64,000 bases of DNA from Polaribacter sp. SA4-12 (GTDB lineage Bacteria; Bacteroidota; Bacteroidia; Flavobacteriales; Flavobacteriaceae), in NCBI RefSeq assembly GCF_002163675.1, contig NZ_CP019334.1, positions 3,887,501 through 3,951,500 on the forward strand. Reading direction: 5' to 3'. Shown here one piece after another: positions 1-64,000 of this stretch. The notes below the pieces were generated by a model that saw nothing but the letters and a program-made list of their open reading frames with translations, did no database searches and was not told the origin of the DNA. A program made the position numbers and the translations under genes. How positions within the stretch are numbered: the stretch's first letter is position 1; each line of letters begins with the position of its first letter.

Positions 1-570
1 TTAACAGGAAGTATTGTTGATCTTGGTTTTATCAATCATAAGAAAAATATTAAGAATTCATTTATCAAAGGAGATTACAAATTTGAAGGGATTGAATTTG
101 GATATGATCCCAATAATTCAATAAATTATTGGGATGAACTAGATGAAGATTTTAAAGAAAAAGTTCCTAGTGGAGATACTCAAGAATCATATATTTCATG
201 GAGACCTACAAAGTTAATTGCATCTTTAAAATATAGTTTTGGTCAAAAAAGAAGTAAATATTGTTATGATAATACGTACAAAAATTTTTATAGAAATGCA
301 CTTGGAGTTCAATTGTATTCAGTTTTTAGACCTTTAAATTCACAATTGGCATTAACAGGTTTCTTTGAGAAATCATTTTCAGAAAAGTTACATACAAAAG
401 TTACTTACACTATAGATGATTATTCTTTTTATAATATTGGTGCAGGCATTTCTGCTCAAATAGGGAAATTAAATTTTTATGGTATGGTAGATAATATCGC
501 GCAATTTGGCGATATTGCATCTGCAAATAATATTTCGATACAATTAGGAATTAATATAATATTCAATTAA
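1..570 (+). CDS. DUF5723-like outer-membrane protein, C-terminal part
   Basis: The reading frame is open from the first base of the window to the TAA at 568-570, so this is the last 189 codons of a gene that starts outside. The sequence alternates aromatic and polar residues, as in outer-membrane beta strands, and ends in a strand-like segment (GINIIFN). The tail with GxLNFYGMVDN resembles the end of DUF5723 proteins, a Bacteroidota family of predicted outer-membrane barrels of unknown function. An internal TTG at 313 is not a real start because the frame continues upstream. The next gene begins 2 bp after the stop, so the two are probably co-transcribed. The family call is moderately sure; function is unknown. 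Confidence 0.6.
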   Translation, partial: LTGSIVDLGFINHKKNIKNSFIKGDYKFEGIEFGYDPNNSINYWDELDEDFKEKVPSGDTQESYISWRPTKLIASLKYSFGQKRSKYCYDNTYKNFYRNALGVQLYSVFRPLNSQLALTGFFEKSFSEKLHTKVTYTIDDYSFYNIGAGISAQIGKLNFYGMVDNIAQFGDIASANNISIQLGINIIFN

Positions 571-571
571 A

Positions 572-1372
572 ATGATTAAAAAAATAGCCTTTAGCTTATT
601 ACTTGTTTTAGCAATGTCTGCTTACAGCCAAAATAAAGAAATCAATAATTATAAATATATAATTGTTCAAGAAAAGTTTGATTTTTTAAACAATCCAGAC
701 CAATATCAAACAAGTTCGTTAACGAAGTTTTTATTTCAAAAGAAAGGGTTTACTGTCTTTTTAAGTAATGAAACGCTTCCTAATGATTTATTACAAAATA
801 GATGTTTAGCATTAACGGCTAATGTTACTGAAGCTTCTAGTTTATTTTCAGTGAAAACTATAATAGAATTAGAAGACTGTTATGGTAAATTGATATATTC
901 TTCAAAAGAGGGGAAAAGTAAGAAAAAAGATTATAAAAAAGGATATCAAGAATCGATAAGGAATGCCTATAAAACGATGTCTGATTTAGAGTATACATAC
1001 ATTCCTGAAAAAGAAGTTGCTCAAGTAAATGAAGTAGTTAAAAGTGAAGTTGCTTTACCTATTAATAAAAATACTATTGTAAAAGTTGTTCCAGAAGTAA
1101 AAGAAGCTGCTCCTGTAAAAAATCTTGTTTCAACTGTAATTGCTAAACCTTCCATTGTAATTGAAACGTTATATGCTCAAGTAAAAACAAATGGTTTTCA
1201 ATTAGTAAATACAACTCCTGCTATTATTTTTCAAATTTTAAAAACAAATGTGAAAGATGTTTTTATAATTAAAGGTAAAAATGGAATTATATATAAAAGC
1301 GAAAACATTTGGGTTGCTGAATATTATGAGAATAATAAATTAGTAGTAAAACAGTTTGATATTAAGTTTTAA
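572..1372 (+). CDS. secreted protein of unknown function
   Basis: 266 residues. Residues 1-20 form a clear Sec signal peptide (basic MIKK, hydrophobic core, cleavage after AYSQ). The mature part has an N-terminal domain of about 140 residues with two cysteines (NRCLAL and EDCYG), a Pro/Val/Lys-rich linker around 145-195, and a short C-terminal domain. I do not recognise the family. It starts 2 bp after the upstream barrel gene, so it may act with it at the envelope. Its stop overlaps the stop of the convergent rarA by 4 bp and no terminator separates them. Confidence 0.75.
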   Translation: MIKKIAFSLLLVLAMSAYSQNKEINNYKYIIVQEKFDFLNNPDQYQTSSLTKFLFQKKGFTVFLSNETLPNDLLQNRCLALTANVTEASSLFSVKTIIELEDCYGKLIYSSKEGKSKKKDYKKGYQESIRNAYKTMSDLEYTYIPEKEVAQVNEVVKSEVALPINKNTIVKVVPEVKEAAPVKNLVSTVIAKPSIVIETLYAQVKTNGFQLVNTTPAIIFQILKTNVKDVFIIKGKNGIIYKSENIWVAEYYENNKLVVKQFDIKF

Positions 1373-2640
1373 TAATCATATCTATTTTTCCATTTATTTT
1401 TCATAGTTTCTCTAAAGTTATTTTCCCTTGCATTATTTCCAGGTTCATAGAATTTTGTTCCAGAAATTTCATCAGGTAAAAACTCTTGATCTACAAAATT
1501 ATTCTCATAATTATGAGAATATTTGTAGTTCTTACCATAATCTAGGTCTTTCATCAATTTAGTTGGTGCGTTTCTTAGATGTAACGGTATAGATAAATCA
1601 CCCGTATTTCTAACTAAATTTAATGCATTATCTATAGCCAAATAAGAAGCGTTACTTTTTGGTGAGTTTGCTAAATAAACTGCACATTGACTTAATATTA
1701 TTCTAGATTCAGGGTTTCCAATTACAGAAACTGCCTGAAATGTATTGTTTGCTAATATTAAAGCTGTCGGATTTGCGTTTCCAATATCTTCAGAAGCAGA
1801 AATGAGTAATCTTCTCGCAATAAATTTCACATCTTCACCACCTTCTATCATTCTTGCTAACCAATAAACAGCGCCATTTGGGTCACTACCTCTTATCGAT
1901 TTTATAAATGCAGAAATAATGTCATAATGTTGTTCTCCGGTTTTATCATATCTTACAGTATTCTTCTGTACTTTTTCTAAAACTAAATCATTTGTAATTT
2001 CTATTTCATCTTCAGCAGAAACTAGTAATTCAAAAATATTTAAAAGTTTTCTAGCATCACCACTAGAAACTTGTAATAGCGCATCAGTTTCCTTTAAAGT
2101 TATTTTTTTGGTTGATAAAAGCGCATCTTTTTCCATTGCTCTATGTAAAAGAGCTACCAAGTCGTTTTTATCAAAAGAATTTAAAATATAAACCTGACAA
2201 CGAGAGAGTAGGGCAGGTATCACTTCAAAACTTGGGTTTTCTGTTGTTGCACCAATTAAAGTAACCCAACCTTTTTCTACAGCACCTAAAAGTGAATCTT
2301 GTTGAGATTTGCTAAATCGATGAATTTCATCAATAAACAAAATAGGGTTTTTTGCGGTAAATAAACCACCGCTTTTTTTCGCTTTTTCAATAATTTCTCT
2401 AACATCTTTCACTCCAGAACTTATTGCACTTAAAGTATAAAATGGTCTACCAGATTCTTCTGCAATAATATTGGCTAAAGTAGTTTTTCCAATTCCTGGA
2501 GGTCCCCATAAAATTAAAGAAGGAATGATACCTTTTTTAATTAAATTAGTCAAAACACCACTTTTCCCTACTAAATGTTGCTGACTAATATAATCATCAA
2601 GCGTTTTAGGTCTAATTCTTTCTGCCAAAGGTTCATTCAT
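1369..2640 (-). CDS. rarA: replication-associated recombination protein A (AAA ATPase)
   Basis: 423 residues, the usual length for RarA/MgsA. This AAA+ ATPase acts at stalled replication forks and interacts with single-strand-binding protein. It has an N-terminal [14 protein letters not shown] motif, Walker [10 protein letters not shown] (about 46-54), Walker [10 protein letters not shown], sensor 1 GATTENPSF, and the C-terminal MgsA tetramerisation region ([20 protein letters not shown]). The ATG at 2640 lies just before the N-terminal motif and fits the family. It overlaps the convergent upstream gene by 4 bp and is divergent from the rhomboid gene. Family assignment is firm. Confidence 0.95.
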
Positions 2641-2672
2641 TCAGTAAAAATAATAAAGATTTCTGTCAAAAA

Positions 2673-2702
2673 TTGTAAAAATTGTATTTGGTTCTATTTT
2701 TG
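2673..2702 (+). promoter_or_regulatory. promoter of the rhomboid gene
   Basis: TTG at 2673-2675, a 19-bp spacer, then TATTTTTG at 2695-2702, an exact match to the Bacteroidota consensus TTG-N19-TAnnTTTG. Initiation would fall near 2707, giving about a 10-nt leader before the ATG at 2718. This rules against the longer reading frame that starts with TTG at 2682. Confidence 0.7.
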
Positions 2703-2717
2703 TTATTTTTATATCGA

Positions 2718-3383
2718 ATGAATGATAATAATCAGCTTAAACGATCGAAGTCAACTTTTTTTATTCCAATAGCATATGTACTTGCAATTTGGTTAATTTA
2801 TTGGGTAGAAATAAGTTTTAACTTCAATTTTAATAAGTATGGAGTTTTTCCAAGAACTCTTTTGGGTTTTAGGGGTGTTTTTTTAACTCATTTTATACAT
2901 AGTAATCCTAGTCACCTTTTTAATAATTCCATTCCTTTATTTGTGCTTTTAAGTAGCCTTTTTTATTTTTATAAAGACGTTGCATACAAGGTGTTGTTAT
3001 TTGGAGGTTTTCTTGCAGGTTTTCTAACCTGGTGTATTGCCAGAGAATCCTATCATATTGGCGCAAGTGGAATTGTATATCTACTTTTTAGTTTTGTTTT
3101 TTTTAGTGGGATGATAAAAAAACATTATAGATTGGTTTCTATATCTTTTATCATTATTTTTCTTTATGGAAGTATGATTTGGTATGTATTACCAATTAAA
3201 GATGGTGTTTCTTGGGAAGGGCATTTGTCTGGATTTGTTGTAGGTCTCTTTTTTGCCATTACCTATAGGAATAAAGGAATTATAAAAGAAGAGCATCAAT
3301 TTACTCAAACAGAATTTGATGATTTATTTGATGAAAATGGAAACTTCTCTCCACCAAAAATAGAGGAGGAGATAGAAGTGTAA
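2718..3383 (+). CDS. rhomboid family intramembrane serine protease
   Basis: 221 residues from ATG 2718. Rhomboids cleave transmembrane substrates inside the bilayer. Six hydrophobic segments are visible. The HSNPSHLFNN segment in the second helix supplies the conserved His/Asn pair, the nucleophile lies in HIGASGIVY (Ser about 117), and the catalytic His in WEGHLSG (about 169). The tail of about 35 residues is acidic and cytoplasmic. The ORF extends 36 bp further upstream to a TTG, but the promoter -7 element lies inside that stretch, so ATG 2718 is preferred. It is convergent with rlmB. The substrate is unknown. Confidence 0.92.
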   Translation: MNDNNQLKRSKSTFFIPIAYVLAIWLIYWVEISFNFNFNKYGVFPRTLLGFRGVFLTHFIHSNPSHLFNNSIPLFVLLSSLFYFYKDVAYKVLLFGGFLAGFLTWCIARESYHIGASGIVYLLFSFVFFSGMIKKHYRLVSISFIIIFLYGSMIWYVLPIKDGVSWEGHLSGFVVGLFFAITYRNKGIIKEEHQFTQTEFDDLFDENGNFSPPKIEEEIEV

Positions 3384-3430
3384 TTCCAAAGTATTAATTA
3401 TTTTGTAAGATTTCTCTTTGTTGAAGTCTT

Positions 3431-4195
3431 TTAGATTTCAGTAGCTGCGATTCTCTGTCTTACAGTTTCATATAAGAAAGCACCACAAGCAACCGAAACA
3501 TTTAGCGATGCAATTTCTCCTAGTAAAGGTAATTTTGCTTTATAATCTACCATTTTTAGTATTGACGGGTTCACACCTCTGTGTTCAGACCCCATAACTA
3601 TTGCAATAGGTTGGTTTAAATCAATATCATAAAGAGAATCTTCCGTTTTTTCTGTAGCAGCTACAGTTTTAATGTCAGAAGCTTGCAATAAAAATAAAGC
3701 ATCTTTTATATGATCTACTTTACAAATTGGAATTTTAAAAGCAGCACCTGCTGAAGTTTTTATGGTCTCAGCATTTACAGGAGCACTTCCGTTCTTTTGA
3801 ATTATAATTCCGTTAACGCCTGTACATTCTGCAGTTCTAATAACAGCACCAAAGTTTCTAACATCAGATAATTGATCTAATAGTAAAAACAACGGAGTTT
3901 TACCACTCTCTACTGTTTTTTCAATTAGTTCTTCCAAATCATAGAATTCTACTGGAGATATTTGTGCAACAGCACCTTGATGATTACTGTTTTTAGATAA
4001 TCTATCTAACTTTTCCACAGGAACCATACTTGTTGTAAGATTGTGTGTTTTAATTAATTTATTAAGTTCGTAAAACAATTCTCCTCTAAGCCCTTTTTGT
4101 AGGTATACTTTATTTATTGTAGAACCACTTTCAATGGCTTCAATAATTGCTCTTATACCAAATATATTTGTTGTTTCTATTGTCTCTGTAGTCAT
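3431..4195 (-). CDS. rlmB: 23S rRNA 2'-O-ribose methyltransferase RlmB (SpoU family)
   Basis: 254 residues. SpoU/TrmH methyltransferases use S-adenosylmethionine and a trefoil knot; RlmB modifies G2251 in the 23S peptidyl-transferase loop. Visible motifs are an N-terminal substrate-binding domain (IFGIRAIIEAI), motif 1 LDQLSDVRNFGAVIRTAE, motif 2 IVMGSEHRGV and motif 3 LPLLGEIASLNVSVACG. RlmB rather than TrmH is inferred from the N-terminal domain and length. A promoter-like TACATTTG on the minus strand (4200-4207) sits only 5 bp upstream of the ATG, so the message may be leaderless. Confidence 0.9.
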   Translation of the reverse strand: MTTETIETTNIFGIRAIIEAIESGSTINKVYLQKGLRGELFYELNKLIKTHNLTTSMVPVEKLDRLSKNSNHQGAVAQISPVEFYDLEELIEKTVESGKTPLFLLLDQLSDVRNFGAVIRTAECTGVNGIIIQKNGSAPVNAETIKTSAGAAFKIPICKVDHIKDALFLLQASDIKTVAATEKTEDSLYDIDLNQPIAIVMGSEHRGVNPSILKMVDYKAKLPLLGEIASLNVSVACGAFLYETVRQRIAATEI

Positions 4196-4199
4196 GATG

Positions 4200-4207
4200 C
4201 AAATGTA
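4200..4207 (-). promoter_or_regulatory. promoter -7 element of rlmB
   Basis: Minus-strand TACATTTG matches TAnnTTTG exactly. Nineteen bases upstream is only TTT, which falls in the U-tract of the preceding terminator. The element ends 5 bp before the rlmB ATG, which implies an almost absent 5' UTR. Confidence 0.45.
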
Positions 4208-4230
4208 TGCTAAATAATGAGCATAAAAAA

Positions 4231-4251
4231 GCCACCTCTAAAAGAGGTGGC
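4231..4251 (-). terminator. intrinsic terminator after the SusCD-associated lipoprotein gene
   Basis: Perfect 9-bp stem GCCACCTCT / AGAGGTGGC with a 3-base loop, A-run on one side and T-run on the other, so it could work in both directions. It lies just downstream of the minus-strand stop at 4280 and upstream of rlmB. Confidence 0.85.
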
Positions 4252-4279
4252 TTTTTTTTATATAAAAATGTACTATAAT

Positions 4280-5017
4280 TTAAATAGTAAATGAACTTGA
4301 AGTTCCAGCTCCATAATTTCCAGATGCACTAAATACAAGTACACCATTAGCCGTTACTGAATAATCTGTACCACCATCTTGATACTGATCATAAACTTCC
4401 ATAGTGTATGTTCCAGAAGCTAAACAATCTGCAATAGTTATAGAACTACCCGCCATACCTGTATATGCTCCATAATTAAAAGGAGTAATACTTGCTAAAA
4501 CTACTGCTCCAGAAGCATCTTTTATTCTCCAAGCAGCTTCTTCTGGCCAACTATCAAAAGTAAGATTTAGTTTTACTTTAATACCACTATTTGGACAAAG
4601 TTGAGATAAAGCTACAGTTAAAGTTTCACCAGTAATCATTTCATCTGAAGACTCTAATCTTAAAACTAAAGATTTATCAGTACTTAATTCTAAACCGACA
4701 TCTTTAATATCGATATTCATAGTACCAACATTAGAACCACTAGGTATTGTTACTGTAGATGGAACTGAATATGCGCCTGCATCTGCATCAGTACCTTCTG
4801 CAATCATTACAGGAATACTTCTATCAGACGAAGTAATATTTGTTGTGTAAATTTTAACTTCTTTTGAAGTTTCTGATCCAGCTTCAACACCAATATCTAA
4901 AGTATTAGTAACAAAAGAAGCAAATGATGTATCTAAAGCTTTTACAGAAGTATCTTCACACGAAGAGAAAGATAAAATTGCTACAGAAGCTAAAAATAAA
5001 TATATATTTTTTTTCAT
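4280..5017 (-). CDS. SusCD-associated surface lipoprotein, unknown
   Basis: 245 residues with a lipoprotein signal peptide (hydrophobic core then FSSC, Cys at about 20). Residues 25-140 look like a beta-sandwich domain of the DUF4843/Calx-beta-like type (repeated VTIPSGS and hydrophobic strands). Residues 140-245 form a second beta domain with two cysteines and a YDQYQDGGTDY loop rich in Asp and aromatic residues that could bind metal or ligand. It is last in the SusC-SusD-lipoprotein set, the position of accessory surface glycan- or peptide-binding proteins. A stem-loop (5035-5064) separates it from susD and could lower its expression. The exact family is not recognised. Confidence 0.7.
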   Translation of the reverse strand: MKKNIYLFLASVAILSFSSCEDTSVKALDTSFASFVTNTLDIGVEAGSETSKEVKIYTTNITSSDRSIPVMIAEGTDADAGAYSVPSTVTIPSGSNVGTMNIDIKDVGLELSTDKSLVLRLESSDEMITGETLTVALSQLCPNSGIKVKLNLTFDSWPEEAAWRIKDASGAVVLASITPFNYGAYTGMAGSSITIADCLASGTYTMEVYDQYQDGGTDYSVTANGVLVFSASGNYGAGTSSSFTI

Positions 5018-5034
5018 GTTTTTATGTTTTATAG

Positions 5035-5064
5035 AGTAGGCTTATAAAAAAATATAAGCCTACT
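5035..5064. other. stem-loop between susD and the lipoprotein gene
   Basis: Perfect 12-bp inverted repeat AGTAGGCTTATA / TATAAGCCTACT with a 6-base loop. The T-run follows it only in the plus orientation, while the genes here run on the minus strand. On that strand it is more likely an mRNA-stabilising or differential-expression hairpin than a full terminator. Confidence 0.6.
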
Positions 5065-5074
5065 TTTTTATTTT

Positions 5075-6550
5075 TTAGTTAGATATAAATGGATTATTTT
5101 GAACTTCTGCACGAGGAATTTCAAAAGTCAATCTTTCGTCTGAATAAGGAATAGATTCACCCGCATGGAAAACGTGGTTAGAACCTCTAGTTATCGTAGA
5201 TTTATTTCTCTTCATAGATAAATAACTTTTTCCTTCTCCCCATAATTCAATTCTTGTTTGAAGAAGTACCTCTTTGATTAAACCATTACCAGCTAAACCG
5301 CTTACATAAGCATAATCTGCAGCATCAGTAAACCTTTTAGATAATAAATCTGTTAAACGAGTCTTTGCATCTGCATCAAGTCCTTCTTTAGCAGACATTT
5401 CAGCAGATAATAAATACATTTCAGCAACTCTCATATAAATATAGTCGTCTTCAATGTTTCTTTGACCACCTATTACTCTTGCAGCATTGTAAAACTTTCC
5501 ACGAGGTTGTAATCCATTTGCTACATCAAACTGTGACTTTCTAATGTCATTTGTTTTTATTTGAGCGTATAAAGCATCATCAATACCTTTTTTATCTCCA
5601 GCCCATTGGTAACTGTATGTAAAAACATCCATTTGTCCCCACCAAGAAATTAAATCTAGGCCATTTGCTAAAGTAATATCAAATCCCCAGATCCATCCAG
5701 GAGTTGCAACATTATTGAATCCTCCTACAGCTTCGCTGCTTGTCATTAAAGGGTAACCTGAAGCAATAACTTGTTCAGCTAAGCCTTTAGCTAATAAGTT
5801 AGAAGCACTATCTCCTTTAGCTGCATAAACATATGCTAATAATCCTTTTGCTACATCTGCATTAATATTAGTTTTATTTGTTCTTGTAAAACCATTTAAT
5901 AACGTAATTGCAGAAGATAAGTCATCAATCATTAGATCATATACTTCTTGCATTGTTGCTTGAGCTTGAACAGGATCATCTGAATCTGTATATATTGGTA
6001 ATACTGTTGCAGTAGCATCATATGATGCAGCATACATTTGTGTTAAATAAAAGTATGCGTAAGCTCTTAAAGCTTTCGCTTGTCCTAATGAGTAACCAAC
6101 ACCATCAGTTGCTGGTACTACATCATTTCCTCCTAATGATTTGATAACAAGATTAGAAGATCTTATTACTCTATAATAGTATCTCCATGGTGTATAGTTA
6201 TCTAAATCTGTATAATCAACTGTAGCTAATAAATTTACAAAATCACCATATCTATTATAGTTGTTTTGAGTAAGAGCCATATCTCCTGAAAGAAAATCGT
6301 TAAAGATATCATACCCTTTTTGGCCAAAATCTTCATGACTTGTTGTTCCTCCAGTTCCAGAATTAATCATCATTGAATAGATACCGTTCAAAGTAGCATC
6401 CAATATTTCAGGGTTTAAAGCTCCTGATTCTCCCGCATCATTTAAATTAATAAATGCTGTTGGGCTTTTATCTAAAAACTCATCTCCACAACTAAATAGT
6501 GTTGTAAAAACAGCTAGAGTAAGTACTTTTTTTAATAAATTAAATTTCAT
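5075..6550 (-). CDS. RagB/SusD family nutrient-uptake outer-membrane lipoprotein (pair 1)
   Basis: 491 residues. SusD-like proteins are surface lipoproteins that cap a SusC barrel and capture substrate. The lipobox is LFSC at about 18-21, followed by the typical GDEFLDKSP start. TPR-like helices carry ALRAYAYFYLTQMYA (about 157-171). The C-terminal RagB/SusD region has DDYIYMRVAEMYLLSAE and IELWGEGKSYLSMKRNKST. The gene lies 21 bp after the partner SusC gene on the same strand. Substrate cannot be deduced because no hydrolase or peptidase is next to it. Confidence 0.95.
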   Translation of the reverse strand: MKFNLLKKVLTLAVFTTLFSCGDEFLDKSPTAFINLNDAGESGALNPEILDATLNGIYSMMINSGTGGTTSHEDFGQKGYDIFNDFLSGDMALTQNNYNRYGDFVNLLATVDYTDLDNYTPWRYYYRVIRSSNLVIKSLGGNDVVPATDGVGYSLGQAKALRAYAYFYLTQMYAASYDATATVLPIYTDSDDPVQAQATMQEVYDLMIDDLSSAITLLNGFTRTNKTNINADVAKGLLAYVYAAKGDSASNLLAKGLAEQVIASGYPLMTSSEAVGGFNNVATPGWIWGFDITLANGLDLISWWGQMDVFTYSYQWAGDKKGIDDALYAQIKTNDIRKSQFDVANGLQPRGKFYNAARVIGGQRNIEDDYIYMRVAEMYLLSAEMSAKEGLDADAKTRLTDLLSKRFTDAADYAYVSGLAGNGLIKEVLLQTRIELWGEGKSYLSMKRNKSTITRGSNHVFHAGESIPYSDERLTFEIPRAEVQNNPFISN

Positions 6551-6571
6551 CTTTTTGTTTTTTTAAGTTAA

Positions 6572-9500
6572 TTATAATTTTACTCTAACACCAAGTGTAA
6601 ATGTAGATAATGAACTGTATTGGTATCTAGAAGAAGATCCAGTTAATGATGTTGCTGGATTAAACCCTTTTCTAGTACTCAATAAAAATAAATTATCACC
6701 CGATAACCAGAAGTTTACACCTGACATACCAGTGTTACTTAAAAACTTAGACGGTATAGAATATCCAATCCTTACATTATTTAATGCTAAATAATCAGAT
6801 TTTGTTAAAAAACGTGTTGATTGGTTATTAACAGTAACATTTTGATTACTATATATTCTAGGGATATTTGTAATATCTCCTGGATTTTGCCATCTACTGT
6901 TAATATCTACATGGTAGTTGTTTCCACCTGCATTATCGTTACCTAAAACACTAGCATAGTTTCCATCATATCCATATCCTCCTAAACTATAAGCAAATTG
7001 TGTGCTTATGTCAAAATCAAATACTTTTGCAGATACTCTAAATGCACCTCTAATTTTTGGTATTGCAGATTTACCTACATATTTATTTGTAGCTTCTGCA
7101 TATGTATTAGTTACAGATTGCTTAATTTCAGCATCTGGATTTAAAATAGCATATTCATATAAATCAGCTATTTGTTCACCAGAATCAAATGCTCCGTTTG
7201 CATTTGCATCTACATAATTAGTTTCCCATAAAGGATCTCCATTTGCAGCGTTTACACCAGCCCATACAGGCATGTAGTAATCATATCTACTATGTCCTTC
7301 AGCTCTACCAAAGTTTCCAAGAACATCAATAATTTTATTTCTGTCAGCAGGTACATCAAATGGCATTTGTGTAATCTCATTATCTAATACTTCACCATTA
7401 ACAGATAAGTCTAATTTAAAATTCTCTTTATTAATAATGTGCCCAGTAAAATCAAATTCTAAACCTCTATTTACAATAGCACCATCATTTGTTGTGTCAA
7501 TAGCATCACCTGTTGAAATAGGTACACGTACACTAAATATTAAATCGTCAGTATCTTTAACATAGTAATCTACAGAACCATCAATGATGTTATCAAATAA
7601 TCTAAACTCTGCACCTACTTGATACATTTTACTTGTTTCCCATGTTAAACCAGCATTTTCTCTAGCTCTTACAATTAAAGAAATATCTCCATCTAAGTTA
7701 TCAATATCATAAGCATTTTGACCTGAGTAAAAACTAGCTCCTGCTTGATCTCCTTGAATACCAAAACTTGCTTTCAATTTTAAGTTATTCACAAATTCAA
7801 TATCACTAAAAAAGTCTTCTTTACTAATAATCCATGACGCACCTGCAGACCAGAATGTTCCCCATTTCTCTGTAGCAAATCTAGAACTACCATCTCTTCT
7901 AATAGTACCAGAAAGGAAGTATTTACTTAAATAGTTGTAATTAACTTGAGCAAAGTAACTTTCTAAAGCAGTTTCTTCTAAATAACCTGAAGGATTACTA
8001 CCAAGATTAATATAATTAGAAGGGTTGTGTAAACCATTAACTAAGTTTACTACAGTATTCTTGCTAATATAAGTACGTTCTCTTTTCCATTGATTTGTTT
8101 CATGTGCTGCTAAAGCAGAAATGTTATGGTCTCCAAAACTTTTATTGTAGTTAAAAATTTGTAAAAAGTTTTGAGTTAAAGCTTGTCTTTGTTCTTTAAA
8201 TAAACTACCACCATTACCTTGAGCTGATCCATAGAAAGGATTGTTTATATTATCATCATTTAAAGTATAGAAGTTTGCACCATACTTAGCTGTAAATGTT
8301 AGGTCATCAGTTATACTAACTTTAAAAGAAAAGTTACCATTTATAGAATGACGATTGTTTTGATCTAAATCATAATTAGCATCTGCAATTGCATTTGTTA
8401 ACCCACCAAAACCTCTGTTTTGACCATAATCATATTGATTACCACCATAAAATGGATCTGCTACAATATTACCTGTTGCATCACGTAAGAATAATGGGTA
8501 AATAGAAGGAATGTTATCCGTAAACCAAAAAATACTTCCTGAATCTGAAGATTGACCGTTTTGTGTTTGATTTGTATAAGAATAATCAATATTAGCGTTT
8601 GCTTCTAACCATTTTGTTGGTTTGTGAGTAACGTTTAATCTTGTAGAGTAACGTTTAAAATCAGAGTTTATTACATACCCTTTGTCATTTAAGTACCCGA
8701 AAGAAGAGAAGTAAGTTGTTTTATCATTACCACCACTCATTGTTAAATTAGCTTCTGTTCTGATTGAAGATTGAAAACCATAATCATTCCAGTTTTCTGG
8801 ATTGTACTTTCTTGTTACACCAGCTCTAACTTTACCTGTTGCTGGGTCAATCAAATCACTAACAGTTGCTGCGTTCCACATATTATAGTCTGGACTAATA
8901 CCAGAAACAGAGAATAAATTGTCATTTGCATATACATTTGAGTCAGCAACGCCTAAAAAGTCTCCTGTATTTCTCATTCCTTCCCATGCTAATCCGATGT
9001 ACTCTTCTTGTGAAGTAATTACGTCATAAGTAGGTAAAAGTCTCATGTTTACACCAGTTTTAACTTCTGCAGTAATATTTGTAACACCAGATTTACCTTT
9101 TTTAGTAGTAATAACAATAACTCCATTTGCTCCTCTAGAACCATAAATAGAAGTTGCAGTTGCATCTTTTAAAACAGTTGTAGATTCAATATCAGATGGA
9201 TTAATGTTACTTAAAACATCAAGATCTGAATCAGCAGTATCATTTACATCTACGATACCTCCATAAGGAACTCCATCAACAATATAAAGAGGGCTACTGT
9301 TACCATTAATAGTACCAAAACCTCTAATTCTTACTGTTGCAGCCTTACCTGGTTGTCCAGATGTATTAACTACAGTTACACCAGCAATCTCACCTGCTAA
9401 TGCTTGAGAAACATTAGAAACAGATTTAGCTTGTAAGTTTTCAGAACTAACAACCTTTGCTGTACCTGTAAATGATTGTTTTGTACTTGTACCGTAACCA

Positions 9501-9823
9501 ACTACAATAACTTCATCTAAAACATTGTTTTCATCTACTTGTAAGTTTACATTTATTGTATTAGATGCTCCTACAGTTTTTTCTACTTTAGAAAATCCTA
9601 AATATCTAAAAACTAAAACGTCACCGTTTTTTGCTTTTATAGAATATTTTCCATCAAAATCTGTCTCTGTACCTCTATTTGTACCTTTTACCAAAATGCT
9701 AACTCCTGGTAAAGGACCTGAGTCTTCGGTAACAGTACCTGAAACAGTCTTATCTTGTGCGAAAGAGATTTGCACGACCAACGCTAGTAAAAGCGTTAAA
9801 ATTCCATTAAACTTTGTCTTCAT
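6572..9823 (-). CDS. SusC/RagA family TonB-linked outer-membrane protein (pair 1)
   Basis: 1083 residues from the ATG at 9821-9823. The reading frame runs 69 bp further upstream, but this ATG begins a proper signal peptide (MKTKFNG, hydrophobic core, SFAQ). A carboxypeptidase-regulatory-like domain follows (about 25-105), then a TonB-box/plug start (DEVIVVGYGTSTKQ) and the SusC signature with IESTTVLKDATATSIYGSRG and ANGVIVITTKKG. The rest is a barrel ending in LGVRVKL. It imports an oligomeric nutrient with TonB energy. The first ~100 codons are very similar to those of the second SusC gene at 14862, which indicates duplication. Confidence 0.96.
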   Translation of the reverse strand: MKTKFNGILTLLLALVVQISFAQDKTVSGTVTEDSGPLPGVSILVKGTNRGTETDFDGKYSIKAKNGDVLVFRYLGFSKVEKTVGASNTINVNLQVDENNVLDEVIVVGYGTSTKQSFTGTAKVVSSENLQAKSVSNVSQALAGEIAGVTVVNTSGQPGKAATVRIRGFGTINGNSSPLYIVDGVPYGGIVDVNDTADSDLDVLSNINPSDIESTTVLKDATATSIYGSRGANGVIVITTKKGKSGVTNITAEVKTGVNMRLLPTYDVITSQEEYIGLAWEGMRNTGDFLGVADSNVYANDNLFSVSGISPDYNMWNAATVSDLIDPATGKVRAGVTRKYNPENWNDYGFQSSIRTEANLTMSGGNDKTTYFSSFGYLNDKGYVINSDFKRYSTRLNVTHKPTKWLEANANIDYSYTNQTQNGQSSDSGSIFWFTDNIPSIYPLFLRDATGNIVADPFYGGNQYDYGQNRGFGGLTNAIADANYDLDQNNRHSINGNFSFKVSITDDLTFTAKYGANFYTLNDDNINNPFYGSAQGNGGSLFKEQRQALTQNFLQIFNYNKSFGDHNISALAAHETNQWKRERTYISKNTVVNLVNGLHNPSNYINLGSNPSGYLEETALESYFAQVNYNYLSKYFLSGTIRRDGSSRFATEKWGTFWSAGASWIISKEDFFSDIEFVNNLKLKASFGIQGDQAGASFYSGQNAYDIDNLDGDISLIVRARENAGLTWETSKMYQVGAEFRLFDNIIDGSVDYYVKDTDDLIFSVRVPISTGDAIDTTNDGAIVNRGLEFDFTGHIINKENFKLDLSVNGEVLDNEITQMPFDVPADRNKIIDVLGNFGRAEGHSRYDYYMPVWAGVNAANGDPLWETNYVDANANGAFDSGEQIADLYEYAILNPDAEIKQSVTNTYAEATNKYVGKSAIPKIRGAFRVSAKVFDFDISTQFAYSLGGYGYDGNYASVLGNDNAGGNNYHVDINSRWQNPGDITNIPRIYSNQNVTVNNQSTRFLTKSDYLALNNVRIGYSIPSKFLSNTGMSGVNFWLSGDNLFLLSTRKGFNPATSLTGSSSRYQYSSLSTFTLGVRVKL

Positions 9824-10158
9824 TGTATAATTATTTGAATTAATTAGTGTCAAAAATCCTAAATTAATCTTAAAGCACCAACTTTTTAACATAATAATTC
9901 ATAAAAATTCTTAATATATTGTTAATTGATGCATTATTTTTATGAATATTTAATAAAGTTACCTGTTTCTGGTTAAATATTATTGATTATATAAAGGAAT
10001 GCGAAAAGAGTTGTAAATAGTTTAAAAATTCTTGTTTTTGTTGATGAGATGTTAGTTGATTAGCTTTTTTTTATTCTTTAATAAAACAAAAAGGGCCGTA
10101 AATTAATTACGACCCTTTTAATAAATTTAATTATTAGTTATAAACTTAAGTAAGTGAC
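9824..10158 (-). other. 335-bp intergenic region between the two SusCD sets
   Basis: No ORF is supported here. It holds the terminator of the upstream SusCD set (10090-10118) and presumably the promoter of the 9823 SusC gene, but no good TAnnTTTG match with correct spacing was found on the minus strand. Confidence 0.6.
10090..10118 (-). terminator. terminator of the second SusCD operon
   Basis: Stem AAAGGGCCGTAA / TTACGACCCTTT, 12 bp with one mismatch and a 5-base loop, followed on the minus strand by a T-rich run. It lies 41 bp past the SusD stop. Confidence 0.75.
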
Positions 10159-11610
10159 TTAATTTTTATCCCAAAATAATTTCTGTTCAGCAGTATCTGT
10201 TCCTATTGCAGAAACAGCAGCTTGATAGTTAGTACCATTTAATGTTTGCTCAATAACTGGGTATGTGTATTTATTTGGATAACCAGATAAACCATCTGCA
10301 GCAGCTCTCATTGTAGGAAAGTCTAATAACCTTATAGAAGTCCATGATTCTAAACCTCTGTTATAAAGTGCTAACCATTTTTGGTTACCAATAACTTCTT
10401 TCCAAGGAGTTGTTGCTGTACTTGTTGCTAAAGCAGCTGTATAATCTACAGTAGCTTGTGTAAGGTAGGTTGTTGCTTCTAACGAAGTTCCTCCCCAATT
10501 TACTATAGATGCTGTAATAGCTGCGTCGTAATGACTTTTTGCAGTACCACCAACAGCAAATGTTCTAGCGCTTGCTTCAGCTAATAAAAATTCTACTTCA
10601 GAATAGTCTAAAATCACACCAGGTGCTTGAGCTGCTTCTACTTGAGCAGATACATGAGAATAAGTTGCGTAATTAGAAGTTGCTCCAATTCCACCACCAA
10701 GATATCCACCACCAGAAACTTCTAAAAAGTATAAAGGTCTTCTAGGATCATTTAATGTATTCATCATGTCTACAATAGTTTCAGCAGCAACAAAATCATG
10801 TCTTCCACTTAAAACTAAGTTTGCATGTACAGGATGCGTATTTGGATCTGCAGATAAGTATGTAAAGTTTGCATTGTCTGAGCTACTTGTAAATACTCCA
10901 CTAGTAACTGCAGATTCTACAGTAGATTTAGCTAAAGTATTATCTACATCAGATAATAAAATACCCATTCTTAACTTTAAAGATGCTGCAAATTTTTTCC
11001 AGTTTGTAGTGTCTCCACTATAAATATTATCAGCTGAACCAAAACTACCTTTAGAAGTATCTAAAGCATTTATTGCAACTGTTAATCTAGAAATTAAATC
11101 TTTATAAACAGTAAGACCATCATCATATTTTGGTAATAAATTGTCTATATCTAAAGATTCTGTATAAGGTACATCTCCAAAAGTTTCTACTAAAACACTA
11201 TATGTATAAACTTTTAGTATTTCAATAACTTGTAACTTATTTGCTGTTAATTCAGCATCTGATGGTAAAGAGTAAGTAGTTGCAGAAATAACTTTTCCTG
11301 CTTCATCTAAATCTTTTAAAACATCTTTGTAAAGAACACTCCAATGTGTTCCAGGAATATTACGTGTTACTTGGTCATAGTTACTTTCATCTGTATACGT
11401 AGTTTCTTGTAAATATTGTGCCCAAAGTTTGGCGTTATTGTTGTTTACATTTAGATCAACCATTTGGTCAACTAAATTCTTCTGAGCTCCTGTAAATAAA
11501 CTTTCTCCAGGAACAGCAGATGGATCTTTAATGTTCTTGTTTAGACCCTCTAAATTGTCTGAACAAGATGTGATAATTACTGCCGCAATTAATATTAATA
11601 TTTTTTTCAT
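10159..11610 (-). CDS. SusD-like lipoprotein (SusD-like_2 type, pair 2)
   Basis: 483 residues. The lipobox is IITSC (Cys about 16). The N-terminal part has NIKDPSAVPGESLFTGAQ and a WAQYLQETTYTDES segment, typical of the SusD-like_2 branch that is often linked to peptide or unknown substrates. Helical repeat motifs follow (EILKVYTYSVLVETFGDVPYTE), with a C-terminal IGNQKWLALYNRGLESW. It follows its SusC gene by 12 bp. It is clearly divergent from the first SusD, so the two systems probably take different ligands. Confidence 0.92.
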   Translation of the reverse strand: MKKILILIAAVIITSCSDNLEGLNKNIKDPSAVPGESLFTGAQKNLVDQMVDLNVNNNNAKLWAQYLQETTYTDESNYDQVTRNIPGTHWSVLYKDVLKDLDEAGKVISATTYSLPSDAELTANKLQVIEILKVYTYSVLVETFGDVPYTESLDIDNLLPKYDDGLTVYKDLISRLTVAINALDTSKGSFGSADNIYSGDTTNWKKFAASLKLRMGILLSDVDNTLAKSTVESAVTSGVFTSSSDNANFTYLSADPNTHPVHANLVLSGRHDFVAAETIVDMMNTLNDPRRPLYFLEVSGGGYLGGGIGATSNYATYSHVSAQVEAAQAPGVILDYSEVEFLLAEASARTFAVGGTAKSHYDAAITASIVNWGGTSLEATTYLTQATVDYTAALATSTATTPWKEVIGNQKWLALYNRGLESWTSIRLLDFPTMRAAADGLSGYPNKYTYPVIEQTLNGTNYQAAVSAIGTDTAEQKLFWDKN

Positions 11611-11622
11611 TTTTTTTCGTTT

Positions 11623-14600
11623 TTAAAATTGAAGTTTAACATTGAAACCGAAATCTCTTGTTGTAGGTAAAGAACCAACAGAATAACCTTGTAAGTTACC
11701 TGCTCCTAAACCTCCTTCAGGGTCTTCATGAGGTGTGTTTTTATGAATGATCCAAAGATTAGATCCAACAAAACTTAAAGATGCATCCGCTAAGAATGTT
11801 TTGTCTAAAACTTTTTGTGGAATATTATATGTAATTGCTAACTCACGTAACTTTACATAACTTGCATCATAAACAAATGCTTTGTTTGGTAATCCTCTTC
11901 TGTAACCAAAAGCACCAAATCTATCCGCTCTAATACGTGCTGTGTTTACTGAACCATCAGCATTTACACCTGGGTTAATAAAACCACCACCATTAGCTAT
12001 AGTATTTCTTACTGGGTTTCCTAAATCGTTTGTAAATGCAGTTTCTGCATATAAACCTGTAGCACGACCATAGTATTGATCTAAAGAAAAGATACTACCA
12101 CCTTTTTGGATGTCGATTAAGAAGCTAAAAGAAAAGTCTTTGTAGTTAAAGTTGTTAGATATCCCCATATTCCAATCAGGATTAATATCTCCAATTACTT
12201 GATCTGAAGTACCTGTTTTTATATATTGACCATTAGAAGCATCAACAACTTTTTCTCCGTTTAAATATGTGTAATCTGTTCCTTGAATAACTCCGTAAGG
12301 CTCTCCAACACGTGCGTTTAAAGTAACACCACCTTGAAAAGAACCTAATTGTAGATTTTCAATACCATCTACTAAAGAAACTACTGTGTTTCTGTTTCTA
12401 GACCAGTTTACATTTACATTCCATGTAAAATCAGCTGTTTTAATTGGACTACCATAAGCTGAAAGTTCAATACCTTTATTTTCAATTTCTCCAGCATTTA
12501 AAATTTTAGAAGTAAAACCTGTGGCTCTAGAAACTGGTACACCAAAAATTTGGTCTACAGAATTATTTTTGTAATAAGCAAAATCAAACCCAAGTCTATT
12601 GCTTAAGAATTTCATCTCTAAACCAAGTTCCATACTTTTAGTAGTTTCTGGTTTTAATTCTGGGTTTTTCTTAGTATTACCAACAGAAGTACTAGCACTA
12701 CCTATTGGAGTGTTTACTACAAAACTGTCATATAAGAAATCAAAAGGAGCACTATTACCAACTTCGGCATAATTTGCTCTTACTTTACCAAATGAAATCC
12801 AATCTTTTTCAAGTAATTTATTGAATACAAAACTTCCAGAAACAGATGGATAACCAAATGTACTATTACCAGTTGGTAAAGTAGATGAATGATCTCTTCT
12901 GTAAGTAGCGTCTAAAAATAACATATTATCATATCCTAAAGAAGCACTAACGTAATAACCATCTACACCAATTTTAGATGCAGTTTCAAGTGGTAAAGGC
13001 AATGCGTTTACACTGTTTTGTAAAGAGTATAATTTTGGTACACTTAAACCACCAGCAGTAGAAACATGAATGATGTTTAAATTATTTCTTCTGATGTTAG
13101 TACCTAAAATACCTTTTAAGTTTACTTTATCACTTAAGTCTTTATTAAAGTTAAACATTAAGTCATAATTTGTTTCGGTATTTTGAATGTTCTTTCTAGC
13201 GTAACCAGAATCTACATTTCCTCTACTAACTCCAAAACTACTAGCAACACTTCCGTTAGCTCTTCTTTCTTCTTGTAATTCTGAGTAAGTATCTGTTGCA
13301 ATTCTACCTGTAACACTTAACCAATCTTTTAATTCATAAGTTAATGAGATGTTACCAATAAAACGACTTCTTGAGTCATTTTGGAAGTTTTCGTATCTTG
13401 TCCAATATGGGTTATCCCAAAATATAGGAGCAGAACCTGCATCAGCAGTTGCTGGATTCCAAGTAACATTTCTTTTTGTATCAAAGTAAATGTCTTTTTG
13501 TTGCTTTAAATCTACGTTTGTTTGCCACCATTGTTTAAACATACCTACAAGGTTATCTCCGTAACCAGTTGAGTTACGTCCTTTTCCTCCACTTTTAATA
13601 TAATTGGCTAAACTAGAAACTGTTAATTTGTCGCTTAGTTTATAATTACTGCTAAAAGAAAAGTTATGTTTTTTAATAGAACTATTAGGCATTAAACCAG
13701 ATTGGTCAAATTGAGTATAGTTTAATCTATAAGAACCATCATCCATACTTTTATCTAAAGAAACTGAATTAGTTATTGTAATTGGAGATTCAAAAAAACT
13801 AATTGGTCCATTATCTGCATTTTTCCAAGGAGTTGCCTTTCTGTAATTTGGAGAGTCTGGATCAAAAGAATCCCATTGATAAACTAAGCTACCATCAAAA
13901 GCTGCACCATAAGATCCATCTTCCGTATATAAAGCTACTTGGTCATCATTACCATCACCTGTAACATCTTCAATATACCAGTGGCTATCAGGTCCATCAT
14001 AATAATGACCATAACCAGCACCATATTGTGTTTGGTATTTTGCAAATGTACTCTTGTCAATAGATCCAAAAGTCATACCCGAGTTTAGAGTAACTCCCAT
14101 TCCTTTAGAATTTCTACCTTTTTTAGTAGTAATCATAATAACACCATTTGCTGCTCTAGAACCATATAATGCAGAAGCTGCTGCTCCTTTAAGGATATTT
14201 ACAGATTCTATATCATCAGGGTTAATGTCTGATGCTGCATTTCCATAATCATAATAACCACCACTTGCTTGAGCTTGTCCTGCAGAGTTTGTGTTTGTGT
14301 TATTAATTGGTACACCATCAATTACAAATAAAGCTTGGTTACTACCTGTTAAAGAAGCATTACCTCTAATAACAACGTTTGTAGATCCACCTAAGTTGTT
14401 GTTCTTTTTAATTTGAACACCAGATGCTTTACCAGAAAGAGCATTTACGAAGTTACCACTCTTGTTAGTAGTTAATTCGTCTCCACTTACTTTTTGCGTA
14501 GAATATCCTAAAGATTTTTTATCTCTAGAAATACCTAGTGCAGTTACAACAACTTCGTCTAAAACATTATTGTCATCTTCCATTGTAACACTTATTGTGC

Positions 14601-14862
14601 TTAAATCCCCAACTTTTTCCTCAAGGGTTTTGTATCCTACATAACTAAAACTTAAGACATCGCCTTGTTTAGCTTTAATAGAGTACTTTCCGTCAAAATC
14701 AGTTTGAGTTCCGTTGTTTGTGCCTTTCACAAGAACACTTACACCTGGTAATGTACCAGATGAATCTGACACAATACCGGAAACTGTTTTCTCTTGGGCA
14801 AATGTTATTTGCACAAGGAACGCTAGTAGTAGCGTTAAAATTCCTTTAAACTTTGTTTTCAT
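11623..14862 (-). CDS. SusC/RagA family TonB-linked outer-membrane protein (pair 2)
   Basis: 1079 residues from the ATG at 14860-14862; the frame extends 30 bp further but the signal peptide (MKTKFKG, hydrophobic core, TFAQ) starts here. The order is carboxypeptidase-regulatory-like domain (about 25-105), DEVVVTALGISRDKKSLGYS TonB-box/plug segment, and SusC signature DDIESVNILKGAAASALYGSRA with ANGVIMITTKKG. The barrel ends in DFGFNVKLQF. It is first in its operon, with a promoter candidate at 14890-14920. Its N-terminal region closely matches that of the other SusC, the rest much less. Confidence 0.96.
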   Translation of the reverse strand: MKTKFKGILTLLLAFLVQITFAQEKTVSGIVSDSSGTLPGVSVLVKGTNNGTQTDFDGKYSIKAKQGDVLSFSYVGYKTLEEKVGDLSTISVTMEDDNNVLDEVVVTALGISRDKKSLGYSTQKVSGDELTTNKSGNFVNALSGKASGVQIKKNNNLGGSTNVVIRGNASLTGSNQALFVIDGVPINNTNTNSAGQAQASGGYYDYGNAASDINPDDIESVNILKGAAASALYGSRAANGVIMITTKKGRNSKGMGVTLNSGMTFGSIDKSTFAKYQTQYGAGYGHYYDGPDSHWYIEDVTGDGNDDQVALYTEDGSYGAAFDGSLVYQWDSFDPDSPNYRKATPWKNADNGPISFFESPITITNSVSLDKSMDDGSYRLNYTQFDQSGLMPNSSIKKHNFSFSSNYKLSDKLTVSSLANYIKSGGKGRNSTGYGDNLVGMFKQWWQTNVDLKQQKDIYFDTKRNVTWNPATADAGSAPIFWDNPYWTRYENFQNDSRSRFIGNISLTYELKDWLSVTGRIATDTYSELQEERRANGSVASSFGVSRGNVDSGYARKNIQNTETNYDLMFNFNKDLSDKVNLKGILGTNIRRNNLNIIHVSTAGGLSVPKLYSLQNSVNALPLPLETASKIGVDGYYVSASLGYDNMLFLDATYRRDHSSTLPTGNSTFGYPSVSGSFVFNKLLEKDWISFGKVRANYAEVGNSAPFDFLYDSFVVNTPIGSASTSVGNTKKNPELKPETTKSMELGLEMKFLSNRLGFDFAYYKNNSVDQIFGVPVSRATGFTSKILNAGEIENKGIELSAYGSPIKTADFTWNVNVNWSRNRNTVVSLVDGIENLQLGSFQGGVTLNARVGEPYGVIQGTDYTYLNGEKVVDASNGQYIKTGTSDQVIGDINPDWNMGISNNFNYKDFSFSFLIDIQKGGSIFSLDQYYGRATGLYAETAFTNDLGNPVRNTIANGGGFINPGVNADGSVNTARIRADRFGAFGYRRGLPNKAFVYDASYVKLRELAITYNIPQKVLDKTFLADASLSFVGSNLWIIHKNTPHEDPEGGLGAGNLQGYSVGSLPTTRDFGFNVKLQF

Positions 14863-14889
14863 TATTAAATAAATTTGAATTAATTGAGG

Positions 14890-14920
14890 CAAATATGGAA
14901 TTTTATTATGGAATAATCAA
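14890..14920 (-). promoter_or_regulatory. promoter candidate for the second SusCD operon
   Basis: On the minus strand TTG (14918-14920), a 20-bp spacer, then CATATTTG (14890-14897), one mismatch from TAnnTTTG. It lies 27 bp before the SusC ATG. Confidence 0.5.
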
Positions 14921-14987
14921 TAAAAATTGTTAATAAATGTTAAATTGTTTCAGATTTGTAATTTTGATTATAAAGTTAGTATGTTTT

Positions 14988-16640
14988 TTAGAAAAAATTT
15001 CTCCAATTGATGGATAGTTTAATGCTTTTAAAATCAATATTTTGTGAGTTTTCCTTGCCTGTTGATAGGCTTAAGTTTATTTGAGATTTATTTGTGTTGA
15101 ACAAATAACCAATACCAAAACCTATAATATTTTTATTGTTAATTATTCCGATATCTGTTATTGTATATAGATATGATTTTTGTGATGATAGATATCTGTA
15201 TTCTAGGTTTGTATATGTATATTTGTTAGTGAAGATACTTTGCTCATTGAAGCCTCTTATAGTATTTGCTCCACCAATTCTAAAGAGTTCGTTATTAATA
15301 AATGTATCTGAGTTTAATAAGCCAATTTTGTTTTTAATATAGATGCTACTGTGTAAGTTTATATCCCAGATATAAGATACTGATGTTTCAATTTTAAATT
15401 GATTTGATGATTTATTATCAGTTTTTCTTTTTCCAAAAGTTGGATTTATTTCTAAATAAAATTTATCATTTAAAAAGAAATCATTTTTAGGGATTCTATA
15501 TTGAAATTGAAAACCTAAAAAGTAATTGCTAAATGTTTTAATATTATTAGATAAATCAGTTTTAAGATTTTCGGATGATTCAGAGATATAGGTAAAAGCA
15601 AATTTAGTTTTAGGGTTGATGTTGTAAAATAACTTTGAATCAAATTTTGTGCTCAAAAAAGTTGAATCTTGTTTATATATAGAAAATGATATTTGTGGGC
15701 TAAGTTTTGAATTAAATATATATGGAATTTCAGTACTTAATTTAAATTCTTGTTTTTCTTCTCCAATGCTATTCCAAAATAATTCAAATTTCTCACCTGT
15801 ATCTAAAATGTTATTTAGTGATAAGTCGATATTTCCATTGAACAATATGTCTCCATTTTCTTTGGAAGCAAAACTAACAAGTCCATCAAAACTATTATTT
15901 TGTTTTTTATTGAAATATAGGTAGAGTAGTGTGGAGTCTTTTGTGAATAGAATTTCTGGAGATTTTATTTCCTTTATAAAAGGCAGGTTTTTTGATGCTT
16001 CTGATATTTCTTTAATTTTATATTGATTAATAACAGTAGTTGGTTTTATGTTGAAATAATTTTTTAAATATGATTTAGGAAAACTTTCATAACCTTTTAC
16101 AATTACGCTATTGATGATTCTTTTTTTTGATTGATTGATAAATAAATCTGCGAATAATGTTTTCTCTTTAATTACTATGTTTTTTAGTTGGATCTTCGAA
16201 AATGATCTTCCTTCTCTATCTAGTTTCTTTGAAATATTTGAAAGGGTAGCTTCTAAATTTCTTATTCCAATAGTAATAATGTTGTTTTTTATTATTGAAT
16301 TTTCGAAATAAATTTCTGACCCTGAATTTAATTTAATGATTGCATTTTCTACTTTATTATTTAAAGAAAAAAAAGCGACATACTTTTTATTTTCCTTTTC
16401 AATTTTGTCAACTGTATTTGTAAAGTATCCTAAGTTTTTTAAATAATTAGAAATTCTAACAATCTCTGTGCTTAAAGAAATAGAGTCTTGGTGTTTATGC
16501 TGATATTCTATTTGGCCTAAAACAATAGCTTCCTTTTCTTTTTTTGAAGTAATATTTAAGGATATTTCTTGAGAATTGATGTTATTAAACATCATCAAAA
16601 ATATATAGGTTAGAAAAAAAAGTGAGCTTTTTATGTTCAA
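14988..16640 (-). CDS. Omp85 (BamA/TamA-like) outer-membrane protein
   Basis: 550 residues. The signal peptide is residues 1-24 (NINSQ cleavage). POTRA-like alpha/beta modules occupy about 25-230, and a 16-strand-type barrel the remainder, ending in Phe (INWRNFF). The Omp85 barrel signature FRIGGANTIRGF with NLEYRYL is clear around 455-490. Omp85 proteins insert or translocate outer-membrane proteins; this one is shorter than BamA and its cargo is unknown. The start is a TTG at 16640: it gives an intact basic-plus-hydrophobic signal peptide and is placed 20 bp after a TACTTTTG promoter element. The next in-frame ATG would cut into the signal. Confidence 0.85.
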   Translation of the reverse strand: MNIKSSLFFLTYIFLMMFNNINSQEISLNITSKKEKEAIVLGQIEYQHKHQDSISLSTEIVRISNYLKNLGYFTNTVDKIEKENKKYVAFFSLNNKVENAIIKLNSGSEIYFENSIIKNNIITIGIRNLEATLSNISKKLDREGRSFSKIQLKNIVIKEKTLFADLFINQSKKRIINSVIVKGYESFPKSYLKNYFNIKPTTVINQYKIKEISEASKNLPFIKEIKSPEILFTKDSTLLYLYFNKKQNNSFDGLVSFASKENGDILFNGNIDLSLNNILDTGEKFELFWNSIGEEKQEFKLSTEIPYIFNSKLSPQISFSIYKQDSTFLSTKFDSKLFYNINPKTKFAFTYISESSENLKTDLSNNIKTFSNYFLGFQFQYRIPKNDFFLNDKFYLEINPTFGKRKTDNKSSNQFKIETSVSYIWDINLHSSIYIKNKIGLLNSDTFINNELFRIGGANTIRGFNEQSIFTNKYTYTNLEYRYLSSQKSYLYTITDIGIINNKNIIGFGIGYLFNTNKSQINLSLSTGKENSQNIDFKSIKLSINWRNFF

Positions 16641-16659
16641 AATTGAATAATATTAAATT

Positions 16660-16667
16660 CAAAAGTA
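16660..16667 (-). promoter_or_regulatory. promoter -7 element of the Omp85-type gene
   Basis: Minus-strand TACTTTTG is an exact TAnnTTTG match; the -33 position reads ATG instead of TTG. Initiation near 16656 agrees with the TTG start codon at 16640. Confidence 0.5.
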
Positions 16668-16728
16668 ATTGAAAACCCTTATAAATCATGTTAAAAATGT
16701 CATTTAACAAAAAATAACTTGCTGATAT

Positions 16729-16758
16729 TTGCCTGATTAGAAATTATTCGTACATTTG
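16729..16758 (+). promoter_or_regulatory. promoter of the str (rpsL) operon
   Basis: TTG at 16729-16731, exactly 19 bp, then TACATTTG at 16751-16758: a perfect Bacteroidota housekeeping promoter. The leader of about 55 nt carries two small hairpins (CCCTT-AGAA-AAGGG at 16763-16776 and GTTTA-ATTA-TAAAC nearby) before rpsL. Confidence 0.85.
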
Positions 16759-16817
16759 CGCACCCTTAGAAAAGGGATAAAGGTTTAATTATAAACGAAA
16801 AACAGTAATAATTTAGT

Positions 16818-17192
16818 ATGCCAACTATTCAACAATTAGTTCGTAAAGGAAGAACCAAAATAACTAAGAAGAGTAAATCGGCTGCTTTGTCGTCTTGTCC
16901 TCAAAGGCGTGGAGTTTGTACACGTGTTTATACTACAACACCAAAGAAACCTAATTCAGCAATGCGTAAAGTTGCCAGAGTTAGATTGACAAATGGTAAT
17001 GAGATAAACGCATACATTCCAGGTGAAGGACATAACTTACAAGAGCACTCGATAGTATTAGTTAGAGGTGGAAGGGTAAAAGATTTACCAGGTGTTAAAT
17101 ATCACGTAGTACGTGGTGCATTAGATACAGCAGGTGTTGAGGGTAGAACTCAACGTAGATCTAAGTACGGTGCAAAACGCCCAAAGAAGTAA
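16818..17192 (+). CDS. rpsL: 30S ribosomal protein S12
   Basis: 124 residues, standard length. S12 sits at the decoding centre and controls accuracy. [12 protein letters not shown] (about 41-52) and [10 protein letters not shown] (84-93) are the loops contacting the A site. Lys43 and Lys88, the positions where streptomycin-resistance changes arise, are both the wild-type lysine. It is the first gene of the str operon, after a strong promoter. A 139-bp AT-rich gap with repeated TAAT/ACTA words but no ORF separates it from rpsG. Confidence 0.99.
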
Positions 17193-17331
17193 GAGTTATA
17201 AGTAATAAGTCTTAAGGTTTTAAAGTTAATAACTTAATGTTTAGGGAGTTTTTCTTAAATATAGAGTTAATGACTAAAAACTAGTGACTAGGAGCTAATA
17301 ACAAATCAATTAACTTTTTTAATGTAAAGAC

Positions 17332-17811
17332 ATGAGAAAAAGAGCAGCAAAAAAAAGAGTCTTATTACCGGATCCAAAATTTAATGATCAGCTTGTAACA
17401 CGTTTTGTGAATAACTTAATGTGGAGTGGTAAGAAGTCTGTAGCATTTAAAGTGTTTTATGACGCTTTAGAGCTAGTAGAAGAAAGAAAAGGAGAAGACG
17501 AAGAGAAATCGGCTTTAGAAATTTGGAAAGATGGTTTGTCGAATGTAATGCCTCACGTAGAAGTAAGATCTCGTCGTGTTGGTGGTGCAACATTCCAAAT
17601 ACCAATGCAAATTAGACCAGACCGTAAGGTTTCTATGGCTATCAAATGGATGATTTTGTATACTCGTAAAAGAAACGAGAAAACAATGGCACAGCGTTTA
17701 GCTGCTGAAATTTTAGCTGCGGCTAAAGAAGAAGGTGCTGCTGTTAAAAAACGTACAGATACTCACAAAATGGCAGAAGCTAATAAAGCATTCTCTCACT
17801 TTAGATTTTAA
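17332..17811 (+). CDS. rpsG: 30S ribosomal protein S7
   Basis: 159 residues. S7 nucleates assembly of the 30S head and lies at the E site. The N-terminal [17 protein letters not shown] and the central [16 protein letters not shown] (about 81-96) and [10 protein letters not shown] motifs are family hallmarks. Order rpsL-rpsG-fusA is canonical. It is 5 bp upstream of fusA, so the two are co-translated from one transcript. Confidence 0.99.
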
Positions 17812-17816
17812 TAGAA

Positions 17817-19934
17817 ATGGCTAGAGATTTAAGATATACTAGAAATATTGGTATTGCAGCTCATATTGATGCTGGTAAAACCACAACAACAGAACGCGTA
17901 TTGTACTATACAGGTGTTTCTCACAAGATTGGAGAAGTACATGATGGTGCAGCTACTATGGACTGGATGGAACAAGAGCAAGAAAGAGGTATTACAATTA
18001 CTTCTGCAGCTACTACTTGTACATGGCAGTTTCCAAAGGAAAACGCTGAAATTCTTCCAGAAACTAAAGATTACCATTTTAATATTATTGATACTCCTGG
18101 TCACGTAGATTTTACTGTAGAAGTAAATAGATCTTTACGTGTTCTTGATGGTTTGGTTTTCTTATTTAGTGCGGTTGATGGTGTTGAGCCTCAATCTGAA
18201 ACTAACTGGAGACTTGCAGATAATTATAAAGTGCCAAGAATTGGTTTCGTTAATAAAATGGACCGTCAAGGATCTGATTTTATGATGGTTTGTAAGCAAG
18301 TAAAAGAAATGTTAGGCTCTAATGCAGTGCCTATTGTTTTAAATATTGGTGACGAAGAAAACTTTAAAGGTATTGTAGATCTAGTTAAAAATAGAGCTAT
18401 TATATGGCATGAAGAAGGAATGGGAGCAACATTTGATATTGTTGATATTCCTGAAGATTTAAAAGAAGAAGCTAAATTATTACGTGCTAACCTTATTGAG
18501 GAAGTAGCTAGTTATGATGAGAGTCTTTTAGAAAAGTTCATGGAAGATGAAGATTCTATTACAGAAGATGAAGTGCATGCTGCATTGAGAGCTGCTGTAA
18601 TGGATATGGCAATTATTCCTATGATTTGTGGTTCTGCTTTCAAAAATAAAGGTGTTCAGTTCTTATTAGATGCTGTTTGTCGTTATTTACCTTCTCCTAT
18701 GGATAAAGAAGGTATTGTAGGTGTAAACCCAGATACAGAAGAAAAAGAATTGCGTAAACCTGATGTAAAGGAGCCTTTCGCTGCTTTAGCTTTTAAAATT
18801 GCGACAGATCCTTTTGTTGGTCGTTTAGCATTCTTTAGAGCGTATTCAGGTCGTTTAGATGCTGGTTCTTATGTTTTAAATAACCGTTCAGGTAAAAAAG
18901 AACGTATTTCACGTATTTATCAAATGCATGCTAACAAGCAAAATGCAATTGATTATATTGAAGCTGGAGATATTGGTGCTGCTGTAGGTTTTAAATCTAT
19001 TAAAACAGGAGATACTTTAACTGCTGAAAAATTCCCTCTAGTATTAGAGTCTATGGATTTTCCAGATCCAGTAATTGGTATTGCTGTTGAGCCTAAAACG
19101 AAAGCAGATGTAGATAAATTAGGTATTGGACTTGCTAAATTAGCAGAAGAAGATCCTACTTTTACTGTGCGTTCAGACGAAGCTTCAGGACAGACTATTA
19201 TTTCTGGAATGGGTGAGTTGCATTTAGATGTACTTGTAGATCGTTTAAGACGAGAGTTTAATGTTGAAGTTAATCAAGGTCAACCTCAAGTAGAGTATAA
19301 GGAAGCAATTACTGCTGTAACTGATCATAGAGAGGTTTATAAAAAGCAATCTGGTGGACGTGGTAAATTTGCAGATATTGCATTTACAATTGGGCCAGCT
19401 GATGAAGGTGTTCAAGGATTACAATTCGATTCTGTTATTAAGGGTGGTAATGTTCCTAGAGAATTTGTTCCTTCTGTAGAGAAAGGTTTCAAAGAAGCTA
19501 TGAAGAATGGTCCTTTAGCAGGTTATGAAATGGATTCAATGAAAGTTACTTTAAGAGATGGGTCTTTCCACGCAGTGGATTCTGATGCATTATCTTTTGA
19601 GTTAGCTGCAAGAATGGGTTATAAAGCTTCTGCGAAATCTGCAAAAGCAAAAATCATGGAACCTTTAATGAAGGTTGAAGTGTTAACTCCTGAAGCTAAC
19701 ATGGGTGATATCGTTGGGGATTTAAATAGAAGAAGAGGTCAAGTTAACGACATGAGTGATCGTGCTGGGTCTAAAGTTGTAAAAGCAATAGTTCCATTAT
19801 CAGAAATGTTTGGTTATGTTACTGCTTTAAGAACGATGTCTTCTGGTAGAGCAACTTCTACTATGGAATTTTCACACTATGCAGAAACGCCTTCAAATGT
19901 ATCTGAAGAAGTAATCGCAAAATCTAAAGGATAA
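17817..19934 (+). CDS. fusA: translation elongation factor G
   Basis: 705 residues. This GTPase moves tRNA and mRNA through the ribosome. The G1 motif AHIDAGKTT is at about 15-23, the switch II DTPGH near 95, NKMD near 145, and domain IV carries VEYKEAIT and the GGRGKFA loop. Domain V ends in [17 protein letters not shown]. It has the flavobacterial size with no truncation. It sits between rpsG and rpsJ; tuf is not in this cluster. Overlapping short ORFs on both strands near its 5' end are shadows. Confidence 0.99.
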
Positions 19935-19953
19935 TCTACTTAATAATTACAAG

Positions 19954-20259
19954 ATGAGTCAAAAAATTAGAATTAAATTAAAGTCTTACGATTACAACTT
20001 AGTAGATAAGTCTGCTGAAAAAATAGTTAAGACGGTAAAAAGTACTGGTGCTGTTGTAAACGGACCAATACCATTACCAACACATAAAAAGATTTTTACA
20101 GTATTACGTTCTCCACACGTAAATAAAAAATCTAGAGAGCAATTTCAATTAGCTTCTTACAAAAGATTATTAGACATTTATAGTTCTTCTTCGAAAACTA
20201 TCGATGCTTTAATGAAACTTGAGTTACCAAGTGGTGTTGAAGTTGAAATAAAAGTATAA
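19954..20259 (+). CDS. rpsJ: 30S ribosomal protein S10
   Basis: 101 residues. S10 is a 30S head protein and also the NusE antitermination factor. [21 protein letters not shown] and [28 protein letters not shown] are diagnostic. In many bacteria S10 heads the S10 operon, but here it is attached to the end of the str operon and closed by an intrinsic terminator at 20268-20305, with a separate promoter for rplC. Confidence 0.99.
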
Positions 20260-20267
20260 TTTATATT

Positions 20268-20305
20268 AACTTTCGGTTTAATTTTGTTAAACCGAAAGTT
20301 TTTTA
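20268..20305 (+). terminator. intrinsic terminator after rpsJ
   Basis: Perfect 14-bp stem AACTTTCGGTTTAA / TTAAACCGAAAGTT (20268-20281 and 20287-20300) with a 5-base loop, followed by a T-run. It ends the rpsL-rpsG-fusA-rpsJ transcript. The promoter of the next unit is embedded in it. Confidence 0.85.
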
Positions 20306-20313
20306 TATTTTTG
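20284..20313 (+). promoter_or_regulatory. promoter of the rplC operon, nested in the rpsJ terminator
   Basis: TTG (20284-20286) lies in the terminator loop, the 19-bp spacer is the 3' stem arm plus most of the T-run, and TATTTTTG (20306-20313) follows. All three elements match the consensus exactly. Confidence 0.8.
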
Positions 20314-20317
20314 CAAC

Positions 20318-20543
20318 CCGAATTAGAGTAGGGTGACGCTATTTTTTGATTTAAATTGAATAATAGTAACATGTCCAGAGCGTTTCGCGAAGGAAAAACG
20401 GTAAAAACAAAATCAGCGTTGAATTTGTTTTGCGCTGTTTTTTTTGCAAGAAACTCAAAAGGATTAAATGAAACAATAGTTTCAAACAAATAATTATTAA
20501 TAGACGCGCTGGATAAATATCTATCGTCTAAAATTTTAACTAA
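20318..20543 (+). promoter_or_regulatory. structured 5' leader of the rplC operon, possible attenuator
   Basis: About 225 nt of leader RNA precede rplC. It contains a hairpin CAGCG / CGCTG (20414-20418 with 20433-20437) followed by eight T residues, which looks like an attenuator. An overlapping alternative hairpin AAAACAAA / TTTGTTTT (20404-20411 with 20424-20431) could compete with it. A final hairpin TAGACG / CGTCTA (20501-20506 with 20525-20530, inner GATA-AA-TATC) ends 13 nt before the ATG. By analogy with ribosomal-protein leaders in other phyla this may bind a protein of the operon such as L4; that is inference. Confidence 0.5.
20371..20493 (+). CDS. possible 40-codon leader ORF upstream of rplC
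   Basis: ATG at 20371, TAA at 20491-20493, 40 residues, basic and without a known motif. It spans the attenuator-like hairpin, so its translation could affect hairpin formation. It could equally be a chance ORF in structured leader RNA; conservation in related genomes would decide. Confidence 0.2.
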   Translation: MSRAFREGKTVKTKSALNLFCAVFFARNSKGLNETIVSNK

Positions 20544-21161
20544 ATGTCTGGGTTAATAGGAAGAAAGATTGGAATGACCAGCTTATTCGACGAGAACGGG
20601 AAGAATATTCCTTGTACTGTAATCGAAGCAGGTCCTTGCGTTGTCACTCAGGTCAGAACCGAAGAGGTTGACGGCTATAGTGCGTTGCAACTTGGTTTCG
20701 ATGACAAAAAAGCGAAGAGTTCTAACAAAGCGTTAGATGGCCACTTTAAAAAAGCTGGTGCCACTGCTAAGAAAAAAGTCGTTGAATTTCAAGGGTTTGA
20801 GCAAGAGTATAAATTAGGGGATTCTATCACGGTAGATCACTTTGAAGAAGGTGAATTTGTTGATGTGTCTGGTGTTTCTAAAGGTAAAGGTTTTCAGGGT
20901 GTTGTAAAACGTCATGGATTTGCTGGTGTAGGTCAAGCGACTCACGGTCAGCATAACCGATTAAGAGCTCCGGGTTCTATTGGTGCTGCATCTTATCCTG
21001 CAAGAGTATTCAAAGGAATGCGTATGGCAGGTAGAATGGGTGGAGATAAAGTGAAAGTTCAAAACTTAAAAGTATTAAAAGTAGTTGCTGAAAAGAACTT
21101 ACTTGTTGTTAAAGGAGCAATTCCTGGACACAAAAATGCTTTTGTAACTATTCAGAAATAA
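20544..21161 (+). CDS. rplC: 50S ribosomal protein L3
   Basis: 205 residues. L3 starts 50S assembly and its long loop reaches the peptidyl-transferase centre. Motifs: [17 protein letters not shown] at the N-terminus, [15 protein letters not shown] (about 111-125), the loop with [15 protein letters not shown], and [13 protein letters not shown]. It is the first gene after the separate promoter and long leader. Its stop overlaps the rplD start by one base (TAATG), indicating translational coupling. Confidence 0.99.
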
Positions 21162-21790
21162 TGAAAGTAGCAGTTTTAGATATTACAGGAAAAGATACAG
21201 GTAGGGAAGTTGAACTTTCTAGCGATGTATTTGGTATTGAGCCTAATGATCATGCTGTTTATTTAGATGTAAAGCAGTACTTGGCGAATCAACGTCAAGG
21301 AACACATAAATCTAAAGAAAGAGCAGAAATTACTGGTTCTACAAGAAAGATAAAAAAACAAAAAGGAACTGGTACTGCAAGAGCAGGTTCTATCAAGTCT
21401 GGTGTTTTTAGAGGTGGAGGTCGTATGTTCGGTCCAAGACCAAGAGATTATTCTTTTAAATTGAATAAGAACTTAAAGCGTTTAGCACGTAAGTCAGCTT
21501 TAAGTATTCAAGCAAATGATAAAAATTTAGTAATAATTGAAGATTTTAACTTTGATTCTCCAAAAACTAAGAACTTTTTGGATGTATTAAAAGCATTAGA
21601 ATTAGATACTAAAAAATCATTGTTTGTGTTAAGTAATGAAAATGCAAATGTGTATTTATCATCACGTAACTTAAAAAAGGCTAAAGTAGTTAAAGCTTCA
21701 GAAATTAATACTTATGGTGTTTTAAACGCTAACAAAGTTGTTATTACTGAGAGCTCTTTAGAAGGAATTAATACAAATTTAAGTAAATAG
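21161..21790 (+). CDS. rplD: 50S ribosomal protein L4
   Basis: 209 residues. L4 lines the exit tunnel and in proteobacteria represses its own S10 operon. The tunnel loop [20 protein letters not shown] (about 62-81) and [19 protein letters not shown] are characteristic. The start overlaps the rplC stop by one base. If leader-binding autoregulation exists here, L4 is the best candidate regulator of the structured region upstream of rplC. Confidence 0.98.
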
Positions 21791-21799
21791 GGATTCAAA

Positions 21800-22090
21800 A
21801 TGAGTATTTTAATAAAACCTATTATCACGGAAAAAGCAACTAATGATAGCGAATTATTTAATCGTTTTACATTTATTGTAGATAAGAAAGCTAATAAATT
21901 AGAAATTAAAGGAGCTGTTGAAGCAACTTATGGAGTTTCTATTTTAAGCGTTAAGACTTTAAACTATCCAATTCAAAGAAATACAAAGTTTACTAAAAAA
22001 GGTTTAGTAACTGGTATTAAAAGTGGGTACAAAAAGGCTATCGTTCAAGTAGCAGAAGGAGAAAGCATTGATTTTTATAACAATCTTTAA
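21800..22090 (+). CDS. rplW: 50S ribosomal protein L23
   Basis: 96 residues, standard length. L23 surrounds the tunnel exit and docks trigger factor and SRP. ILIKPIITEKATNDSE at the start and NRFTFIVDKKANKLEIKGAVEATYGV are typical; the C-terminal part is KKAIVQVAEGESIDFY. Ten bases separate it from rplD and twelve from rplB within the same operon. Confidence 0.98.
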   Translation: MSILIKPIITEKATNDSELFNRFTFIVDKKANKLEIKGAVEATYGVSILSVKTLNYPIQRNTKFTKKGLVTGIKSGYKKAIVQVAEGESIDFYNNL

Positions 22091-22102
22091 GAAAAGACAA
22101 AA

Positions 22103-22927
22103 ATGTCAGTTAGAAAATTAAAACCAATAACACCAGGTCAGCGTTTTAGAGTTGTAAATGGGTTCGACACCATAACAACTGATAAGCCGGAGAAAAGTTT
22201 ACTTGCTCCGAAAAAACGATCTGGAGGTCGAAACAATCAGGGTAGAATGACAACTCGTAATATAGGAGGTGGTCATAAACAAAGATATCGTATTATTGAT
22301 TTCAAAAGAAATAAAAACGGTATTCCTGCAACAGTAAAAACTATAGAGTACGATCCAAATCGTACTGCATTTATTGCTTTACTTAGTTATGCTGATGGAG
22401 AAAAGCGTTATGTAATTGCACAAAACGGTTTAACAGTAGGTCAAACAATTGTATCAGGAAGTGATATTGCGCCAGAAATTGGAAATGCGATGCCATTAAG
22501 TGAAATTCCTTTAGGAACTACAATTTCTTGTATAGAATTACATCCAGGTCAAGGTGCTGTTATGGCTCGTTCTGCTGGTTCATTTGCTCAATTAATGGCA
22601 AGAGATGGTAAACATGCAACTGTTAAGTTACCTTCTGGTGAAACAAGATTAATCTTGTTAACATGTTTAGCAACTATTGGTGTTGTATCTAATTCAGATC
22701 ATCAATTATTAGTATCTGGTAAAGCAGGTAGAAGAAGATGGTTAGGTAGAAGACCAAGAGTTAATGCAGTAAGAATGAACCCTGTCGATCACCCAATGGG
22801 TGGTGGTGAAGGTCGTGCTTCTGGAGGTCATCCAAGATCTAGAAATGGTATTCCTGCTAAAGGATTTAAGACTAGATCTAAGACTAAGGCTAGTAATAAG
22901 TACATTATAGAACGTAGAAAGAAATAA
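22103..22927 (+). CDS. rplB: 50S ribosomal protein L2
   Basis: 274 residues. L2 is needed for subunit joining and lies near the peptidyl-transferase centre. Motifs: [26 protein letters not shown] (about 39-65), the OB/SH3 domains, and the C-terminal [19 protein letters not shown] with the universally conserved histidine. Complete and canonical, between rplW and rpsS. Confidence 0.99.
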
Positions 22928-22933
22928 TAAGTT

Positions 22934-23212
22934 ATGGCAAGATCATTAAAAAAAGGACCTTACGTTCACTATAAATTAGAGAAAAAAGTGTTAGCTAATG
23001 TAGACGCTGGTAACAAAACTGTAATCAAAACTTGGTCTAGAGCAAGTATGATTACTCCAGATTTTGTAGGACAAACAATTGCTGTTCATAACGGACGTCA
23101 GTTTGTACCAGTATATGTTACAGAAAACATGGTAGGGCATAAGTTAGGCGAATTTTCACCAACTCGTTCTTTTAGAGGACACGCTGGTGCAAAAAATAAA
23201 GGAAAAAAATAG
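22934..23212 (+). CDS. rpsS: 30S ribosomal protein S19
   Basis: 92 residues. S19 is in the 30S head next to S13 and contacts the A-site t[14 protein letters not shown] at the start, [46 protein letters not shown] core, and a basic tail are hallmark features. It lies 6 bp after rplB and 6 bp before rplV. Confidence 0.98.
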
Positions 23213-23218
23213 TAGGAT

Positions 23219-23632
23219 ATGGGAGTTCGTAAAAAAAACATGGCAGATCAGTTAAAAGCAGATAGAAAGCAACGTGCTTTCGCGAAGCTTACTAACTGTC
23301 CTACGTCACCAAGAAAAATGCGTTTGGTAGCTAATCAAGTAAGAGGTGTTGAAGTTGAAAAAGCTTTACAAATCTTAAAATTCAGTCCAAAAGAAGCATC
23401 TATAAATTTAGAGAAATTGTTATTGTCTGCAATTGCAAACTGGCAAGCTAAAAATGAAGATGCTCCTATTGAAGAAGCTGGATTATTTGTGAAAACTATT
23501 TGTGTAGATAGCGCAGGAATGTTAAAAAGATTAAGACCAGCTCCACAAGGTCGTGCTCATAGAATTCGTAAGCGTTCTAATCACGTTACTTTAGAGTTAG
23601 GTAGTAAGAAACTAAGTAATCAATCAAAGTAG
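23219..23632 (+). CDS. rplV: 50S ribosomal protein L22
   Basis: 137 residues. L22 lines the exit tunnel and forms part of the macrolide constriction. [24 protein letters not shown] (about 20-43) and the tunnel hairpin [25 protein letters not shown] are typical. An ATG seven codons in (MADQLK) is possible, but flavobacterial L22 proteins commonly begin with MGVRKK, so the first ATG is kept. Confidence 0.97.
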
Positions 23633-23634
23633 AA

Positions 23635-24360
23635 ATGGGACAAAAAACAAATCCAATAGGGAATCGTTTAGGAATCATCAGAGGTTGGGAATCTAACTGG
23701 TATGGTGGTAATGACTACGGAGATAAATTAGCTGAAGATTTTAAAATAAGACAGTATGTAAATGCTAGATTATTTAAAGCTAGTGTTTCTAGAGTAATTA
23801 TAGAGCGTACTTTAAAACTTGTAACCGTTACTATCACAACTGCACGTCCAGGTATCATCATTGGTAAAGGAGGTCAAGAGGTAGACAAGTTAAAAGAAGA
23901 GCTTAAGAAAATTACTGGTAAAGAAGTTCAAATTAATATTTTTGAAATTAAACGTCCTGAATTAGATGCAAAATTAGTTGCAATTAGTGTAGCTCGTCAA
24001 ATTGAAAATAGAATTTCTTATAAGAGAGCTACTAAGATGGCTATTCAAGCTACTATGCGTATGAACGCTGAAGGGATTAAAATCCAAATTTCAGGTCGTT
24101 TAAACGGAGCTGAAATGGCACGTTCTGAGCACTATAAAGAAGGAAGAATTCCTCTTTCTACTTTTAGAGCAGACATCGATTATGCACTTGTAGAAGCTCA
24201 TACACAATACGGAAGATTAGGTATTAAAGTATGGATTATGAAGGGTGAGGTTTATGGTAAAAGAGAATTATCTCCATTAGTTGGCTTGTCTAAAAAACAA
24301 GGTGGTAATAAAGGTGGTGGTGATAGATCTAAACGTCCACAACCTCGTAGAAGAAAATAA
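23635..24360 (+). CDS. rpsC: 30S ribosomal protein S3
   Basis: 241 residues. S3 is at the mRNA entry channel and has helicase-related function with S4 and S5. [14 protein letters not shown] at the start, KH domain [18 protein letters not shown] (about 77-94), and the [32 protein letters not shown]-terminal domain are diagnostic. A Gly/Lys/Arg-rich tail extends the end. It starts 2 bp after the rplV stop. Confidence 0.99.
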
Positions 24361-24382
24361 TTTTTAAAATTAGAAATTAAAA

Positions 24383-24814
24383 ATGTTACAGCCAAAAAGA
24401 GTAAAATACCGTAAGGTACAGAAGGCGAAGGGAAATATGACTGGTATTTCTGGTAGAGGAAATCAACTTTCTAATGGAATGTTTGGTATCAAATCTTTAG
24501 ACCAGAATTTATTAACTTCTCGTCAAATAGAAGCAGCTCGTATCGCGGCAACTCGTCATATGAAAAGAGAAGGTCAGTTATGGATTAAAGTTTTTCCAGA
24601 CAAGCCTATCACTAAGAAGCCTTTAGAAGTACGTATGGGTAAGGGAAAAGGAGCACCAGATCATTTTGTTGCAGTTATTAAACCAGGTAGAATTTTGTTT
24701 GAAATTGGTGGAGTACCAATGGATGTAGCAAAAGAAGCTTTACGTTTAGCAGCTCAAAAACTTCCAGTAAAAACGAAGTTTATAATAGCAAGAGATTTTG
24801 ATATTAACGCATAA
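24383..24814 (+). CDS. rplP: 50S ribosomal protein L16
   Basis: 143 residues. L16 helps position A-site tRNA on the 50[69 protein letters not shown] core (here [12 protein letters not shown] at about 50-61) and the [11 protein letters not shown] motif are clear. Canonical position between rpsC and rpmC. Confidence 0.98.
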
Positions 24815-24825
24815 TTCTAAATAAA

Positions 24826-25017
24826 ATGAAACAATCTGAAATAAAAGAATTATCTATAGTTGATCTTAATGAGAAACTTGGAGCGTTGCAAAAGAATTAT
24901 ACTGATCTTAAAATGGCTCACGCAATAACTCCTTTGGAGAATCCATTGCAATTGAGAGGTTTAAGAAGAACTGTAGCAAGAATTGCAACAGAATTAACAA
25001 AAAGAGAATTACAATAA
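24826..25017 (+). CDS. rpmC: 50S ribosomal protein L29
   Basis: 63 residues, two long helices. L29 is near the tunnel exit and supports binding of trigger factor. The sequence MKQSEIKELSIVDLNEKL, with ENPLQLRGLRRTVARIATEL toward the end, is typical. Twenty bases separate it from rpsQ. A 145-residue antisense ORF over this region is a shadow. Confidence 0.97.
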   Translation: MKQSEIKELSIVDLNEKLGALQKNYTDLKMAHAITPLENPLQLRGLRRTVARIATELTKRELQ

Positions 25018-25037
25018 TTCTATAGTCAGTTTTAAAG

Positions 25038-25295
25038 ATGGAAAAAAGAAATCTTAGAAAAGAGAGAATTGGTGTTGTTTCAAGTAGCAAAATGGAAAAA
25101 TCTATTGTTGTTGCAGAAACTAAAAGAGTAAAGCACCCGATGTACGGAAAATTCGTATTAAAAACGAAGAAGTATGTTGCACACGACGAAAAGAATGATT
25201 GCAACGAAGGTGATACTGTTAGAATCATGGAAACAAGACCTATGAGTAAATCTAAACGTTGGAGATTAGTAGAAATCCTAGAAAGAGCTAAATAA
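25038..25295 (+). CDS. rpsQ: 30S ribosomal protein S17
   Basis: 85 residues, OB fold. S17 is a primary 16S rRNA-binding protein. [19 protein letters not shown] (about 6-24), [12 protein letters not shown] and the [21 protein letters not shown] motif are characteristic. It ends one base before the rplN ATG, so the pair is tightly coupled. Confidence 0.98.
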
Positions 25296-25296
25296 T

Positions 25297-25665
25297 ATGT
25301 TACAGACAGAATCAAGATTAAAAGTCGCAGATAACACTGGAGCAAAAGAAGTTTTAGTGATTAGAGTTTTAGGAGGAACAAGAAAACGTTACGCAAGTAT
25401 TGGAGACAAGATTGTAGTATCTGTTAAATCTGCTACTCCAAACGGAGCTGTAAAGAAAGGTCAAGTATCTAGAGCAGTTGTTGTAAGAACGAAAAAAGAA
25501 GTAAGACGTAAGGACGGATCATACATCAGATTTGATGATAACGCTTGTGTACTTTTAAATCCTACTGAGGAGATGAGAGGAACTCGTGTTTTTGGCCCTG
25601 TTGCTCGTGAACTTCGTGAGAAACAATTCATGAAAATAGTATCATTAGCACCTGAAGTGCTTTAA
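25297..25665 (+). CDS. rplN: 50S ribosomal protein L14
   Basis: 122 residues. L14 lies at the subunit interface and binds the silencing factor Rsf[47 protein letters not shown] and [28 protein letters not shown] cover the full family length with no changes to the conserved core. Confidence 0.99.
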
Positions 25666-25678
25666 ATCATTATACAAG

Positions 25679-25981
25679 ATGAAGAAGTTCAAAATTAAAG
25701 CAGGAGATACTGTAAAAGTAATTACAGGTACTAGTAAAAATTCTGAAGGTAAAGTATTACAAATCCTTAAAGATAAGGATAGAGTAATAGTAGAAGGTGC
25801 TAACTTAGTTTCTAAACATACTAAGCCAAGTGCTCAAAACCCTCAAGGTGGTATTGTTAAAAAAGAAGCATCTATTCATATTTCTAACGTTATGTTAGTT
25901 GAGGATGGAGTTGCTGTAAGAGTAGGTTATAAAGTTGATGGAGATACGAAGACTAGAATCTCTAAAAAAACTAAAAAATAA
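25679..25981 (+). CDS. rplX: 50S ribosomal protein L24
   Basis: 100 residues with an N-terminal KOW domain ([25 protein letters not shown], about 5-29) and [22 protein letters not shown]24 is an early assembly protein at the tunnel exit. It lies 13 bp after rplN and 8 bp before rplE. Confidence 0.97.
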
Positions 25982-25989
25982 TAATAATC

Positions 25990-26541
25990 ATGAGTTACGT
26001 ACCAAGATTAAAAGCAGAATACAAAGAAAGAGTTGTAAAAGCTCTTACTGAAGAATTCAGTTATAAGAATGTAATGCAGGTGCCTAAATTAGAAAAAATA
26101 GTTGTTTCTAAAGGTGTTGGTGCTGCAATTGCAGATAAGAAATTAATAGATTATGCTTTAGAAGAGTTGACTAAAATTACAGGTCAAAAAGCTATTTCTA
26201 CAATGTCTAAAAAAGATATTGCTGCATTTAAATTACGTAAAGGGATGCCAATTGGTGTTAAAGTTACTTTACGTGGAGATAAAATGTACGAATTTTTAGA
26301 CAGACTAGTTACAGCTTCTTTACCACGTGTAAGAGACTTTAACGGTATAAAAGCTAATGGTTTTGATGGAAGAGGTAATTACAATTTAGGAATTACTGAA
26401 CAGATCATCTACCCAGAGATAAATATTGACCAAGTGAAAAAAATTAACGGTATGGATATTACTTTTGTAACATCTGCAGATACTGATAAGGAAGCTAAGT
26501 CATTATTAGGAGAATTAGGTTTACCATTCAAAAAAAATTAA
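25990..26541 (+). CDS. rplE: 50S ribosomal protein L5
   Basis: 183 residues. L5 binds 5S rRNA and contacts P-site tRNA and S13. [37 protein letters not shown], the [25 protein letters not shown] stretch and [17 protein letters not shown] are diagnostic. Complete and in canonical order ahead of rpsN. Confidence 0.99.
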
Positions 26542-26544
26542 GAA

Positions 26545-26814
26545 ATGGCTAAAGAATCAATGAAAGCTCGCGAACGTAAGAGAGCGAAAACAGTTGCAAA
26601 ATATGCAGAAAAGAGAAAAGCTTTAAAAGAAGCTGGAGACTATGAAGCATTGCAAAAATTACCAAAGAACGCTTCACCAGTAAGAATGCATAATAGATGT
26701 AAATTAACTGGACGTCCTAAAGGATATATGAGACAATTTGGTTTATCTCGTGTTACGTTTAGGGAAATGGCAAATCAAGGTTTAATACCAGGCGTTAAAA
26801 AGGCAAGTTGGTAG
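26545..26814 (+). CDS. rpsN: 30S ribosomal protein S14 (zinc-free form)
   Basis: 89 residues: the longer form without the zinc-binding CxxC motifs (only one Cys, in [11 protein letters not shown]). S14 assembles late in the 30S head. The [27 protein letters not shown] end is conserved. It is followed by a 163-bp gap, the largest inside this operon, which holds a terminator-like hairpin and a new promoter. Confidence 0.98.
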
Positions 26815-26838
26815 AAAACTAAAATAAAGCTTATTAAT

Positions 26839-26874
26839 AAAAATAGAATGTGTATATTTGCGCGCTCTATTTTT
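26839..26874 (+). terminator. terminator-like hairpin between rpsN and rpsH
   Basis: AAAAATAGA (26839-26847) pairs with TCTATTTTT (26866-26874) across an 18-base loop, followed by more T residues. The loop contains the promoter element TATATTTG. The same 3' arm can instead pair with AAATAGAG at 26935-26942. Confidence 0.5.
26853..26860 (+). promoter_or_regulatory. internal promoter for rpsH and downstream genes
   Basis: TATATTTG is an exact TAnnTTTG match; the -33 position with 19-bp spacing reads TTA, one mismatch. It gives rpsH a leader of about 114 nt and lies within the loop of the preceding hairpin. Confidence 0.6.
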
Positions 26875-26942
26875 TTTGAGTATAAGAATTTTAACTGATT
26901 ATAGGTTCAATTATCACAGAGAAATCTGTAGCATAAATAGAG
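26865..26942 (+). promoter_or_regulatory. structured leader of rpsH
   Basis: CTCTATTT (26865-26872) pairs with AAATAGAG (26935-26942), enclosing a small hairpin ACAGA-GAAA-TCTGT (26916-26929) with a GNRA-type tetraloop. This would form in transcripts starting at the internal promoter. It may be a binding site for a protein of this sub-operon such as S8; no direct evidence. Confidence 0.4.
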
Positions 26943-26977
26943 GTAATTTGAAAACCGTAATCGCAATATAAATAAAT

Positions 26978-27376
26978 ATGTATACAGATCCAATCGCGGA
27001 TTTTCTTACCAGAGTAAGAAATGCAATCGCAGCAGGACACAGAGTAGTAGAAATTCCAGCTTCAAACTTGAAGAAGGAAATGACTAAAATTTTGTTTGAT
27101 CAAGGGTATATTTTAAGCTACCAGTTCAATGACGATAAAGTTCAGGGAACAATTAAGATAGCTTTAAAGTACGAAAGAGACACAAAAGAGTCAGTAATTA
27201 GAAAAATTCAACGTATCAGTACACCTGGTTTACGTAAATACGTTGGTTCGACTGAGATGCCAAGAGTATTGAACGGACTTGGAATTGCTATTGTTTCAAC
27301 ATCTAAAGGTGTTATGACAAACAAAAAAGCACGTCAAGAGAATGTTGGAGGAGAAGTTTTATGTTACGTTTATTAA
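26978..27376 (+). CDS. rpsH: 30S ribosomal protein S8
   Basis: 132 residues. S8 binds the centre of the 16S platform and in E. coli also represses the spc operon. [29 protein letters not shown] at the start and [33 protein letters not shown] at the end are diagnostic. It heads the sub-operon that begins after the hairpin/promoter region, so autoregulation by S8 is plausible. Confidence 0.98.
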
Positions 27377-27385
27377 TCTAAGGAA

Positions 27386-27931
27386 ATGAGTAGAATAGGA
27401 AAAAATCCCGTTAGCATTTCACAAGGTGTAGATGTAAACATAAAAGACAATGTTGTAATCGTAAAAGGAAAGTTAGGTGAATTATCACAAACTATTTCTG
27501 AAGGTATTACAATTAAAATTGAAGATGGAACTATCACCTTAGATAGAACTTCTGAAAGTAAAAACCATAAAGCACAACATGGTTTAATGAGAGCTTTGAT
27601 CGCTAATATGATTGAAGGTGTAAGTAAAGGTTGGACTAAAGATTTAGAATTGGTTGGTGTAGGTTATAGAGCCTCTAATCAAGGACAGAAATTAGATTTA
27701 GCTTTAGGTTTCTCTCATAATATTGTTTTAGAAATTGCTCCAGAAGTAAAAGTTGAAACAATATCTGAGAAAGGGAAAAACCCAATCATTAAATTATCTT
27801 CATTTGACAAACAATTAGTTGGTCAGATTGCTGCAAAGATTCGTTCTTTCAGAGCTCCAGAGCCTTATAAAGGAAAAGGAGTTAAGTTTGTTGGTGAAAT
27901 ATTAAGAAGAAAAGCAGGTAAATCTGCATAA
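27386..27931 (+). CDS. rplF: 50S ribosomal protein L6
   Basis: 181 residues. Two repeated alpha/beta domains; L6 is near the factor-binding site. [11 protein letters not shown] at the start, [24 protein letters not shown] in the middle, and the C-terminal [24 protein letters not shown] are typical. It lies 9 bp after rpsH. Confidence 0.99.
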
Positions 27932-27945
27932 TATATAATATTATT

Positions 27946-28296
27946 ATGGCATTATCAAAGCTACAAAGAAGAGTTAGAATTAAGCGTAGAATTAGAAAAA
28001 TAGTTTCAGGTACAGCTACTAAACCAAGATTATCGGTTTTTAGAAGTAATAAAGAAATATACGCTCAATTAGTAGACGATGTAAACGGAGTAACATTAGC
28101 TTCAGTTTCATCTAGAAATAAAGAAATTAAGGCAGGTACTAAAGTAGAAGTAGCAGCAGCAGTAGGTAAAACTATCGCAGAAAAAGCTACTAAATCAGGA
28201 GTAGAAACAATTGCTTTCGATAGAAACGGATATTTATATCACGGTAGAGTTAAAGTATTAGCTGACGCTGCAAGAGAAGCTGGTTTAAAATTTTAA
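27946..28296 (+). CDS. rplR: 50S ribosomal protein L18
   Basis: 116 residues. L18 carries 5S rRNA into the central protuberance. [38 protein letters not shown] at the N-terminus and [27 protein letters not shown] at the C-terminus are conserved. Fourteen bases follow rplF and six precede rpsE. Confidence 0.99.
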
Positions 28297-28302
28297 GAAA
28301 TT

Positions 28303-28824
28303 ATGCAAGGATATAAAAACGTAGAAAGAGTTAAGCCTAGTGGGTTAGAACTTGTTGATAGATTAGTAGGTGTACAACGTGTTACTAAAGTAACTAAAGG
28401 TGGTAGAGCATTTGGTTTCTCTGCAATCGTAGTTGTTGGAGATGGTAACGGTGTTGTTGGACATGGATTAGGTAAATCTAAAGATGTTGCATCTGCAATT
28501 GCAAAAGCAATTGAAGACGCAAAGAAAAATTTAGTTAGAATTCCTATTTTAGATGCAACTTTACCACATGAACAAAAAGGTAAATTTGGTGGTGCAAAGG
28601 TGTTTTTAAAACCTGCATCTCATGGTACAGGGGTTATTGCCGGTGGTGCTGTAAGACACGTCTTAGAGTCTGTTGGTATACATGATGTATTATCAAAATC
28701 TCAAGGATCATCAAACCCTCATAACGTAGTTAAAGCAACTTTTGATGCTTTATTACAGTTACGTAGTGCAGCAGTAATAGCTAAACAAAGAGGAATTTCT
28801 TTAGAGAAAGTATTTAACGGATAA
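28303..28824 (+). CDS. rpsE: 30S ribosomal protein S5
   Basis: 173 residues. S5 works with S4 in decoding accuracy. The double-stranded-RNA-binding-like N-terminal domain contains [30 protein letters not shown] (about 27-56), and the C-terminal half [19 protein letters not shown]. The spectinomycin-contact loop (TKGGRAFGF) looks unchanged. Confidence 0.99.
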
Positions 28825-28835
28825 ATCTAAGAACG

Positions 28836-29018
28836 ATGGCAAGAATAAAAGTTACACAAGTAAAAAGTCAAATCGGGCGTCTTCAAAGTCAAAAAAGAAC
28901 TTTAGAAGCATTAGGTTTACGTAAAATGCACCAAACTGTAGAGCATGAGGCAACTCCTTCTATAGTAGGTATGGTAAATACAGTTAAACACTTAGTTTCT
29001 TTCGAAGAAATTAAATAA
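28836..29018 (+). CDS. rpmD: 50S ribosomal protein L30
   Basis: 60 residues, standard length for bacterial L30. KVTQVKSQIGRLQSQKRTLEALGLRKMHQTVEHE followed by GMVNTVKHLVSFEEIK is diagnostic. L30 is dispensable in some lineages but present here between rpsE and rplO. Confidence 0.98.
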   Translation: MARIKVTQVKSQIGRLQSQKRTLEALGLRKMHQTVEHEATPSIVGMVNTVKHLVSFEEIK

Positions 29019-29032
29019 GATATTTATAAAAA

Positions 29033-29482
29033 ATGAGTTTACACAATTTAACACCAGCAGAAGGTTCCATTAAAAAAGGAAAAAGAATTGCAAGGGGTGA
29101 AGGATCTGGAAAAGGTGGTACTTCTACAAGAGGTCACAATGGTCAGAAATCTCGTTCAGGTTATTCTAAAAAGGTAGGTTTTGAAGGAGGGCAAATGCCA
29201 CTTCAAAGACGTGTGCCAAAATTTGGTTTCACAAACATCAACCGTATTGAACACCAAGGTATCAATTTAGATAAATTACAGTCTTTAGTTGATAGTGGTA
29301 AGATAACAGATACAGTTAATTTAGAGGTTTTAATTGCTAATAGATTAGCAGGTAAAAACGACTTAGTAAAAATACTAGGTGGTGGAGAGTTAAAAGCTAA
29401 ATTAAACATAACTGTACATAAATTTACAGCAACAGCAAAAGCAGCTATTGAAGCTGCTGGAGGAGAAGCTGTTACTTTATAA
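29033..29482 (+). CDS. rplO: 50S ribosomal protein L15
   Basis: 149 residues. L15 is a late 50S assembly protein. The Gly/Arg-rich N-terminal extension (KKGKRIARGEGSGKGGTSTRGHNGQKSRSG) threads into rRNA, followed by GQMPLQRRVPKFGF and the globular domain ending in KAAIEAAGGEAVTL. It is 10 bp upstream of secY. Confidence 0.99.
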   Translation: MSLHNLTPAEGSIKKGKRIARGEGSGKGGTSTRGHNGQKSRSGYSKKVGFEGGQMPLQRRVPKFGFTNINRIEHQGINLDKLQSLVDSGKITDTVNLEVLIANRLAGKNDLVKILGGGELKAKLNITVHKFTATAKAAIEAAGGEAVTL

Positions 29483-29492
29483 CATCCCGTAA

Positions 29493-30818
29493 ATGATGAA
29501 TTTTATTAATAGATTAAAAGAAATTTTTAGCATTGAAGAATTAAAGAATAAAATTCTTCTAACTATCGGTTTAATTGCTGTATATCGTTTTATGGCTGCT
29601 GTTCCATTACCTGGAATAGACCCATTACAATTGTCAGCTTTAAAAAGTAGCGCTGAAGGTGGTCTTTTAGGATTATTGAATGCATTTACAGGAGGAGCAT
29701 TTGCTAGAGCGTCAGTAATGGCACTTGGTATTATGCCATATATTTCTGCTTCTATTGTAGTTCAGTTAATGGGAATTGCGGTTCCTTATTTACAGAAACT
29801 ACAAAAAGATGGAGAAAGTGGACGTAAAAAAATTACACAAATAACTAGATGGTTAACTATCGGTATAACTTTGGTACAAGCACCAACGTATATTACTGCT
29901 ATTAAAACTCAGTTTGGTTTAGGACCAGAAGCATTTTTGGTAACTGGTCCAACTTTTTGGGTATCATCAATCATTATTTTAACTGCAGGAACAATTTTTG
30001 CAATGTGGTTAGGAGAGCGTATTACAGACAAAGGTGTTGGTAATGGTATTTCATTATTAATTACAGTTGGTATACTCGCTAATTTTCCAGCAGCATTTTT
30101 ACAAGAATTTGTTGCAAAAACAACAAATGCTGGAGCTGGTGGAATTATGATGGTTTTAATTGAAATCATTGTTTGGTTTGTAGTAATTTTATTAACTGTG
30201 CTATTAGTCACTGCTGTTCGTAAGATTGCAGTACAGTATGCCAGAAGAACAGTTGCAGGGAACGTACAAAATGTTGCAGGATCAAGAGATTATATCCCTT
30301 TGAAATTAAATGCAGCAGGAGTTATGCCTATTATATTTGCACAAGCAATTATGTTTTTACCAGTTGCTTTGGCTCAAAGGTTTCCATTTATGGCAAGCTT
30401 ACAAGATATGAATGGTCTTGGTTATAATGTTATTTTTGCACTTTTAATTATCATTTTTAGTTATTTCTATACTGCTATTACTATTCCAACGAATAAAATG
30501 GCAGAGGATTTAAAAAGAAGTGGTGGATTTATTCCAGGTATTAGACCTGGGAAAGACACAGCAGATAGATTAGATTCTGTTTTATCTAGAATTACGTTTC
30601 CAGGATCGTTATTCTTAGCAGCATTATCTATATTACCAGCAATTGTAGGCCAGTTTGGAGTACAACAAAGTTGGGCTATGTTTTATGGTGGTACATCATT
30701 AATAATTATGGTTGGAGTTGCAATTGATACGTTGCAACAAATTAACTCTTATTTATTAAATCGTCATTATGATGGATTAATGAAAGCAGGGAACAGCAAC
30801 AGAAAATCAAATAAATAA
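29493..30818 (+). CDS. secY: protein translocase subunit SecY
   Basis: 441 residues with ten hydrophobic segments. SecY is the channel of the Sec translocon in the cytoplasmic membrane. [18 protein letters not shown], the TM7 and plug regions and the cytoplasmic [30 protein letters not shown] loop are characteristic. There are two adjacent ATG codons; either could start. The adenylate kinase and map genes that follow secY in other phyla are absent; infA comes one base later. Confidence 0.98.
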
Positions 30819-30819
30819 T

Positions 30820-31035
30820 ATGGCTAAACAATCAGCAATTCAACAAGATGGAACTATTACAGAAGCATTATCTAATGCTATGTTTCGTGTCGAATTAGAA
30901 AATGGACATATTGTAACGGCTCACATTTCTGGTAAAATGCGTATGCATTATATCAAATTATTACCTGGAGATAAGGTGAAATTAGAAATGAGCCCATATG
31001 ATTTATCAAAGGCAAGAATTACTTACAGATACTAA
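30820..31035 (+). CDS. infA: translation initiation factor IF-1
   Basis: 71 residues, one OB (S1) fold. IF-1 occupies the A site during initiation. [70 protein letters not shown] core is intact (key motif [12 protein letters not shown] at about 19-30). It lies one base after secY and 18 bp before rpmJ. Confidence 0.98.
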
Positions 31036-31053
31036 AAAAACAAAACAAAACAG

Positions 31054-31170
31054 ATGAAAGTTAGAGCATCAGTTAAAAAGAGAAGTGCCGACTGCAAAAT
31101 AGTTCGCAGGAAAGGTAGATTATACGTAATTAATAAACAAAATCCTAGATTTAAACAAAGACAAGGGTAA
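31054..31170 (+). CDS. rpmJ: 50S ribosomal protein L36 (zinc-free form)
   Basis: 38 residues, ATG at 31054-31056, TAA at 31168-31170. It begins MKVRASVKK and ends NPRFKQRQG, as in all L36 proteins, but only one cysteine remains (SADCKIV), so the zinc site of the C+ type is absent. Its stop overlaps the rpsM ATG by one base (TAATG). L36 binds domain VI region of 23S rRNA and assembles late. Confidence 0.95.
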
Positions 31171-31535
31171 TGGCAAGAATAGCAGGTATTGATATTCCAA
31201 AGAATAAAAGAGGAGTTATCGCTTTAACTTACATCTTTGGTATAGGAAGCAGCAGAGCAATTAAAGTTCTAGCAGAAGCAAAAGTAGATGAGAGCATTAA
31301 AGTTCAAGATTGGACAGATGATCAAATCGCAGCAATTAGAGAACAAGTAGGATCTTTCACAATTGAAGGAGAATTACGTTCTGAAGTACAGTTGAACATC
31401 AAACGTTTGATGGATATCGGTTGTCAAAGAGGAATTCGTCATAGACTTGGTCTTCCATTAAGAGGACAAAGAACTAAGAATAACTCTCGTACAAGAAAAG
31501 GTAAGAGAAAAACTGTAGCTAACAAGAAAAAATAA
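31170..31535 (+). CDS. rpsM: 30S ribosomal protein S13
   Basis: 121 residues. S13 forms bridges from the 30S head to L5 and contacts P-site tRNA by its basic tail. [62 protein letters not shown] are conserved. It begins on the last base of rpmJ. A 76-bp gap with an AT-rich nested hairpin (31556-31584) follows. Confidence 0.99.
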
Positions 31536-31555
31536 GTTAGACAAAGTAATCAAGA

Positions 31556-31584
31556 TCTAATAATAGTTTAACTATAAAATTAGA
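31556..31584 (+). promoter_or_regulatory. AT-rich nested hairpin between rpsM and rpsK
   Basis: TCTAAT / ATTAGA encloses ATAGTT-T-AACTAT (outer arms 31556-31561 and 31579-31584). The symmetry is clear but all pairs except two per stem are A-T, so stability is low. Role unknown. Confidence 0.3.
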
Positions 31585-31611
31585 AAACTAAATTACTAAA
31601 ACTGAAAAATT

Positions 31612-31995
31612 ATGGCAAAAGCAAGTTCAAAAAAGCGTAAAGTAATAATTGAAGCTATTGGAGAGGCGCATGTAACTGCATCCTTTAATAACATCATTAT
31701 TTCTTTAACAAATAAAAAAGGTGACGTTATTTCTTGGTCATCTGCAGGTAAAATGGGTTTTAGAGGTTCTAAAAAGAATACTCCATATGCAGCTCAATTA
31801 GCAGCAGAAGATTGTGCAAACGTTGCAAAAGAAGCAGGTTTACGTAAAGTAAAAGTTTATGTAAAAGGACCTGGTAATGGTAGAGAATCAGCAATCAGAT
31901 CTATCCACAATGCAGGAATCGAAGTAACTGAAATTATTGATGTTACACCTATTCCTCATAATGGATGTCGTCCACCAAAGAGAAGAAGAGTATAA
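31612..31995 (+). CDS. rpsK: 30S ribosomal protein S11
   Basis: 127 residues. S11 forms the mRNA exit platform with S7. [71 protein letters not shown] and the end [14 protein letters not shown] are diagnostic. An 82-bp gap with a stable hairpin separates it from rpsD. Confidence 0.99.
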
Positions 31996-32011
31996 TTAAA
32001 TATTTTAACTT

Positions 32012-32061
32012 GATGGGAATCAGATTATCGAAGGAGAAAGCCTTAATTCATAATCCCCATC
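32012..32061 (+). promoter_or_regulatory. hairpin leader directly upstream of rpsD
   Basis: GATGGG (32012-32017) pairs with CCCATC (32056-32061) and GATTAT (32023-32028) with ATAATC (32050-32055), leaving a 5-base bulge on one side only; inside is AAGG / CCTT. It ends 16 bases before the S4 start codon. S4 represses its own mRNA in other phyla, so this is a candidate S4 operator; that is inference. Confidence 0.5.
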
Positions 32062-32077
32062 TATAACACAAAAAGAA

Positions 32078-32683
32078 ATGGCAAGATATACAGGACCAAA
32101 AACAAAAATTGCTCGTAAATTTGGCGAGGCAATTTTTGGAGAAGATAAAAACTTCGAAAAAAGAAATTTCCCTCCAGGACAGCATGGAAATGCTAGAAGA
32201 AGAGGTAAGAAATCTGAATATGCAACTCAATTAATGGAGAAGCAGAAAGCTAAATATACTTATGGTATTTTAGAGCGTCAATTCAGTAACTTATTCAAAC
32301 AAGCATCTTCTGCTTCAGGAATTACAGGTGAAATTTTATTACAATTATGTGAATCTCGTTTAGATAACGTAGTTTACAGAATGGGTGTTTCTAACTCTAG
32401 AAGTGGAGCTCGTCAATTAGTTTCTCACAGACACATTACTGTTAACGGTGAAATCGTTAACATTCCATCTTATAGTTTAAAAGAAGGAGATGTTGTTGCT
32501 GTAAGAGAAAAATCTAAATCTTTAGTTGCTATTGAAAGTGCATTGGCATCTAACAGCAATGTATTTGAATGGTTAACTTGGAATAATGATACTAAAACTG
32601 GAACTTTTGTAAAAGTACCAGCTAGATTACAGATCCCAGAAAACATCAAAGAACAATTAATCGTAGAATTATATTCTAAGTAA
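32078..32683 (+). CDS. rpsD: 30S ribosomal protein S4
   Basis: 201 residues. S4 starts assembly of the 30S body. It is the zinc-free type: [21 protein letters not shown] with no N-terminal Cys cluster. [39 protein letters not shown], and the S4 RNA-binding domain [38 protein letters not shown] (about 93-130) follow. It is preceded and followed by structured intergenic RNA. Confidence 0.99.
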
Positions 32684-32701
32684 TAATTTAATCATATTGA
32701 G

Positions 32702-32756
32702 ATTCAGCCAAAGGGTCTATTTGTATTCTTCATACTTATAGACCGCGCAACTGAAT
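32702..32756 (+). promoter_or_regulatory. symmetrical structured RNA upstream of rpoA
   Basis: Three coaxial stems: ATTCAG / CTGAAT (32702-32707, 32751-32756), then a 6/6 internal loop, GGTCTAT / ATAGACC (32714-32720, 32738-32744), a TT/TT internal loop, and GTAT / ATAC closing a 5-base loop. All pairs are perfect. It ends 20 bases before the rpoA ATG and has no T-run, so it is not a terminator. Confidence 0.55.
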
Positions 32757-32776
32757 AACAATTAAAAAGAAGAAAT

Positions 32777-33769
32777 ATGGCAATTTTAAATTTTCAAAAG
32801 CCCGATAAAGTAATAATGATTGAATCTACAGATTTTTCTGGTAGATTTGAATTCAGACCCTTAGAACCTGGGTTTGGTTTAACTGTAGGTAATGCTTTAA
32901 GAAGAGTATTATTATCTTCTTTAGAAGGATTTGCAATTACATCATTAAGAGTTGACGGAGTTGAACATGAGTTTTCTACTGTTCCTGGAGTAGTAGAAGA
33001 TGTTACAGAAATTATCTTAAACTTAAAACAAGTACGTTTTAAGAAACAAATAGATGAAACTGATAGAGAAACTGTTTCTGTTTCAGTATCTGGTCAAGAG
33101 CAGTTTACTGCTGGAGACTTACAGAAATTTATCTCTGGTTTTCAAGTATTGAACCCAGATTTAGTAATCTGTAATATGGATAAATCTGTAAAATTAAATG
33201 CAGAAATTACCATTGAAAAAGGTAGAGGATTTGTACCTGCGGAAGAAAATAAAAAAGCTTCTGCACCAATAGGAACAATCTTTACTGATTCTATCTACAC
33301 ACCAATTAAGAATGTTAAGTATGCAATCGAAAATTTCCGTGTAGAGCAAAAAACGGATTATGAAAAATTAGTTTTCGATATCGATACTGATGGATCAATC
33401 AATCCTAAAGATGCATTAACAGAAGCTGCTAAAATTTTAATCCACCACTTTATGTTATTCTCTGATGAGCGTATCACTTTAGAGGCAGATGAAATTGCAC
33501 AGACAGAAACATATGATGAAGAATCATTACACATGCGTCAGTTATTAAAAACTAGATTAATCGATATGGATTTATCTGTTAGAGCTTTAAATTGTTTAAA
33601 GGCTGCAGAAGTAGATACATTAGGAGATTTAGTTTCTTTTAACAAAAGTGATTTAATGAAATTTAGAAACTTTGGTAAAAAGTCATTAACAGAACTAGAA
33701 GAATTAGTTATTGTTAAAGGTTTAAGTTTTGGAATGGATTTAACAAAATACAAATTAGATAGAGATTAA
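32777..33769 (+). CDS. rpoA: DNA-directed RNA polymerase subunit alpha
   Basis: 330 residues. The N-terminal domain dimerises and nucleates the core enzyme: [36 protein letters not shown] (about 24-59) and [24 protein letters not shown] are conserved. The C-terminal domain that contacts UP elements and activators is present ([41 protein letters not shown]). It lies between rpsD and rplQ, the canonical alpha-operon place. Confidence 0.99.
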
Positions 33770-33829
33770 TTTTTCATATTTTGCTCCTCAAAATGAGTAG
33801 ATGCAAGATGAAACAATAAAACAAAGGTC

Positions 33830-34303
33830 ATGAGACACGGTAAAAAACACAATCATCTAGGAAGAACAACTTCGCACAGAAAAGCGATGTTAGCTAATAT
33901 GTCTTGTTCTTTAATAGAACACAAACGTATTAATACAACAGTGGCAAAAGCAAAAGCTTTAAGAGTTTTTGTTGAACCATTAATTACAAAGTCTAAAAGT
34001 GATACAACCCACAATAGACGTATTGTATTTTCTTATTTACGTGATAAATATGCAGTTACAGAATTATTCAAAGAAATTTCTGTAAAAGTAGGAGACAGAC
34101 CAGGAGGTTACCTTCGTATTATCAAATTAGGAAATCGTCAAGGAGATAATGCTCCTATGGCAATGGTAGAATTAGTTGATTACAACGAAATCTATAATCC
34201 TAATGGTAAAAAAGCAAAGAAAACTACTCGTAGAGGAAAAAGCAAAAAAGCTGATTCTGCACAAGTAGAAGGAACTGCAACAGAAGAAAAATCTGAAGAA
34301 TAA
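33830..34303 (+). CDS. rplQ: 50S ribosomal protein L17
   Basis: 157 residues: the L17 core ([61 protein letters not shown]) plus a flavobacterial C-terminal extension of about 40 residues, first basic ([16 protein letters not shown]) then acidic. It ends the ribosomal cluster and is followed by a strong terminator. A small nested hairpin (33781-33806) sits in the short gap before it. Confidence 0.98.
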
Positions 34304-34326
34304 AAAATGAAAATTTTTTAAAATAT

Positions 34327-34364
34327 AAAAAAAGGGATAAACGTTTACGTTTATCCCTTTTTTT
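34327..34364 (+). terminator. terminator of the ribosomal protein/rpoA operon
   Basis: 17-bp perfect stem (34327-34343 with 34348-34364) with GGGATAAACG / CGTTTATCCC core, a TTTA loop, and a T-tract forming the 3' end of the stem. The carA promoter element begins two bases later. Confidence 0.9.
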
Positions 34365-34365
34365 A

Positions 34366-34373
34366 TATTTTTG
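34366..34373 (+). promoter_or_regulatory. promoter -7 element of carA, abutting the rplQ terminator
   Basis: TATTTTTG is an exact match; the -33 position (34344-34346) is TTT and lies in the terminator loop. The carA ATG is 25 bases downstream. The arrangement copies that at rpsJ/rplC. Confidence 0.55.
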
Positions 34374-34397
34374 CATTAACTAACACAACAACTATCA

Positions 34398-35504
34398 ATG
34401 AAATATCAAACACGCAAAAGGGCTTTAGTTTTATTAGCAGATGGAACAATTTTTTACGGAAAATCTGTTGGAATTGAAGGCACTTCTACAGGAGAAATCT
34501 GTTTTAATACAGGTATGACAGGTTACCAAGAAATATTTACTGACCCATCTTACTTTGGTCAATTAATGGTTGCAACAAATGCACATATTGGTAATTATGG
34601 AGTTAATAATAAAGAAGTAGAATCTGATGGAATTAAAATATCAGGCTTAATTTGTAGAAATTTTAGCTTTAATCATTCAAGAGTAGATTCTGATGGTAAT
34701 TTAAAAGATTGGTTTGCTGAACATAATTTGGTCGCTATTTCCGATGTTGATACAAGAGCATTAGTCGCTTATATTAGAGATAATGGAGCTATGAATGCAA
34801 TTATTTCTACTGATGTAGATAATATTGATGCTTTAAAGAAACAATTGTCTGAAGTACCAAGTATGGAAGGTTTAGAATTGGCTTCTAAAGTATCAACTAA
34901 AGAACCTTATTTGGTAGGAGATGAAAATGCTGAAATTAAAATTTCTGCTTTGGATATCGGTATTAAAAAGAATATTTTAAGAAACTTAGCTAAAAGAGGA
35001 GCTTGTATTAAAGTTTTTCCATATAATTCATCTTTTGAAGATTTAGCATCTTTTAACCCTGACGGGTATTTTATTTCAAATGGTCCTGGTGATCCTGAAC
35101 CATTAGTTGATGCACAACAAGTAGCTAAAGAAATTATAAAAAGAGATTTACCTTTATTTGGTATCTGTTTAGGACATCAAGTAATTGCGTTAGCAAACGG
35201 GATTTCTACTTATAAGATGCACAATGGTCATAGAGGTATAAACCATCCTGTTAAAAATTTATTAACTGGTAAAGGTGAAATCACTTCCCAAAATCATGGT
35301 TTTGCGATTAGTAGAGAAGAAACTGAAGCTAGTGAAAATGTTGAGATTACTCATGTACATTTAAATGATCATACTGTTGCAGGTATTCGTTTAAAAGACA
35401 AGAATACATTTTCTGTACAATATCATCCAGAAGCTAGTCCAGGACCACATGATTCTGAATATTTATTTGATCAATTTATAGAAAATATTAAAGGAGCAAA
35501 GTAA
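34398..35504 (+). CDS. carA: carbamoyl-phosphate synthase small subunit
   Basis: 368 residues. CarA hydrolyses glutamine and passes ammonia to CarB for pyrimidine and arginine synthesis. The N-terminal CPSase domain starts ALVLLADGTIFYGKSVG and has NTGMTGYQEIFTDPSYFGQL. The class I amidotransferase domain contains the nucleophile motif LFGICLGHQV (Cys about 256) and the His/Glu pair in QYHPEASPGPHD. carB is not adjacent here. The tRNA-like or pyrimidine-regulated leader seen elsewhere is absent; the leader is only about 20 nt. Confidence 0.98.
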   Translation: MKYQTRKRALVLLADGTIFYGKSVGIEGTSTGEICFNTGMTGYQEIFTDPSYFGQLMVATNAHIGNYGVNNKEVESDGIKISGLICRNFSFNHSRVDSDGNLKDWFAEHNLVAISDVDTRALVAYIRDNGAMNAIISTDVDNIDALKKQLSEVPSMEGLELASKVSTKEPYLVGDENAEIKISALDIGIKKNILRNLAKRGACIKVFPYNSSFEDLASFNPDGYFISNGPGDPEPLVDAQQVAKEIIKRDLPLFGICLGHQVIALANGISTYKMHNGHRGINHPVKNLLTGKGEITSQNHGFAISREETEASENVEITHVHLNDHTVAGIRLKDKNTFSVQYHPEASPGPHDSEYLFDQFIENIKGAK

Positions 35505-35586
35505 TTTATATCGTAACTTAAGCTTTGTTGGTCGAATGTTTTTGGTCATTCATATATTCTTTAATGCTTAGTTATATTTAAAATAC

Positions 35587-35662
35587 TATCTTTGAATGGT
35601 GATGTAAAAATCACATTCTTTTTCATAGCAATTTCCCACTCATTCTGTGAGTGGGTTTTTTT
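35587..35662 (+). ncRNA. possible small RNA between carA and eno
   Basis: TATCTTTG (35587-35594) fits the -7 consensus, though the -33 TTG is missing. It is followed by a hairpin GTGAT-GTAAAA-ATCAC (35599-35614), an unpaired U-rich linker, and a terminator CCCACTCA / TGAGTGGG (35635-35642, 35648-35655) with a 7-T tail. The product would be about 65 nt. The terminator could also simply end the carA transcript. Confidence 0.35.
35635..35662 (+). terminator. intrinsic terminator downstream of carA
   Basis: 8-bp GC-containing stem CCCACTCA / TGAGTGGG, 5-base loop, seven T residues. Confidence 0.85.
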
Positions 35663-35773
35663 ATTTACCCAAATTATTCTTAGCAAACGTTTTCGTAATT
35701 AATCTAAGACAAACTATAAAATGCCTTAGACATTTCGTAATTTAGCAATCGTAACTAGAAGATTTAAAATTAA

Positions 35774-37078
<1,305 letters not shown>

Positions 37079-37100
37079 GAAAAATTCTTTCTTAAAAACA

Positions 37101-37130
37101 AAACCTCATAAGAAATTATGAGGTTTTTTT
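37101..37130 (+). terminator. terminator of eno
   Basis: Stem AAACCTCATA / TATGAGGTTT (37101-37110, 37117-37126), 6-base loop, T-run. Confidence 0.9.
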
Positions 37131-37213
37131 TATGGAATTCATACATAAATTAAGGTTATCTTAATATATCTAAAATCTATTAGAACAACCTTTCAAAATA
37201 CTGTAAAATATCT

Positions 37214-37221
37214 TATCTTCG
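37214..37221 (+). promoter_or_regulatory. promoter -7 candidate of gltA
   Basis: TATCTTCG, one mismatch from TAnnTTTG, with TTC 19 bp upstream. It lies 34 bp before the gltA ATG. Confidence 0.35.
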
Positions 37222-37254
37222 TAGCACTAAACAACACGAAAAAACCATCACCAA

Positions 37255-38541
37255 ATGTCAGATACGGCTAAATTAATAATAGGAGATAAATCTTACGAAT
37301 TTCCACTAGTAAAAGGAACAGAAAATGAAGTTGCCATTAATATTAAAACATTAAGAGCAGCAACAAATGGAGTGATAACTATTGACCCTGGTTATAAAAA
37401 TACTGGTTCTTGTGAAAGTGCTATTACTTTTTTAGACGGAGAAAAAGGAATTTTACGATATAGAGGTTATTCTATTGAAGAATTAGCTAAAAAAGCAGAT
37501 TTTTTAGAAGTATCTTATGCTTTAATATTTGGAGATTTACCTAATGAAAAACAATTAGATAAATTTAAGAAAGATATTAAGGATCATTCATTGGTAGATG
37601 ATGATGTTAGAAAAATTTTGGAAGCATTTCCAAAGACAGCACATCCAATGGGAGTTTTGTCTTCATTAACGAGTGCTTTAACAGCTTTTAATCCAGCTTT
37701 TGTTAATATTCACTCTGAAGAAGACATGTATCAAGCTGTCGTTAGAATTTTGGGTAAATTTCCAATATTAGTTGGTTGGACAATGCGTAAGAAAAAAGGA
37801 TTACACTTAAATTATGGAAGAAAATCTTTAAGTTATGTAGAAAACCTTATGTACTTAATGTTTAAACAGCCTAATGAAGATTTTGAAATGAATCCTGTCA
37901 TTAAAAATGCATTAGATAAATTATTAATTTTGCATGCAGATCACGAACAAAACTGTTCTACATCTACTGTAAGAATAGTAGGTTCTTCTCATGCAGGTTT
38001 ATTTGCTTCTCTTTCTGCAGGAATTTCTGCACTTTGGGGACCATTACATGGTGGAGCAAATCAAGCCGTTTTAGAAATGTTAGAAGCTATTAAAGCTGAC
38101 GGTGGAGATACTAAGAAATACATGGCTAAAGCGAAGGATAAAAATGATCCTTTCCGTTTAATGGGATTTGGACATAGAGTTTATAAAAATTTCGACCCTA
38201 GAGCTAAAATTATTAAGGCAGCAGCAGATGAAGTTTTAAATGACTTAGGTGTTGATGATCCTATTTTAGAAATAGCAAGAGGATTAGAAAAAGAAGCATT
38301 AAGTGATCCTTATTTTGTTGAAAGAAAATTATATCCTAATGTAGATTTCTATTCAGGTATTATATACAGAGCTATGGGGATTCCTGTAGAAATGTTTACT
38401 GTAATGTTTGCTTTAGGACGTTTACCTGGTTGGATTGCACAATGGAAAGAAATGCGTCTTAACAATGAGCCAATTGGTAGACCACGTCAAATTTATACAG
38501 GAGAAAATTATAGAGAATTTACAGAGTTAAATAAAAGATAA
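37255..38541 (+). CDS. gltA: citrate synthase (type II)
   Basis: 428 residues. It condenses oxaloacetate and acetyl-CoA at the entry of the TCA cycle. The N-terminal extension (about 1-40) is typical of the hexameric type II enzymes of Gram-negative bacteria. TIDPGYKNTGSCESAITFLDGEKGILRYRGY-type start, catalytic His in LHADHEQNCSTSTVR (about 226) and HGGANQAVLEML, and MGFGHRVYKNFDPRA followed by the catalytic Asp in NVDFYSGI are all present. A terminator separates it from the next gene. Confidence 0.98.
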   Translation: MSDTAKLIIGDKSYEFPLVKGTENEVAINIKTLRAATNGVITIDPGYKNTGSCESAITFLDGEKGILRYRGYSIEELAKKADFLEVSYALIFGDLPNEKQLDKFKKDIKDHSLVDDDVRKILEAFPKTAHPMGVLSSLTSALTAFNPAFVNIHSEEDMYQAVVRILGKFPILVGWTMRKKKGLHLNYGRKSLSYVENLMYLMFKQPNEDFEMNPVIKNALDKLLILHADHEQNCSTSTVRIVGSSHAGLFASLSAGISALWGPLHGGANQAVLEMLEAIKADGGDTKKYMAKAKDKNDPFRLMGFGHRVYKNFDPRAKIIKAAADEVLNDLGVDDPILEIARGLEKEALSDPYFVERKLYPNVDFYSGIIYRAMGIPVEMFTVMFALGRLPGWIAQWKEMRLNNEPIGRPRQIYTGENYREFTELNKR

Positions 38542-38566
38542 TTTTTATTATATTTACAAAAAAAAC

Positions 38567-38593
38567 AAAGCTTCATAATTTTATGAAGCTTTT
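38567..38593 (+). terminator. terminator of gltA
   Basis: Stem AAAGCTTCATA / TATGAAGCTTT with ATTT loop and T-run; it lies 15 bp before the next gene. Confidence 0.85.
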
Positions 38594-38608
38594 TTTATCC
38601 CTACATAT

Positions 38609-39523
38609 ATGTTAAAACTAAATATTAAAAACGAAACTTCAAGATTAAGAGCCGTAATTTTAGGAACAGCACAAAGTAATGGAAGTGTTCCTAAAGTAGA
38701 AGATTGTTACGACCCTAAGAGTGTTGAGCATGTTTTATCTGGTACGTATCCTAAAGAGGAAGATATGATTTTAGAAATGGAAGCTTTAGCTGCCGTTTTT
38801 AAAAAATATAATGTTCAGGTTTTTAGACCAGAAGTAATTGAGAATTATAATCAAATATTTTCTAGAGATATTGCTTTTGTAATTGATGACATCTTTATTG
38901 AAGCTAATATTCTTCCTGATAGAGAAAGGGAATATAAAGCTCTAGGAGAAATAATTTATCAAATAGATCCAGAAAAGGTTGTTGTTTTACCAGAAGAATG
39001 TCATGTAGAAGGTGGTGATGTTATGCCTTGGAATGATTATCTTTTTATTGGAACTTATTCTGGTAGTGATTATGCAGATTATATAACTGCACGTACAAAT
39101 ATTGATGCAGTAATTGCTTTACAAGAATTATTTCCTAATAAAAAAGTTAAGTCTTTTGAATTAAGAAAATCGAATACGAATGCAAAAGAAAACGCATTGC
39201 ATTTAGATTGTTGTTTTCAGCCTATAGGAAAAGATAAAGCAATTCTTCATAAAAACGGTTTTTTAGTTGAAAGTGAATATGAATGGCTGGTTAATTTCTT
39301 CGGAAAAGAAAATGTTTTTGAAATTACGAAAGAAGAAATGTACAATATGAATAGTAACGTTTTTTCAATTTCTGAGGAAGTTATCATTTCAGAAAAAAAC
39401 TTTATTAGATTAAACACATGGTTAAGAAATAATGGCTTTACTGTAGAAGAAGTTCCTTATGCTGAAATAGCCAAACAAGAAGGTTTATTACGCTGTTCTA
39501 CTTTACCATTGATAAGAGATTAA
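38609..39523 (+). CDS. arginine deiminase / dimethylarginine dimethylaminohydrolase-like enzyme
   Basis: 304 residues of the guanidino-group-modifying (pentein) fold. Members hydrolyse or transfer groups on arginine derivatives. The catalytic set is visible: acidic motif in EECHVEGGDVMPWND (about 131-145), His in ENALHLDCCFQPIG (about 198) and the C-terminal nucleophile Cys in LLRCSTLPLIRD (about 297). Flavobacteria often carry this gene beside citrate synthase. Substrate is not fixed by the sequence: arginine, citrulline precursors or methylated arginines are options. A 16-bp stem-loop lies 77 bp downstream. Confidence 0.82.
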   Translation: MLKLNIKNETSRLRAVILGTAQSNGSVPKVEDCYDPKSVEHVLSGTYPKEEDMILEMEALAAVFKKYNVQVFRPEVIENYNQIFSRDIAFVIDDIFIEANILPDREREYKALGEIIYQIDPEKVVVLPEECHVEGGDVMPWNDYLFIGTYSGSDYADYITARTNIDAVIALQELFPNKKVKSFELRKSNTNAKENALHLDCCFQPIGKDKAILHKNGFLVESEYEWLVNFFGKENVFEITKEEMYNMNSNVFSISEEVIISEKNFIRLNTWLRNNGFTVEEVPYAEIAKQEGLLRCSTLPLIRD

Positions 39524-39564
39524 GTTCGGTTTTTTGCCTTTCTTATTAGTGAAAATGTTAAATT

Positions 39565-39583
39565 ATTTTTTTTGTAAGTAGCT
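39565..39583 (+). repeat. direct repeat A, left copy
   Basis: ATTTTTTTTGTAAGTAGCT recurs with one mismatch at 45601-45619, on the far side of the glycosyltransferase pair. Confidence 0.45.
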
Positions 39584-39600
39584 TTTATAATAAATAAAGT

Positions 39601-39638
39601 CTCTAAATAATAAGTTGTCTGTAACTTTTTATTTAGAG
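39601..39638. terminator. stem-loop downstream of the deiminase-like gene
   Basis: 16-bp inverted repeat with one mismatch (39601-39616 with 39623-39638, CTCTAAATAA / TTATTTAGAG core) and a 6-base loop. The following sequence is only moderately T-rich on either strand. It separates the convergent deiminase-like and glycosyltransferase genes. Confidence 0.55.
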
Positions 39639-39697
39639 ATTTTAAATTTTAAGATTGTCTGATAGATTTAATTATTCTAATAATAAAGCATAACTAA

Positions 39698-39716
39698 CAA
39701 CGCTTATCATCAATCA
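39698..39716 (+). repeat. direct repeat B, left copy
   Basis: CAACGCTTATCATCAATCA, followed by an A-run and ACT, ending at the stop codon of the large glycosyltransferase gene. It recurs with one mismatch at 45565-45583. Confidence 0.5.
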
Positions 39717-39725
39717 TAAAAAAAA

Positions 39726-42700
39726 CTATTCATCAATCCATCCTATGATCGCATTGGCTACAAAACGAGGTTCTGGGGGCAATGAATAAATGTCTTTTTC
39801 ATAATTTTTATTATAAGGTGAAATATTCATAATCGTATCATCTACAACTAAAGTGCTACTTCCTCCAGGATCAAATCCCATCGCTTTTTCCATTCCGTAT
39901 TTTAAAAGAATGTCTACCATGTCAAAATGTGTCGCTCCCACCGATTCTCTTATTCGACCGTTTACCATAAGTACCATAAGTTTACCTTCTTTTGTAATAC
40001 CAACCGCTATTTTAGGTCCACGCATATCTGTAAAATCTAATCTAGCTGCTTGTGTTTTAATTGAGTTAGATGTTTTCCAGCCTTCATTCTCCATATTTAA
40101 AATTTGTTTTCCACCATCAATTAGCATTGGTCCAGCTTCAATTGCATATGATATTTCATTCCAATTATAAGGATTGGTTTCGGGTTCTAATAACTGAATA
40201 TCTAATGGAATTCCTTCTGCAAAAACATCTTTAGAAAACAAAGAAGAAGGTATCGATAACGTGATTCCTACCGGTATAACAGGCACCGTTTCATTTACTT
40301 TCGTATTAATAATTTGCTTTACTGTATTTCCTGCTATTCTTATAATAACATTTCCATTTCCTTTTATGGTTTCTTCGGTATAAGATAAGTCATAAAAACA
40401 AGGTTCTGTAATACTATGTTTATTATAGTAACTAGAAGAAAATACTAGATTTTTTTGTTTACTTTTTATAATAAACCCTGCTTTGCTGTTTACTTTTCTG
40501 ATATCTACATCACCATTTTTATAGATAATAAAAGCAGGTTTGTTAAAAAGTGGTGGACAAAAGACTTTATTATTCATAATTAATAATCCTAAAGGAGACC
40601 CAATGTACGTTTCTGGCAAACCTAGTTTTCCAACCAATTCAGGATTTAAGATATAACCACCATTCCAAGCTAATTCAATTTTATTAGGATTTTTGCTTTT
40701 CTTTTGATATTCCTTGATGAGTGCAGGGACATTTTTAGGTTCTTTATTGGCAATATGTGCTGCAAACTTCCATTTGTGTTGCTTGGTGTCAATTTCGGCT
40801 AATACACCGCTCCAAGGTAATCCATCTTCATAGACGCCTCCAGCAAAGGATGATTTTACTTTTTCTACAGTTTTGGTTTCTTTTAAACTGTCATTTATTT
40901 GTTCTAATAGCTTCGCGATAGGAGTTCCGTTTTCAATAGCATCTTTAGAAATAAGTTGCAATAATTTTTTTTCTCCAAGTTTGTCTTTAAGTGTTTTGCA
41001 TAAATCACTTTTTAAAACTGTATCAAAATCTTTAGCAGTTTGAATAGGAGTTGGAAAAGCTAATGTAGTTCTTACTGCTGCTGGTACAAACTGAATAAAT
41101 CCACTATCTTTTGGGATTCCCATTATTTTGGAAGTCATTGTATGTAATACTTTTCCAATATGAAAATGATCTATTTCTATAATATCAGTCATCATTGCGG
41201 CATACTCGCCATTGGTGATTATAAAACCATTTGCTTCCTTAATATCTCGTAAAATCTTAATAGCTTTTTCTCCCATTTGCGGGAAATGGACACCTTCTGA
41301 CCATTGTTTCGTTTCTATGATTTGAACAACACCAGTTTTAAATAATAAACCTAATTCTGGCTCTTTTCCACTTTCTAAATATTCTTTAATATTGGCATTG
41401 GAAAACCATTTTGTAATTCTTGGCTCGTGAATAAATATATAGATTTTTTCTAATTCTTGTACTTTATCTTTAAGTACTTCCTCCGTAAGTTCTTCTTCAA
41501 TTTTAAGTTTTAGTTGGGCACGAATAGGTTGTAATACAAAATATTCTAACTCATGTTTAATGTATCGCCCAGGGAAATATCCTTTTGGAACATTGTTTTT
41601 TAATTTTTCTGTTAAAATTTTTCTATCATCAATTCCTAAAAACTTACTATTTGTCAATTGAAATAATGCCAATTCCCAATCAGCAAAAAATTGTGGTGCC
41701 AAGGTTAAATCGGGTAGATGTTCTGGTTTAAAAACATCGCTATAAATCATATTTACCAAACCTGTTACTTCTTGATATGTAAATTGTTGATAAGCAAATT
41801 TCTTTTTATTTCTATGTCTGTATGATAAGGCATGATCATGTCTTATTGTAAGCTCTCCATCAACATGTTTAAAAATATCATCAATGGCATTATAATAAGT
41901 ATGTATAAGTTCTAAATCGGTGTTTACCAAGTCTGGAATATCATTTTCCATCATTCTGGCATAATTCATTACTTTTCCTTTTATGAGTTGTTCTTCTACT
42001 CTAAAAAAACTTGGATCAATCAAAGATTTTAAATAGGTCATAAATGCCAATCTTCCATAACCGGGTAAATAATGTCTCGTTTTTTTATTAAGAATAGCAT
42101 GTAAATCTTCATTTTCGAAATTTACCATGTTTTTGTATTCTTCTAATAAACTAACCACTTGTGAGTTCACTTCATTAGAAATAGCCCCTAATTGCAAATG
42201 CATTCTTCCTAGAATATATTGCATGTTTTTTTGTAGCGCTTCTATACTGTAACGTTTATTTATAACGCTTCTGTTATGTGTAACATCTACCATTCTGTTT
42301 TGAGGATAAAACACGTGATCACATATTTTTTCAGCCAATTGTTTCGGAACTTTAGAACCTTTAAATTCTAAAACATTTAAACGTAAAGATGCATCTAAAT
42401 GGCGACCGATAACTTCATCATAAACTTCTCTTGGCTCGTATTGTCTACAAAATATTGGAGTTCCACAAGCTGCAGCTTCTATAATTGGCAAACCTCTTCC
42501 TTCGGTCTGACTTGGTAATAAAATTAAAGAAGCAACATCATATAGTTGCTCAATATCTAATGGTTTTTTGTGTTTTTTCTTAAAATCATTTTTATCAAAT
42601 TCACTAAATAAAAATCCAAGTAGTACTCTGGATTTGAATTCCTTTGGAAGGTCTTTTAGGAAGTTTTTAAAGTCTTTTTTTAAGTCGTGATAATAATTCT

Positions 42701-43919
42701 GTTGACCATGAGGAATAGGTCCTGAAACAATTAAAGAAAGTTTTAATTGTGGATTTGTAAGAAATTTTTCTGCAAATGAATCGTAAGAAAATAAGCGTTT
42801 AATAAGTTTAAAATTTAGCTCAATAGATTTTCTGCTGATAACTCGTGTTGGTTGTAAAAAAACAATGTTATTATTTACAAAATCAAAATTTTGAACGGTT
42901 TTGTAACCAAACAATATAGGTTTTAATGATCGTTCACTTGTAGTATGATCTGCAACTTTGTGTACGGTTATTGTCTCTTTTTTATTTGCAAAAATAGTAG
43001 AAACTTGCATAAACGCTTTGATAATATCACGCTTACTCATTTGGTGCATTTTGGTATCTACCGCTGTTCCTAACAAAGCAACATTTGCAGGATTATGACC
43101 ATTGATATCTATCAGGTGGTTTTGTTGAATTTTATTGATGTTTACATTCATCCAAGAACGACTTTCCCATGGATATATCGTTTCAATAAGAGAGAAGAAT
43201 TCACCAACATGTGCATTGTGAAAAAAGAAATCTCTTGGTCCTTTTTTGAGACCTTTCTGTTTAATATCTACGGTTCTATTACCACCTTCCCAATAAAAAT
43301 CATGGTTATTATTAATAACTGGAATTCCTAAATATTCAGAAATTAGAACAGTAGCCAAAGCCAAAGAAACATTACCTGGGTTGGAACAAACGTTGATTAA
43401 ATACAAGACAGAAATATCATTTTCTTCAATATAACTTCCTAATTTTTCTACAAGAACTAACACTTCTTTCCAAAACTTACCAATAAGATTATTGTACTCG
43501 GTACTACCGCGTTCCATTTTAATTCTAAAAAAATCATCGTATAATGGCCACGCATCAAAAGCTTCCATTTCTGGGATTACTTTTCTAAAGGCATCTTTTG
43601 GAATTAGCTCATCGGCTTCTTGCTTTATATCCCCAGCTACAAAATGAATGGGAATATTGGGATAAAGACTCTTAAAAGTCTTGGCGTATTTTTCAGTTTC
43701 GACTGTAATACCATCTATAGTAAAGTAAAAAGTTAAAAAAGCGATTCCTCCTTTTTCTAATTGCGTATCGAAGGATTTCTTATCTCCTTTAAAAGCCGAT
43801 TTGGAACTTTGTTCTTTAAATTTATCAATAAATAGTCCTAAATCAAACCAAGTATTTATTTTTTCATTTTTTAGTTCTTTTAATATGTTTGAAATTTTTG
43901 CTCTTTTTGTATTCGTCAT
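39726..43919 (-). CDS. GT4-type glycosyltransferase fused to a phosphodiester glycosidase domain
   Basis: 1397 residues, no signal peptide, so cytoplasmic. Residues ~60-560 are a GT-B glycosyltransferase: an N-terminal half with NNNHDFYWEGGNR (about 205) and a C-terminal half with QPTRVISRKSIE and the nucleotide-sugar motif EGRGLPIIEAAACGTPI (about 479-495, the E-x7-E of GT4). Residues ~560-1050 are mostly helical with no recognised family. Residues ~1080-1395 match phosphodiester glycosidase (NAGPA/DUF2233-like) domains: WNGGYILN, GPMLIDGGK, KIAVGITKEGKLMVLMVNGR and the signature GFDPGGSSTLVV (about 1345). NAGPA enzymes remove a sugar from a phosphodiester. The fusion suggests one protein that both adds and trims sugars on a phosphate-linked glycan; this is inference. 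It follows a smaller glycosyltransferase sharing the HDF-WE motif. Confidence 0.85.
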   Translation of the reverse strand: MTNTKRAKISNILKELKNEKINTWFDLGLFIDKFKEQSSKSAFKGDKKSFDTQLEKGGIAFLTFYFTIDGITVETEKYAKTFKSLYPNIPIHFVAGDIKQEADELIPKDAFRKVIPEMEAFDAWPLYDDFFRIKMERGSTEYNNLIGKFWKEVLVLVEKLGSYIEENDISVLYLINVCSNPGNVSLALATVLISEYLGIPVINNNHDFYWEGGNRTVDIKQKGLKKGPRDFFFHNAHVGEFFSLIETIYPWESRSWMNVNINKIQQNHLIDINGHNPANVALLGTAVDTKMHQMSKRDIIKAFMQVSTIFANKKETITVHKVADHTTSERSLKPILFGYKTVQNFDFVNNNIVFLQPTRVISRKSIELNFKLIKRLFSYDSFAEKFLTNPQLKLSLIVSGPIPHGQQNYYHDLKKDFKNFLKDLPKEFKSRVLLGFLFSEFDKNDFKKKHKKPLDIEQLYDVASLILLPSQTEGRGLPIIEAAACGTPIFCRQYEPREVYDEVIGRHLDASLRLNVLEFKGSKVPKQLAEKICDHVFYPQNRMVDVTHNRSVINKRYSIEALQKNMQYILGRMHLQLGAISNEVNSQVVSLLEEYKNMVNFENEDLHAILNKKTRHYLPGYGRLAFMTYLKSLIDPSFFRVEEQLIKGKVMNYARMMENDIPDLVNTDLELIHTYYNAIDDIFKHVDGELTIRHDHALSYRHRNKKKFAYQQFTYQEVTGLVNMIYSDVFKPEHLPDLTLAPQFFADWELALFQLTNSKFLGIDDRKILTEKLKNNVPKGYFPGRYIKHELEYFVLQPIRAQLKLKIEEELTEEVLKDKVQELEKIYIFIHEPRITKWFSNANIKEYLESGKEPELGLLFKTGVVQIIETKQWSEGVHFPQMGEKAIKILRDIKEANGFIITNGEYAAMMTDIIEIDHFHIGKVLHTMTSKIMGIPKDSGFIQFVPAAVRTTLAFPTPIQTAKDFDTVLKSDLCKTLKDKLGEKKLLQLISKDAIENGTPIAKLLEQINDSLKETKTVEKVKSSFAGGVYEDGLPWSGVLAEIDTKQHKWKFAAHIANKEPKNVPALIKEYQKKSKNPNKIELAWNGGYILNPELVGKLGLPETYIGSPLGLLIMNNKVFCPPLFNKPAFIIYKNGDVDIRKVNSKAGFIIKSKQKNLVFSSSYYNKHSITEPCFYDLSYTEETIKGNGNVIIRIAGNTVKQIINTKVNETVPVIPVGITLSIPSSLFSKDVFAEGIPLDIQLLEPETNPYNWNEISYAIEAGPMLIDGGKQILNMENEGWKTSNSIKTQAARLDFTDMRGPKIAVGITKEGKLMVLMVNGRIRESVGATHFDMVDILLKYGMEKAMGFDPGGSSTLVVDDTIMNISPYNKNYEKDIYSLPPEPRFVANAIIGWIDE

Positions 43920-43964
43920 TTAAAGTTTTTGAAATTCTTACTGTTTTAATTGTTCTTTAGTTTC

Positions 43965-45209
43965 TTAAAATGTAAATAGGCTAGTTAATTTTTCTTCAAG
44001 TACATCATATGAGAAATATTTTTTACCAAGGTTAAAGTTATATTCTCCAATTTCTAAACATAATTTTGGATTATAAATGATGTTGGACATTTGTTTTATC
44101 TTTTCATTCGTTAGAATACCGTCTTCCGTCATAACGGTTTCAAAACCTTTATTACCGATGTCTTGCATGTATACAGGTTTGTAATTATTTACAAATATTG
44201 GTTTTTTTGCAAGTACAGATTCTACAAAAGCATTTCCAAAACCTTCGTAAGTACTAAAATAAGTACACGCTCTACCGTGTGCATAAACATCCGATAGATC
44301 TTTATGGTCTAATACTTTGTGTGCTGCAAATATTACTTGATTGGATAGATTCAAATCGTGAATTTGATCGATCAACTCATTATAATATTCTTTGTTTTCA
44401 TCATCATTATTATTTCCAGTAATAACCAATTTTAGTTTCTTATCATCTAGTTTGTCAATTAATGAAATAGCAGTTTCAATACCTTTACGTCTTACAATAC
44501 GTGTAACTTGTAATAATGCAATTTCATCTTCTGTAACTCCTATATCTCTAAGGAAGAATTGGTTTTCTGGAGTTGGAACACCATAAACACGATTAAAATC
44601 CATAACATTGGGTACCAAAGTAGCATCAATATTAAACCTGTTTTTAAACGTTTCTACTCCAAAAGTATTAATGACAGCGTGTTTTACATTTGGCAGTAAC
44701 AATGGAAAGTTATCATCTACATATTGGTTGATTTCTGGGTGAACCGAAACATAACGTTCACCGCGTTCCCAATGAAAATCATGATCGTGTGTTACAATAG
44801 GTAAATCAGTTTCTAAAATCAGTTTTTTAATTGCAACTCCCATGGATAAATGACAGGGTAATGCTGAAGCATTTTCTGAAAGTATAGCTTCAATTTTTTT
44901 ATCCGAAACCCATTGCAACATTGCTTGGTAAATTATGTTAGAAGCATTTTCAACATGCTCTAGTAATGGTTCTGGGTCTTTATCGGGTTCGTAAAATGCT
45001 TTACGCTGTCCCCATTCAGCTTCCACCGAAAAAAAAGATAAAGCTGGATAAAGATAGTGATGTTCATAATCCATGTTCCAAGACTCAAATTCTCCGGACA
45101 TTATAAACACTTCATGACCTAGTTTTTTTAATATATCAATCCATTTTTCTGTTTCAAGCGCTACACCATCAACACCGCCTATTCTTCCAATAATAATACC
45201 TATTCGCAT
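43965..45209 (-). CDS. GT4 family glycosyltransferase
   Basis: 414 residues, soluble GT-B fold. The N-terminus has IIGRIGGVDGVALETEKW (glycine-rich acceptor/donor loop), the middle THDHDFHWERGERY (about 141-154), and the C-terminal donor domain QVTRIVRRKGIETAISLIDKL with TYEGFGNAFVESVLAKKPIF (E-x7-E motif, about 320-339). The HDF-WE-G-R motif is shared with the 1397-residue protein directly downstream, so the two probably use related acceptors or donors in one pathway. Only 45 bp separate them. No acceptor synthesis, export or polymerase genes are adjacent. Confidence 0.88.
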   Translation of the reverse strand: MRIGIIIGRIGGVDGVALETEKWIDILKKLGHEVFIMSGEFESWNMDYEHHYLYPALSFFSVEAEWGQRKAFYEPDKDPEPLLEHVENASNIIYQAMLQWVSDKKIEAILSENASALPCHLSMGVAIKKLILETDLPIVTHDHDFHWERGERYVSVHPEINQYVDDNFPLLLPNVKHAVINTFGVETFKNRFNIDATLVPNVMDFNRVYGVPTPENQFFLRDIGVTEDEIALLQVTRIVRRKGIETAISLIDKLDDKKLKLVITGNNNDDENKEYYNELIDQIHDLNLSNQVIFAAHKVLDHKDLSDVYAHGRACTYFSTYEGFGNAFVESVLAKKPIFVNNYKPVYMQDIGNKGFETVMTEDGILTNEKIKQMSNIIYNPKLCLEIGEYNFNLGKKYFSYDVLEEKLTSLFTF

Positions 45210-45564
45210 ATAAATTATATAAAGTTCGTATGAGATAAATATACGTTTTTGCGTAAAACTTAAAAGAATTCGAAAGGTTTTGTTTTAAAAATTATCAAAT
45301 TATCAAATTTGTTGATATTTTGTTGGTAATCGTTAAATTCATTATGACTATAATGCTAAATCTATAACTTGAAAATTACGCTAATCAAAAAAATCGTTTT
45401 TTTATCTTTTTTTAAATACAATTTTAAGGTCTGAAATAGCAATTACAACTCTTTTCTAAAACTAGTTTATTTATAGCCAAATTTTGTTGCATTGCTATGT
45501 TTTAATTGTTCTGGGAGTGATTATGTAGATGACTTAATTACTCTTATACCAAAGCCAAAAGGAG

Positions 45565-45583
45565 CAACGCCTATCATCAATCA
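45565..45583 (+). repeat. direct repeat B, right copy
   Basis: CAACGCCTATCATCAATCA, followed by AAAAAACT; 18 of 19 bases match the left copy at 39698-39716, in the same orientation. Confidence 0.5.
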
Positions 45584-45600
45584 AAAAACTTAAGAGTATC

Positions 45601-45619
45601 ATTTTTTTTGTAAATAGCT
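45601..45619 (+). repeat. direct repeat A, right copy
   Basis: ATTTTTTTTGTAAATAGCT; 18 of 19 bases match 39565-39583. Part of the match is a T-run, so it is weaker evidence than repeat B. Confidence 0.4.
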
Positions 45620-45697
45620 ACAAATCAAATGTTCTGAGCAGACAGAAAAAATATCTGAATTTAAAATCTAAAAAATATTTTTTCACCACATTCTTTT

Positions 45698-45736
45698 AGC
45701 TACATTTACATACATTTATTGTTTAATATTGTAGCT
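45698..45736 (+). promoter_or_regulatory. inverted repeat overlapping the promoter of the LexA-like gene
   Basis: AGCTACA (45698-45704) and TGTAGCT (45730-45736) are perfect inverted copies spaced by 25 bp. They enclose two TACATTTA words that resemble the -7 element and end 2 bp before the ATG. This fits an autoregulatory operator or an mRNA hairpin covering the start. Confidence 0.4.
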
Positions 45737-45738
45737 GT

Positions 45739-46512
45739 ATGACTAATTTATCAAAAAACATAAAACATTTAAGAGCTCTTAAAAAGCTAACGCAAGAATC
45801 TTTGGCGGAAAAATTATTGGTTACAAGATCAAGAATAAGTTCTTATGAAGAGAATAGATCTTCGCCTACAATAGACTTTCTAATTGACTTTTCTGACTAT
45901 TTCAAAATTCAGATTGACATTCTTATCAGAAATGATTTAACAAAAGCTACAGACGCTTCTTTTATAGAAGTTGGTAATAAAAGAGTGTTGTTTCCAATAA
46001 CTGTAGATAGTGATAATGAAAATTTAATAGAAGTTGTACCTGCAAAAGCATCAGCAGGTTATCTGTTAGGTTATGATGATCCTGAGTATATTGAGCAATT
46101 AGAAAAAATTAAACTTCCTTTTTTACCAACGGGAAAACATAGGGCATTCCCAATAAAAGGTGATTCTATGTTACCTATGAAAGATGGTTCTTACTTGGTA
46201 GCAGAATTTGTAGAGGATATTAAAAATGCAAAAAGTGGTCATTCTTATATTGTTGTAACTAAAGATGATGGAATGACATACAAAAGAGTGCATAATCAAG
46301 TAGAGGAGAAGCAATCCTTTTTATTAAAGCCAGATAACCCAACTTATCATCCTTATGAAGTGCCAATCTCTGAAGTATTAGAATTATGGAAATTTACCTG
46401 TAGTATTAATACTCAAGAATATGAAGAACATGAATTAAAGTTGAGTAGTATAATTAGTATGTTTAATGATTTAGGAGTGGAATTAGAAGCTTTAAAGAAA
46501 GTTGTTTTGTAG
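45739..46512 (+). CDS. XRE-type HTH regulator with S24 (LexA-like) peptidase domain
   Basis: 257 residues. Residues 5-60 are a Cro/CI-type helix-turn-helix (LTQESLAEKLLVTRSRISSYEENRSSPT). Residues ~100-225 are a LexA/UmuD-type S24 domain: cleavage-like ASAGYLLGY, nucleophile Ser in FPIKGDSMLPMKDG (about 141) and the general-base Lys in GMTYKRV. Such proteins are repressors that cleave themselves upon DNA damage or phage-type induction. In Bacteroidota they often replace LexA. It is divergent from the glycosyltransferase pair; regulation of that pair is possible but not shown. No SOS polymerase gene is adjacent. Confidence 0.88.
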   Translation: MTNLSKNIKHLRALKKLTQESLAEKLLVTRSRISSYEENRSSPTIDFLIDFSDYFKIQIDILIRNDLTKATDASFIEVGNKRVLFPITVDSDNENLIEVVPAKASAGYLLGYDDPEYIEQLEKIKLPFLPTGKHRAFPIKGDSMLPMKDGSYLVAEFVEDIKNAKSGHSYIVVTKDDGMTYKRVHNQVEEKQSFLLKPDNPTYHPYEVPISEVLELWKFTCSINTQEYEEHELKLSSIISMFNDLGVELEALKKVVL

Positions 46513-46634
46513 ATTAGTTAATTTAAATAGAAGTCTTTAAAAGGGAATAAAAAAGCACTAGTATTTTAATTGTTTATCATTTAAGATAAATACGAATTAA
46601 CGAATATCTAGAACTTAGTGTATAAAACCATATT

Positions 46635-46685
46635 TTAGCACATAAAAAAAACCGAGCAAATTGCTCAGTTTTTTTTATGTGCTAA
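46635..46685. terminator. bidirectional terminator, 25-bp inverted repeat
   Basis: Arms 46635-46659 and 46661-46685 match with one mismatch; the core is GAGCAA / TTGCTC, flanked by A8 and T8. It separates the convergent regulator and DUF4369 genes and suits termination in both directions. Confidence 0.9.
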
Positions 46686-46693
46686 AAGGAAAA

Positions 46694-47398
46694 TTATTTT
46701 TCCTCTTTTGTTTTGATATTATCAAGATATTCTTGAAAACGTTTTCCATAATCAGATGTTTTAACTTTATCTGATAAAGAACTATTTACAGTATCTAACA
46801 TTTTTAAACTTGCATCATACATTTCTGTAAGTGCAATATATGGAGCTACTTCAGTATCTGAATTTGTAATTGCAAAATTAGTAGTAAATAAAACTCTTCT
46901 TCTAGCTAGTTTTTTATAATCCTTTTCTAATTGAAAAACCAATGCTTCGTCATTCGCTTTCTTTGCATCAAAATCTTTTTTGATAAACTCTAAACGCTCA
47001 TTCTGAAATTTTCTTTTAATTTTATTGTATTTATCTAAAATTTCTTGATTTTTTGATCCAGAAATTTCTGGAGAATAACCAAAATTTTCAACTTTATCAT
47101 TAATGGTAATTGTTCCTTTTTCACCAAAAAATAAAATTCTTTTGTTAGTTGTATTTCCATCAAAAGTTAAATAATATAGTACAGGAGAATCTACATCATC
47201 AGTTAATGTAAATTTATCATCACCTAATAAAGCAATTGAATCTACAGAAACCAAAACTGTATCCTGCATTTTTTGTAGGTATAAAGTTCCTTTTTTTAAT
47301 CCTTTAATTGTTCCTTGAACAATCATATTTCCTTCTTTTTTAGAATTGCAAGCAATTACTAAAATTGATAATGCTACAATAGCAATAATTTTCTTCAT
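46694..47398 (-). CDS. DUF4369 domain lipoprotein
   Basis: 234 residues from the ATG at 47396-47398; the frame extends 24 bp further, but this ATG begins the lipoprotein signal (MKKIIAIVAL, then VIAC). Residues ~27-115 form the DUF4369 beta domain (VQGTIKGLKKGTLYLQKM), usually found before a thioredoxin domain; here the thioredoxin part is missing and is replaced by a charged helical region (KYNKIKRKFQNERLEFIKKD). Function unknown; probably periplasmic-facing. It follows the DUF819 gene by 40 bp. Confidence 0.8.
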   Translation of the reverse strand: MKKIIAIVALSILVIACNSKKEGNMIVQGTIKGLKKGTLYLQKMQDTVLVSVDSIALLGDDKFTLTDDVDSPVLYYLTFDGNTTNKRILFFGEKGTITINDKVENFGYSPEISGSKNQEILDKYNKIKRKFQNERLEFIKKDFDAKKANDEALVFQLEKDYKKLARRRVLFTTNFAITNSDTEVAPYIALTEMYDASLKMLDTVNSSLSDKVKTSDYGKRFQEYLDNIKTKEEK

Positions 47399-47438
47399 GT
47401 AAACTATAATTTTCGTGTGCAAATATGCTGATTTTTAT

Positions 47439-48746
47439 TTAAAGTGTAGCTGATAATTCTAATAAAATGGTACATAGAATTGCTCCTACAGTCCCTATAG
47501 CATAACCAAAAACGGCTAATAAAACACCCACAGTTGCTAAAGATGGATGAAAAGCTTGTGCTACAATTGGTGCAGAAGCTGCTCCACCAACATTTGCCTG
47601 ACTACCTACAGCTAAGAAAAAATACGGAGCTTTAATTAGTTTGGCAACTAAAATTAATAATCCTGCATGTATTGTCATCCAAACAAGACCAATAGCAATT
47701 AAACCTAAATTGTCAAAAATCATTGCTAAATCCATTTTCATACCAATAGTTGCTACCAAAACGTAAATAAAGATACTCCCTAATTTACTAGCACCTGCAC
47801 CTTCATAATTCTTTGCTTTTGTAAACGATAAAATAATAGCTACAATTGTAGAAATACTAATCAACCAGAAGAAACCAGAACCTAAAAAGGTAAAGATATT
47901 TCTCCAAGTTCCTGATTCAATACCAGCAACTAAATTCTCGAAAAACGTACTTAAATGTAATGCTGCGAAATGCCCAAAACCAACGGTACCAAATGCTATT
48001 GCTAACATAATCATCAAATCGGTTAATGAAGGGTTTCTTTTTGTTTTTTGAGAAAAGGCAGATACTTTTTTCTTTAAATCTTCAATAGCAGAAGTGTCAG
48101 CACCAAGCCATTTATCAATTTTATCTTTTTTACCAATTCCTATTAATAAAATAGCCATCCAAATATTAGCAACAACGATATCAACAAATACCATTCCTCC
48201 ATATTTTTGAGGATTGTATTGATAAATTTCTAACATAGCAGTTTGGTTTGCTCCACCACCAATCCAACTTCCTGCAAGTGTAGAAAGCCCTCTCCAAACA
48301 GCATCAAAATCTGCTCCACCAACTGTTTCTGGTGAGAAAATTGAAATTAATAAAATAGCAATCGGACCACCAATTATAATTCCTACAGTTCCTGTAAAAA
48401 ACATAATTAAAGCCTTAGAACCTAAGTTAAAAATAGCTTTTAAATCAATACTTAAAGTCATTAAGACTAATGCTGCGGGTAATAAAAAACGACTAGAAAC
48501 ATAATAAAGCTGCGATTCACCGTGTACAGTTTCTCCAGCAGTATTTATCGTTTCCCATTCTGGGGATATAATTCCTGCTGTTGTAAAAATTGCAGGTATT
48601 AAATACGCCATAAATAAACCAGGAACAATTTTGTGAAATTTTTGCCAGAAACCACTGGTTTTGCTTTCTGTATAGAAAACGAATCCGAGTGATAACATTA
48701 AAATCCCAAAAACTATTGCATCATTTGTAATAATAGGTGCTGTCAT
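47439..48746 (-). CDS. DUF819 family membrane protein
   Basis: 435 residues with about eleven hydrophobic segments, no signal peptide. The conserved LAGSWIGGGANQTAM (about 150-164) and VGSQANVGGAASAPIVAQAF (about 381-400) motifs are those of the DUF819 (YjcL-like) family, which resembles transporters with two inverted halves carrying Gly-rich re-entrant loops. The substrate is not established for the family. It lies upstream of the DUF4369 lipoprotein gene on the same strand. Confidence 0.85.
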   Translation of the reverse strand: MTAPIITNDAIVFGILMLSLGFVFYTESKTSGFWQKFHKIVPGLFMAYLIPAIFTTAGIISPEWETINTAGETVHGESQLYYVSSRFLLPAALVLMTLSIDLKAIFNLGSKALIMFFTGTVGIIIGGPIAILLISIFSPETVGGADFDAVWRGLSTLAGSWIGGGANQTAMLEIYQYNPQKYGGMVFVDIVVANIWMAILLIGIGKKDKIDKWLGADTSAIEDLKKKVSAFSQKTKRNPSLTDLMIMLAIAFGTVGFGHFAALHLSTFFENLVAGIESGTWRNIFTFLGSGFFWLISISTIVAIILSFTKAKNYEGAGASKLGSIFIYVLVATIGMKMDLAMIFDNLGLIAIGLVWMTIHAGLLILVAKLIKAPYFFLAVGSQANVGGAASAPIVAQAFHPSLATVGVLLAVFGYAIGTVGAILCTILLELSATL

Positions 48747-48928
48747 ATTTATATTGTTTTTTTAGTAAAATCTGTGTTTAAAATTATGCCTAGTTATAAT
48801 TTATGAAGACCATTTTTAGATAATTTTGTGTAAAAATAGCCTAATTTTTAGTTTTAATTTCTCATAGTTTTAATCATCTTTATAAAAGGTAGTTTTTTTT
48901 AATAAATGATTAGAATTGTATTTACATT

Positions 48929-51900
48929 TTATTCGTTGATACTATAAATTGTAGTTTCTTTAAATGGTGAAATTTTAATTTTTTCAACATGTAGTCTATA
49001 GGTTTTCCAATCTGATTTGTAAAAAGTATTTGTTTGCTCTAAAGCTTTTTTTAACTCCTCTTTAAATTGATTTATTAATGTCTTTTCAGTAGAAGTTTGT
49101 TCACTAAATCTAGAACCAACATAACGTCTTGCTAAAGAAAAACGTTGGTTAACTGTAATTTCTGGATTTCTAGTGATTCCTTGTCTTTTATCAACCTTAC
49201 CTAAATAAAGAGCAATTAAATCATCAATTTTTTTAATAATGTCTGTTGATGACTTTATCTCGCTTTTATACTTCTCTTTTTCTTCTTTAGATAATTCAGC
49301 TTTTATAGAAGTGGCTATATTTTTACTTTCAACTAATTGTTTTACAATGCTCGCTATTTTCTCTTGCTGTTTTTCAAGTTCTTTGCTAGCATTATATTTC
49401 TGATTAATTGCAGTTTCTGAAATCTGTAACCTTGGGTCAAACTCAACTTTAATATTTTGTTCAGAAATAGCATCACCAAAAGTCATCTTCAATTTATATG
49501 TTCCAGGTTTTACAGTAACTCCAGAAGGCTCTTTTCTCGATTTTCTAATAGTTCTAGACGCTCTTGCAACTCCTCTTTCTCTTAAAGACCAAGTTGTTTT
49601 GTGAATTCCGTTTTCTTTAGGTGTTTTAAATTTTAGAGTTCTAATCTTTTTCAAACCGTCAAAAATTTCAAGTTTAATAGAATCGTATTTAATTTTATTT
49701 ATTTTAGAGTTATTAGTGTCTTGTTTCTTGTCTCCTTTTTCTTTTATTTCATCTTCAGGTTTATTTATATAATAAGAAATAATTGCACCTCTTTTTCTGT
49801 TCTCTCCTTGGTAAATTGCATCTGCTCCAAATCTACTTCCAGTTGGTTGTTGTGTTGCTGCTTGATAGGCTATTGGAGGTTCAAACAACTCTAATTGTTT
49901 AGAAGCAATATTACCATTCGCAATAGTTCTTAAAGGCTTAATATCATCTAAAACCCAAGCAGCTCTACCAAAAGTTCCAATAATTAAATCATTTTCTCTT
50001 GGATGAATTACTAAATCTTTAACAGGAACTGTAGGAAAACCATTCGTCCACTTTGTCCATTTTTCTCCTGAATTTATAGAAATGTATAAACCATCATCTG
50101 TTCCTAAGAATAGTAAGTTTTTATTGATTGGGTCTTCTATAATACACAGAGCATAACTTTGTAAATCGTTCTCATCTACAATGCGTTGCCAAGATTTACC
50201 ATAATTTTTTGTTCTGTATGCATAAGGCGTATAATTAAAACGTCTGTAATCATTAGCGACTAATAAAGCTTCACCTTTGTTTTTGTTTGATGCTTTTATC
50301 TGAGTAATCCAACTATTAGCAGGTAAATCTTTTATGTTTTTAGCAACATTAGTCCAACTAGTACCGCCGTTTTTAGTGATGTGAACTTGTCCATCATCTG
50401 TTGCAGCCCATAAAACATCTTTCTCTAAAACTGTCGGTTCAATTACTAAAATAGTACAATGATTTTCCGCTCCTGTTGCATCCATCGTTAAACCACCACT
50501 TTCTGCTTGTTTTAATTTTTCTGGATTATTGGTTGATAAATCAGGTGAAATAACATTCCAAGTTAAACCTTTATCAGTAGATTTATGTACAAACTGACTT
50601 CCGAAATATAGAGTAGAATTATCAAAAGGATCTATGTTAATTGCAGCATTCCAATTGAAACGTAATTTTACATTCGCATCTTTATGAGTTGGTTTTACAC
50701 CGTAATTATTTCCTGTTTTATAATCGTAACGAGAAACAAAACCTTGCTGACTCATTGACCATCCATATCTTGAGTCGTCTTTATCTGGAATCACATCAAA
50801 ACCATCGCCAAAACTAATTTCTTGCCAGTAAGAATTACGAATTCCTTGTGTTTTCCAAACATAAGCAGGACCTCTCCAAGAACCATTATCTTGCATTCCT
50901 CCATAAACGTTATAAGGATATTCATTATCCACATTTATGTGATAAAATTGTGCCACAGGAATGTTACCAATAAAACGCCAAGATTTACCACCGTCTTTTG
51001 TAATATTCAATCCACCGTCATTTCCATCAATCATAAATTTACCATTTGTTGGATGAATCCACCAAGCATGATGATCTGGATGCACTCCATTATTTGCATT
51101 ATAAGCAGGCATTAATTGTTTGAAGTTTTTTCCGCCATCTTGAGAAACATTTATATAGGTAAAAACGGTATATAATCTATTTTCATTCTGTGGATCTACA
51201 TAAATTTCTGAATAATAAAAAGGACGATTTCCAATACCGGGTTTGTCATTTATTTTTTGCCATTTAAAACCACCATCTTCACTTTTGTAAAGTGCATTTT
51301 TCTTAGCTTCAACCAAAGCATAAATTATTTCAGGATTATTGGGCGCAATTGCAACTCCAATTCTACCTAATTCACCTTTAGGAAAACCTTCTTTTTCTGT
51401 TATTTGTTTCCAATTTTCTCCTCCATTATGTGTAATGTATAAGCCACTTCCTGTTCCGCCAGATTTAAAAAACCAAGGATCACGTTTGTGTTCCCACATT
51501 GTAGCAATTAATTTATTAGGATTTGTTGGATCCATAATTAAATCTGCAGCTCCAGATTTTATGTTTGTAAATAATATTTGTTTCCAAGATTTTCCACCAT
51601 CAACAGTTTTATAAACACCACGTTCTTTATGCTCTCCCCAAGGAGAACCAATTGCGGCAACATACACAATATTAGGATTTGTTGGATCGATAATTACACG
51701 ATGAATATGGCGTGTTTTTTCTAATCCCATCGATTGCCAAGTTTTACCAGCATCTAAAGATTTATAAATACCAAAACCACCATTTAAACTATTTCGTGGG
51801 TTTCCTTCACCAGTTCCTGCCCAAATTACACTTGGGTTTGATTGCTGAATTTCAACAGCACCAATAGAGGCTGTTAACTCTTTTTCGAAAATAGGTTTCC

Positions 51901-52123
51901 AAGTTGTTCCACCAGAAGTAGATTTCCAAATTCCACCTGAAGCTGTGCCAACATACATAATTTCAGGATTACTTTCTACAACATCTATAGAAGTTACACG
52001 ACCAGACATTCCTCCAGGACCAATATTTCTTGGTTTCATGTTTTTTACCAAATCCATAGAAAGTTCTTGAGAAAAGAGTAGGGAAGTAGCACCTAAAAAA
52101 AGGAGTGTGAATAGTTTTTTCAT
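48929..52123 (-). CDS. secreted sortilin/BNR-repeat beta-propeller protein
   Basis: 1064 residues with signal peptide (LLFSQ, about 1-19). Residues ~25-760 hold many BNR/Asp-box units (for example GGIWKSTSGGTTWKP, SGLYITHNGGENWKQ, DGLYISINSGEKWTK) forming one or two ten-bladed propellers of the VPS10/sortilin type. The remaining ~300 residues include a beta domain (KKIRTLKFKTPKENGIHKTTWSLRE) and a coiled, Lys/Glu-rich helix near the end. These proteins are often named glycosyl hydrolases, but no sialidase catalytic set is evident. There is no C-terminal sorting domain, so it is probably periplasmic or outer-membrane associated. Confidence 0.82.
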   Translation of the reverse strand: MKKLFTLLFLGATSLLFSQELSMDLVKNMKPRNIGPGGMSGRVTSIDVVESNPEIMYVGTASGGIWKSTSGGTTWKPIFEKELTASIGAVEIQQSNPSVIWAGTGEGNPRNSLNGGFGIYKSLDAGKTWQSMGLEKTRHIHRVIIDPTNPNIVYVAAIGSPWGEHKERGVYKTVDGGKSWKQILFTNIKSGAADLIMDPTNPNKLIATMWEHKRDPWFFKSGGTGSGLYITHNGGENWKQITEKEGFPKGELGRIGVAIAPNNPEIIYALVEAKKNALYKSEDGGFKWQKINDKPGIGNRPFYYSEIYVDPQNENRLYTVFTYINVSQDGGKNFKQLMPAYNANNGVHPDHHAWWIHPTNGKFMIDGNDGGLNITKDGGKSWRFIGNIPVAQFYHINVDNEYPYNVYGGMQDNGSWRGPAYVWKTQGIRNSYWQEISFGDGFDVIPDKDDSRYGWSMSQQGFVSRYDYKTGNNYGVKPTHKDANVKLRFNWNAAINIDPFDNSTLYFGSQFVHKSTDKGLTWNVISPDLSTNNPEKLKQAESGGLTMDATGAENHCTILVIEPTVLEKDVLWAATDDGQVHITKNGGTSWTNVAKNIKDLPANSWITQIKASNKNKGEALLVANDYRRFNYTPYAYRTKNYGKSWQRIVDENDLQSYALCIIEDPINKNLLFLGTDDGLYISINSGEKWTKWTNGFPTVPVKDLVIHPRENDLIIGTFGRAAWVLDDIKPLRTIANGNIASKQLELFEPPIAYQAATQQPTGSRFGADAIYQGENRKRGAIISYYINKPEDEIKEKGDKKQDTNNSKINKIKYDSIKLEIFDGLKKIRTLKFKTPKENGIHKTTWSLRERGVARASRTIRKSRKEPSGVTVKPGTYKLKMTFGDAISEQNIKVEFDPRLQISETAINQKYNASKELEKQQEKIASIVKQLVESKNIATSIKAELSKEEKEKYKSEIKSSTDIIKKIDDLIALYLGKVDKRQGITRNPEITVNQRFSLARRYVGSRFSEQTSTEKTLINQFKEELKKALEQTNTFYKSDWKTYRLHVEKIKISPFKETTIYSINE

Positions 52124-52172
52124 AGTATGAGTTTTGTTGAATTAAGTTTGATGCGAACAAGATACAAAATAG

Positions 52173-52200
52173 AAAACGCTCAATAAAAATTGAGCGTTTT
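52173..52200 (-). terminator. terminator of the SPFH operon
   Basis: 12-bp perfect stem AAAACGCTCAAT / ATTGAGCGTTTT with AAAA loop; on the minus strand a T-rich run follows. It lies 114 bp past the stop of the Arc-type gene. Confidence 0.75.
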
Positions 52201-52313
52201 TTAACAGTTTTGTTGCTATTGTTTTACAAAGAAGAAGAAGATATTATTAAATAAAAATTGGATTTAATTTCTATAATTGCTGCCTATTGAATTACTGAAA
52301 ACTAAGAACTTTT

Positions 52314-52478
52314 TTATTCTTCTTTCTTTTTAGGCTCTCTTTTTGCATTTTTAAGAGCTTGCATAAGCATCCATTCGATTTGTCCGTTTGTAGAACGGAA
52401 TTCGTCTGCAGCCCATTTTTCAATAGCTTTTATCATGTCTTCATTAACTCGCAATGCGAAAGCTTTTTTCTTTGCCAT
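52314..52478 (-). CDS. Arc-type ribbon-helix-helix protein
   Basis: 54 residues, ATG at 52476-52478, TAA at 52314-52316. MAKKKAFALRVNEDMIKAIEKW gives the N-terminal strand and first helix, and STNGQIEWMLMQALKNAKR the second helix; the end is Lys-rich. Arc-fold proteins bind DNA as dimers. The N-terminal strand AFALRVNEDM matches the base-contacting beta strand. It is the last gene of the SPFH operon and a candidate regulator of it. Confidence 0.8.
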   Translation of the reverse strand: MAKKKAFALRVNEDMIKAIEKWAADEFRSTNGQIEWMLMQALKNAKREPKKKEE

Positions 52479-52540
52479 GTTGTGATTACAAAAATGAGAT
52501 TATTAAATTAAAAATAATCATTATAATATATGTTACAATT

Positions 52541-53047
52541 TTAATCATTTTGAATTTTATTTTTATAAGTATTTAAAACACTTATAGCTTCTTCTTTTTT
52601 TTGTGTTCCTATTAATAATTTCTCGCCATTCTTTAGAATTAATTGAATGCCAATATTACCAGAAACATTTATTGCTTTTTCTCTTCCTTTATTAAAGAAA
52701 AAGCCACCTTTTAATCCCCATCCACCAAATTCACTAATAGGTAAATACGTTCTAATTCCTGCTTTATAAATTTCATTCCATGGAATTAATTTCATTGAAA
52801 AATGAAAAGGAAAAAATTGATAATGAATTCCTTTATCATCAATTCTAGTTGTTAGTTTAAAGAAAAACAGCATTGAAATTGAAACAATAATAACTACAAT
52901 TGTAACGATTAACTCTTTAGTAGAAATAGTTGCATTCTCTTTTAAGTATTTTTGTACAATCGTCACTATTGGAATAATTGTACAAATAGCCAATACTATA
53001 ATCAACCAAGTTTGTTTAAAACGTTGTTCTTCTTTAAAAACTTTCAT
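52541..53047 (-). CDS. membrane protein with PH-like domain, unknown
   Basis: 168 residues from the ATG at 53045-53047. An upstream in-frame start at 53077 would overlap the preceding gene, so it is less likely. Two hydrophobic helices (about 18-38 and 50-75) are followed by a bacterial PH-like beta domain (TRIDDKGIHYQFFPFHFSMKLIPWNEI, with a Gly/Phe-rich loop) ending in a helix. It probably anchors at the inner membrane. It lies one base after DUF4177 in the SPFH operon. Confidence 0.7.
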   Translation of the reverse strand: MKVFKEEQRFKQTWLIIVLAICTIIPIVTIVQKYLKENATISTKELIVTIVVIIVSISMLFFFKLTTRIDDKGIHYQFFPFHFSMKLIPWNEIYKAGIRTYLPISEFGGWGLKGGFFFNKGREKAINVSGNIGIQLILKNGEKLLIGTQKKEEAISVLNTYKNKIQND

Positions 53048-53048
53048 T

Positions 53049-53207
53049 TTATCTGTTTTTTTCTCTTTCAAAAACAATTCTAGTAGAGTTTTCTGCCATG
53101 TGTTTTAAAACCCAACCTTCTCTAGCGTGTTGGTTTAATGTGTCTTCAAGTTTTTCATTGTTTCTTGTCAACCCCATTTTCCAATTTATTACTTTATATT
53201 CTTTCAT
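53049..53207 (-). CDS. DUF4177 domain protein
   Basis: 52 residues from the ATG at 53205-53207 (MKEYKVINWKMGLTRNNEKLE). The pattern KLEDTLNQHAREGWVLKHM is the DUF4177 core, a short two-strand, one-helix fold of unknown function. It is 11 bp after the SPFH gene. The longer reading frame that begins at 53273 overlaps the SPFH gene and lacks support. Confidence 0.8.
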   Translation of the reverse strand: MKEYKVINWKMGLTRNNEKLEDTLNQHAREGWVLKHMAENSTRIVFEREKNR

Positions 53208-53218
53208 AATCTTAAAAA

Positions 53219-54079
53219 TTAATGACTTAAAGTTCCTGTATTTAACACTGGTGAAGCTTCTTTGTCTCCACATAAAATAACCATTAAATTACTTACCATG
53301 GCAGCTTTACGCTCATCATCTAAATCAACAATATTTTTTTTGCTTAATTCTGCTAAAGCCATTTCTACCATACTAACCGCACCTTCTACAATTTTATGTC
53401 TTGCTGCAACTATTGCTGTAGCTTGTTGTCTTTTTAACATGGCAGAAGCAATTTCTTGTGCATAGGCTAAATAACCTATTCTTGCTTCTAAAACTTCAAT
53501 ACCTGCAATAGATAAACGCTCGTCAATTTCTTTTTCTAAAGCTTCAGAAACTTCGTTTACACTAGAACGTAAAGTAATATCTTCTGTATGGCCTTCATCA
53601 GCAAAATTATCATAAGGATACATACTTGCTAGTTTTCTAACAGCAGCATCCGTTTGTACGCGAACAAAGTTTTCATAATTATCAACATCAAAAGCAGCTT
53701 TGTAAGTATCAGTAACTCTCCAAACTAAAATAGTAGAAATCATTACTGGGTTTCCTAATTTATCATTCACCTTTAAACGTTCACTATCAAAATTACTTGC
53801 TCTTAATGATATTGTTTTTTTTCTGAATAATGGATTTGCCCAATACAAGCCATTATCTTTTATAGTACCTTCATATTTACCAAATAGTAAAATTACTTTA
53901 GAGGTATTTGGGTTTACAAGAATAAAACCGAAAAAACCAACAAAACCAATTAAGGTTATAATTAAAAATGCTGGTGCTCCTAGTGAAGCTGTAAATACAA
54001 TTCCTCCAATAAATAATAATAGAGCGATTAGTAACATTAAATAACCATTTGCTGGTTTAATAACTTTTTCTGCTTTCAT
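53219..54079 (-). CDS. SPFH/band 7 (stomatin-like) membrane protein
   Basis: 286 residues. Two N-terminal hydrophobic segments (about 12-50), then the SPFH domain (NPNTSKVILLFGKYEGTIKDNGLYWANPLFRKKTISLRASNF, about 52-95, and AVRKLASMYPYDNF) and a heptad-rich helix (SAMLKRQQATAIVAARHKIVEGAVSMVEMALAEL). SPFH proteins assemble large membrane cages in lipid microdomains. It is first in the operon with DUF4177, the PH-like membrane protein and the Arc protein, with a TATCTTTG promoter element upstream. Confidence 0.92.
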   Translation of the reverse strand: MKAEKVIKPANGYLMLLIALLLFIGGIVFTASLGAPAFLIITLIGFVGFFGFILVNPNTSKVILLFGKYEGTIKDNGLYWANPLFRKKTISLRASNFDSERLKVNDKLGNPVMISTILVWRVTDTYKAAFDVDNYENFVRVQTDAAVRKLASMYPYDNFADEGHTEDITLRSSVNEVSEALEKEIDERLSIAGIEVLEARIGYLAYAQEIASAMLKRQQATAIVAARHKIVEGAVSMVEMALAELSKKNIVDLDDERKAAMVSNLMVILCGDKEASPVLNTGTLSH

Positions 54080-54113
54080 ATGTTTGTTTTATTATGATAT
54101 TATAATGATATCA

Positions 54114-54121
54114 CAAAGATA
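54114..54121 (-). promoter_or_regulatory. promoter -7 element of the SPFH operon
   Basis: Minus-strand TATCTTTG, exact match, with TTTG 21 bp upstream instead of the usual 19. Confidence 0.5.
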
Positions 54122-54200
54122 TAATATATTTTTTCGTATTTACAAACTTTGTGATGATTATTTTTATAAATTTGTAGAAACTTAATTTTAAACCCTCAAT

Positions 54201-54983
54201 ATGAAAATCAAATTATTTTTATTGATATCAATGTTCTTTTTCTCAAACCCTACAGCAGAAGAAACTGTATTCTGGGGGCCAACAGGACATAGAACTACAG
54301 GTAAAATTGCAGAAATGCATTTAACTAATAAAGCAAAAAGAAAAATTGACAAATTATTAAAAGGTGAAAGTTTAGCCTTTGTTTCTACTTTTGGTGATCA
54401 GATAAAATCTGATAAAAAATATAACAAATTTTATTCTTGGCATTATGTAAATATGGATTTGGATCAGAAATATGCTGATGCAGAAAAAAATCCTAAAGGA
54501 GATTTAGTAACAGGAATAAATAAATGTATTCAAGTTTTAAAAGACGAAAAGAGTTCTGAAGCAGACAAAGTATTTTACTTAAAATTTCTAGTTCATTTGG
54601 TAGGAGATTTACACCAACCACTACATATCGGACAACGTGAAGATAAAGGTGGAAATACGGTACAAGTACAATGGTTTGGACAAGGAACAAACTTACATAC
54701 AGTTTGGGATTCTAAAATGATTGAAGAATGGAATATGAGTTATTTAGAATTGGCTAAAAACGCAAAAGATTTATCAAAAGATGAAATTAAAGCCATCGAA
54801 AAAGGATCTGTTCTAGAGTGGGTTGATGAAGTTCATCAAATTACAAAAGAAGTATACAAGTCTGCAAAAGTAGGCGAGAATTTAAAATACAGATATTCTT
54901 ATGATCATTTAGGAACTGTAAGAACACAATTGCAAAAAGGTGGAATTCGTTTAGCAAAAATTTTAAACGAAATTTTCTGCTAG
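54201..54983 (+). CDS. secreted S1/P1 nuclease
   Basis: 260 residues. Signal peptide about 1-21. The mature N-terminus FWGPTGHRTTGKIAEMHL supplies the Trp and His zinc ligands of the family, and further ligands are in YSWHYVNMD, HLVGDLHQPLHIG (about 133-145) and GGNTVQVQWFGQGTNLHTVWDSKMIE. S1/P1 enzymes degrade single-stranded nucleic acids and remove 3'-phosphates with three zinc ions. Probably periplasmic, for nucleic-acid scavenging. A terminator follows. Confidence 0.93.
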   Translation: MKIKLFLLISMFFFSNPTAEETVFWGPTGHRTTGKIAEMHLTNKAKRKIDKLLKGESLAFVSTFGDQIKSDKKYNKFYSWHYVNMDLDQKYADAEKNPKGDLVTGINKCIQVLKDEKSSEADKVFYLKFLVHLVGDLHQPLHIGQREDKGGNTVQVQWFGQGTNLHTVWDSKMIEEWNMSYLELAKNAKDLSKDEIKAIEKGSVLEWVDEVHQITKEVYKSAKVGENLKYRYSYDHLGTVRTQLQKGGIRLAKILNEIFC

Positions 54984-55002
54984 AAAAATTTCAATAATTT
55001 TT

Positions 55003-55038
55003 AAAAAGCCTCATAAATTTAGTTTTATGAGGCTTTTT
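55003..55038 (+). terminator. terminator of the S1/P1 nuclease gene
   Basis: 15-bp stem (55003-55017 with 55024-55038), core AAGCCTCATAAA / TTTATGAGGCTT, with a 6-base loop and terminal T-run. Confidence 0.9.
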
Positions 55039-55094
55039 TGTTAAGAATGAGTTAATTGTTTTCTAAAAGCAAATCTTCTTTGTAAGTTTATAAA

Positions 55095-55601
55095 ATGATT
55101 AAAAAATATATGTACGCTTTATTCTTTGTGTCACTTTTGTTTTCTTGTAAAAAGGATGAGCCTAAAGTTGCTGCTAAAAATATAACTTCTGTAAAGTCTT
55201 ACACTTACAAAGAGTTAAAACCTTTGTTAGAAAAGAAAGATGGTAAAACCTATGTAATCAATTTTTGGGCAACTTGGTGTGCACCTTGTGTGAAAGAATT
55301 ACCGGCATTCGAAAAATTAAATAAAGAATATGCTGATAAAAATGTAGAAGTAATTTTGGTGAGTTTAGATTTTCCTAAACAAGTTGAAAAAAGATTACTT
55401 CCTTTTATCAATAAAAAGAACTTACAATCTAAAGTTGTTTTATTAGATGATGTAAATGAAGATGTTTGGATAAAAGATATCGATTCTACTTGGTCTGGAG
55501 CATTACCTGCTACATTAATATACAGCGCTAAAGGAAGAAAGTTTTACGAACAATCTTTTGATTATGAACTATTAGAAGCTGAATTAAAAGCATTATTATA
55601 A
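55095..55601 (+). CDS. TlpA-like thioredoxin-fold lipoprotein
   Basis: 168 residues. Lipoprotein signal (LLFSC, Cys about 17). Thioredoxin fold with the redox motif NFWATWCAPCVKELPAF (about 56-72), cis-Pro in SGALPATLIY. TlpA-type proteins reduce or resolve disulfides in the periplasm, for cytochrome maturation or general redox. It is 18 bp upstream of a second thioredoxin-fold gene, so both form an operon. Confidence 0.9.
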   Translation: MIKKYMYALFFVSLLFSCKKDEPKVAAKNITSVKSYTYKELKPLLEKKDGKTYVINFWATWCAPCVKELPAFEKLNKEYADKNVEVILVSLDFPKQVEKRLLPFINKKNLQSKVVLLDDVNEDVWIKDIDSTWSGALPATLIYSAKGRKFYEQSFDYELLEAELKALL

Positions 55602-55619
55602 ACTCAAAATAAGAACAAT

Positions 55620-56228
55620 ATGAAATTCAAAAAAATGATTCTAATGCTATTCGTAGTTGTAATAGCAACAGCATTTACAAACAAAGCAATTGAAGGTTAT
55701 AAAGTAGGTGATACCATTGAAGATTTTAAGTTGAAAAACATTGATGATAAAATGGTTTCCTTATCAGATTATACAGATGCAAAAGGGTTTGTAATCATCT
55801 TTACCTGTAATATGTGTCCTTATTCTGTTGCCAATGAAGACAGAATTGTTGCTTTAGATAAAAAGTATAAGCAATTAGGATTTCCTGTAATTGCAATAAA
55901 CCCAAATGATCCAGAAGTATCGAGAGGAGATAGTTTTGAAGATATGAAGGTTCGTGCATCAGAAAAAGGATTTACTTTTCCTTATTTGTTTGATGAAGGC
56001 CAGAAAGTATATCCAAAATTCGGAGCAACAAAAACGCCACACGTATATATTGTAAGTAAGAAAAATATGAAAGTTGAATATATTGGTGCAATAGATAATA
56101 ATTCTAGAGACGCAGATAATGTAACAGAAAAATATGTAGAAGATGCTGTTGATGCTTTATTAGCTAGTAAAAAACCTACAAAAACAGAAACAAGAGCAAT
56201 TGGTTGTTCTATAAAAGTATTGAGATAA
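55620..56228 (+). CDS. secreted thioredoxin/peroxiredoxin-like protein
   Basis: 202 residues. Signal peptide about 1-20. AhpC/TSA-like fold with the CxxC motif in FTCNMCPYSVANEDRI (about 65-80), AINPNDPEVSRGDSFEDM and cis-Pro in GATKTPHVYIV. The CNMC motif marks a branch of secreted redoxins whose substrate is not defined. A further cysteine is near the end (IGCSIKVLR). It is the second gene of the redox operon, ended by a terminator. Confidence 0.88.
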   Translation: MKFKKMILMLFVVVIATAFTNKAIEGYKVGDTIEDFKLKNIDDKMVSLSDYTDAKGFVIIFTCNMCPYSVANEDRIVALDKKYKQLGFPVIAINPNDPEVSRGDSFEDMKVRASEKGFTFPYLFDEGQKVYPKFGATKTPHVYIVSKKNMKVEYIGAIDNNSRDADNVTEKYVEDAVDALLASKKPTKTETRAIGCSIKVLR

Positions 56229-56251
56229 TTATAGAGTTTTAATTAGTATGA

Positions 56252-56281
56252 AAAATCCCAAGCTATCACTTGGGATTTTTT
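56252..56281 (+). terminator. terminator of the thioredoxin-fold operon
   Basis: 12-bp perfect stem AAAAATCCCAAG / CTTGGGATTTTT with a 6-base loop; bidirectional shape. Confidence 0.9.
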
Positions 56282-56298
56282 ATACTCTTTTTTTGTTT

Positions 56299-56377
56299 CG
56301 CTAACGGTTTTTTGTATAGAAAACTCAAACCTTTGATTTAGACAAATCAAGCAATTTTTTATACTAGGGTGTTAGCC
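56299..56377 (-). other. attC-like imperfect palindrome next to the DUF2971 gene
   Basis: 79 bp with outer arms GCTAAC / GTTAGC (56300-56305, 56371-56376), middle arms GTATAGAAAA / TTTTTTATAC (56314-56323, 56355-56364, one G-T pair) and inner arms TTGATTT / AAATCAA (56333-56339, 56344-56350). Unpaired bases are unequal on the two sides, as in integron attC sites. It starts 4 bp after the DUF2971 stop, where an attC belongs in a gene cassette. The outer cores deviate from the strict RYYYAAC/GTTRRRY consensus by one or two bases. Confidence 0.45.
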
Positions 56378-56381
56378 ACTT

Positions 56382-57185
56382 TTAATTTATCAATTTTTTA
56401 ATAATCTTAAATTTATATTTGTCTTTGGATATCTGGTAAACAGGAATATTGCGTTTTTTACATTCAATAATAATTTCTTTCTTATTTTTTTCTTCAATAT
56501 TTAGTCCAAGAATTACTTCTACGATGCATTTTTCGGGTACTGTAACTATTCTAATAGACATTTTTTCAGTCTTATCAAAATATAAATTTGCTAATCTGAA
56601 CTCTTCTTCATATTCCCATTCTTTTGCTTTATAGTGAGTTTGTGAAAAAACTCGATCTTTTACATTGTAGTCTATAAGGGGATTTATTATAGGAAAATCA
56701 TTTGTGTAATTCACATCTCCTCCGAATTCAAAACACTTAGAATCAATTAGACTTTTTTCGTTAAATCCGATACAATAGCCTTTATGAAAATCACCATAAT
56801 GACTCCACATAAGAATAGAGTCCCATTTTCGGCTCATAGAAAGCACACCTATGTTTTTATTTACATAATTTGAATTTCTTCGCTCATATTCCTTTTGATA
56901 TTCATCTATGTTTTGAAGATTAGTTCTAAGTTTATTTTCTTCGTTTTCAATGCTTTTATTATTCTTAATTAATAAGTCAATATTCTCAGAAGTACCTTTT
57001 TTAATATAAGCCTCTATTTTTTCTTCAGTATCTAGAAGATGATGGTTCAAACTGATTTTACAATCAAATGGATCATTGAAGTCATTAGGAGAAGATAAAT
57101 AAACTTCATTTTTCAGCAACATATTCTTATGATTTTCATCATTCAAATTTCGATACTTATAAACAATACCTGATGGTTTTTTCAT
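56382..57185 (-). CDS. DUF2971 domain protein
   Basis: 267 residues, soluble, no signal. The conserved pattern VYKYRNLNDENHKNMLLKNEVYLSSPNDFNDPFDCK at the start and LSMSRKWDSILMWSHYGDFHKGYCIGF (about 115-141) plus KEWEYEEEFRL are those of DUF2971, a family scattered across mobile DNA, with unknown activity. The middle (about 60-105) is a charged helical insert. No promoter was seen upstream. The attC-like palindrome directly downstream and the accessory setting suggest it arrived as a gene cassette. Confidence 0.85.
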   Translation of the reverse strand: MKKPSGIVYKYRNLNDENHKNMLLKNEVYLSSPNDFNDPFDCKISLNHHLLDTEEKIEAYIKKGTSENIDLLIKNNKSIENEENKLRTNLQNIDEYQKEYERRNSNYVNKNIGVLSMSRKWDSILMWSHYGDFHKGYCIGFNEKSLIDSKCFEFGGDVNYTNDFPIINPLIDYNVKDRVFSQTHYKAKEWEYEEEFRLANLYFDKTEKMSIRIVTVPEKCIVEVILGLNIEEKNKKEIIIECKKRNIPVYQISKDKYKFKIIKKLIN

Positions 57186-57263
57186 AATTGAGGATAACTT
57201 AAGACGATCATAATGTCGTTTTAATGACTAATAATCGGCGTTAGCGAAGCTATAAGAAAAAGA

Positions 57264-57357
57264 GTTTAGAAACAAACTAAATATGAGATACTTAAACACG
57301 TTTAGTACTAAAAAAAGTAAGCGTCGTTTTATACAAAACGACGGCTTATCAAGTAAA
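57264..57357 (-). repeat. 94-bp repeat containing a terminator, copy 1
   Basis: Matches 60541-60634 at 90 of 94 positions with no gap, same orientation. It contains the palindrome TTTAGTACTAAA and a hairpin (57318-57330 with 57335-57348, CGTCGTTTT / AAAACGACG) that on the minus strand is followed by seven T residues, so it acts as the terminator of the ABC operon. Confidence 0.85.
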
Positions 57358-57381
57358 TAAATAAAATTAATATTTATGAAA

Positions 57382-58065
57382 TTAAGTACGTATCACTTTT
57401 CCATCTTGAAGTTCTATAATTCTTCCTGTTTTTTCTGCAAAATCTAAGTCGTGCGTTACTACCAGTAATGTTTTGTTATAGTTTTCTGTAAGTTCTTTAA
57501 ATATATTAAAAACAATATCTGCGTTTTTACTATCTAAGTTACCCGTAGGTTCATCACACATAATAATTAGTGGGTCATTAATCATAGACCTCGCTATTGC
57601 CACACGTTGTTTTTCACCACCAGACAATTGATATGCCATTTTTTTAGCTAATTTTTCTATACCCAAATCTTTTAAAAATTGATAAGCATTGTGTTCTAAT
57701 TCTTCTTCGCTTAATTTGTTTAGTTTGAAACCTGGTAACATTACATTCTTTATTGCAGTAAATTCATTGAGCAAATAATGGAATTGGAAAACAAAACCAA
57801 TTTTCTCATTCCTTATAGCAGCAAGTTCCTTTTCTGATTTTTTACGAATACTTATTCCATCTAATAAAAGCTCACCAGTAAAATCTGTATCCATCGTAGA
57901 AAGAATATAAAGTAGCGTTGATTTTCCACTTCCAGATCTACCAATAATGGATGCATATTCTCCTCTATTAAGGCAAAAGGAAACATCTTTTAAAACATCA
58001 ATTTTAATAGGGTCATGAAATGATTTGTAAATAGACCGTGCTTCAAGTAAAATTTTTTTCTCCAT
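57382..58065 (-). CDS. ABC transporter ATP-binding protein (MacB/LolD type)
   Basis: 227 residues. Walker A GRSGSGKST (about 42-50), Q-loop FVFQFHYLLNEFTA, signature LSGGEKQRVAIARSM (about 146-160), Walker B LIIMCDEPTGNLD and H-loop VVTHD are all intact. It powers the adjacent FtsX-type permease. It directly abuts the permease gene. In the MacAB class the complex exports peptides, toxins or lipoproteins. Confidence 0.95.
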   Translation of the reverse strand: MEKKILLEARSIYKSFHDPIKIDVLKDVSFCLNRGEYASIIGRSGSGKSTLLYILSTMDTDFTGELLLDGISIRKKSEKELAAIRNEKIGFVFQFHYLLNEFTAIKNVMLPGFKLNKLSEEELEHNAYQFLKDLGIEKLAKKMAYQLSGGEKQRVAIARSMINDPLIIMCDEPTGNLDSKNADIVFNIFKELTENYNKTLLVVTHDLDFAEKTGRIIELQDGKVIRT

Positions 58066-59325
58066 TTATTTTCCTCTTATAATTGTTACAGGATCAACAT
58101 TACTTGCTTTTTTGGCAGGCATCCAACCAGCTAAAAAAGTTGTTATCATTGCGAAAATTACAGCTATGGTATAGTACTGTAGTCCATAATCAATAGGATA
58201 AGTTTCAACTGATGGTAATGAAGGCGCACTAAATGGAATTGCATCAATGACTGATAACATCAAAAAACCAATTAAAACACCTCCAAACGCACCTGCAACT
58301 CCAATACTCAAAGATATTGAGATGAATATCTTTTTTACATCACTACTTGCAAACCCAGTAGCTTTTAGAATAGCAATAGTGTCCATTTTTTCATAAATAA
58401 GCATATTTAGGATATTGTAAATTCCAAAACCAGATACAATAAGCAACGTAATTCCTACTGCGTATGAGATTATGGAGCGCACACTACTTCCTGTTTCAAA
58501 TTGGGCATTTGCAGTTTGAATATCTTCAGCATTAATTCTAAAGAGCGCTTCGTATTCAGCAGCCAATTTAGGAGCCATATTTAAGTCTTTGAGCTTTATT
58601 TGAATGTCGCTTATGTAATTGCTATTTACACCCAATAATTTTCGTGTAGTTGATAAGCTAGCGAAACTTTGTACTTTGTCTATCTCTGGTATGCCAGACT
58701 GGAAAAAACCAATCACTTTTAAGGAAAATTGTTCACCTTCAGAAGAAGTAACAGTTATCATATCACCCAATTTAGCATTAATAACATCAGCAACTCCTTT
58801 GCCTAGGATAATACTGTTTGAAATAATGTTTAATTTCTGATAGTTTCCTTCAATTACATAATCATCAAAAGCAAAAAGCTTTGCCTCTTGATCGACTTCT
58901 ACTCCGTTTATAATTCCATTCAAATCAATATTTCCAAGGTTGTAAAAAACTTGAGCAGATATTTTTGGAGCTACACCTAAGACAAGTTCTTCTTTTTTTA
59001 GCTTATTTATTATTTGTTGCGCGTTGTAAATTTCTTTTCGCGTATTTACAGGTTTTACAGAACTTATAAAATGGTGATACCCTTTAAAATCTTTACTTAG
59101 ATCTATCGGTTGTAGTTTAGAAGGCTTTATATCATTGTACAAACGAATATGTGGTGTTCTATTTAAAACGATACCATCTAGCAACTGATTTAAACCTTCC
59201 ATAAAGCCTAGAAGTGTTACAAAAAGTGCAATACTAAACGTAACACCAATAGCAGCTACTAAGGTCTGTTTCCATCTAGCAAGCATCAGTGCAATAGCAA
59301 TTTCTGAAAGGTACTTTATTTTCAT
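58066..59325 (-). CDS. ABC transporter permease (FtsX/MacB type)
   Basis: 419 residues. One N-terminal transmembrane helix (about 17-45), a large periplasmic domain (~45-285) and three C-terminal helices with the FtsX signature (ISYAVGITLLIVSGFGIYNILNMLIYEKMDTIAILKATGF, about 287-325), ending in KKASNVDPVTIIRGK. This is the mechanotransmission permease architecture. Its start codon overlaps the stop of the upstream adaptor gene by one base. Confidence 0.93.
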   Translation of the reverse strand: MKIKYLSEIAIALMLARWKQTLVAAIGVTFSIALFVTLLGFMEGLNQLLDGIVLNRTPHIRLYNDIKPSKLQPIDLSKDFKGYHHFISSVKPVNTRKEIYNAQQIINKLKKEELVLGVAPKISAQVFYNLGNIDLNGIINGVEVDQEAKLFAFDDYVIEGNYQKLNIISNSIILGKGVADVINAKLGDMITVTSSEGEQFSLKVIGFFQSGIPEIDKVQSFASLSTTRKLLGVNSNYISDIQIKLKDLNMAPKLAAEYEALFRINAEDIQTANAQFETGSSVRSIISYAVGITLLIVSGFGIYNILNMLIYEKMDTIAILKATGFASSDVKKIFISISLSIGVAGAFGGVLIGFLMLSVIDAIPFSAPSLPSVETYPIDYGLQYYTIAVIFAMITTFLAGWMPAKKASNVDPVTIIRGK

Positions 59326-60410
59326 TATTGTGGCATTTCGATTTTGGTATTTTTATCTATACCGCTTATTATTTCCACTAGATCATAATCCATTAAACCA
59401 ACTTCTACTTTTTGAAGTTTACCTCCTTTTAATATCACAGATGAATCATTCACTAAATATTTTCTAGGTATGGTTAAGATATCTTGTTTTGTGTTGAGTA
59501 GAATATTTGCTTCTACCGTTAAATTAGGGTAGAGTTCAGGCGGGTTTTTTGTAAAAATTGCCTCTGCTTTAAAGGAGCGTGTTCTTATATTCATCATAGG
59601 ATAAATAACGGTAATTTTACCTTCAAATACCTGAGATTGATAACTATCCATTCGTATGATAACTGACTGACCTTTCTTTACTTTTACAATGTCAAATTCA
59701 TCAATATTTAATTCTAAAATAAAATCTTTAGTACCAATAATTACAATAGGATCTATAGAGCTAATTAATTCACCTTCTTCTTTATTAACTTTATATACCA
59801 CACCATCAATTTCGCTTCTGATGATAAAATCATCTTCCATTAATTTAGCGATTTCTAAATTGTTTTTGCTTTGGTCTGATGCTAATTTAAGTTGACGCTT
59901 AAGATCATCATAATTCGTTTTAGATCTAGATAAGTCTATTTTTGAGTTTTGATAGCTCAACTCTTTTCTTTCAAATTCTAACTTGCTTCCAATGTTTTGT
60001 TTCCAAAGATTTTTTTGTCTTTGATATTGTAAAGAATCATTTATTAGATTTTTCTCAGCGAGTTCAATTGCTTTCTTTGCATCAAGAAGTTTGTTTATAT
60101 TTATCTTATAGTCAGCAGAGGTTGAGGTAAGTCTTGCACTTTCTGTAGACAATTTTAAATTTTTATTATCCATTTGAAAAATGGGATCACCTTTTAGGAC
60201 AGTTGTTCCTTCAGTTACAAATATTTTTTTAACAACATTATTTGTCTTGCCAAAAACTTCATATTGATTTTTACTTTTTATAAAACCTGATGCATAAACA
60301 CTTTCAGTGATGTTTTTAATTTCTGGGGTAATTGACTTACTTTTTTTATTGCAAGATGTTAACGTTAAAAAGAGTATTAATGAGAAGAGAAAAAATGCTT
60401 TATGAATCAT
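59325..60410 (-). CDS. HlyD/MacA-type periplasmic adaptor lipoprotein
   Basis: 361 residues. Lipoprotein signal (LTLTSC, Cys about 20). A beta-barrel/lipoyl half starts at ESVYASGFIKSKNQYEVFGKTNNVVKKIFVTEGTTVLKGDPIF, a coiled-coil hairpin spans about 95-205, and the second lipoyl half has DFIIRSEIDGVVYKVNKEEGELISSIDPI. It is the first gene of a three-gene operon. No TolC-like outer-membrane channel is adjacent, so one would be supplied from elsewhere. Substrate unknown. Confidence 0.9.
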   Translation of the reverse strand: MIHKAFFLFSLILFLTLTSCNKKSKSITPEIKNITESVYASGFIKSKNQYEVFGKTNNVVKKIFVTEGTTVLKGDPIFQMDNKNLKLSTESARLTSTSADYKININKLLDAKKAIELAEKNLINDSLQYQRQKNLWKQNIGSKLEFERKELSYQNSKIDLSRSKTNYDDLKRQLKLASDQSKNNLEIAKLMEDDFIIRSEIDGVVYKVNKEEGELISSIDPIVIIGTKDFILELNIDEFDIVKVKKGQSVIIRMDSYQSQVFEGKITVIYPMMNIRTRSFKAEAIFTKNPPELYPNLTVEANILLNTKQDILTIPRKYLVNDSSVILKGGKLQKVEVGLMDYDLVEIISGIDKNTKIEMPQ

Positions 60411-60540
60411 CTGACTTAAGATTTAGTTTTACCCAATTAGATCTTCAGTAATAAATTTTTTCTGTAGTAAGCACAACATAAACGATAACGTCGGTTTTAT
60501 TGACAACTATCAGAAGTATAGCTAAGTTATTAGAAATTAA

Positions 60541-60634
60541 GTTTAGAAACAAACTAAATATGAGATACTGAAACACGTTTAGTACTAAAAAAAGTAAGCG
60601 CCGTTTTATACAAAACGACGACTTACCAAGTAAA
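60541..60634 (-). repeat. 94-bp repeat containing a terminator, copy 2
   Basis: Second copy, upstream of the ABC operon and downstream of the NTF2-like gene. The hairpin (60595-60607 with 60612-60625) again has a T-run after it on the minus strand, so here it would end the NTF2-like transcript. Two of the four differences fall in or near the stem. Confidence 0.85.
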
Positions 60635-60697
60635 CTAATAAAACCAAGTATTAGTACTAATATTAGAAGTTAGCTTTCTAATAAATTTTAATATTTT

Positions 60698-61201
60698 TTA
60701 GTGAAGGCTAATAACTTTCGTCATTTTCCAACTTTCATTTTCTTTTTTCCAAACTACAATAAACTTACTAGGAATGGATTTTGCATTCGGTTCTTGTTTA
60801 TTATAAAACTTATGATAACCAATTTGTATTGCGCCATAGTTGTGTATAGGATATACTTCTATGCTTCCTTTAATTAAAGTTCTGGTTACTTTATTACAAA
60901 TGTTTTCTTTTAAGGCTTTTAAAAGTCCTTCTTTATCAGTAGATAAACCTCCTTTGTCATGAAAAAATTCAAGATCATCAGCATAAAGAGCTGCTTGTGT
61001 TTTAATATCACATGTATTGTAAGCTGTAAAATAGATACTATCCATTTTAGAAATTTCTTTATGAAGCTTAATATTTGAAGCTTTGTATTTAGGAATTTCA
61101 TTTACTTGTGCATTTAAAACAAAGTTGTAAAAAAACATTGCTAAAAATAGTATCACTTTAAATACAAGTGAATTTTTAAAAGGTTCTAAAAAAGAATTCA
61201 T
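60698..61201 (-). CDS. secreted NTF2-like (SnoaL/DUF4440) protein
   Basis: 167 residues. Signal peptide about 1-31 (LFLAMFFYNFVLNAQ). The domain from SKMDSIYFTAYNTCDIKTQAALYADDLEFFHDKGGL to FIVVWKKENESWKMTKVISLH is the cone-shaped NTF2 fold used by many small enzymes and binding proteins. Role unknown. A hairpin terminator of the upstream gene separates it from the head-GIN gene; the 94-bp repeat downstream supplies its own terminator. Confidence 0.8.
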   Translation of the reverse strand: MNSFLEPFKNSLVFKVILFLAMFFYNFVLNAQVNEIPKYKASNIKLHKEISKMDSIYFTAYNTCDIKTQAALYADDLEFFHDKGGLSTDKEGLLKALKENICNKVTRTLIKGSIEVYPIHNYGAIQIGYHKFYNKQEPNAKSIPSKFIVVWKKENESWKMTKVISLH

Positions 61202-61239
61202 AATTGGTTGGTTAATTGTTGGGTTGATTTCTTTAAAAT

Positions 61240-61263
61240 CTTGAGGTTGTTTCCAACCTCAAG
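61240..61263 (-). terminator. terminator after the head-GIN gene
   Basis: 10-bp perfect stem CTTGAGGTTG / CAACCTCAAG; on the minus strand the loop is GAAA and the tail is ATTTTAAAG. Confidence 0.75.
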
Positions 61264-61299
61264 AAATATGGTTTTTGGTTGATTGGTATTCTTATAAAC

Positions 61300-62025
61300 C
61301 TATCTTTTAGAGATGTCTCCTCCAGATGAAGATTTTTTATTTACTGATTTTGGGTTTCCTTTAAAGTCAATATCTCCACCACTATTTGCACTAGCATCTA
61401 ATTTTTCTGAAGCGTAAATATTAATATCAGCGCCACTTGTTACTTTTACAAGTACATTTTTACTTTCTAATTCATATGCTTCTATAGAAGCGCCACTGGT
61501 TGCTCTAGAAGCATGATTAATAGTTGTTCCTGCAATACGAATATCAGATCCACTTGTAGAACTAGTTTCTACACTTGTAGCATCAACAGTAATTCTTATA
61601 TCTGCACCACTTGTTGCTGTAATAGAAATTTCATCAGTTTTAATAATTCCTTTTCCATAAACATCACTACCACTTGTTGCTTTTAAAAGCGTTAAATTTT
61701 TAATAGTAACATGTACTTTTCTAGCTTTAGCTTTCCAGATACTTTTTTCTGAATACACTTTTAAAATACCATCTTCTACTTCAGTGATAATAATATCTTG
61801 TAAGTTTTCATCAGCTTCTACTGTTACTTTGTTTTTAGAACCTTGAGTTACGTATAAATCAATGCCAGTACTTACTTTAATACCTGTAAATTTATTAGAT
61901 GTTTTTCTTACTTCTGTAACTACGTTTCTGTTTCCATTTACTCTATTAAACATATCTACACTACAAGAAGTGAAAATGGTTGCTATAAATAGAATTGCGA
62001 TAATTTTTGATATTGAATTTTTCAT
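61300..62025 (-). CDS. head-GIN domain (DUF2807) lipoprotein
   Basis: 241 residues. Lipobox FTSC (Cys about 21). Starts with the head-GIN motif NRNVVTEVRKTSNKFTGIKVSTGIDLYVTQG, then a right-handed beta-helix built from repeated SGADI/SGSDI turns (about 115-235) and a Gly-rich end with SSSGGDISKR. DUF2807 proteins are surface or periplasmic envelope-stress-linked lipoproteins without known activity. It follows the PspC gene. Confidence 0.9.
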   Translation of the reverse strand: MKNSISKIIAILFIATIFTSCSVDMFNRVNGNRNVVTEVRKTSNKFTGIKVSTGIDLYVTQGSKNKVTVEADENLQDIIITEVEDGILKVYSEKSIWKAKARKVHVTIKNLTLLKATSGSDVYGKGIIKTDEISITATSGADIRITVDATSVETSSTSGSDIRIAGTTINHASRATSGASIEAYELESKNVLVKVTSGADINIYASEKLDASANSGGDIDFKGNPKSVNKKSSSGGDISKR

Positions 62026-62119
62026 GAGTTTGGTTTTAATTAGATGATAAATGTCTCTTATTAGACGCTTATAATCAAAGGATGGTTACTCAATTGTTGG
62101 TTTTTATGGTTGAATTGTA

Positions 62120-63799
62120 TTAAATACTTTCTTTTTCAATAATTTCATCTTCGTCAATTTCATCAACACAATCTGTACATTTTAATGTTTCGTCTGTCAT
62201 TTTAAAATGATGTCTTCCCATTTCTTTGTCATAAATGTCAGTTTCATTTTCTACATTATTCAAGAAGTTTTTAATTGAATTATCAAAATAAACAGTAATT
62301 CCTTCTGGGATGTAAAATGTTACATTTACTTCTTCATCTTTCCACATATTTTTTAAATCGGATATATAGTATCCATCTAAAACAATCGTGTTGTCTATAA
62401 TGTCGAAGTTGTACTCAATTTTTTCAGCATTTTTATTTGCACTATTACTGCTTCTTCCACGAGATTCTTTTTGAAGAACAAGATATGCTTCATCAGTATT
62501 ACTTTTTTTAACATCTACTTTTACGTTGTTAGAGTATACTTTAGAATATCCATTGATATCAACTTCATATTTATGAGAATCTGTTCTTAAATTATGCTTG
62601 TAATGAATATCATCATCATTTATAATTTTTAACGAAATCGTGTCATTCTCAACAATATTTATAACTGTTTTCTTTGAAAAATCTCCATAATTAGCATGCG
62701 AACTTCCAAATTCTATCAATGTAAAAATCATTGTTAATAAAGCGATTATCCAAATTCCTAATAATGTTAGAGATGTTGGTTTGCTAAATTGTTTTACGCT
62801 ACTAGATAAAATTCTTAATCCTAAAACAAACAGAATTAAAAAAGGAATTCCGACAAGTAAAATTACAGTTGTAATAATTAGCCAAAAAGGAATTGTAGCT
62901 CCTTGAAGTACTTCTATTACTCTAGAAAAATCTCCATCAACATTTAAAAACCCAATACTTCCAAAAGAAAACCCACTAATAATTAGTGATAAAATAACTG
63001 CTGCTGCAATAAAGACTAATATTGCTCCAATAAATTTACCAATCACTTTAAAAAACACAAGAATAATCTTGCCTAAAACGTTGATAAAATCTTGTAATCC
63101 GTTATTTTTTTTTGTCTTTCCCGAAAAAGTCTGATTCATTTTTTCTGAAAATTCACTAGCACCATCTTTTATTTTTTCTGATGCTTTGCTCGCAAATTCA
63201 GTTACATTTTCTGAAACATTGTTAAATTCTTCACGAATTTTTTTCTCAATATTATCAATGTTTACAGGTTCACCTTCCATCTGCAATTTTTCAGCAGTAG
63301 TTTTTGCTTCAGGTAATAAAATCCAAAGGATAATGTATAAGATAATTCCAAAACCAGCTCCAAAGAAAAGGGCTAATAAACCAAGACGTATCCAGATTGT
63401 ATCTACATCAAAATAATGAGCAATACCAGATGCAACACCACCTAAAAATTTATCATCACCATCTCTAAATAGTTTTTTTCCTGAAGCGCTATTTCTCTTA
63501 TAAGAATAACTAGAATCATTATATTCTTCTTCAGCTTCAGCGTAATCTTCTGGTTGTCCCATAATAACAATAATGTTATCAATATCACCTTCATTGATTA
63601 CTTGTCTAGCATCTGTTATTTTTTCTGATAACAATTCACTAATACGTGCTTCTATATCTGCAATGATTTCGTTTTTTCCTTGAGGATCATCACTTAACGA
63701 TTTAGAAATAGATTCTAAATATCGTTTTAATTTCTGATAGGCAACTTCATCTATATGGAAGAAAAATCCGCCTAAGTTTATGTTGATTGTCTTATTCAT
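62120..63799 (-). CDS. PspC domain membrane protein
   Basis: 559 residues. The N-terminal ~100 residues are cytoplasmic (MNKTININLGGFFFHIDEVAYQKLKRYLESI, acidic helices). The PspC domain is at about 108-172 (KKLFRDGDDKFLGGVASGIAHYFDVDTIWIRLGLL, then LWILLPEA). Further transmembrane helices follow, and the last ~190 residues form a periplasmic beta domain. This fits an envelope-stress sensor of the phage-shock type. Its ATG overlaps the PadR stop, so the two are translationally coupled. Confidence 0.9.
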   Translation of the reverse strand: MNKTININLGGFFFHIDEVAYQKLKRYLESISKSLSDDPQGKNEIIADIEARISELLSEKITDARQVINEGDIDNIIVIMGQPEDYAEAEEEYNDSSYSYKRNSASGKKLFRDGDDKFLGGVASGIAHYFDVDTIWIRLGLLALFFGAGFGIILYIILWILLPEAKTTAEKLQMEGEPVNIDNIEKKIREEFNNVSENVTEFASKASEKIKDGASEFSEKMNQTFSGKTKKNNGLQDFINVLGKIILVFFKVIGKFIGAILVFIAAAVILSLIISGFSFGSIGFLNVDGDFSRVIEVLQGATIPFWLIITTVILLVGIPFLILFVLGLRILSSSVKQFSKPTSLTLLGIWIIALLTMIFTLIEFGSSHANYGDFSKKTVINIVENDTISLKIINDDDIHYKHNLRTDSHKYEVDINGYSKVYSNNVKVDVKKSNTDEAYLVLQKESRGRSSNSANKNAEKIEYNFDIIDNTIVLDGYYISDLKNMWKDEEVNVTFYIPEGITVYFDNSIKNFLNNVENETDIYDKEMGRHHFKMTDETLKCTDCVDEIDEDEIIEKESI

Positions 63800-64000
63800 T
63801 TGTAGTTGATTTTGTGCTAATTACTTGGTTAACTGCGTTTACTAAATTGCTCCATGTTTTATCTAGTTCTTTGATAAAAAGGGCTCCGTTTTCTGTTAAA
63901 ACGTAATATTTTCTTGGTGGTCCAGAGGTAGATTCTTCCCATCTATAAGTTAATAAACCTGCATTTTTTAGGCGAGTTAATAACGGATATATGGTTCCCT
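63792..64000 (-). CDS. PadR family transcriptional regulator, C-terminal part
   Basis: The gene is cut by the end of the window; 68 codons plus the stop (TAA at 63792-63794) are visible. GTIYPLLTRLKNAGLLTYRWEESTSGPPRKYYVLTENG is the winged-helix half of PadR proteins, followed by the start of the dimerisation helix. It overlaps the PspC start by 3 bases or more and is the expected regulator of the PadR-PspC-GIN operon common in Flavobacteriia. Confidence 0.92.
   Translation of the reverse strand, partial: GTIYPLLTRLKNAGLLTYRWEESTSGPPRKYYVLTENGALFIKELDKTWSNLVNAVNQVISTKSTTNE

Follow-up and report, generated by a model that had tools for sequence, protein, structure and literature searches.

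Phosphodiester glycosidases of the NAGPA type, which comprise the uncovering enzyme and the bacterial DUF2233 proteins (PF09992), resemble one domain of the protein analyzed here. The metal-dependent metabolite phosphatases of the DUF89/ARMT1 family (PF01937), among them PH1575, At2g17340, and PANK4, have a fold like that of another. In PANK4, the aspartates D623 and D659 are reported to be essential (PMC9352595). A third relative, mannosylglucosylglycerate synthase (model NF041101), is a GT4 glycosyltransferase and is the most similar curated enzyme for the smaller protein of the locus. Two-step systems that combine a synthase with a phosphatase, such as those making sucrose-phosphate and trehalose-phosphate, provide a further comparison. 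Their phosphatase partners are HAD enzymes, whereas the folds found here are those of DUF89 and NAGPA.

The locus lies in a window of 64,000 nucleotides (the whole stretch of DNA that was analyzed) of Polaribacter sp. SA4-12 and has the following features:

43965..45209, minus strand: the partner, a GT4-type glycosyltransferase of 414 aa encoded by the first of the module's two genes
39726..43919, minus strand: open reading frame of the fusion protein with its three domains (1397 aa), the second of the two genes
42180..43763, minus strand: GT4 domain of the fusion with predicted GT-B fold, about residues 53–580
41028..42119, minus strand: predicted DUF89/ARMT1-fold domain, about residues 601–964; apparently without the canonical metal aspartates (tentative)
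39729..40862, minus strand: NAGPA (phosphodiester glycosidase) fold domain, about residues 1020–1397, with altered signature
45565..45583, minus strand: 19-nt direct repeat, upstream copy; possible insertion scar
39698..39716, minus strand: 19-nt direct repeat, downstream copy

Both genes are present where the preliminary description of this DNA had placed them, on the same strand and separated by 45 bp. When the fusion was compared with 7993 scored candidates, 800 matched at E ≤ 0.001; the 120 listed among these matches are 65%–96% identical to it, and 114 of them have at least 1391 residues. Since so many candidates match and nearly all those listed are close to full length, the architecture is not a product of chance. 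The family is widespread and strongly conserved, with at least 120 proteins listed and 148 relatives in named genome contigs. The best 80 of these 148 were used for comparison of loci; they were chosen for having the fusion, so its presence in 81/81 clustered loci (the window included) follows from the selection. Database names among the 120 listed relatives refer to a NAGPA or a glycosyltransferase domain only, or read "hypothetical protein," the named members being mostly called "phosphodiester glycosidase family protein" or glycosyltransferase. Such a name may mislead, because the invariant C-terminal signature departs from that of the namesake enzymes. Each fold is known, but we found no paper on this family, its three-domain architecture, its modified NAGPA signature, or its constant partner in the open-access literature searched; this agrees with the preliminary description, which knew of no such system.

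We propose, with a probability of about 0.4, that the pair is a self-contained cytosolic module for glycoside synthesis, in which two GT4 enzymes would act in sequence and re-shaped DUF89- and NAGPA-fold domains would act on a phosphorylated intermediate.

The two glycosyltransferases and the NAGPA-fold domain

The N-terminal part of the fusion had been described as a GT4-type transferase with an E-x7-E motif near residue 480, and this holds. PF00534 matches residues 453–495 (29.3 bits, cut-off 26.4), and E473 and E481 are identical in 81/81 aligned fusions, as are R359, R363, and K364. The structure model gives this domain a predicted GT-B fold, with HepE as its top Foldseek match. The partner, assigned to GT4 by sequence motifs and profile alone, matches PF00534 at residues 223–351 (60.4 bits in Pfam), and across 63 partners R237, K242, E322, and E330 each show a conservation of 97% or more. 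We take the arginines and lysines of both transferases to be donor-phosphate residues, and we likewise assume the role of the E-x7-E motif. The motifs are intact in both proteins, and both transferase centers look intact. The two are also related to each other (BLASTP of fusion residues 1–590 with the partner, 40 bits, E = 1e-7), and they share the HDF-WE-G-R motif already noted in the preliminary description, as HDFYWEGGNR in the fusion and HDFHWERGER in the partner. A point against a cytosolic site is that fusion residues 184–202 reach a hydropathy of 1.88, above the 1.6 commonly used to mark a membrane helix; in the structure model, this stretch is predicted to form a helix and a strand of the transferase domain.

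The C-terminal domain had been called NAGPA-like, with a search against PF09992 as the proposed check. Pfam places PF09992 at residues 1245–1372 (65.9 bits, cut-off 25, E = 6.8e-18), the structure model has the predicted NAGPA fold, and all 48 fusion members scanned match PF09992 (E ≤ 0.05). N1086-G-G and D1350-P-G-G are found in 80/81 fusions, with a gap in the remaining row. There is no second NAGPA match elsewhere in this genome at E ≤ 0.001. Unlike NAGPA and DUF2233 proteins, the domain is fused to a transferase and lacks an obvious export signal.

One reading of this domain, following the preliminary description, is that it hydrolyses a phosphodiester product, in phosphoglycan editing or remodeling, while the transferase adds sugar. 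The clear PF09992 match and the fold are in its favor, and so is the conservation of N1086-G-G, E1279, D1350, G1352-G1353, and R1385. Yet the signature P-R-[TS]-A / D-G-R / N-[LF]-D-G-G-G-S, shared by most or all of 19 other bacterial domains, is replaced in the fusions by P1302-K-I, N1320-G-R, G1348, and D1350-P-G-G. Arginine has given way to K1303, aspartate to N1320, and the first glycine of DGGGS to P1351, the original letters being identical in 19/19 other bacterial NAGPA domains, and G1348 stands where 18/19 of these have asparagine; the 19 domains (L003–L021) were chosen by similarity to the fusion domain and are thus not a neutral sample. All four replacements occur in each of the 80 fusions with letters at these positions. 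Two sets of listed relatives have DPGGS in 116/120 and 117/120 proteins (233/240) and DGGGS in 0/240; the K/N pair at 1303 and 1320 occurs in 117/120 and 116/120, the remainder giving no pattern match. The five aligned relatives in PDB all have arginine at the position of K1303. At that of N1320, the four vertebrate chains have aspartate and the cyanobacterial Slr0280 has histidine; hence members of the wider family do not always have this aspartate, a point for hydrolysis. Because the substitutions are fixed across the fusions, we argue from the alignments that the NAGPA-fold domain would not run the standard hydrolysis. The expectation of the preliminary description that it removes sugars from phosphodiesters is accordingly weakened; the editing or remodeling role built on it is possible but not favored, and we regard hydrolysis as rather unlikely. 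Under the proposed synthesis module, a changed reaction (transfer, or action on another ester) would be likelier than ordinary hydrolysis.

The gene pair and its neighborhood

The fusion and its partner are a two-gene module that is co-inherited and kept together across distant bacteria. In the family sample, the fusion occurs in 8/349 genomes, and these are also the 8 that have the partner. The partner is inside the locus in the window and in 62/80 fetched relatives, whose records bear labels such as Bacteroidota, Calditrichota, KSB1, and Planctomycetota. The 18 genomes lacking it there include 11 with a nearly whole copy elsewhere, 2 with pieces, and 5 in which it was not found anywhere. It lies upstream on the same strand in 44/81 loci (counting the window and L084, where the genes overlap), and among the 43 such loci other than L084, 30 have a gap of no more than 20 bp. 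In 18/81 loci, it is on the opposite strand at a distance of 1.1–8.2 kb; L065 is the single locus in which it comes after the fusion. The identity matrices of fusion and partner are closely correlated (r = 0.96 for 63 loci, against 0.25 at most among 1000 permutations). The preliminary description had suggested looking for the pair in other Bacteroidota, and the two genes do occur together there and beyond.

Recurrent neighbors are of two kinds, a block in Bacteroidales-type loci (HemW, RpiB, Rrf2, VanZ-like, NadA, and others, named by eye) and a set of genes common to Winogradskyella species; beyond these, no gene recurs beside the pair in the clustered loci. In 21 loci of distant, mostly non-Flavobacteriaceae members, read by eye from the first 110 residues, no neighbor recurs, and genes for polysaccharide export or polymerization were not noticed.

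These surroundings bear on the idea that the two proteins belong to surface polysaccharide synthesis or protein glycosylation, with genes placed away from their own cluster. Such pathways often involve GT4 enzymes, weak profile matches include VpsD and EPS transferases, and the best structural match of the transferase domain, HepE, points the same way. However, export and polymerase genes do not recur near the pair (partly by eye), and the pair stays together while its surroundings vary; we consider this explanation unlikely. For the cytosolic synthesis module, the pairing of two intact transferases and the lack of recurrent export or polymerase genes suggest a small soluble product made in two transfers.

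The one osmolyte pathway examined is that of mannosylglucosylglycerate. The partner matches nearly the full NF041101 model (201.9 bits, E = 1.4e-59; 46.9 bits for the fusion), yet far below its cut-off of 640 bits. NF010496, the model for glucosyl-3-phosphoglycerate synthase, is above cut-off in 0/9 module genomes examined. For these two reasons, the pathway is not supported.

The middle domain and the proposed reactions

Between the transferase and the NAGPA-fold domain, the preliminary description saw about 500 residues of unknown helical sequence. The structure model indicates instead an alpha/beta domain of about 365 residues with the DUF89/ARMT1 fold, which places the middle third of the family in a predicted fold. 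The link to DUF89 is structural only, and fold is not function. PF01937 is not among the families matched by the 48 fusion members scanned (E ≤ 0.05), and a PF01937 search of the genome itself gives nothing but a 10.6-bit stretch outside the fusion. Alignment of the domain with 11 PF01937 proteins by hhalign gave no match, and the profile search of PDB gave three chance rows (E = 0.36–0.7).

The register to DUF89 comes from a set of six forced alignments that covered the C-terminal half. One local alignment (5 sequences, non-significant, E = 0.34) puts VRERPVIND, VVSSGS, DLIISKGQGN, and FFILRIKCD opposite four strands of the model; a local run on a larger set recovers the placements of VRERPVIND, DLIISKGQGN, and FFILRIKCD, and the other four alignments do not. 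In this register, which may have alternatives, P783-G784 and K837-W838 fall at the DUF89 aspartate motifs; no fusion has an acidic residue at position 783 or 784, and position 837 is glutamate in 9/81 fusions. Because of this alignment and the model strands, which are the sole basis, counterparts of D623 and D659 seem to be missing, and the DUF89 metal site has likely been lost, a tentative conclusion. Judging from its conservation, the middle domain is nevertheless far from decayed: R615, D635, R640, E642, D695, Y700, R701, R703, T714, G876, D912, R950, and Q960 are identical in 81/81 fusions. D764, E790, and E792 are kept in 77–78/81 and could hold a metal in a different arrangement. A search with this domain gave 61 matches, of which 41 have a glycosyltransferase or NAGPA Pfam domain and 20 have neither, several being flagged as partial or coming from short contigs; some of the 20 may be free-standing middle domains.

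The apparent loss of the DUF89 aspartates, together with the altered NAGPA signature, would also fit two dead C-terminal domains that serve as scaffolds or sensors regulating the transferase. Against this stand the invariant arginines, aspartates, threonine, and glutamine just listed and the candidate metal ligands D764, E790, and E792, and the NAGPA part includes some of the best-conserved stretches of the protein (residues 1281–1360, 0.72–0.79 identity in 50 distant members). We find this explanation quite unlikely.

In the synthesis module that we prefer, two retaining GT4 glycosyltransferases, one being the partner and the other the N-terminal fusion domain, would work in sequence from nucleotide sugars in the cytosol, on an acceptor that would be a soluble small molecule, probably phosphorylated. 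The DUF89- and NAGPA-fold domains would derive from enzymes of sugar phosphates and sugar phosphodiesters. Since both folds belong to enzymes that bind such compounds, the intermediate is probably phosphorylated, and the re-shaped sites would bind or process it on the same polypeptide. Because the typical residues are changed in both domains, these may do no more than bind or scaffold. An osmolyte would fit the genera with the module, many of which are presumably marine or sediment bacteria. More tentatively, the fusion may represent a new class of soluble glycoside synthase, composed of a retaining glycosyltransferase, a metal-less DUF89 fold, and a re-purposed, non-hydrolytic NAGPA fold, which with the second glycosyltransferase would make, in scattered bacteria, a glycoside not yet described that is phosphorylated or derived from a phosphodiester, such as an osmolyte or a storage compound. 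Because the fusion is strictly paired with one transferase, its product lends itself to a direct test through the two genes and soluble metabolites.

Distribution and movement between genomes

The distribution of the fusion is patchy. In the phylum sample, the full-length protein is found in 1/395 genomes, that of the window itself; 128 others have a match at E ≤ 0.001, at best 2.2e-14 and with partial coverage. Relatives occur in Flavivirga, Winogradskyella, Lutibacter, Lutimonas, Maribacter, Algibacter, Hyunsoonleella, Marinifilum, and many Bacteroidales. Other records are labeled Calditrichota, KSB1, Planctomycetota, Fermentibacteria, Chlorobiota, Gammaproteobacteria, and DPANN, although metagenome bins may be mislabeled.

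The 19-nt repeat that flanks the module has only these two copies in the 3.99-Mb genome, allowing up to 2 mismatches, and shuffles of the window lead one to expect 0.02. Two Flavivirga loci have the module flanked by other repeats, and 3/41 loci tested stand out from shuffles. In the tree of the fusion (39 chosen rows, quick method), Roseivirga, a genus of a different order, falls within the flavobacterial group, where it sits next to a Flavobacteriaceae MAG (SH-aLRT support of 97%). In the six genomes with the fusion in one piece, its identity to that of the window exceeds the identities of both citrate synthase and SecY (markers named by eye; seven further, distant genomes were left out of the comparison). 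The values for fusion, citrate synthase, and SecY are 89%, 79%, and 66% in G426; 89%, 80%, and 67% in G640; 87%, 79%, and 65% in G713; 84%, 69%, and 70% in G633; 81%, 68%, and 71% in G418; and 78%, 67%, and 71% in G533. In G685, the fusion is in two pieces (77% and 74%), with 76% for citrate synthase and 66% for SecY. Taken together, tree placement, excess identity, and flanking repeats are suggestive of movement of the module between genomes; strong selection could be a partial cause of the high identities. Viral carriage was considered and rejected, as the 79 pattern stretches from viral contigs include no relative. A mobile conflict or defense module, for which the patchy spread, the flanking repeats, and a weak GT4-conflict match (19.5 bits, cut-off 26) could be invoked, is very improbable, given that neither protein matches any PADLOC family at E = 0.01, no relative lies in viral contigs, no defense neighbors were noted by eye, and sequence conservation is high.

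The window also contains a LexA-like gene, divergent and about 530 bp away, from which the preliminary description drew possible stress control. Such control is not supported and was rejected: a relative lies near the fusion in just 1/80 other loci (L054, 42%) within the fetched flanks, many of which are short, and the gene is not part of the module. The promoter scan gave no excess of sites over shuffles, and the Bacteroidota promoter pattern has no match in L116. The LexA-like protein itself has 13 PADLOC matches, on its helix-turn-helix part. Among the loci of distant members, transporter-like genes follow the fusion in three (L043, L089, and L090).

Repeats around and within the two-gene module

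Two short repeated sequences accompany the module formed by the three-domain fusion gene and its glycosyltransferase partner, one lying on either side of it and the other across the junction of its two genes.

39698-39716 and 45565-45583, two copies of a 19-nt direct repeat, one on each side of the module
43876-43947, near-duplication of 32 nt (copies 40 nt apart, 78%) across the partner/fusion gene junction
38609-39523, amidinotransferase/dimethylargininase-like gene (resemblance by eye), convergent to the fusion gene and 202 bp from it

Weaker similarity extends the flanking repeat over about 58 nt, and a search of the genome allowing up to 2 mismatches found no further copies of the 19-nt sequence. 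Module-flanking repeats also stand out at two Flavivirga loci (L023 and L024), with sequences that differ from the one in the window. The intergenic gap between partner and fusion is 45 bp in the window, whereas it is 8-14 bp in loci L022-L041.

Possible split fusion genes

Among the proteins matched in searches for relatives of the fusion, some pieces are separate entries on contigs of equal listed length: P0174 and P0191 (both 130,520) and P0157 and P0199 (both 281,712). These pairs suggest that the fusion gene may be naturally split, or frameshifted, in some genomes.

Neighboring genes in other genomes

In the Bacteroidales-type loci (L056-L101), the fusion gene sits within a recurrent block of genes resembling HemW, RpiB, NadA, VanZ, and an Rrf2-type regulator, and the partner frequently lies past the HemW-like gene, on the opposite strand. 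A YdcF/DUF218-like gene (resemblance by eye) overlaps the end of the fusion gene in L053 and L066, and a sugar/solute transporter-like gene (likewise by eye) directly follows it on the same strand in L043, L089, and L090.
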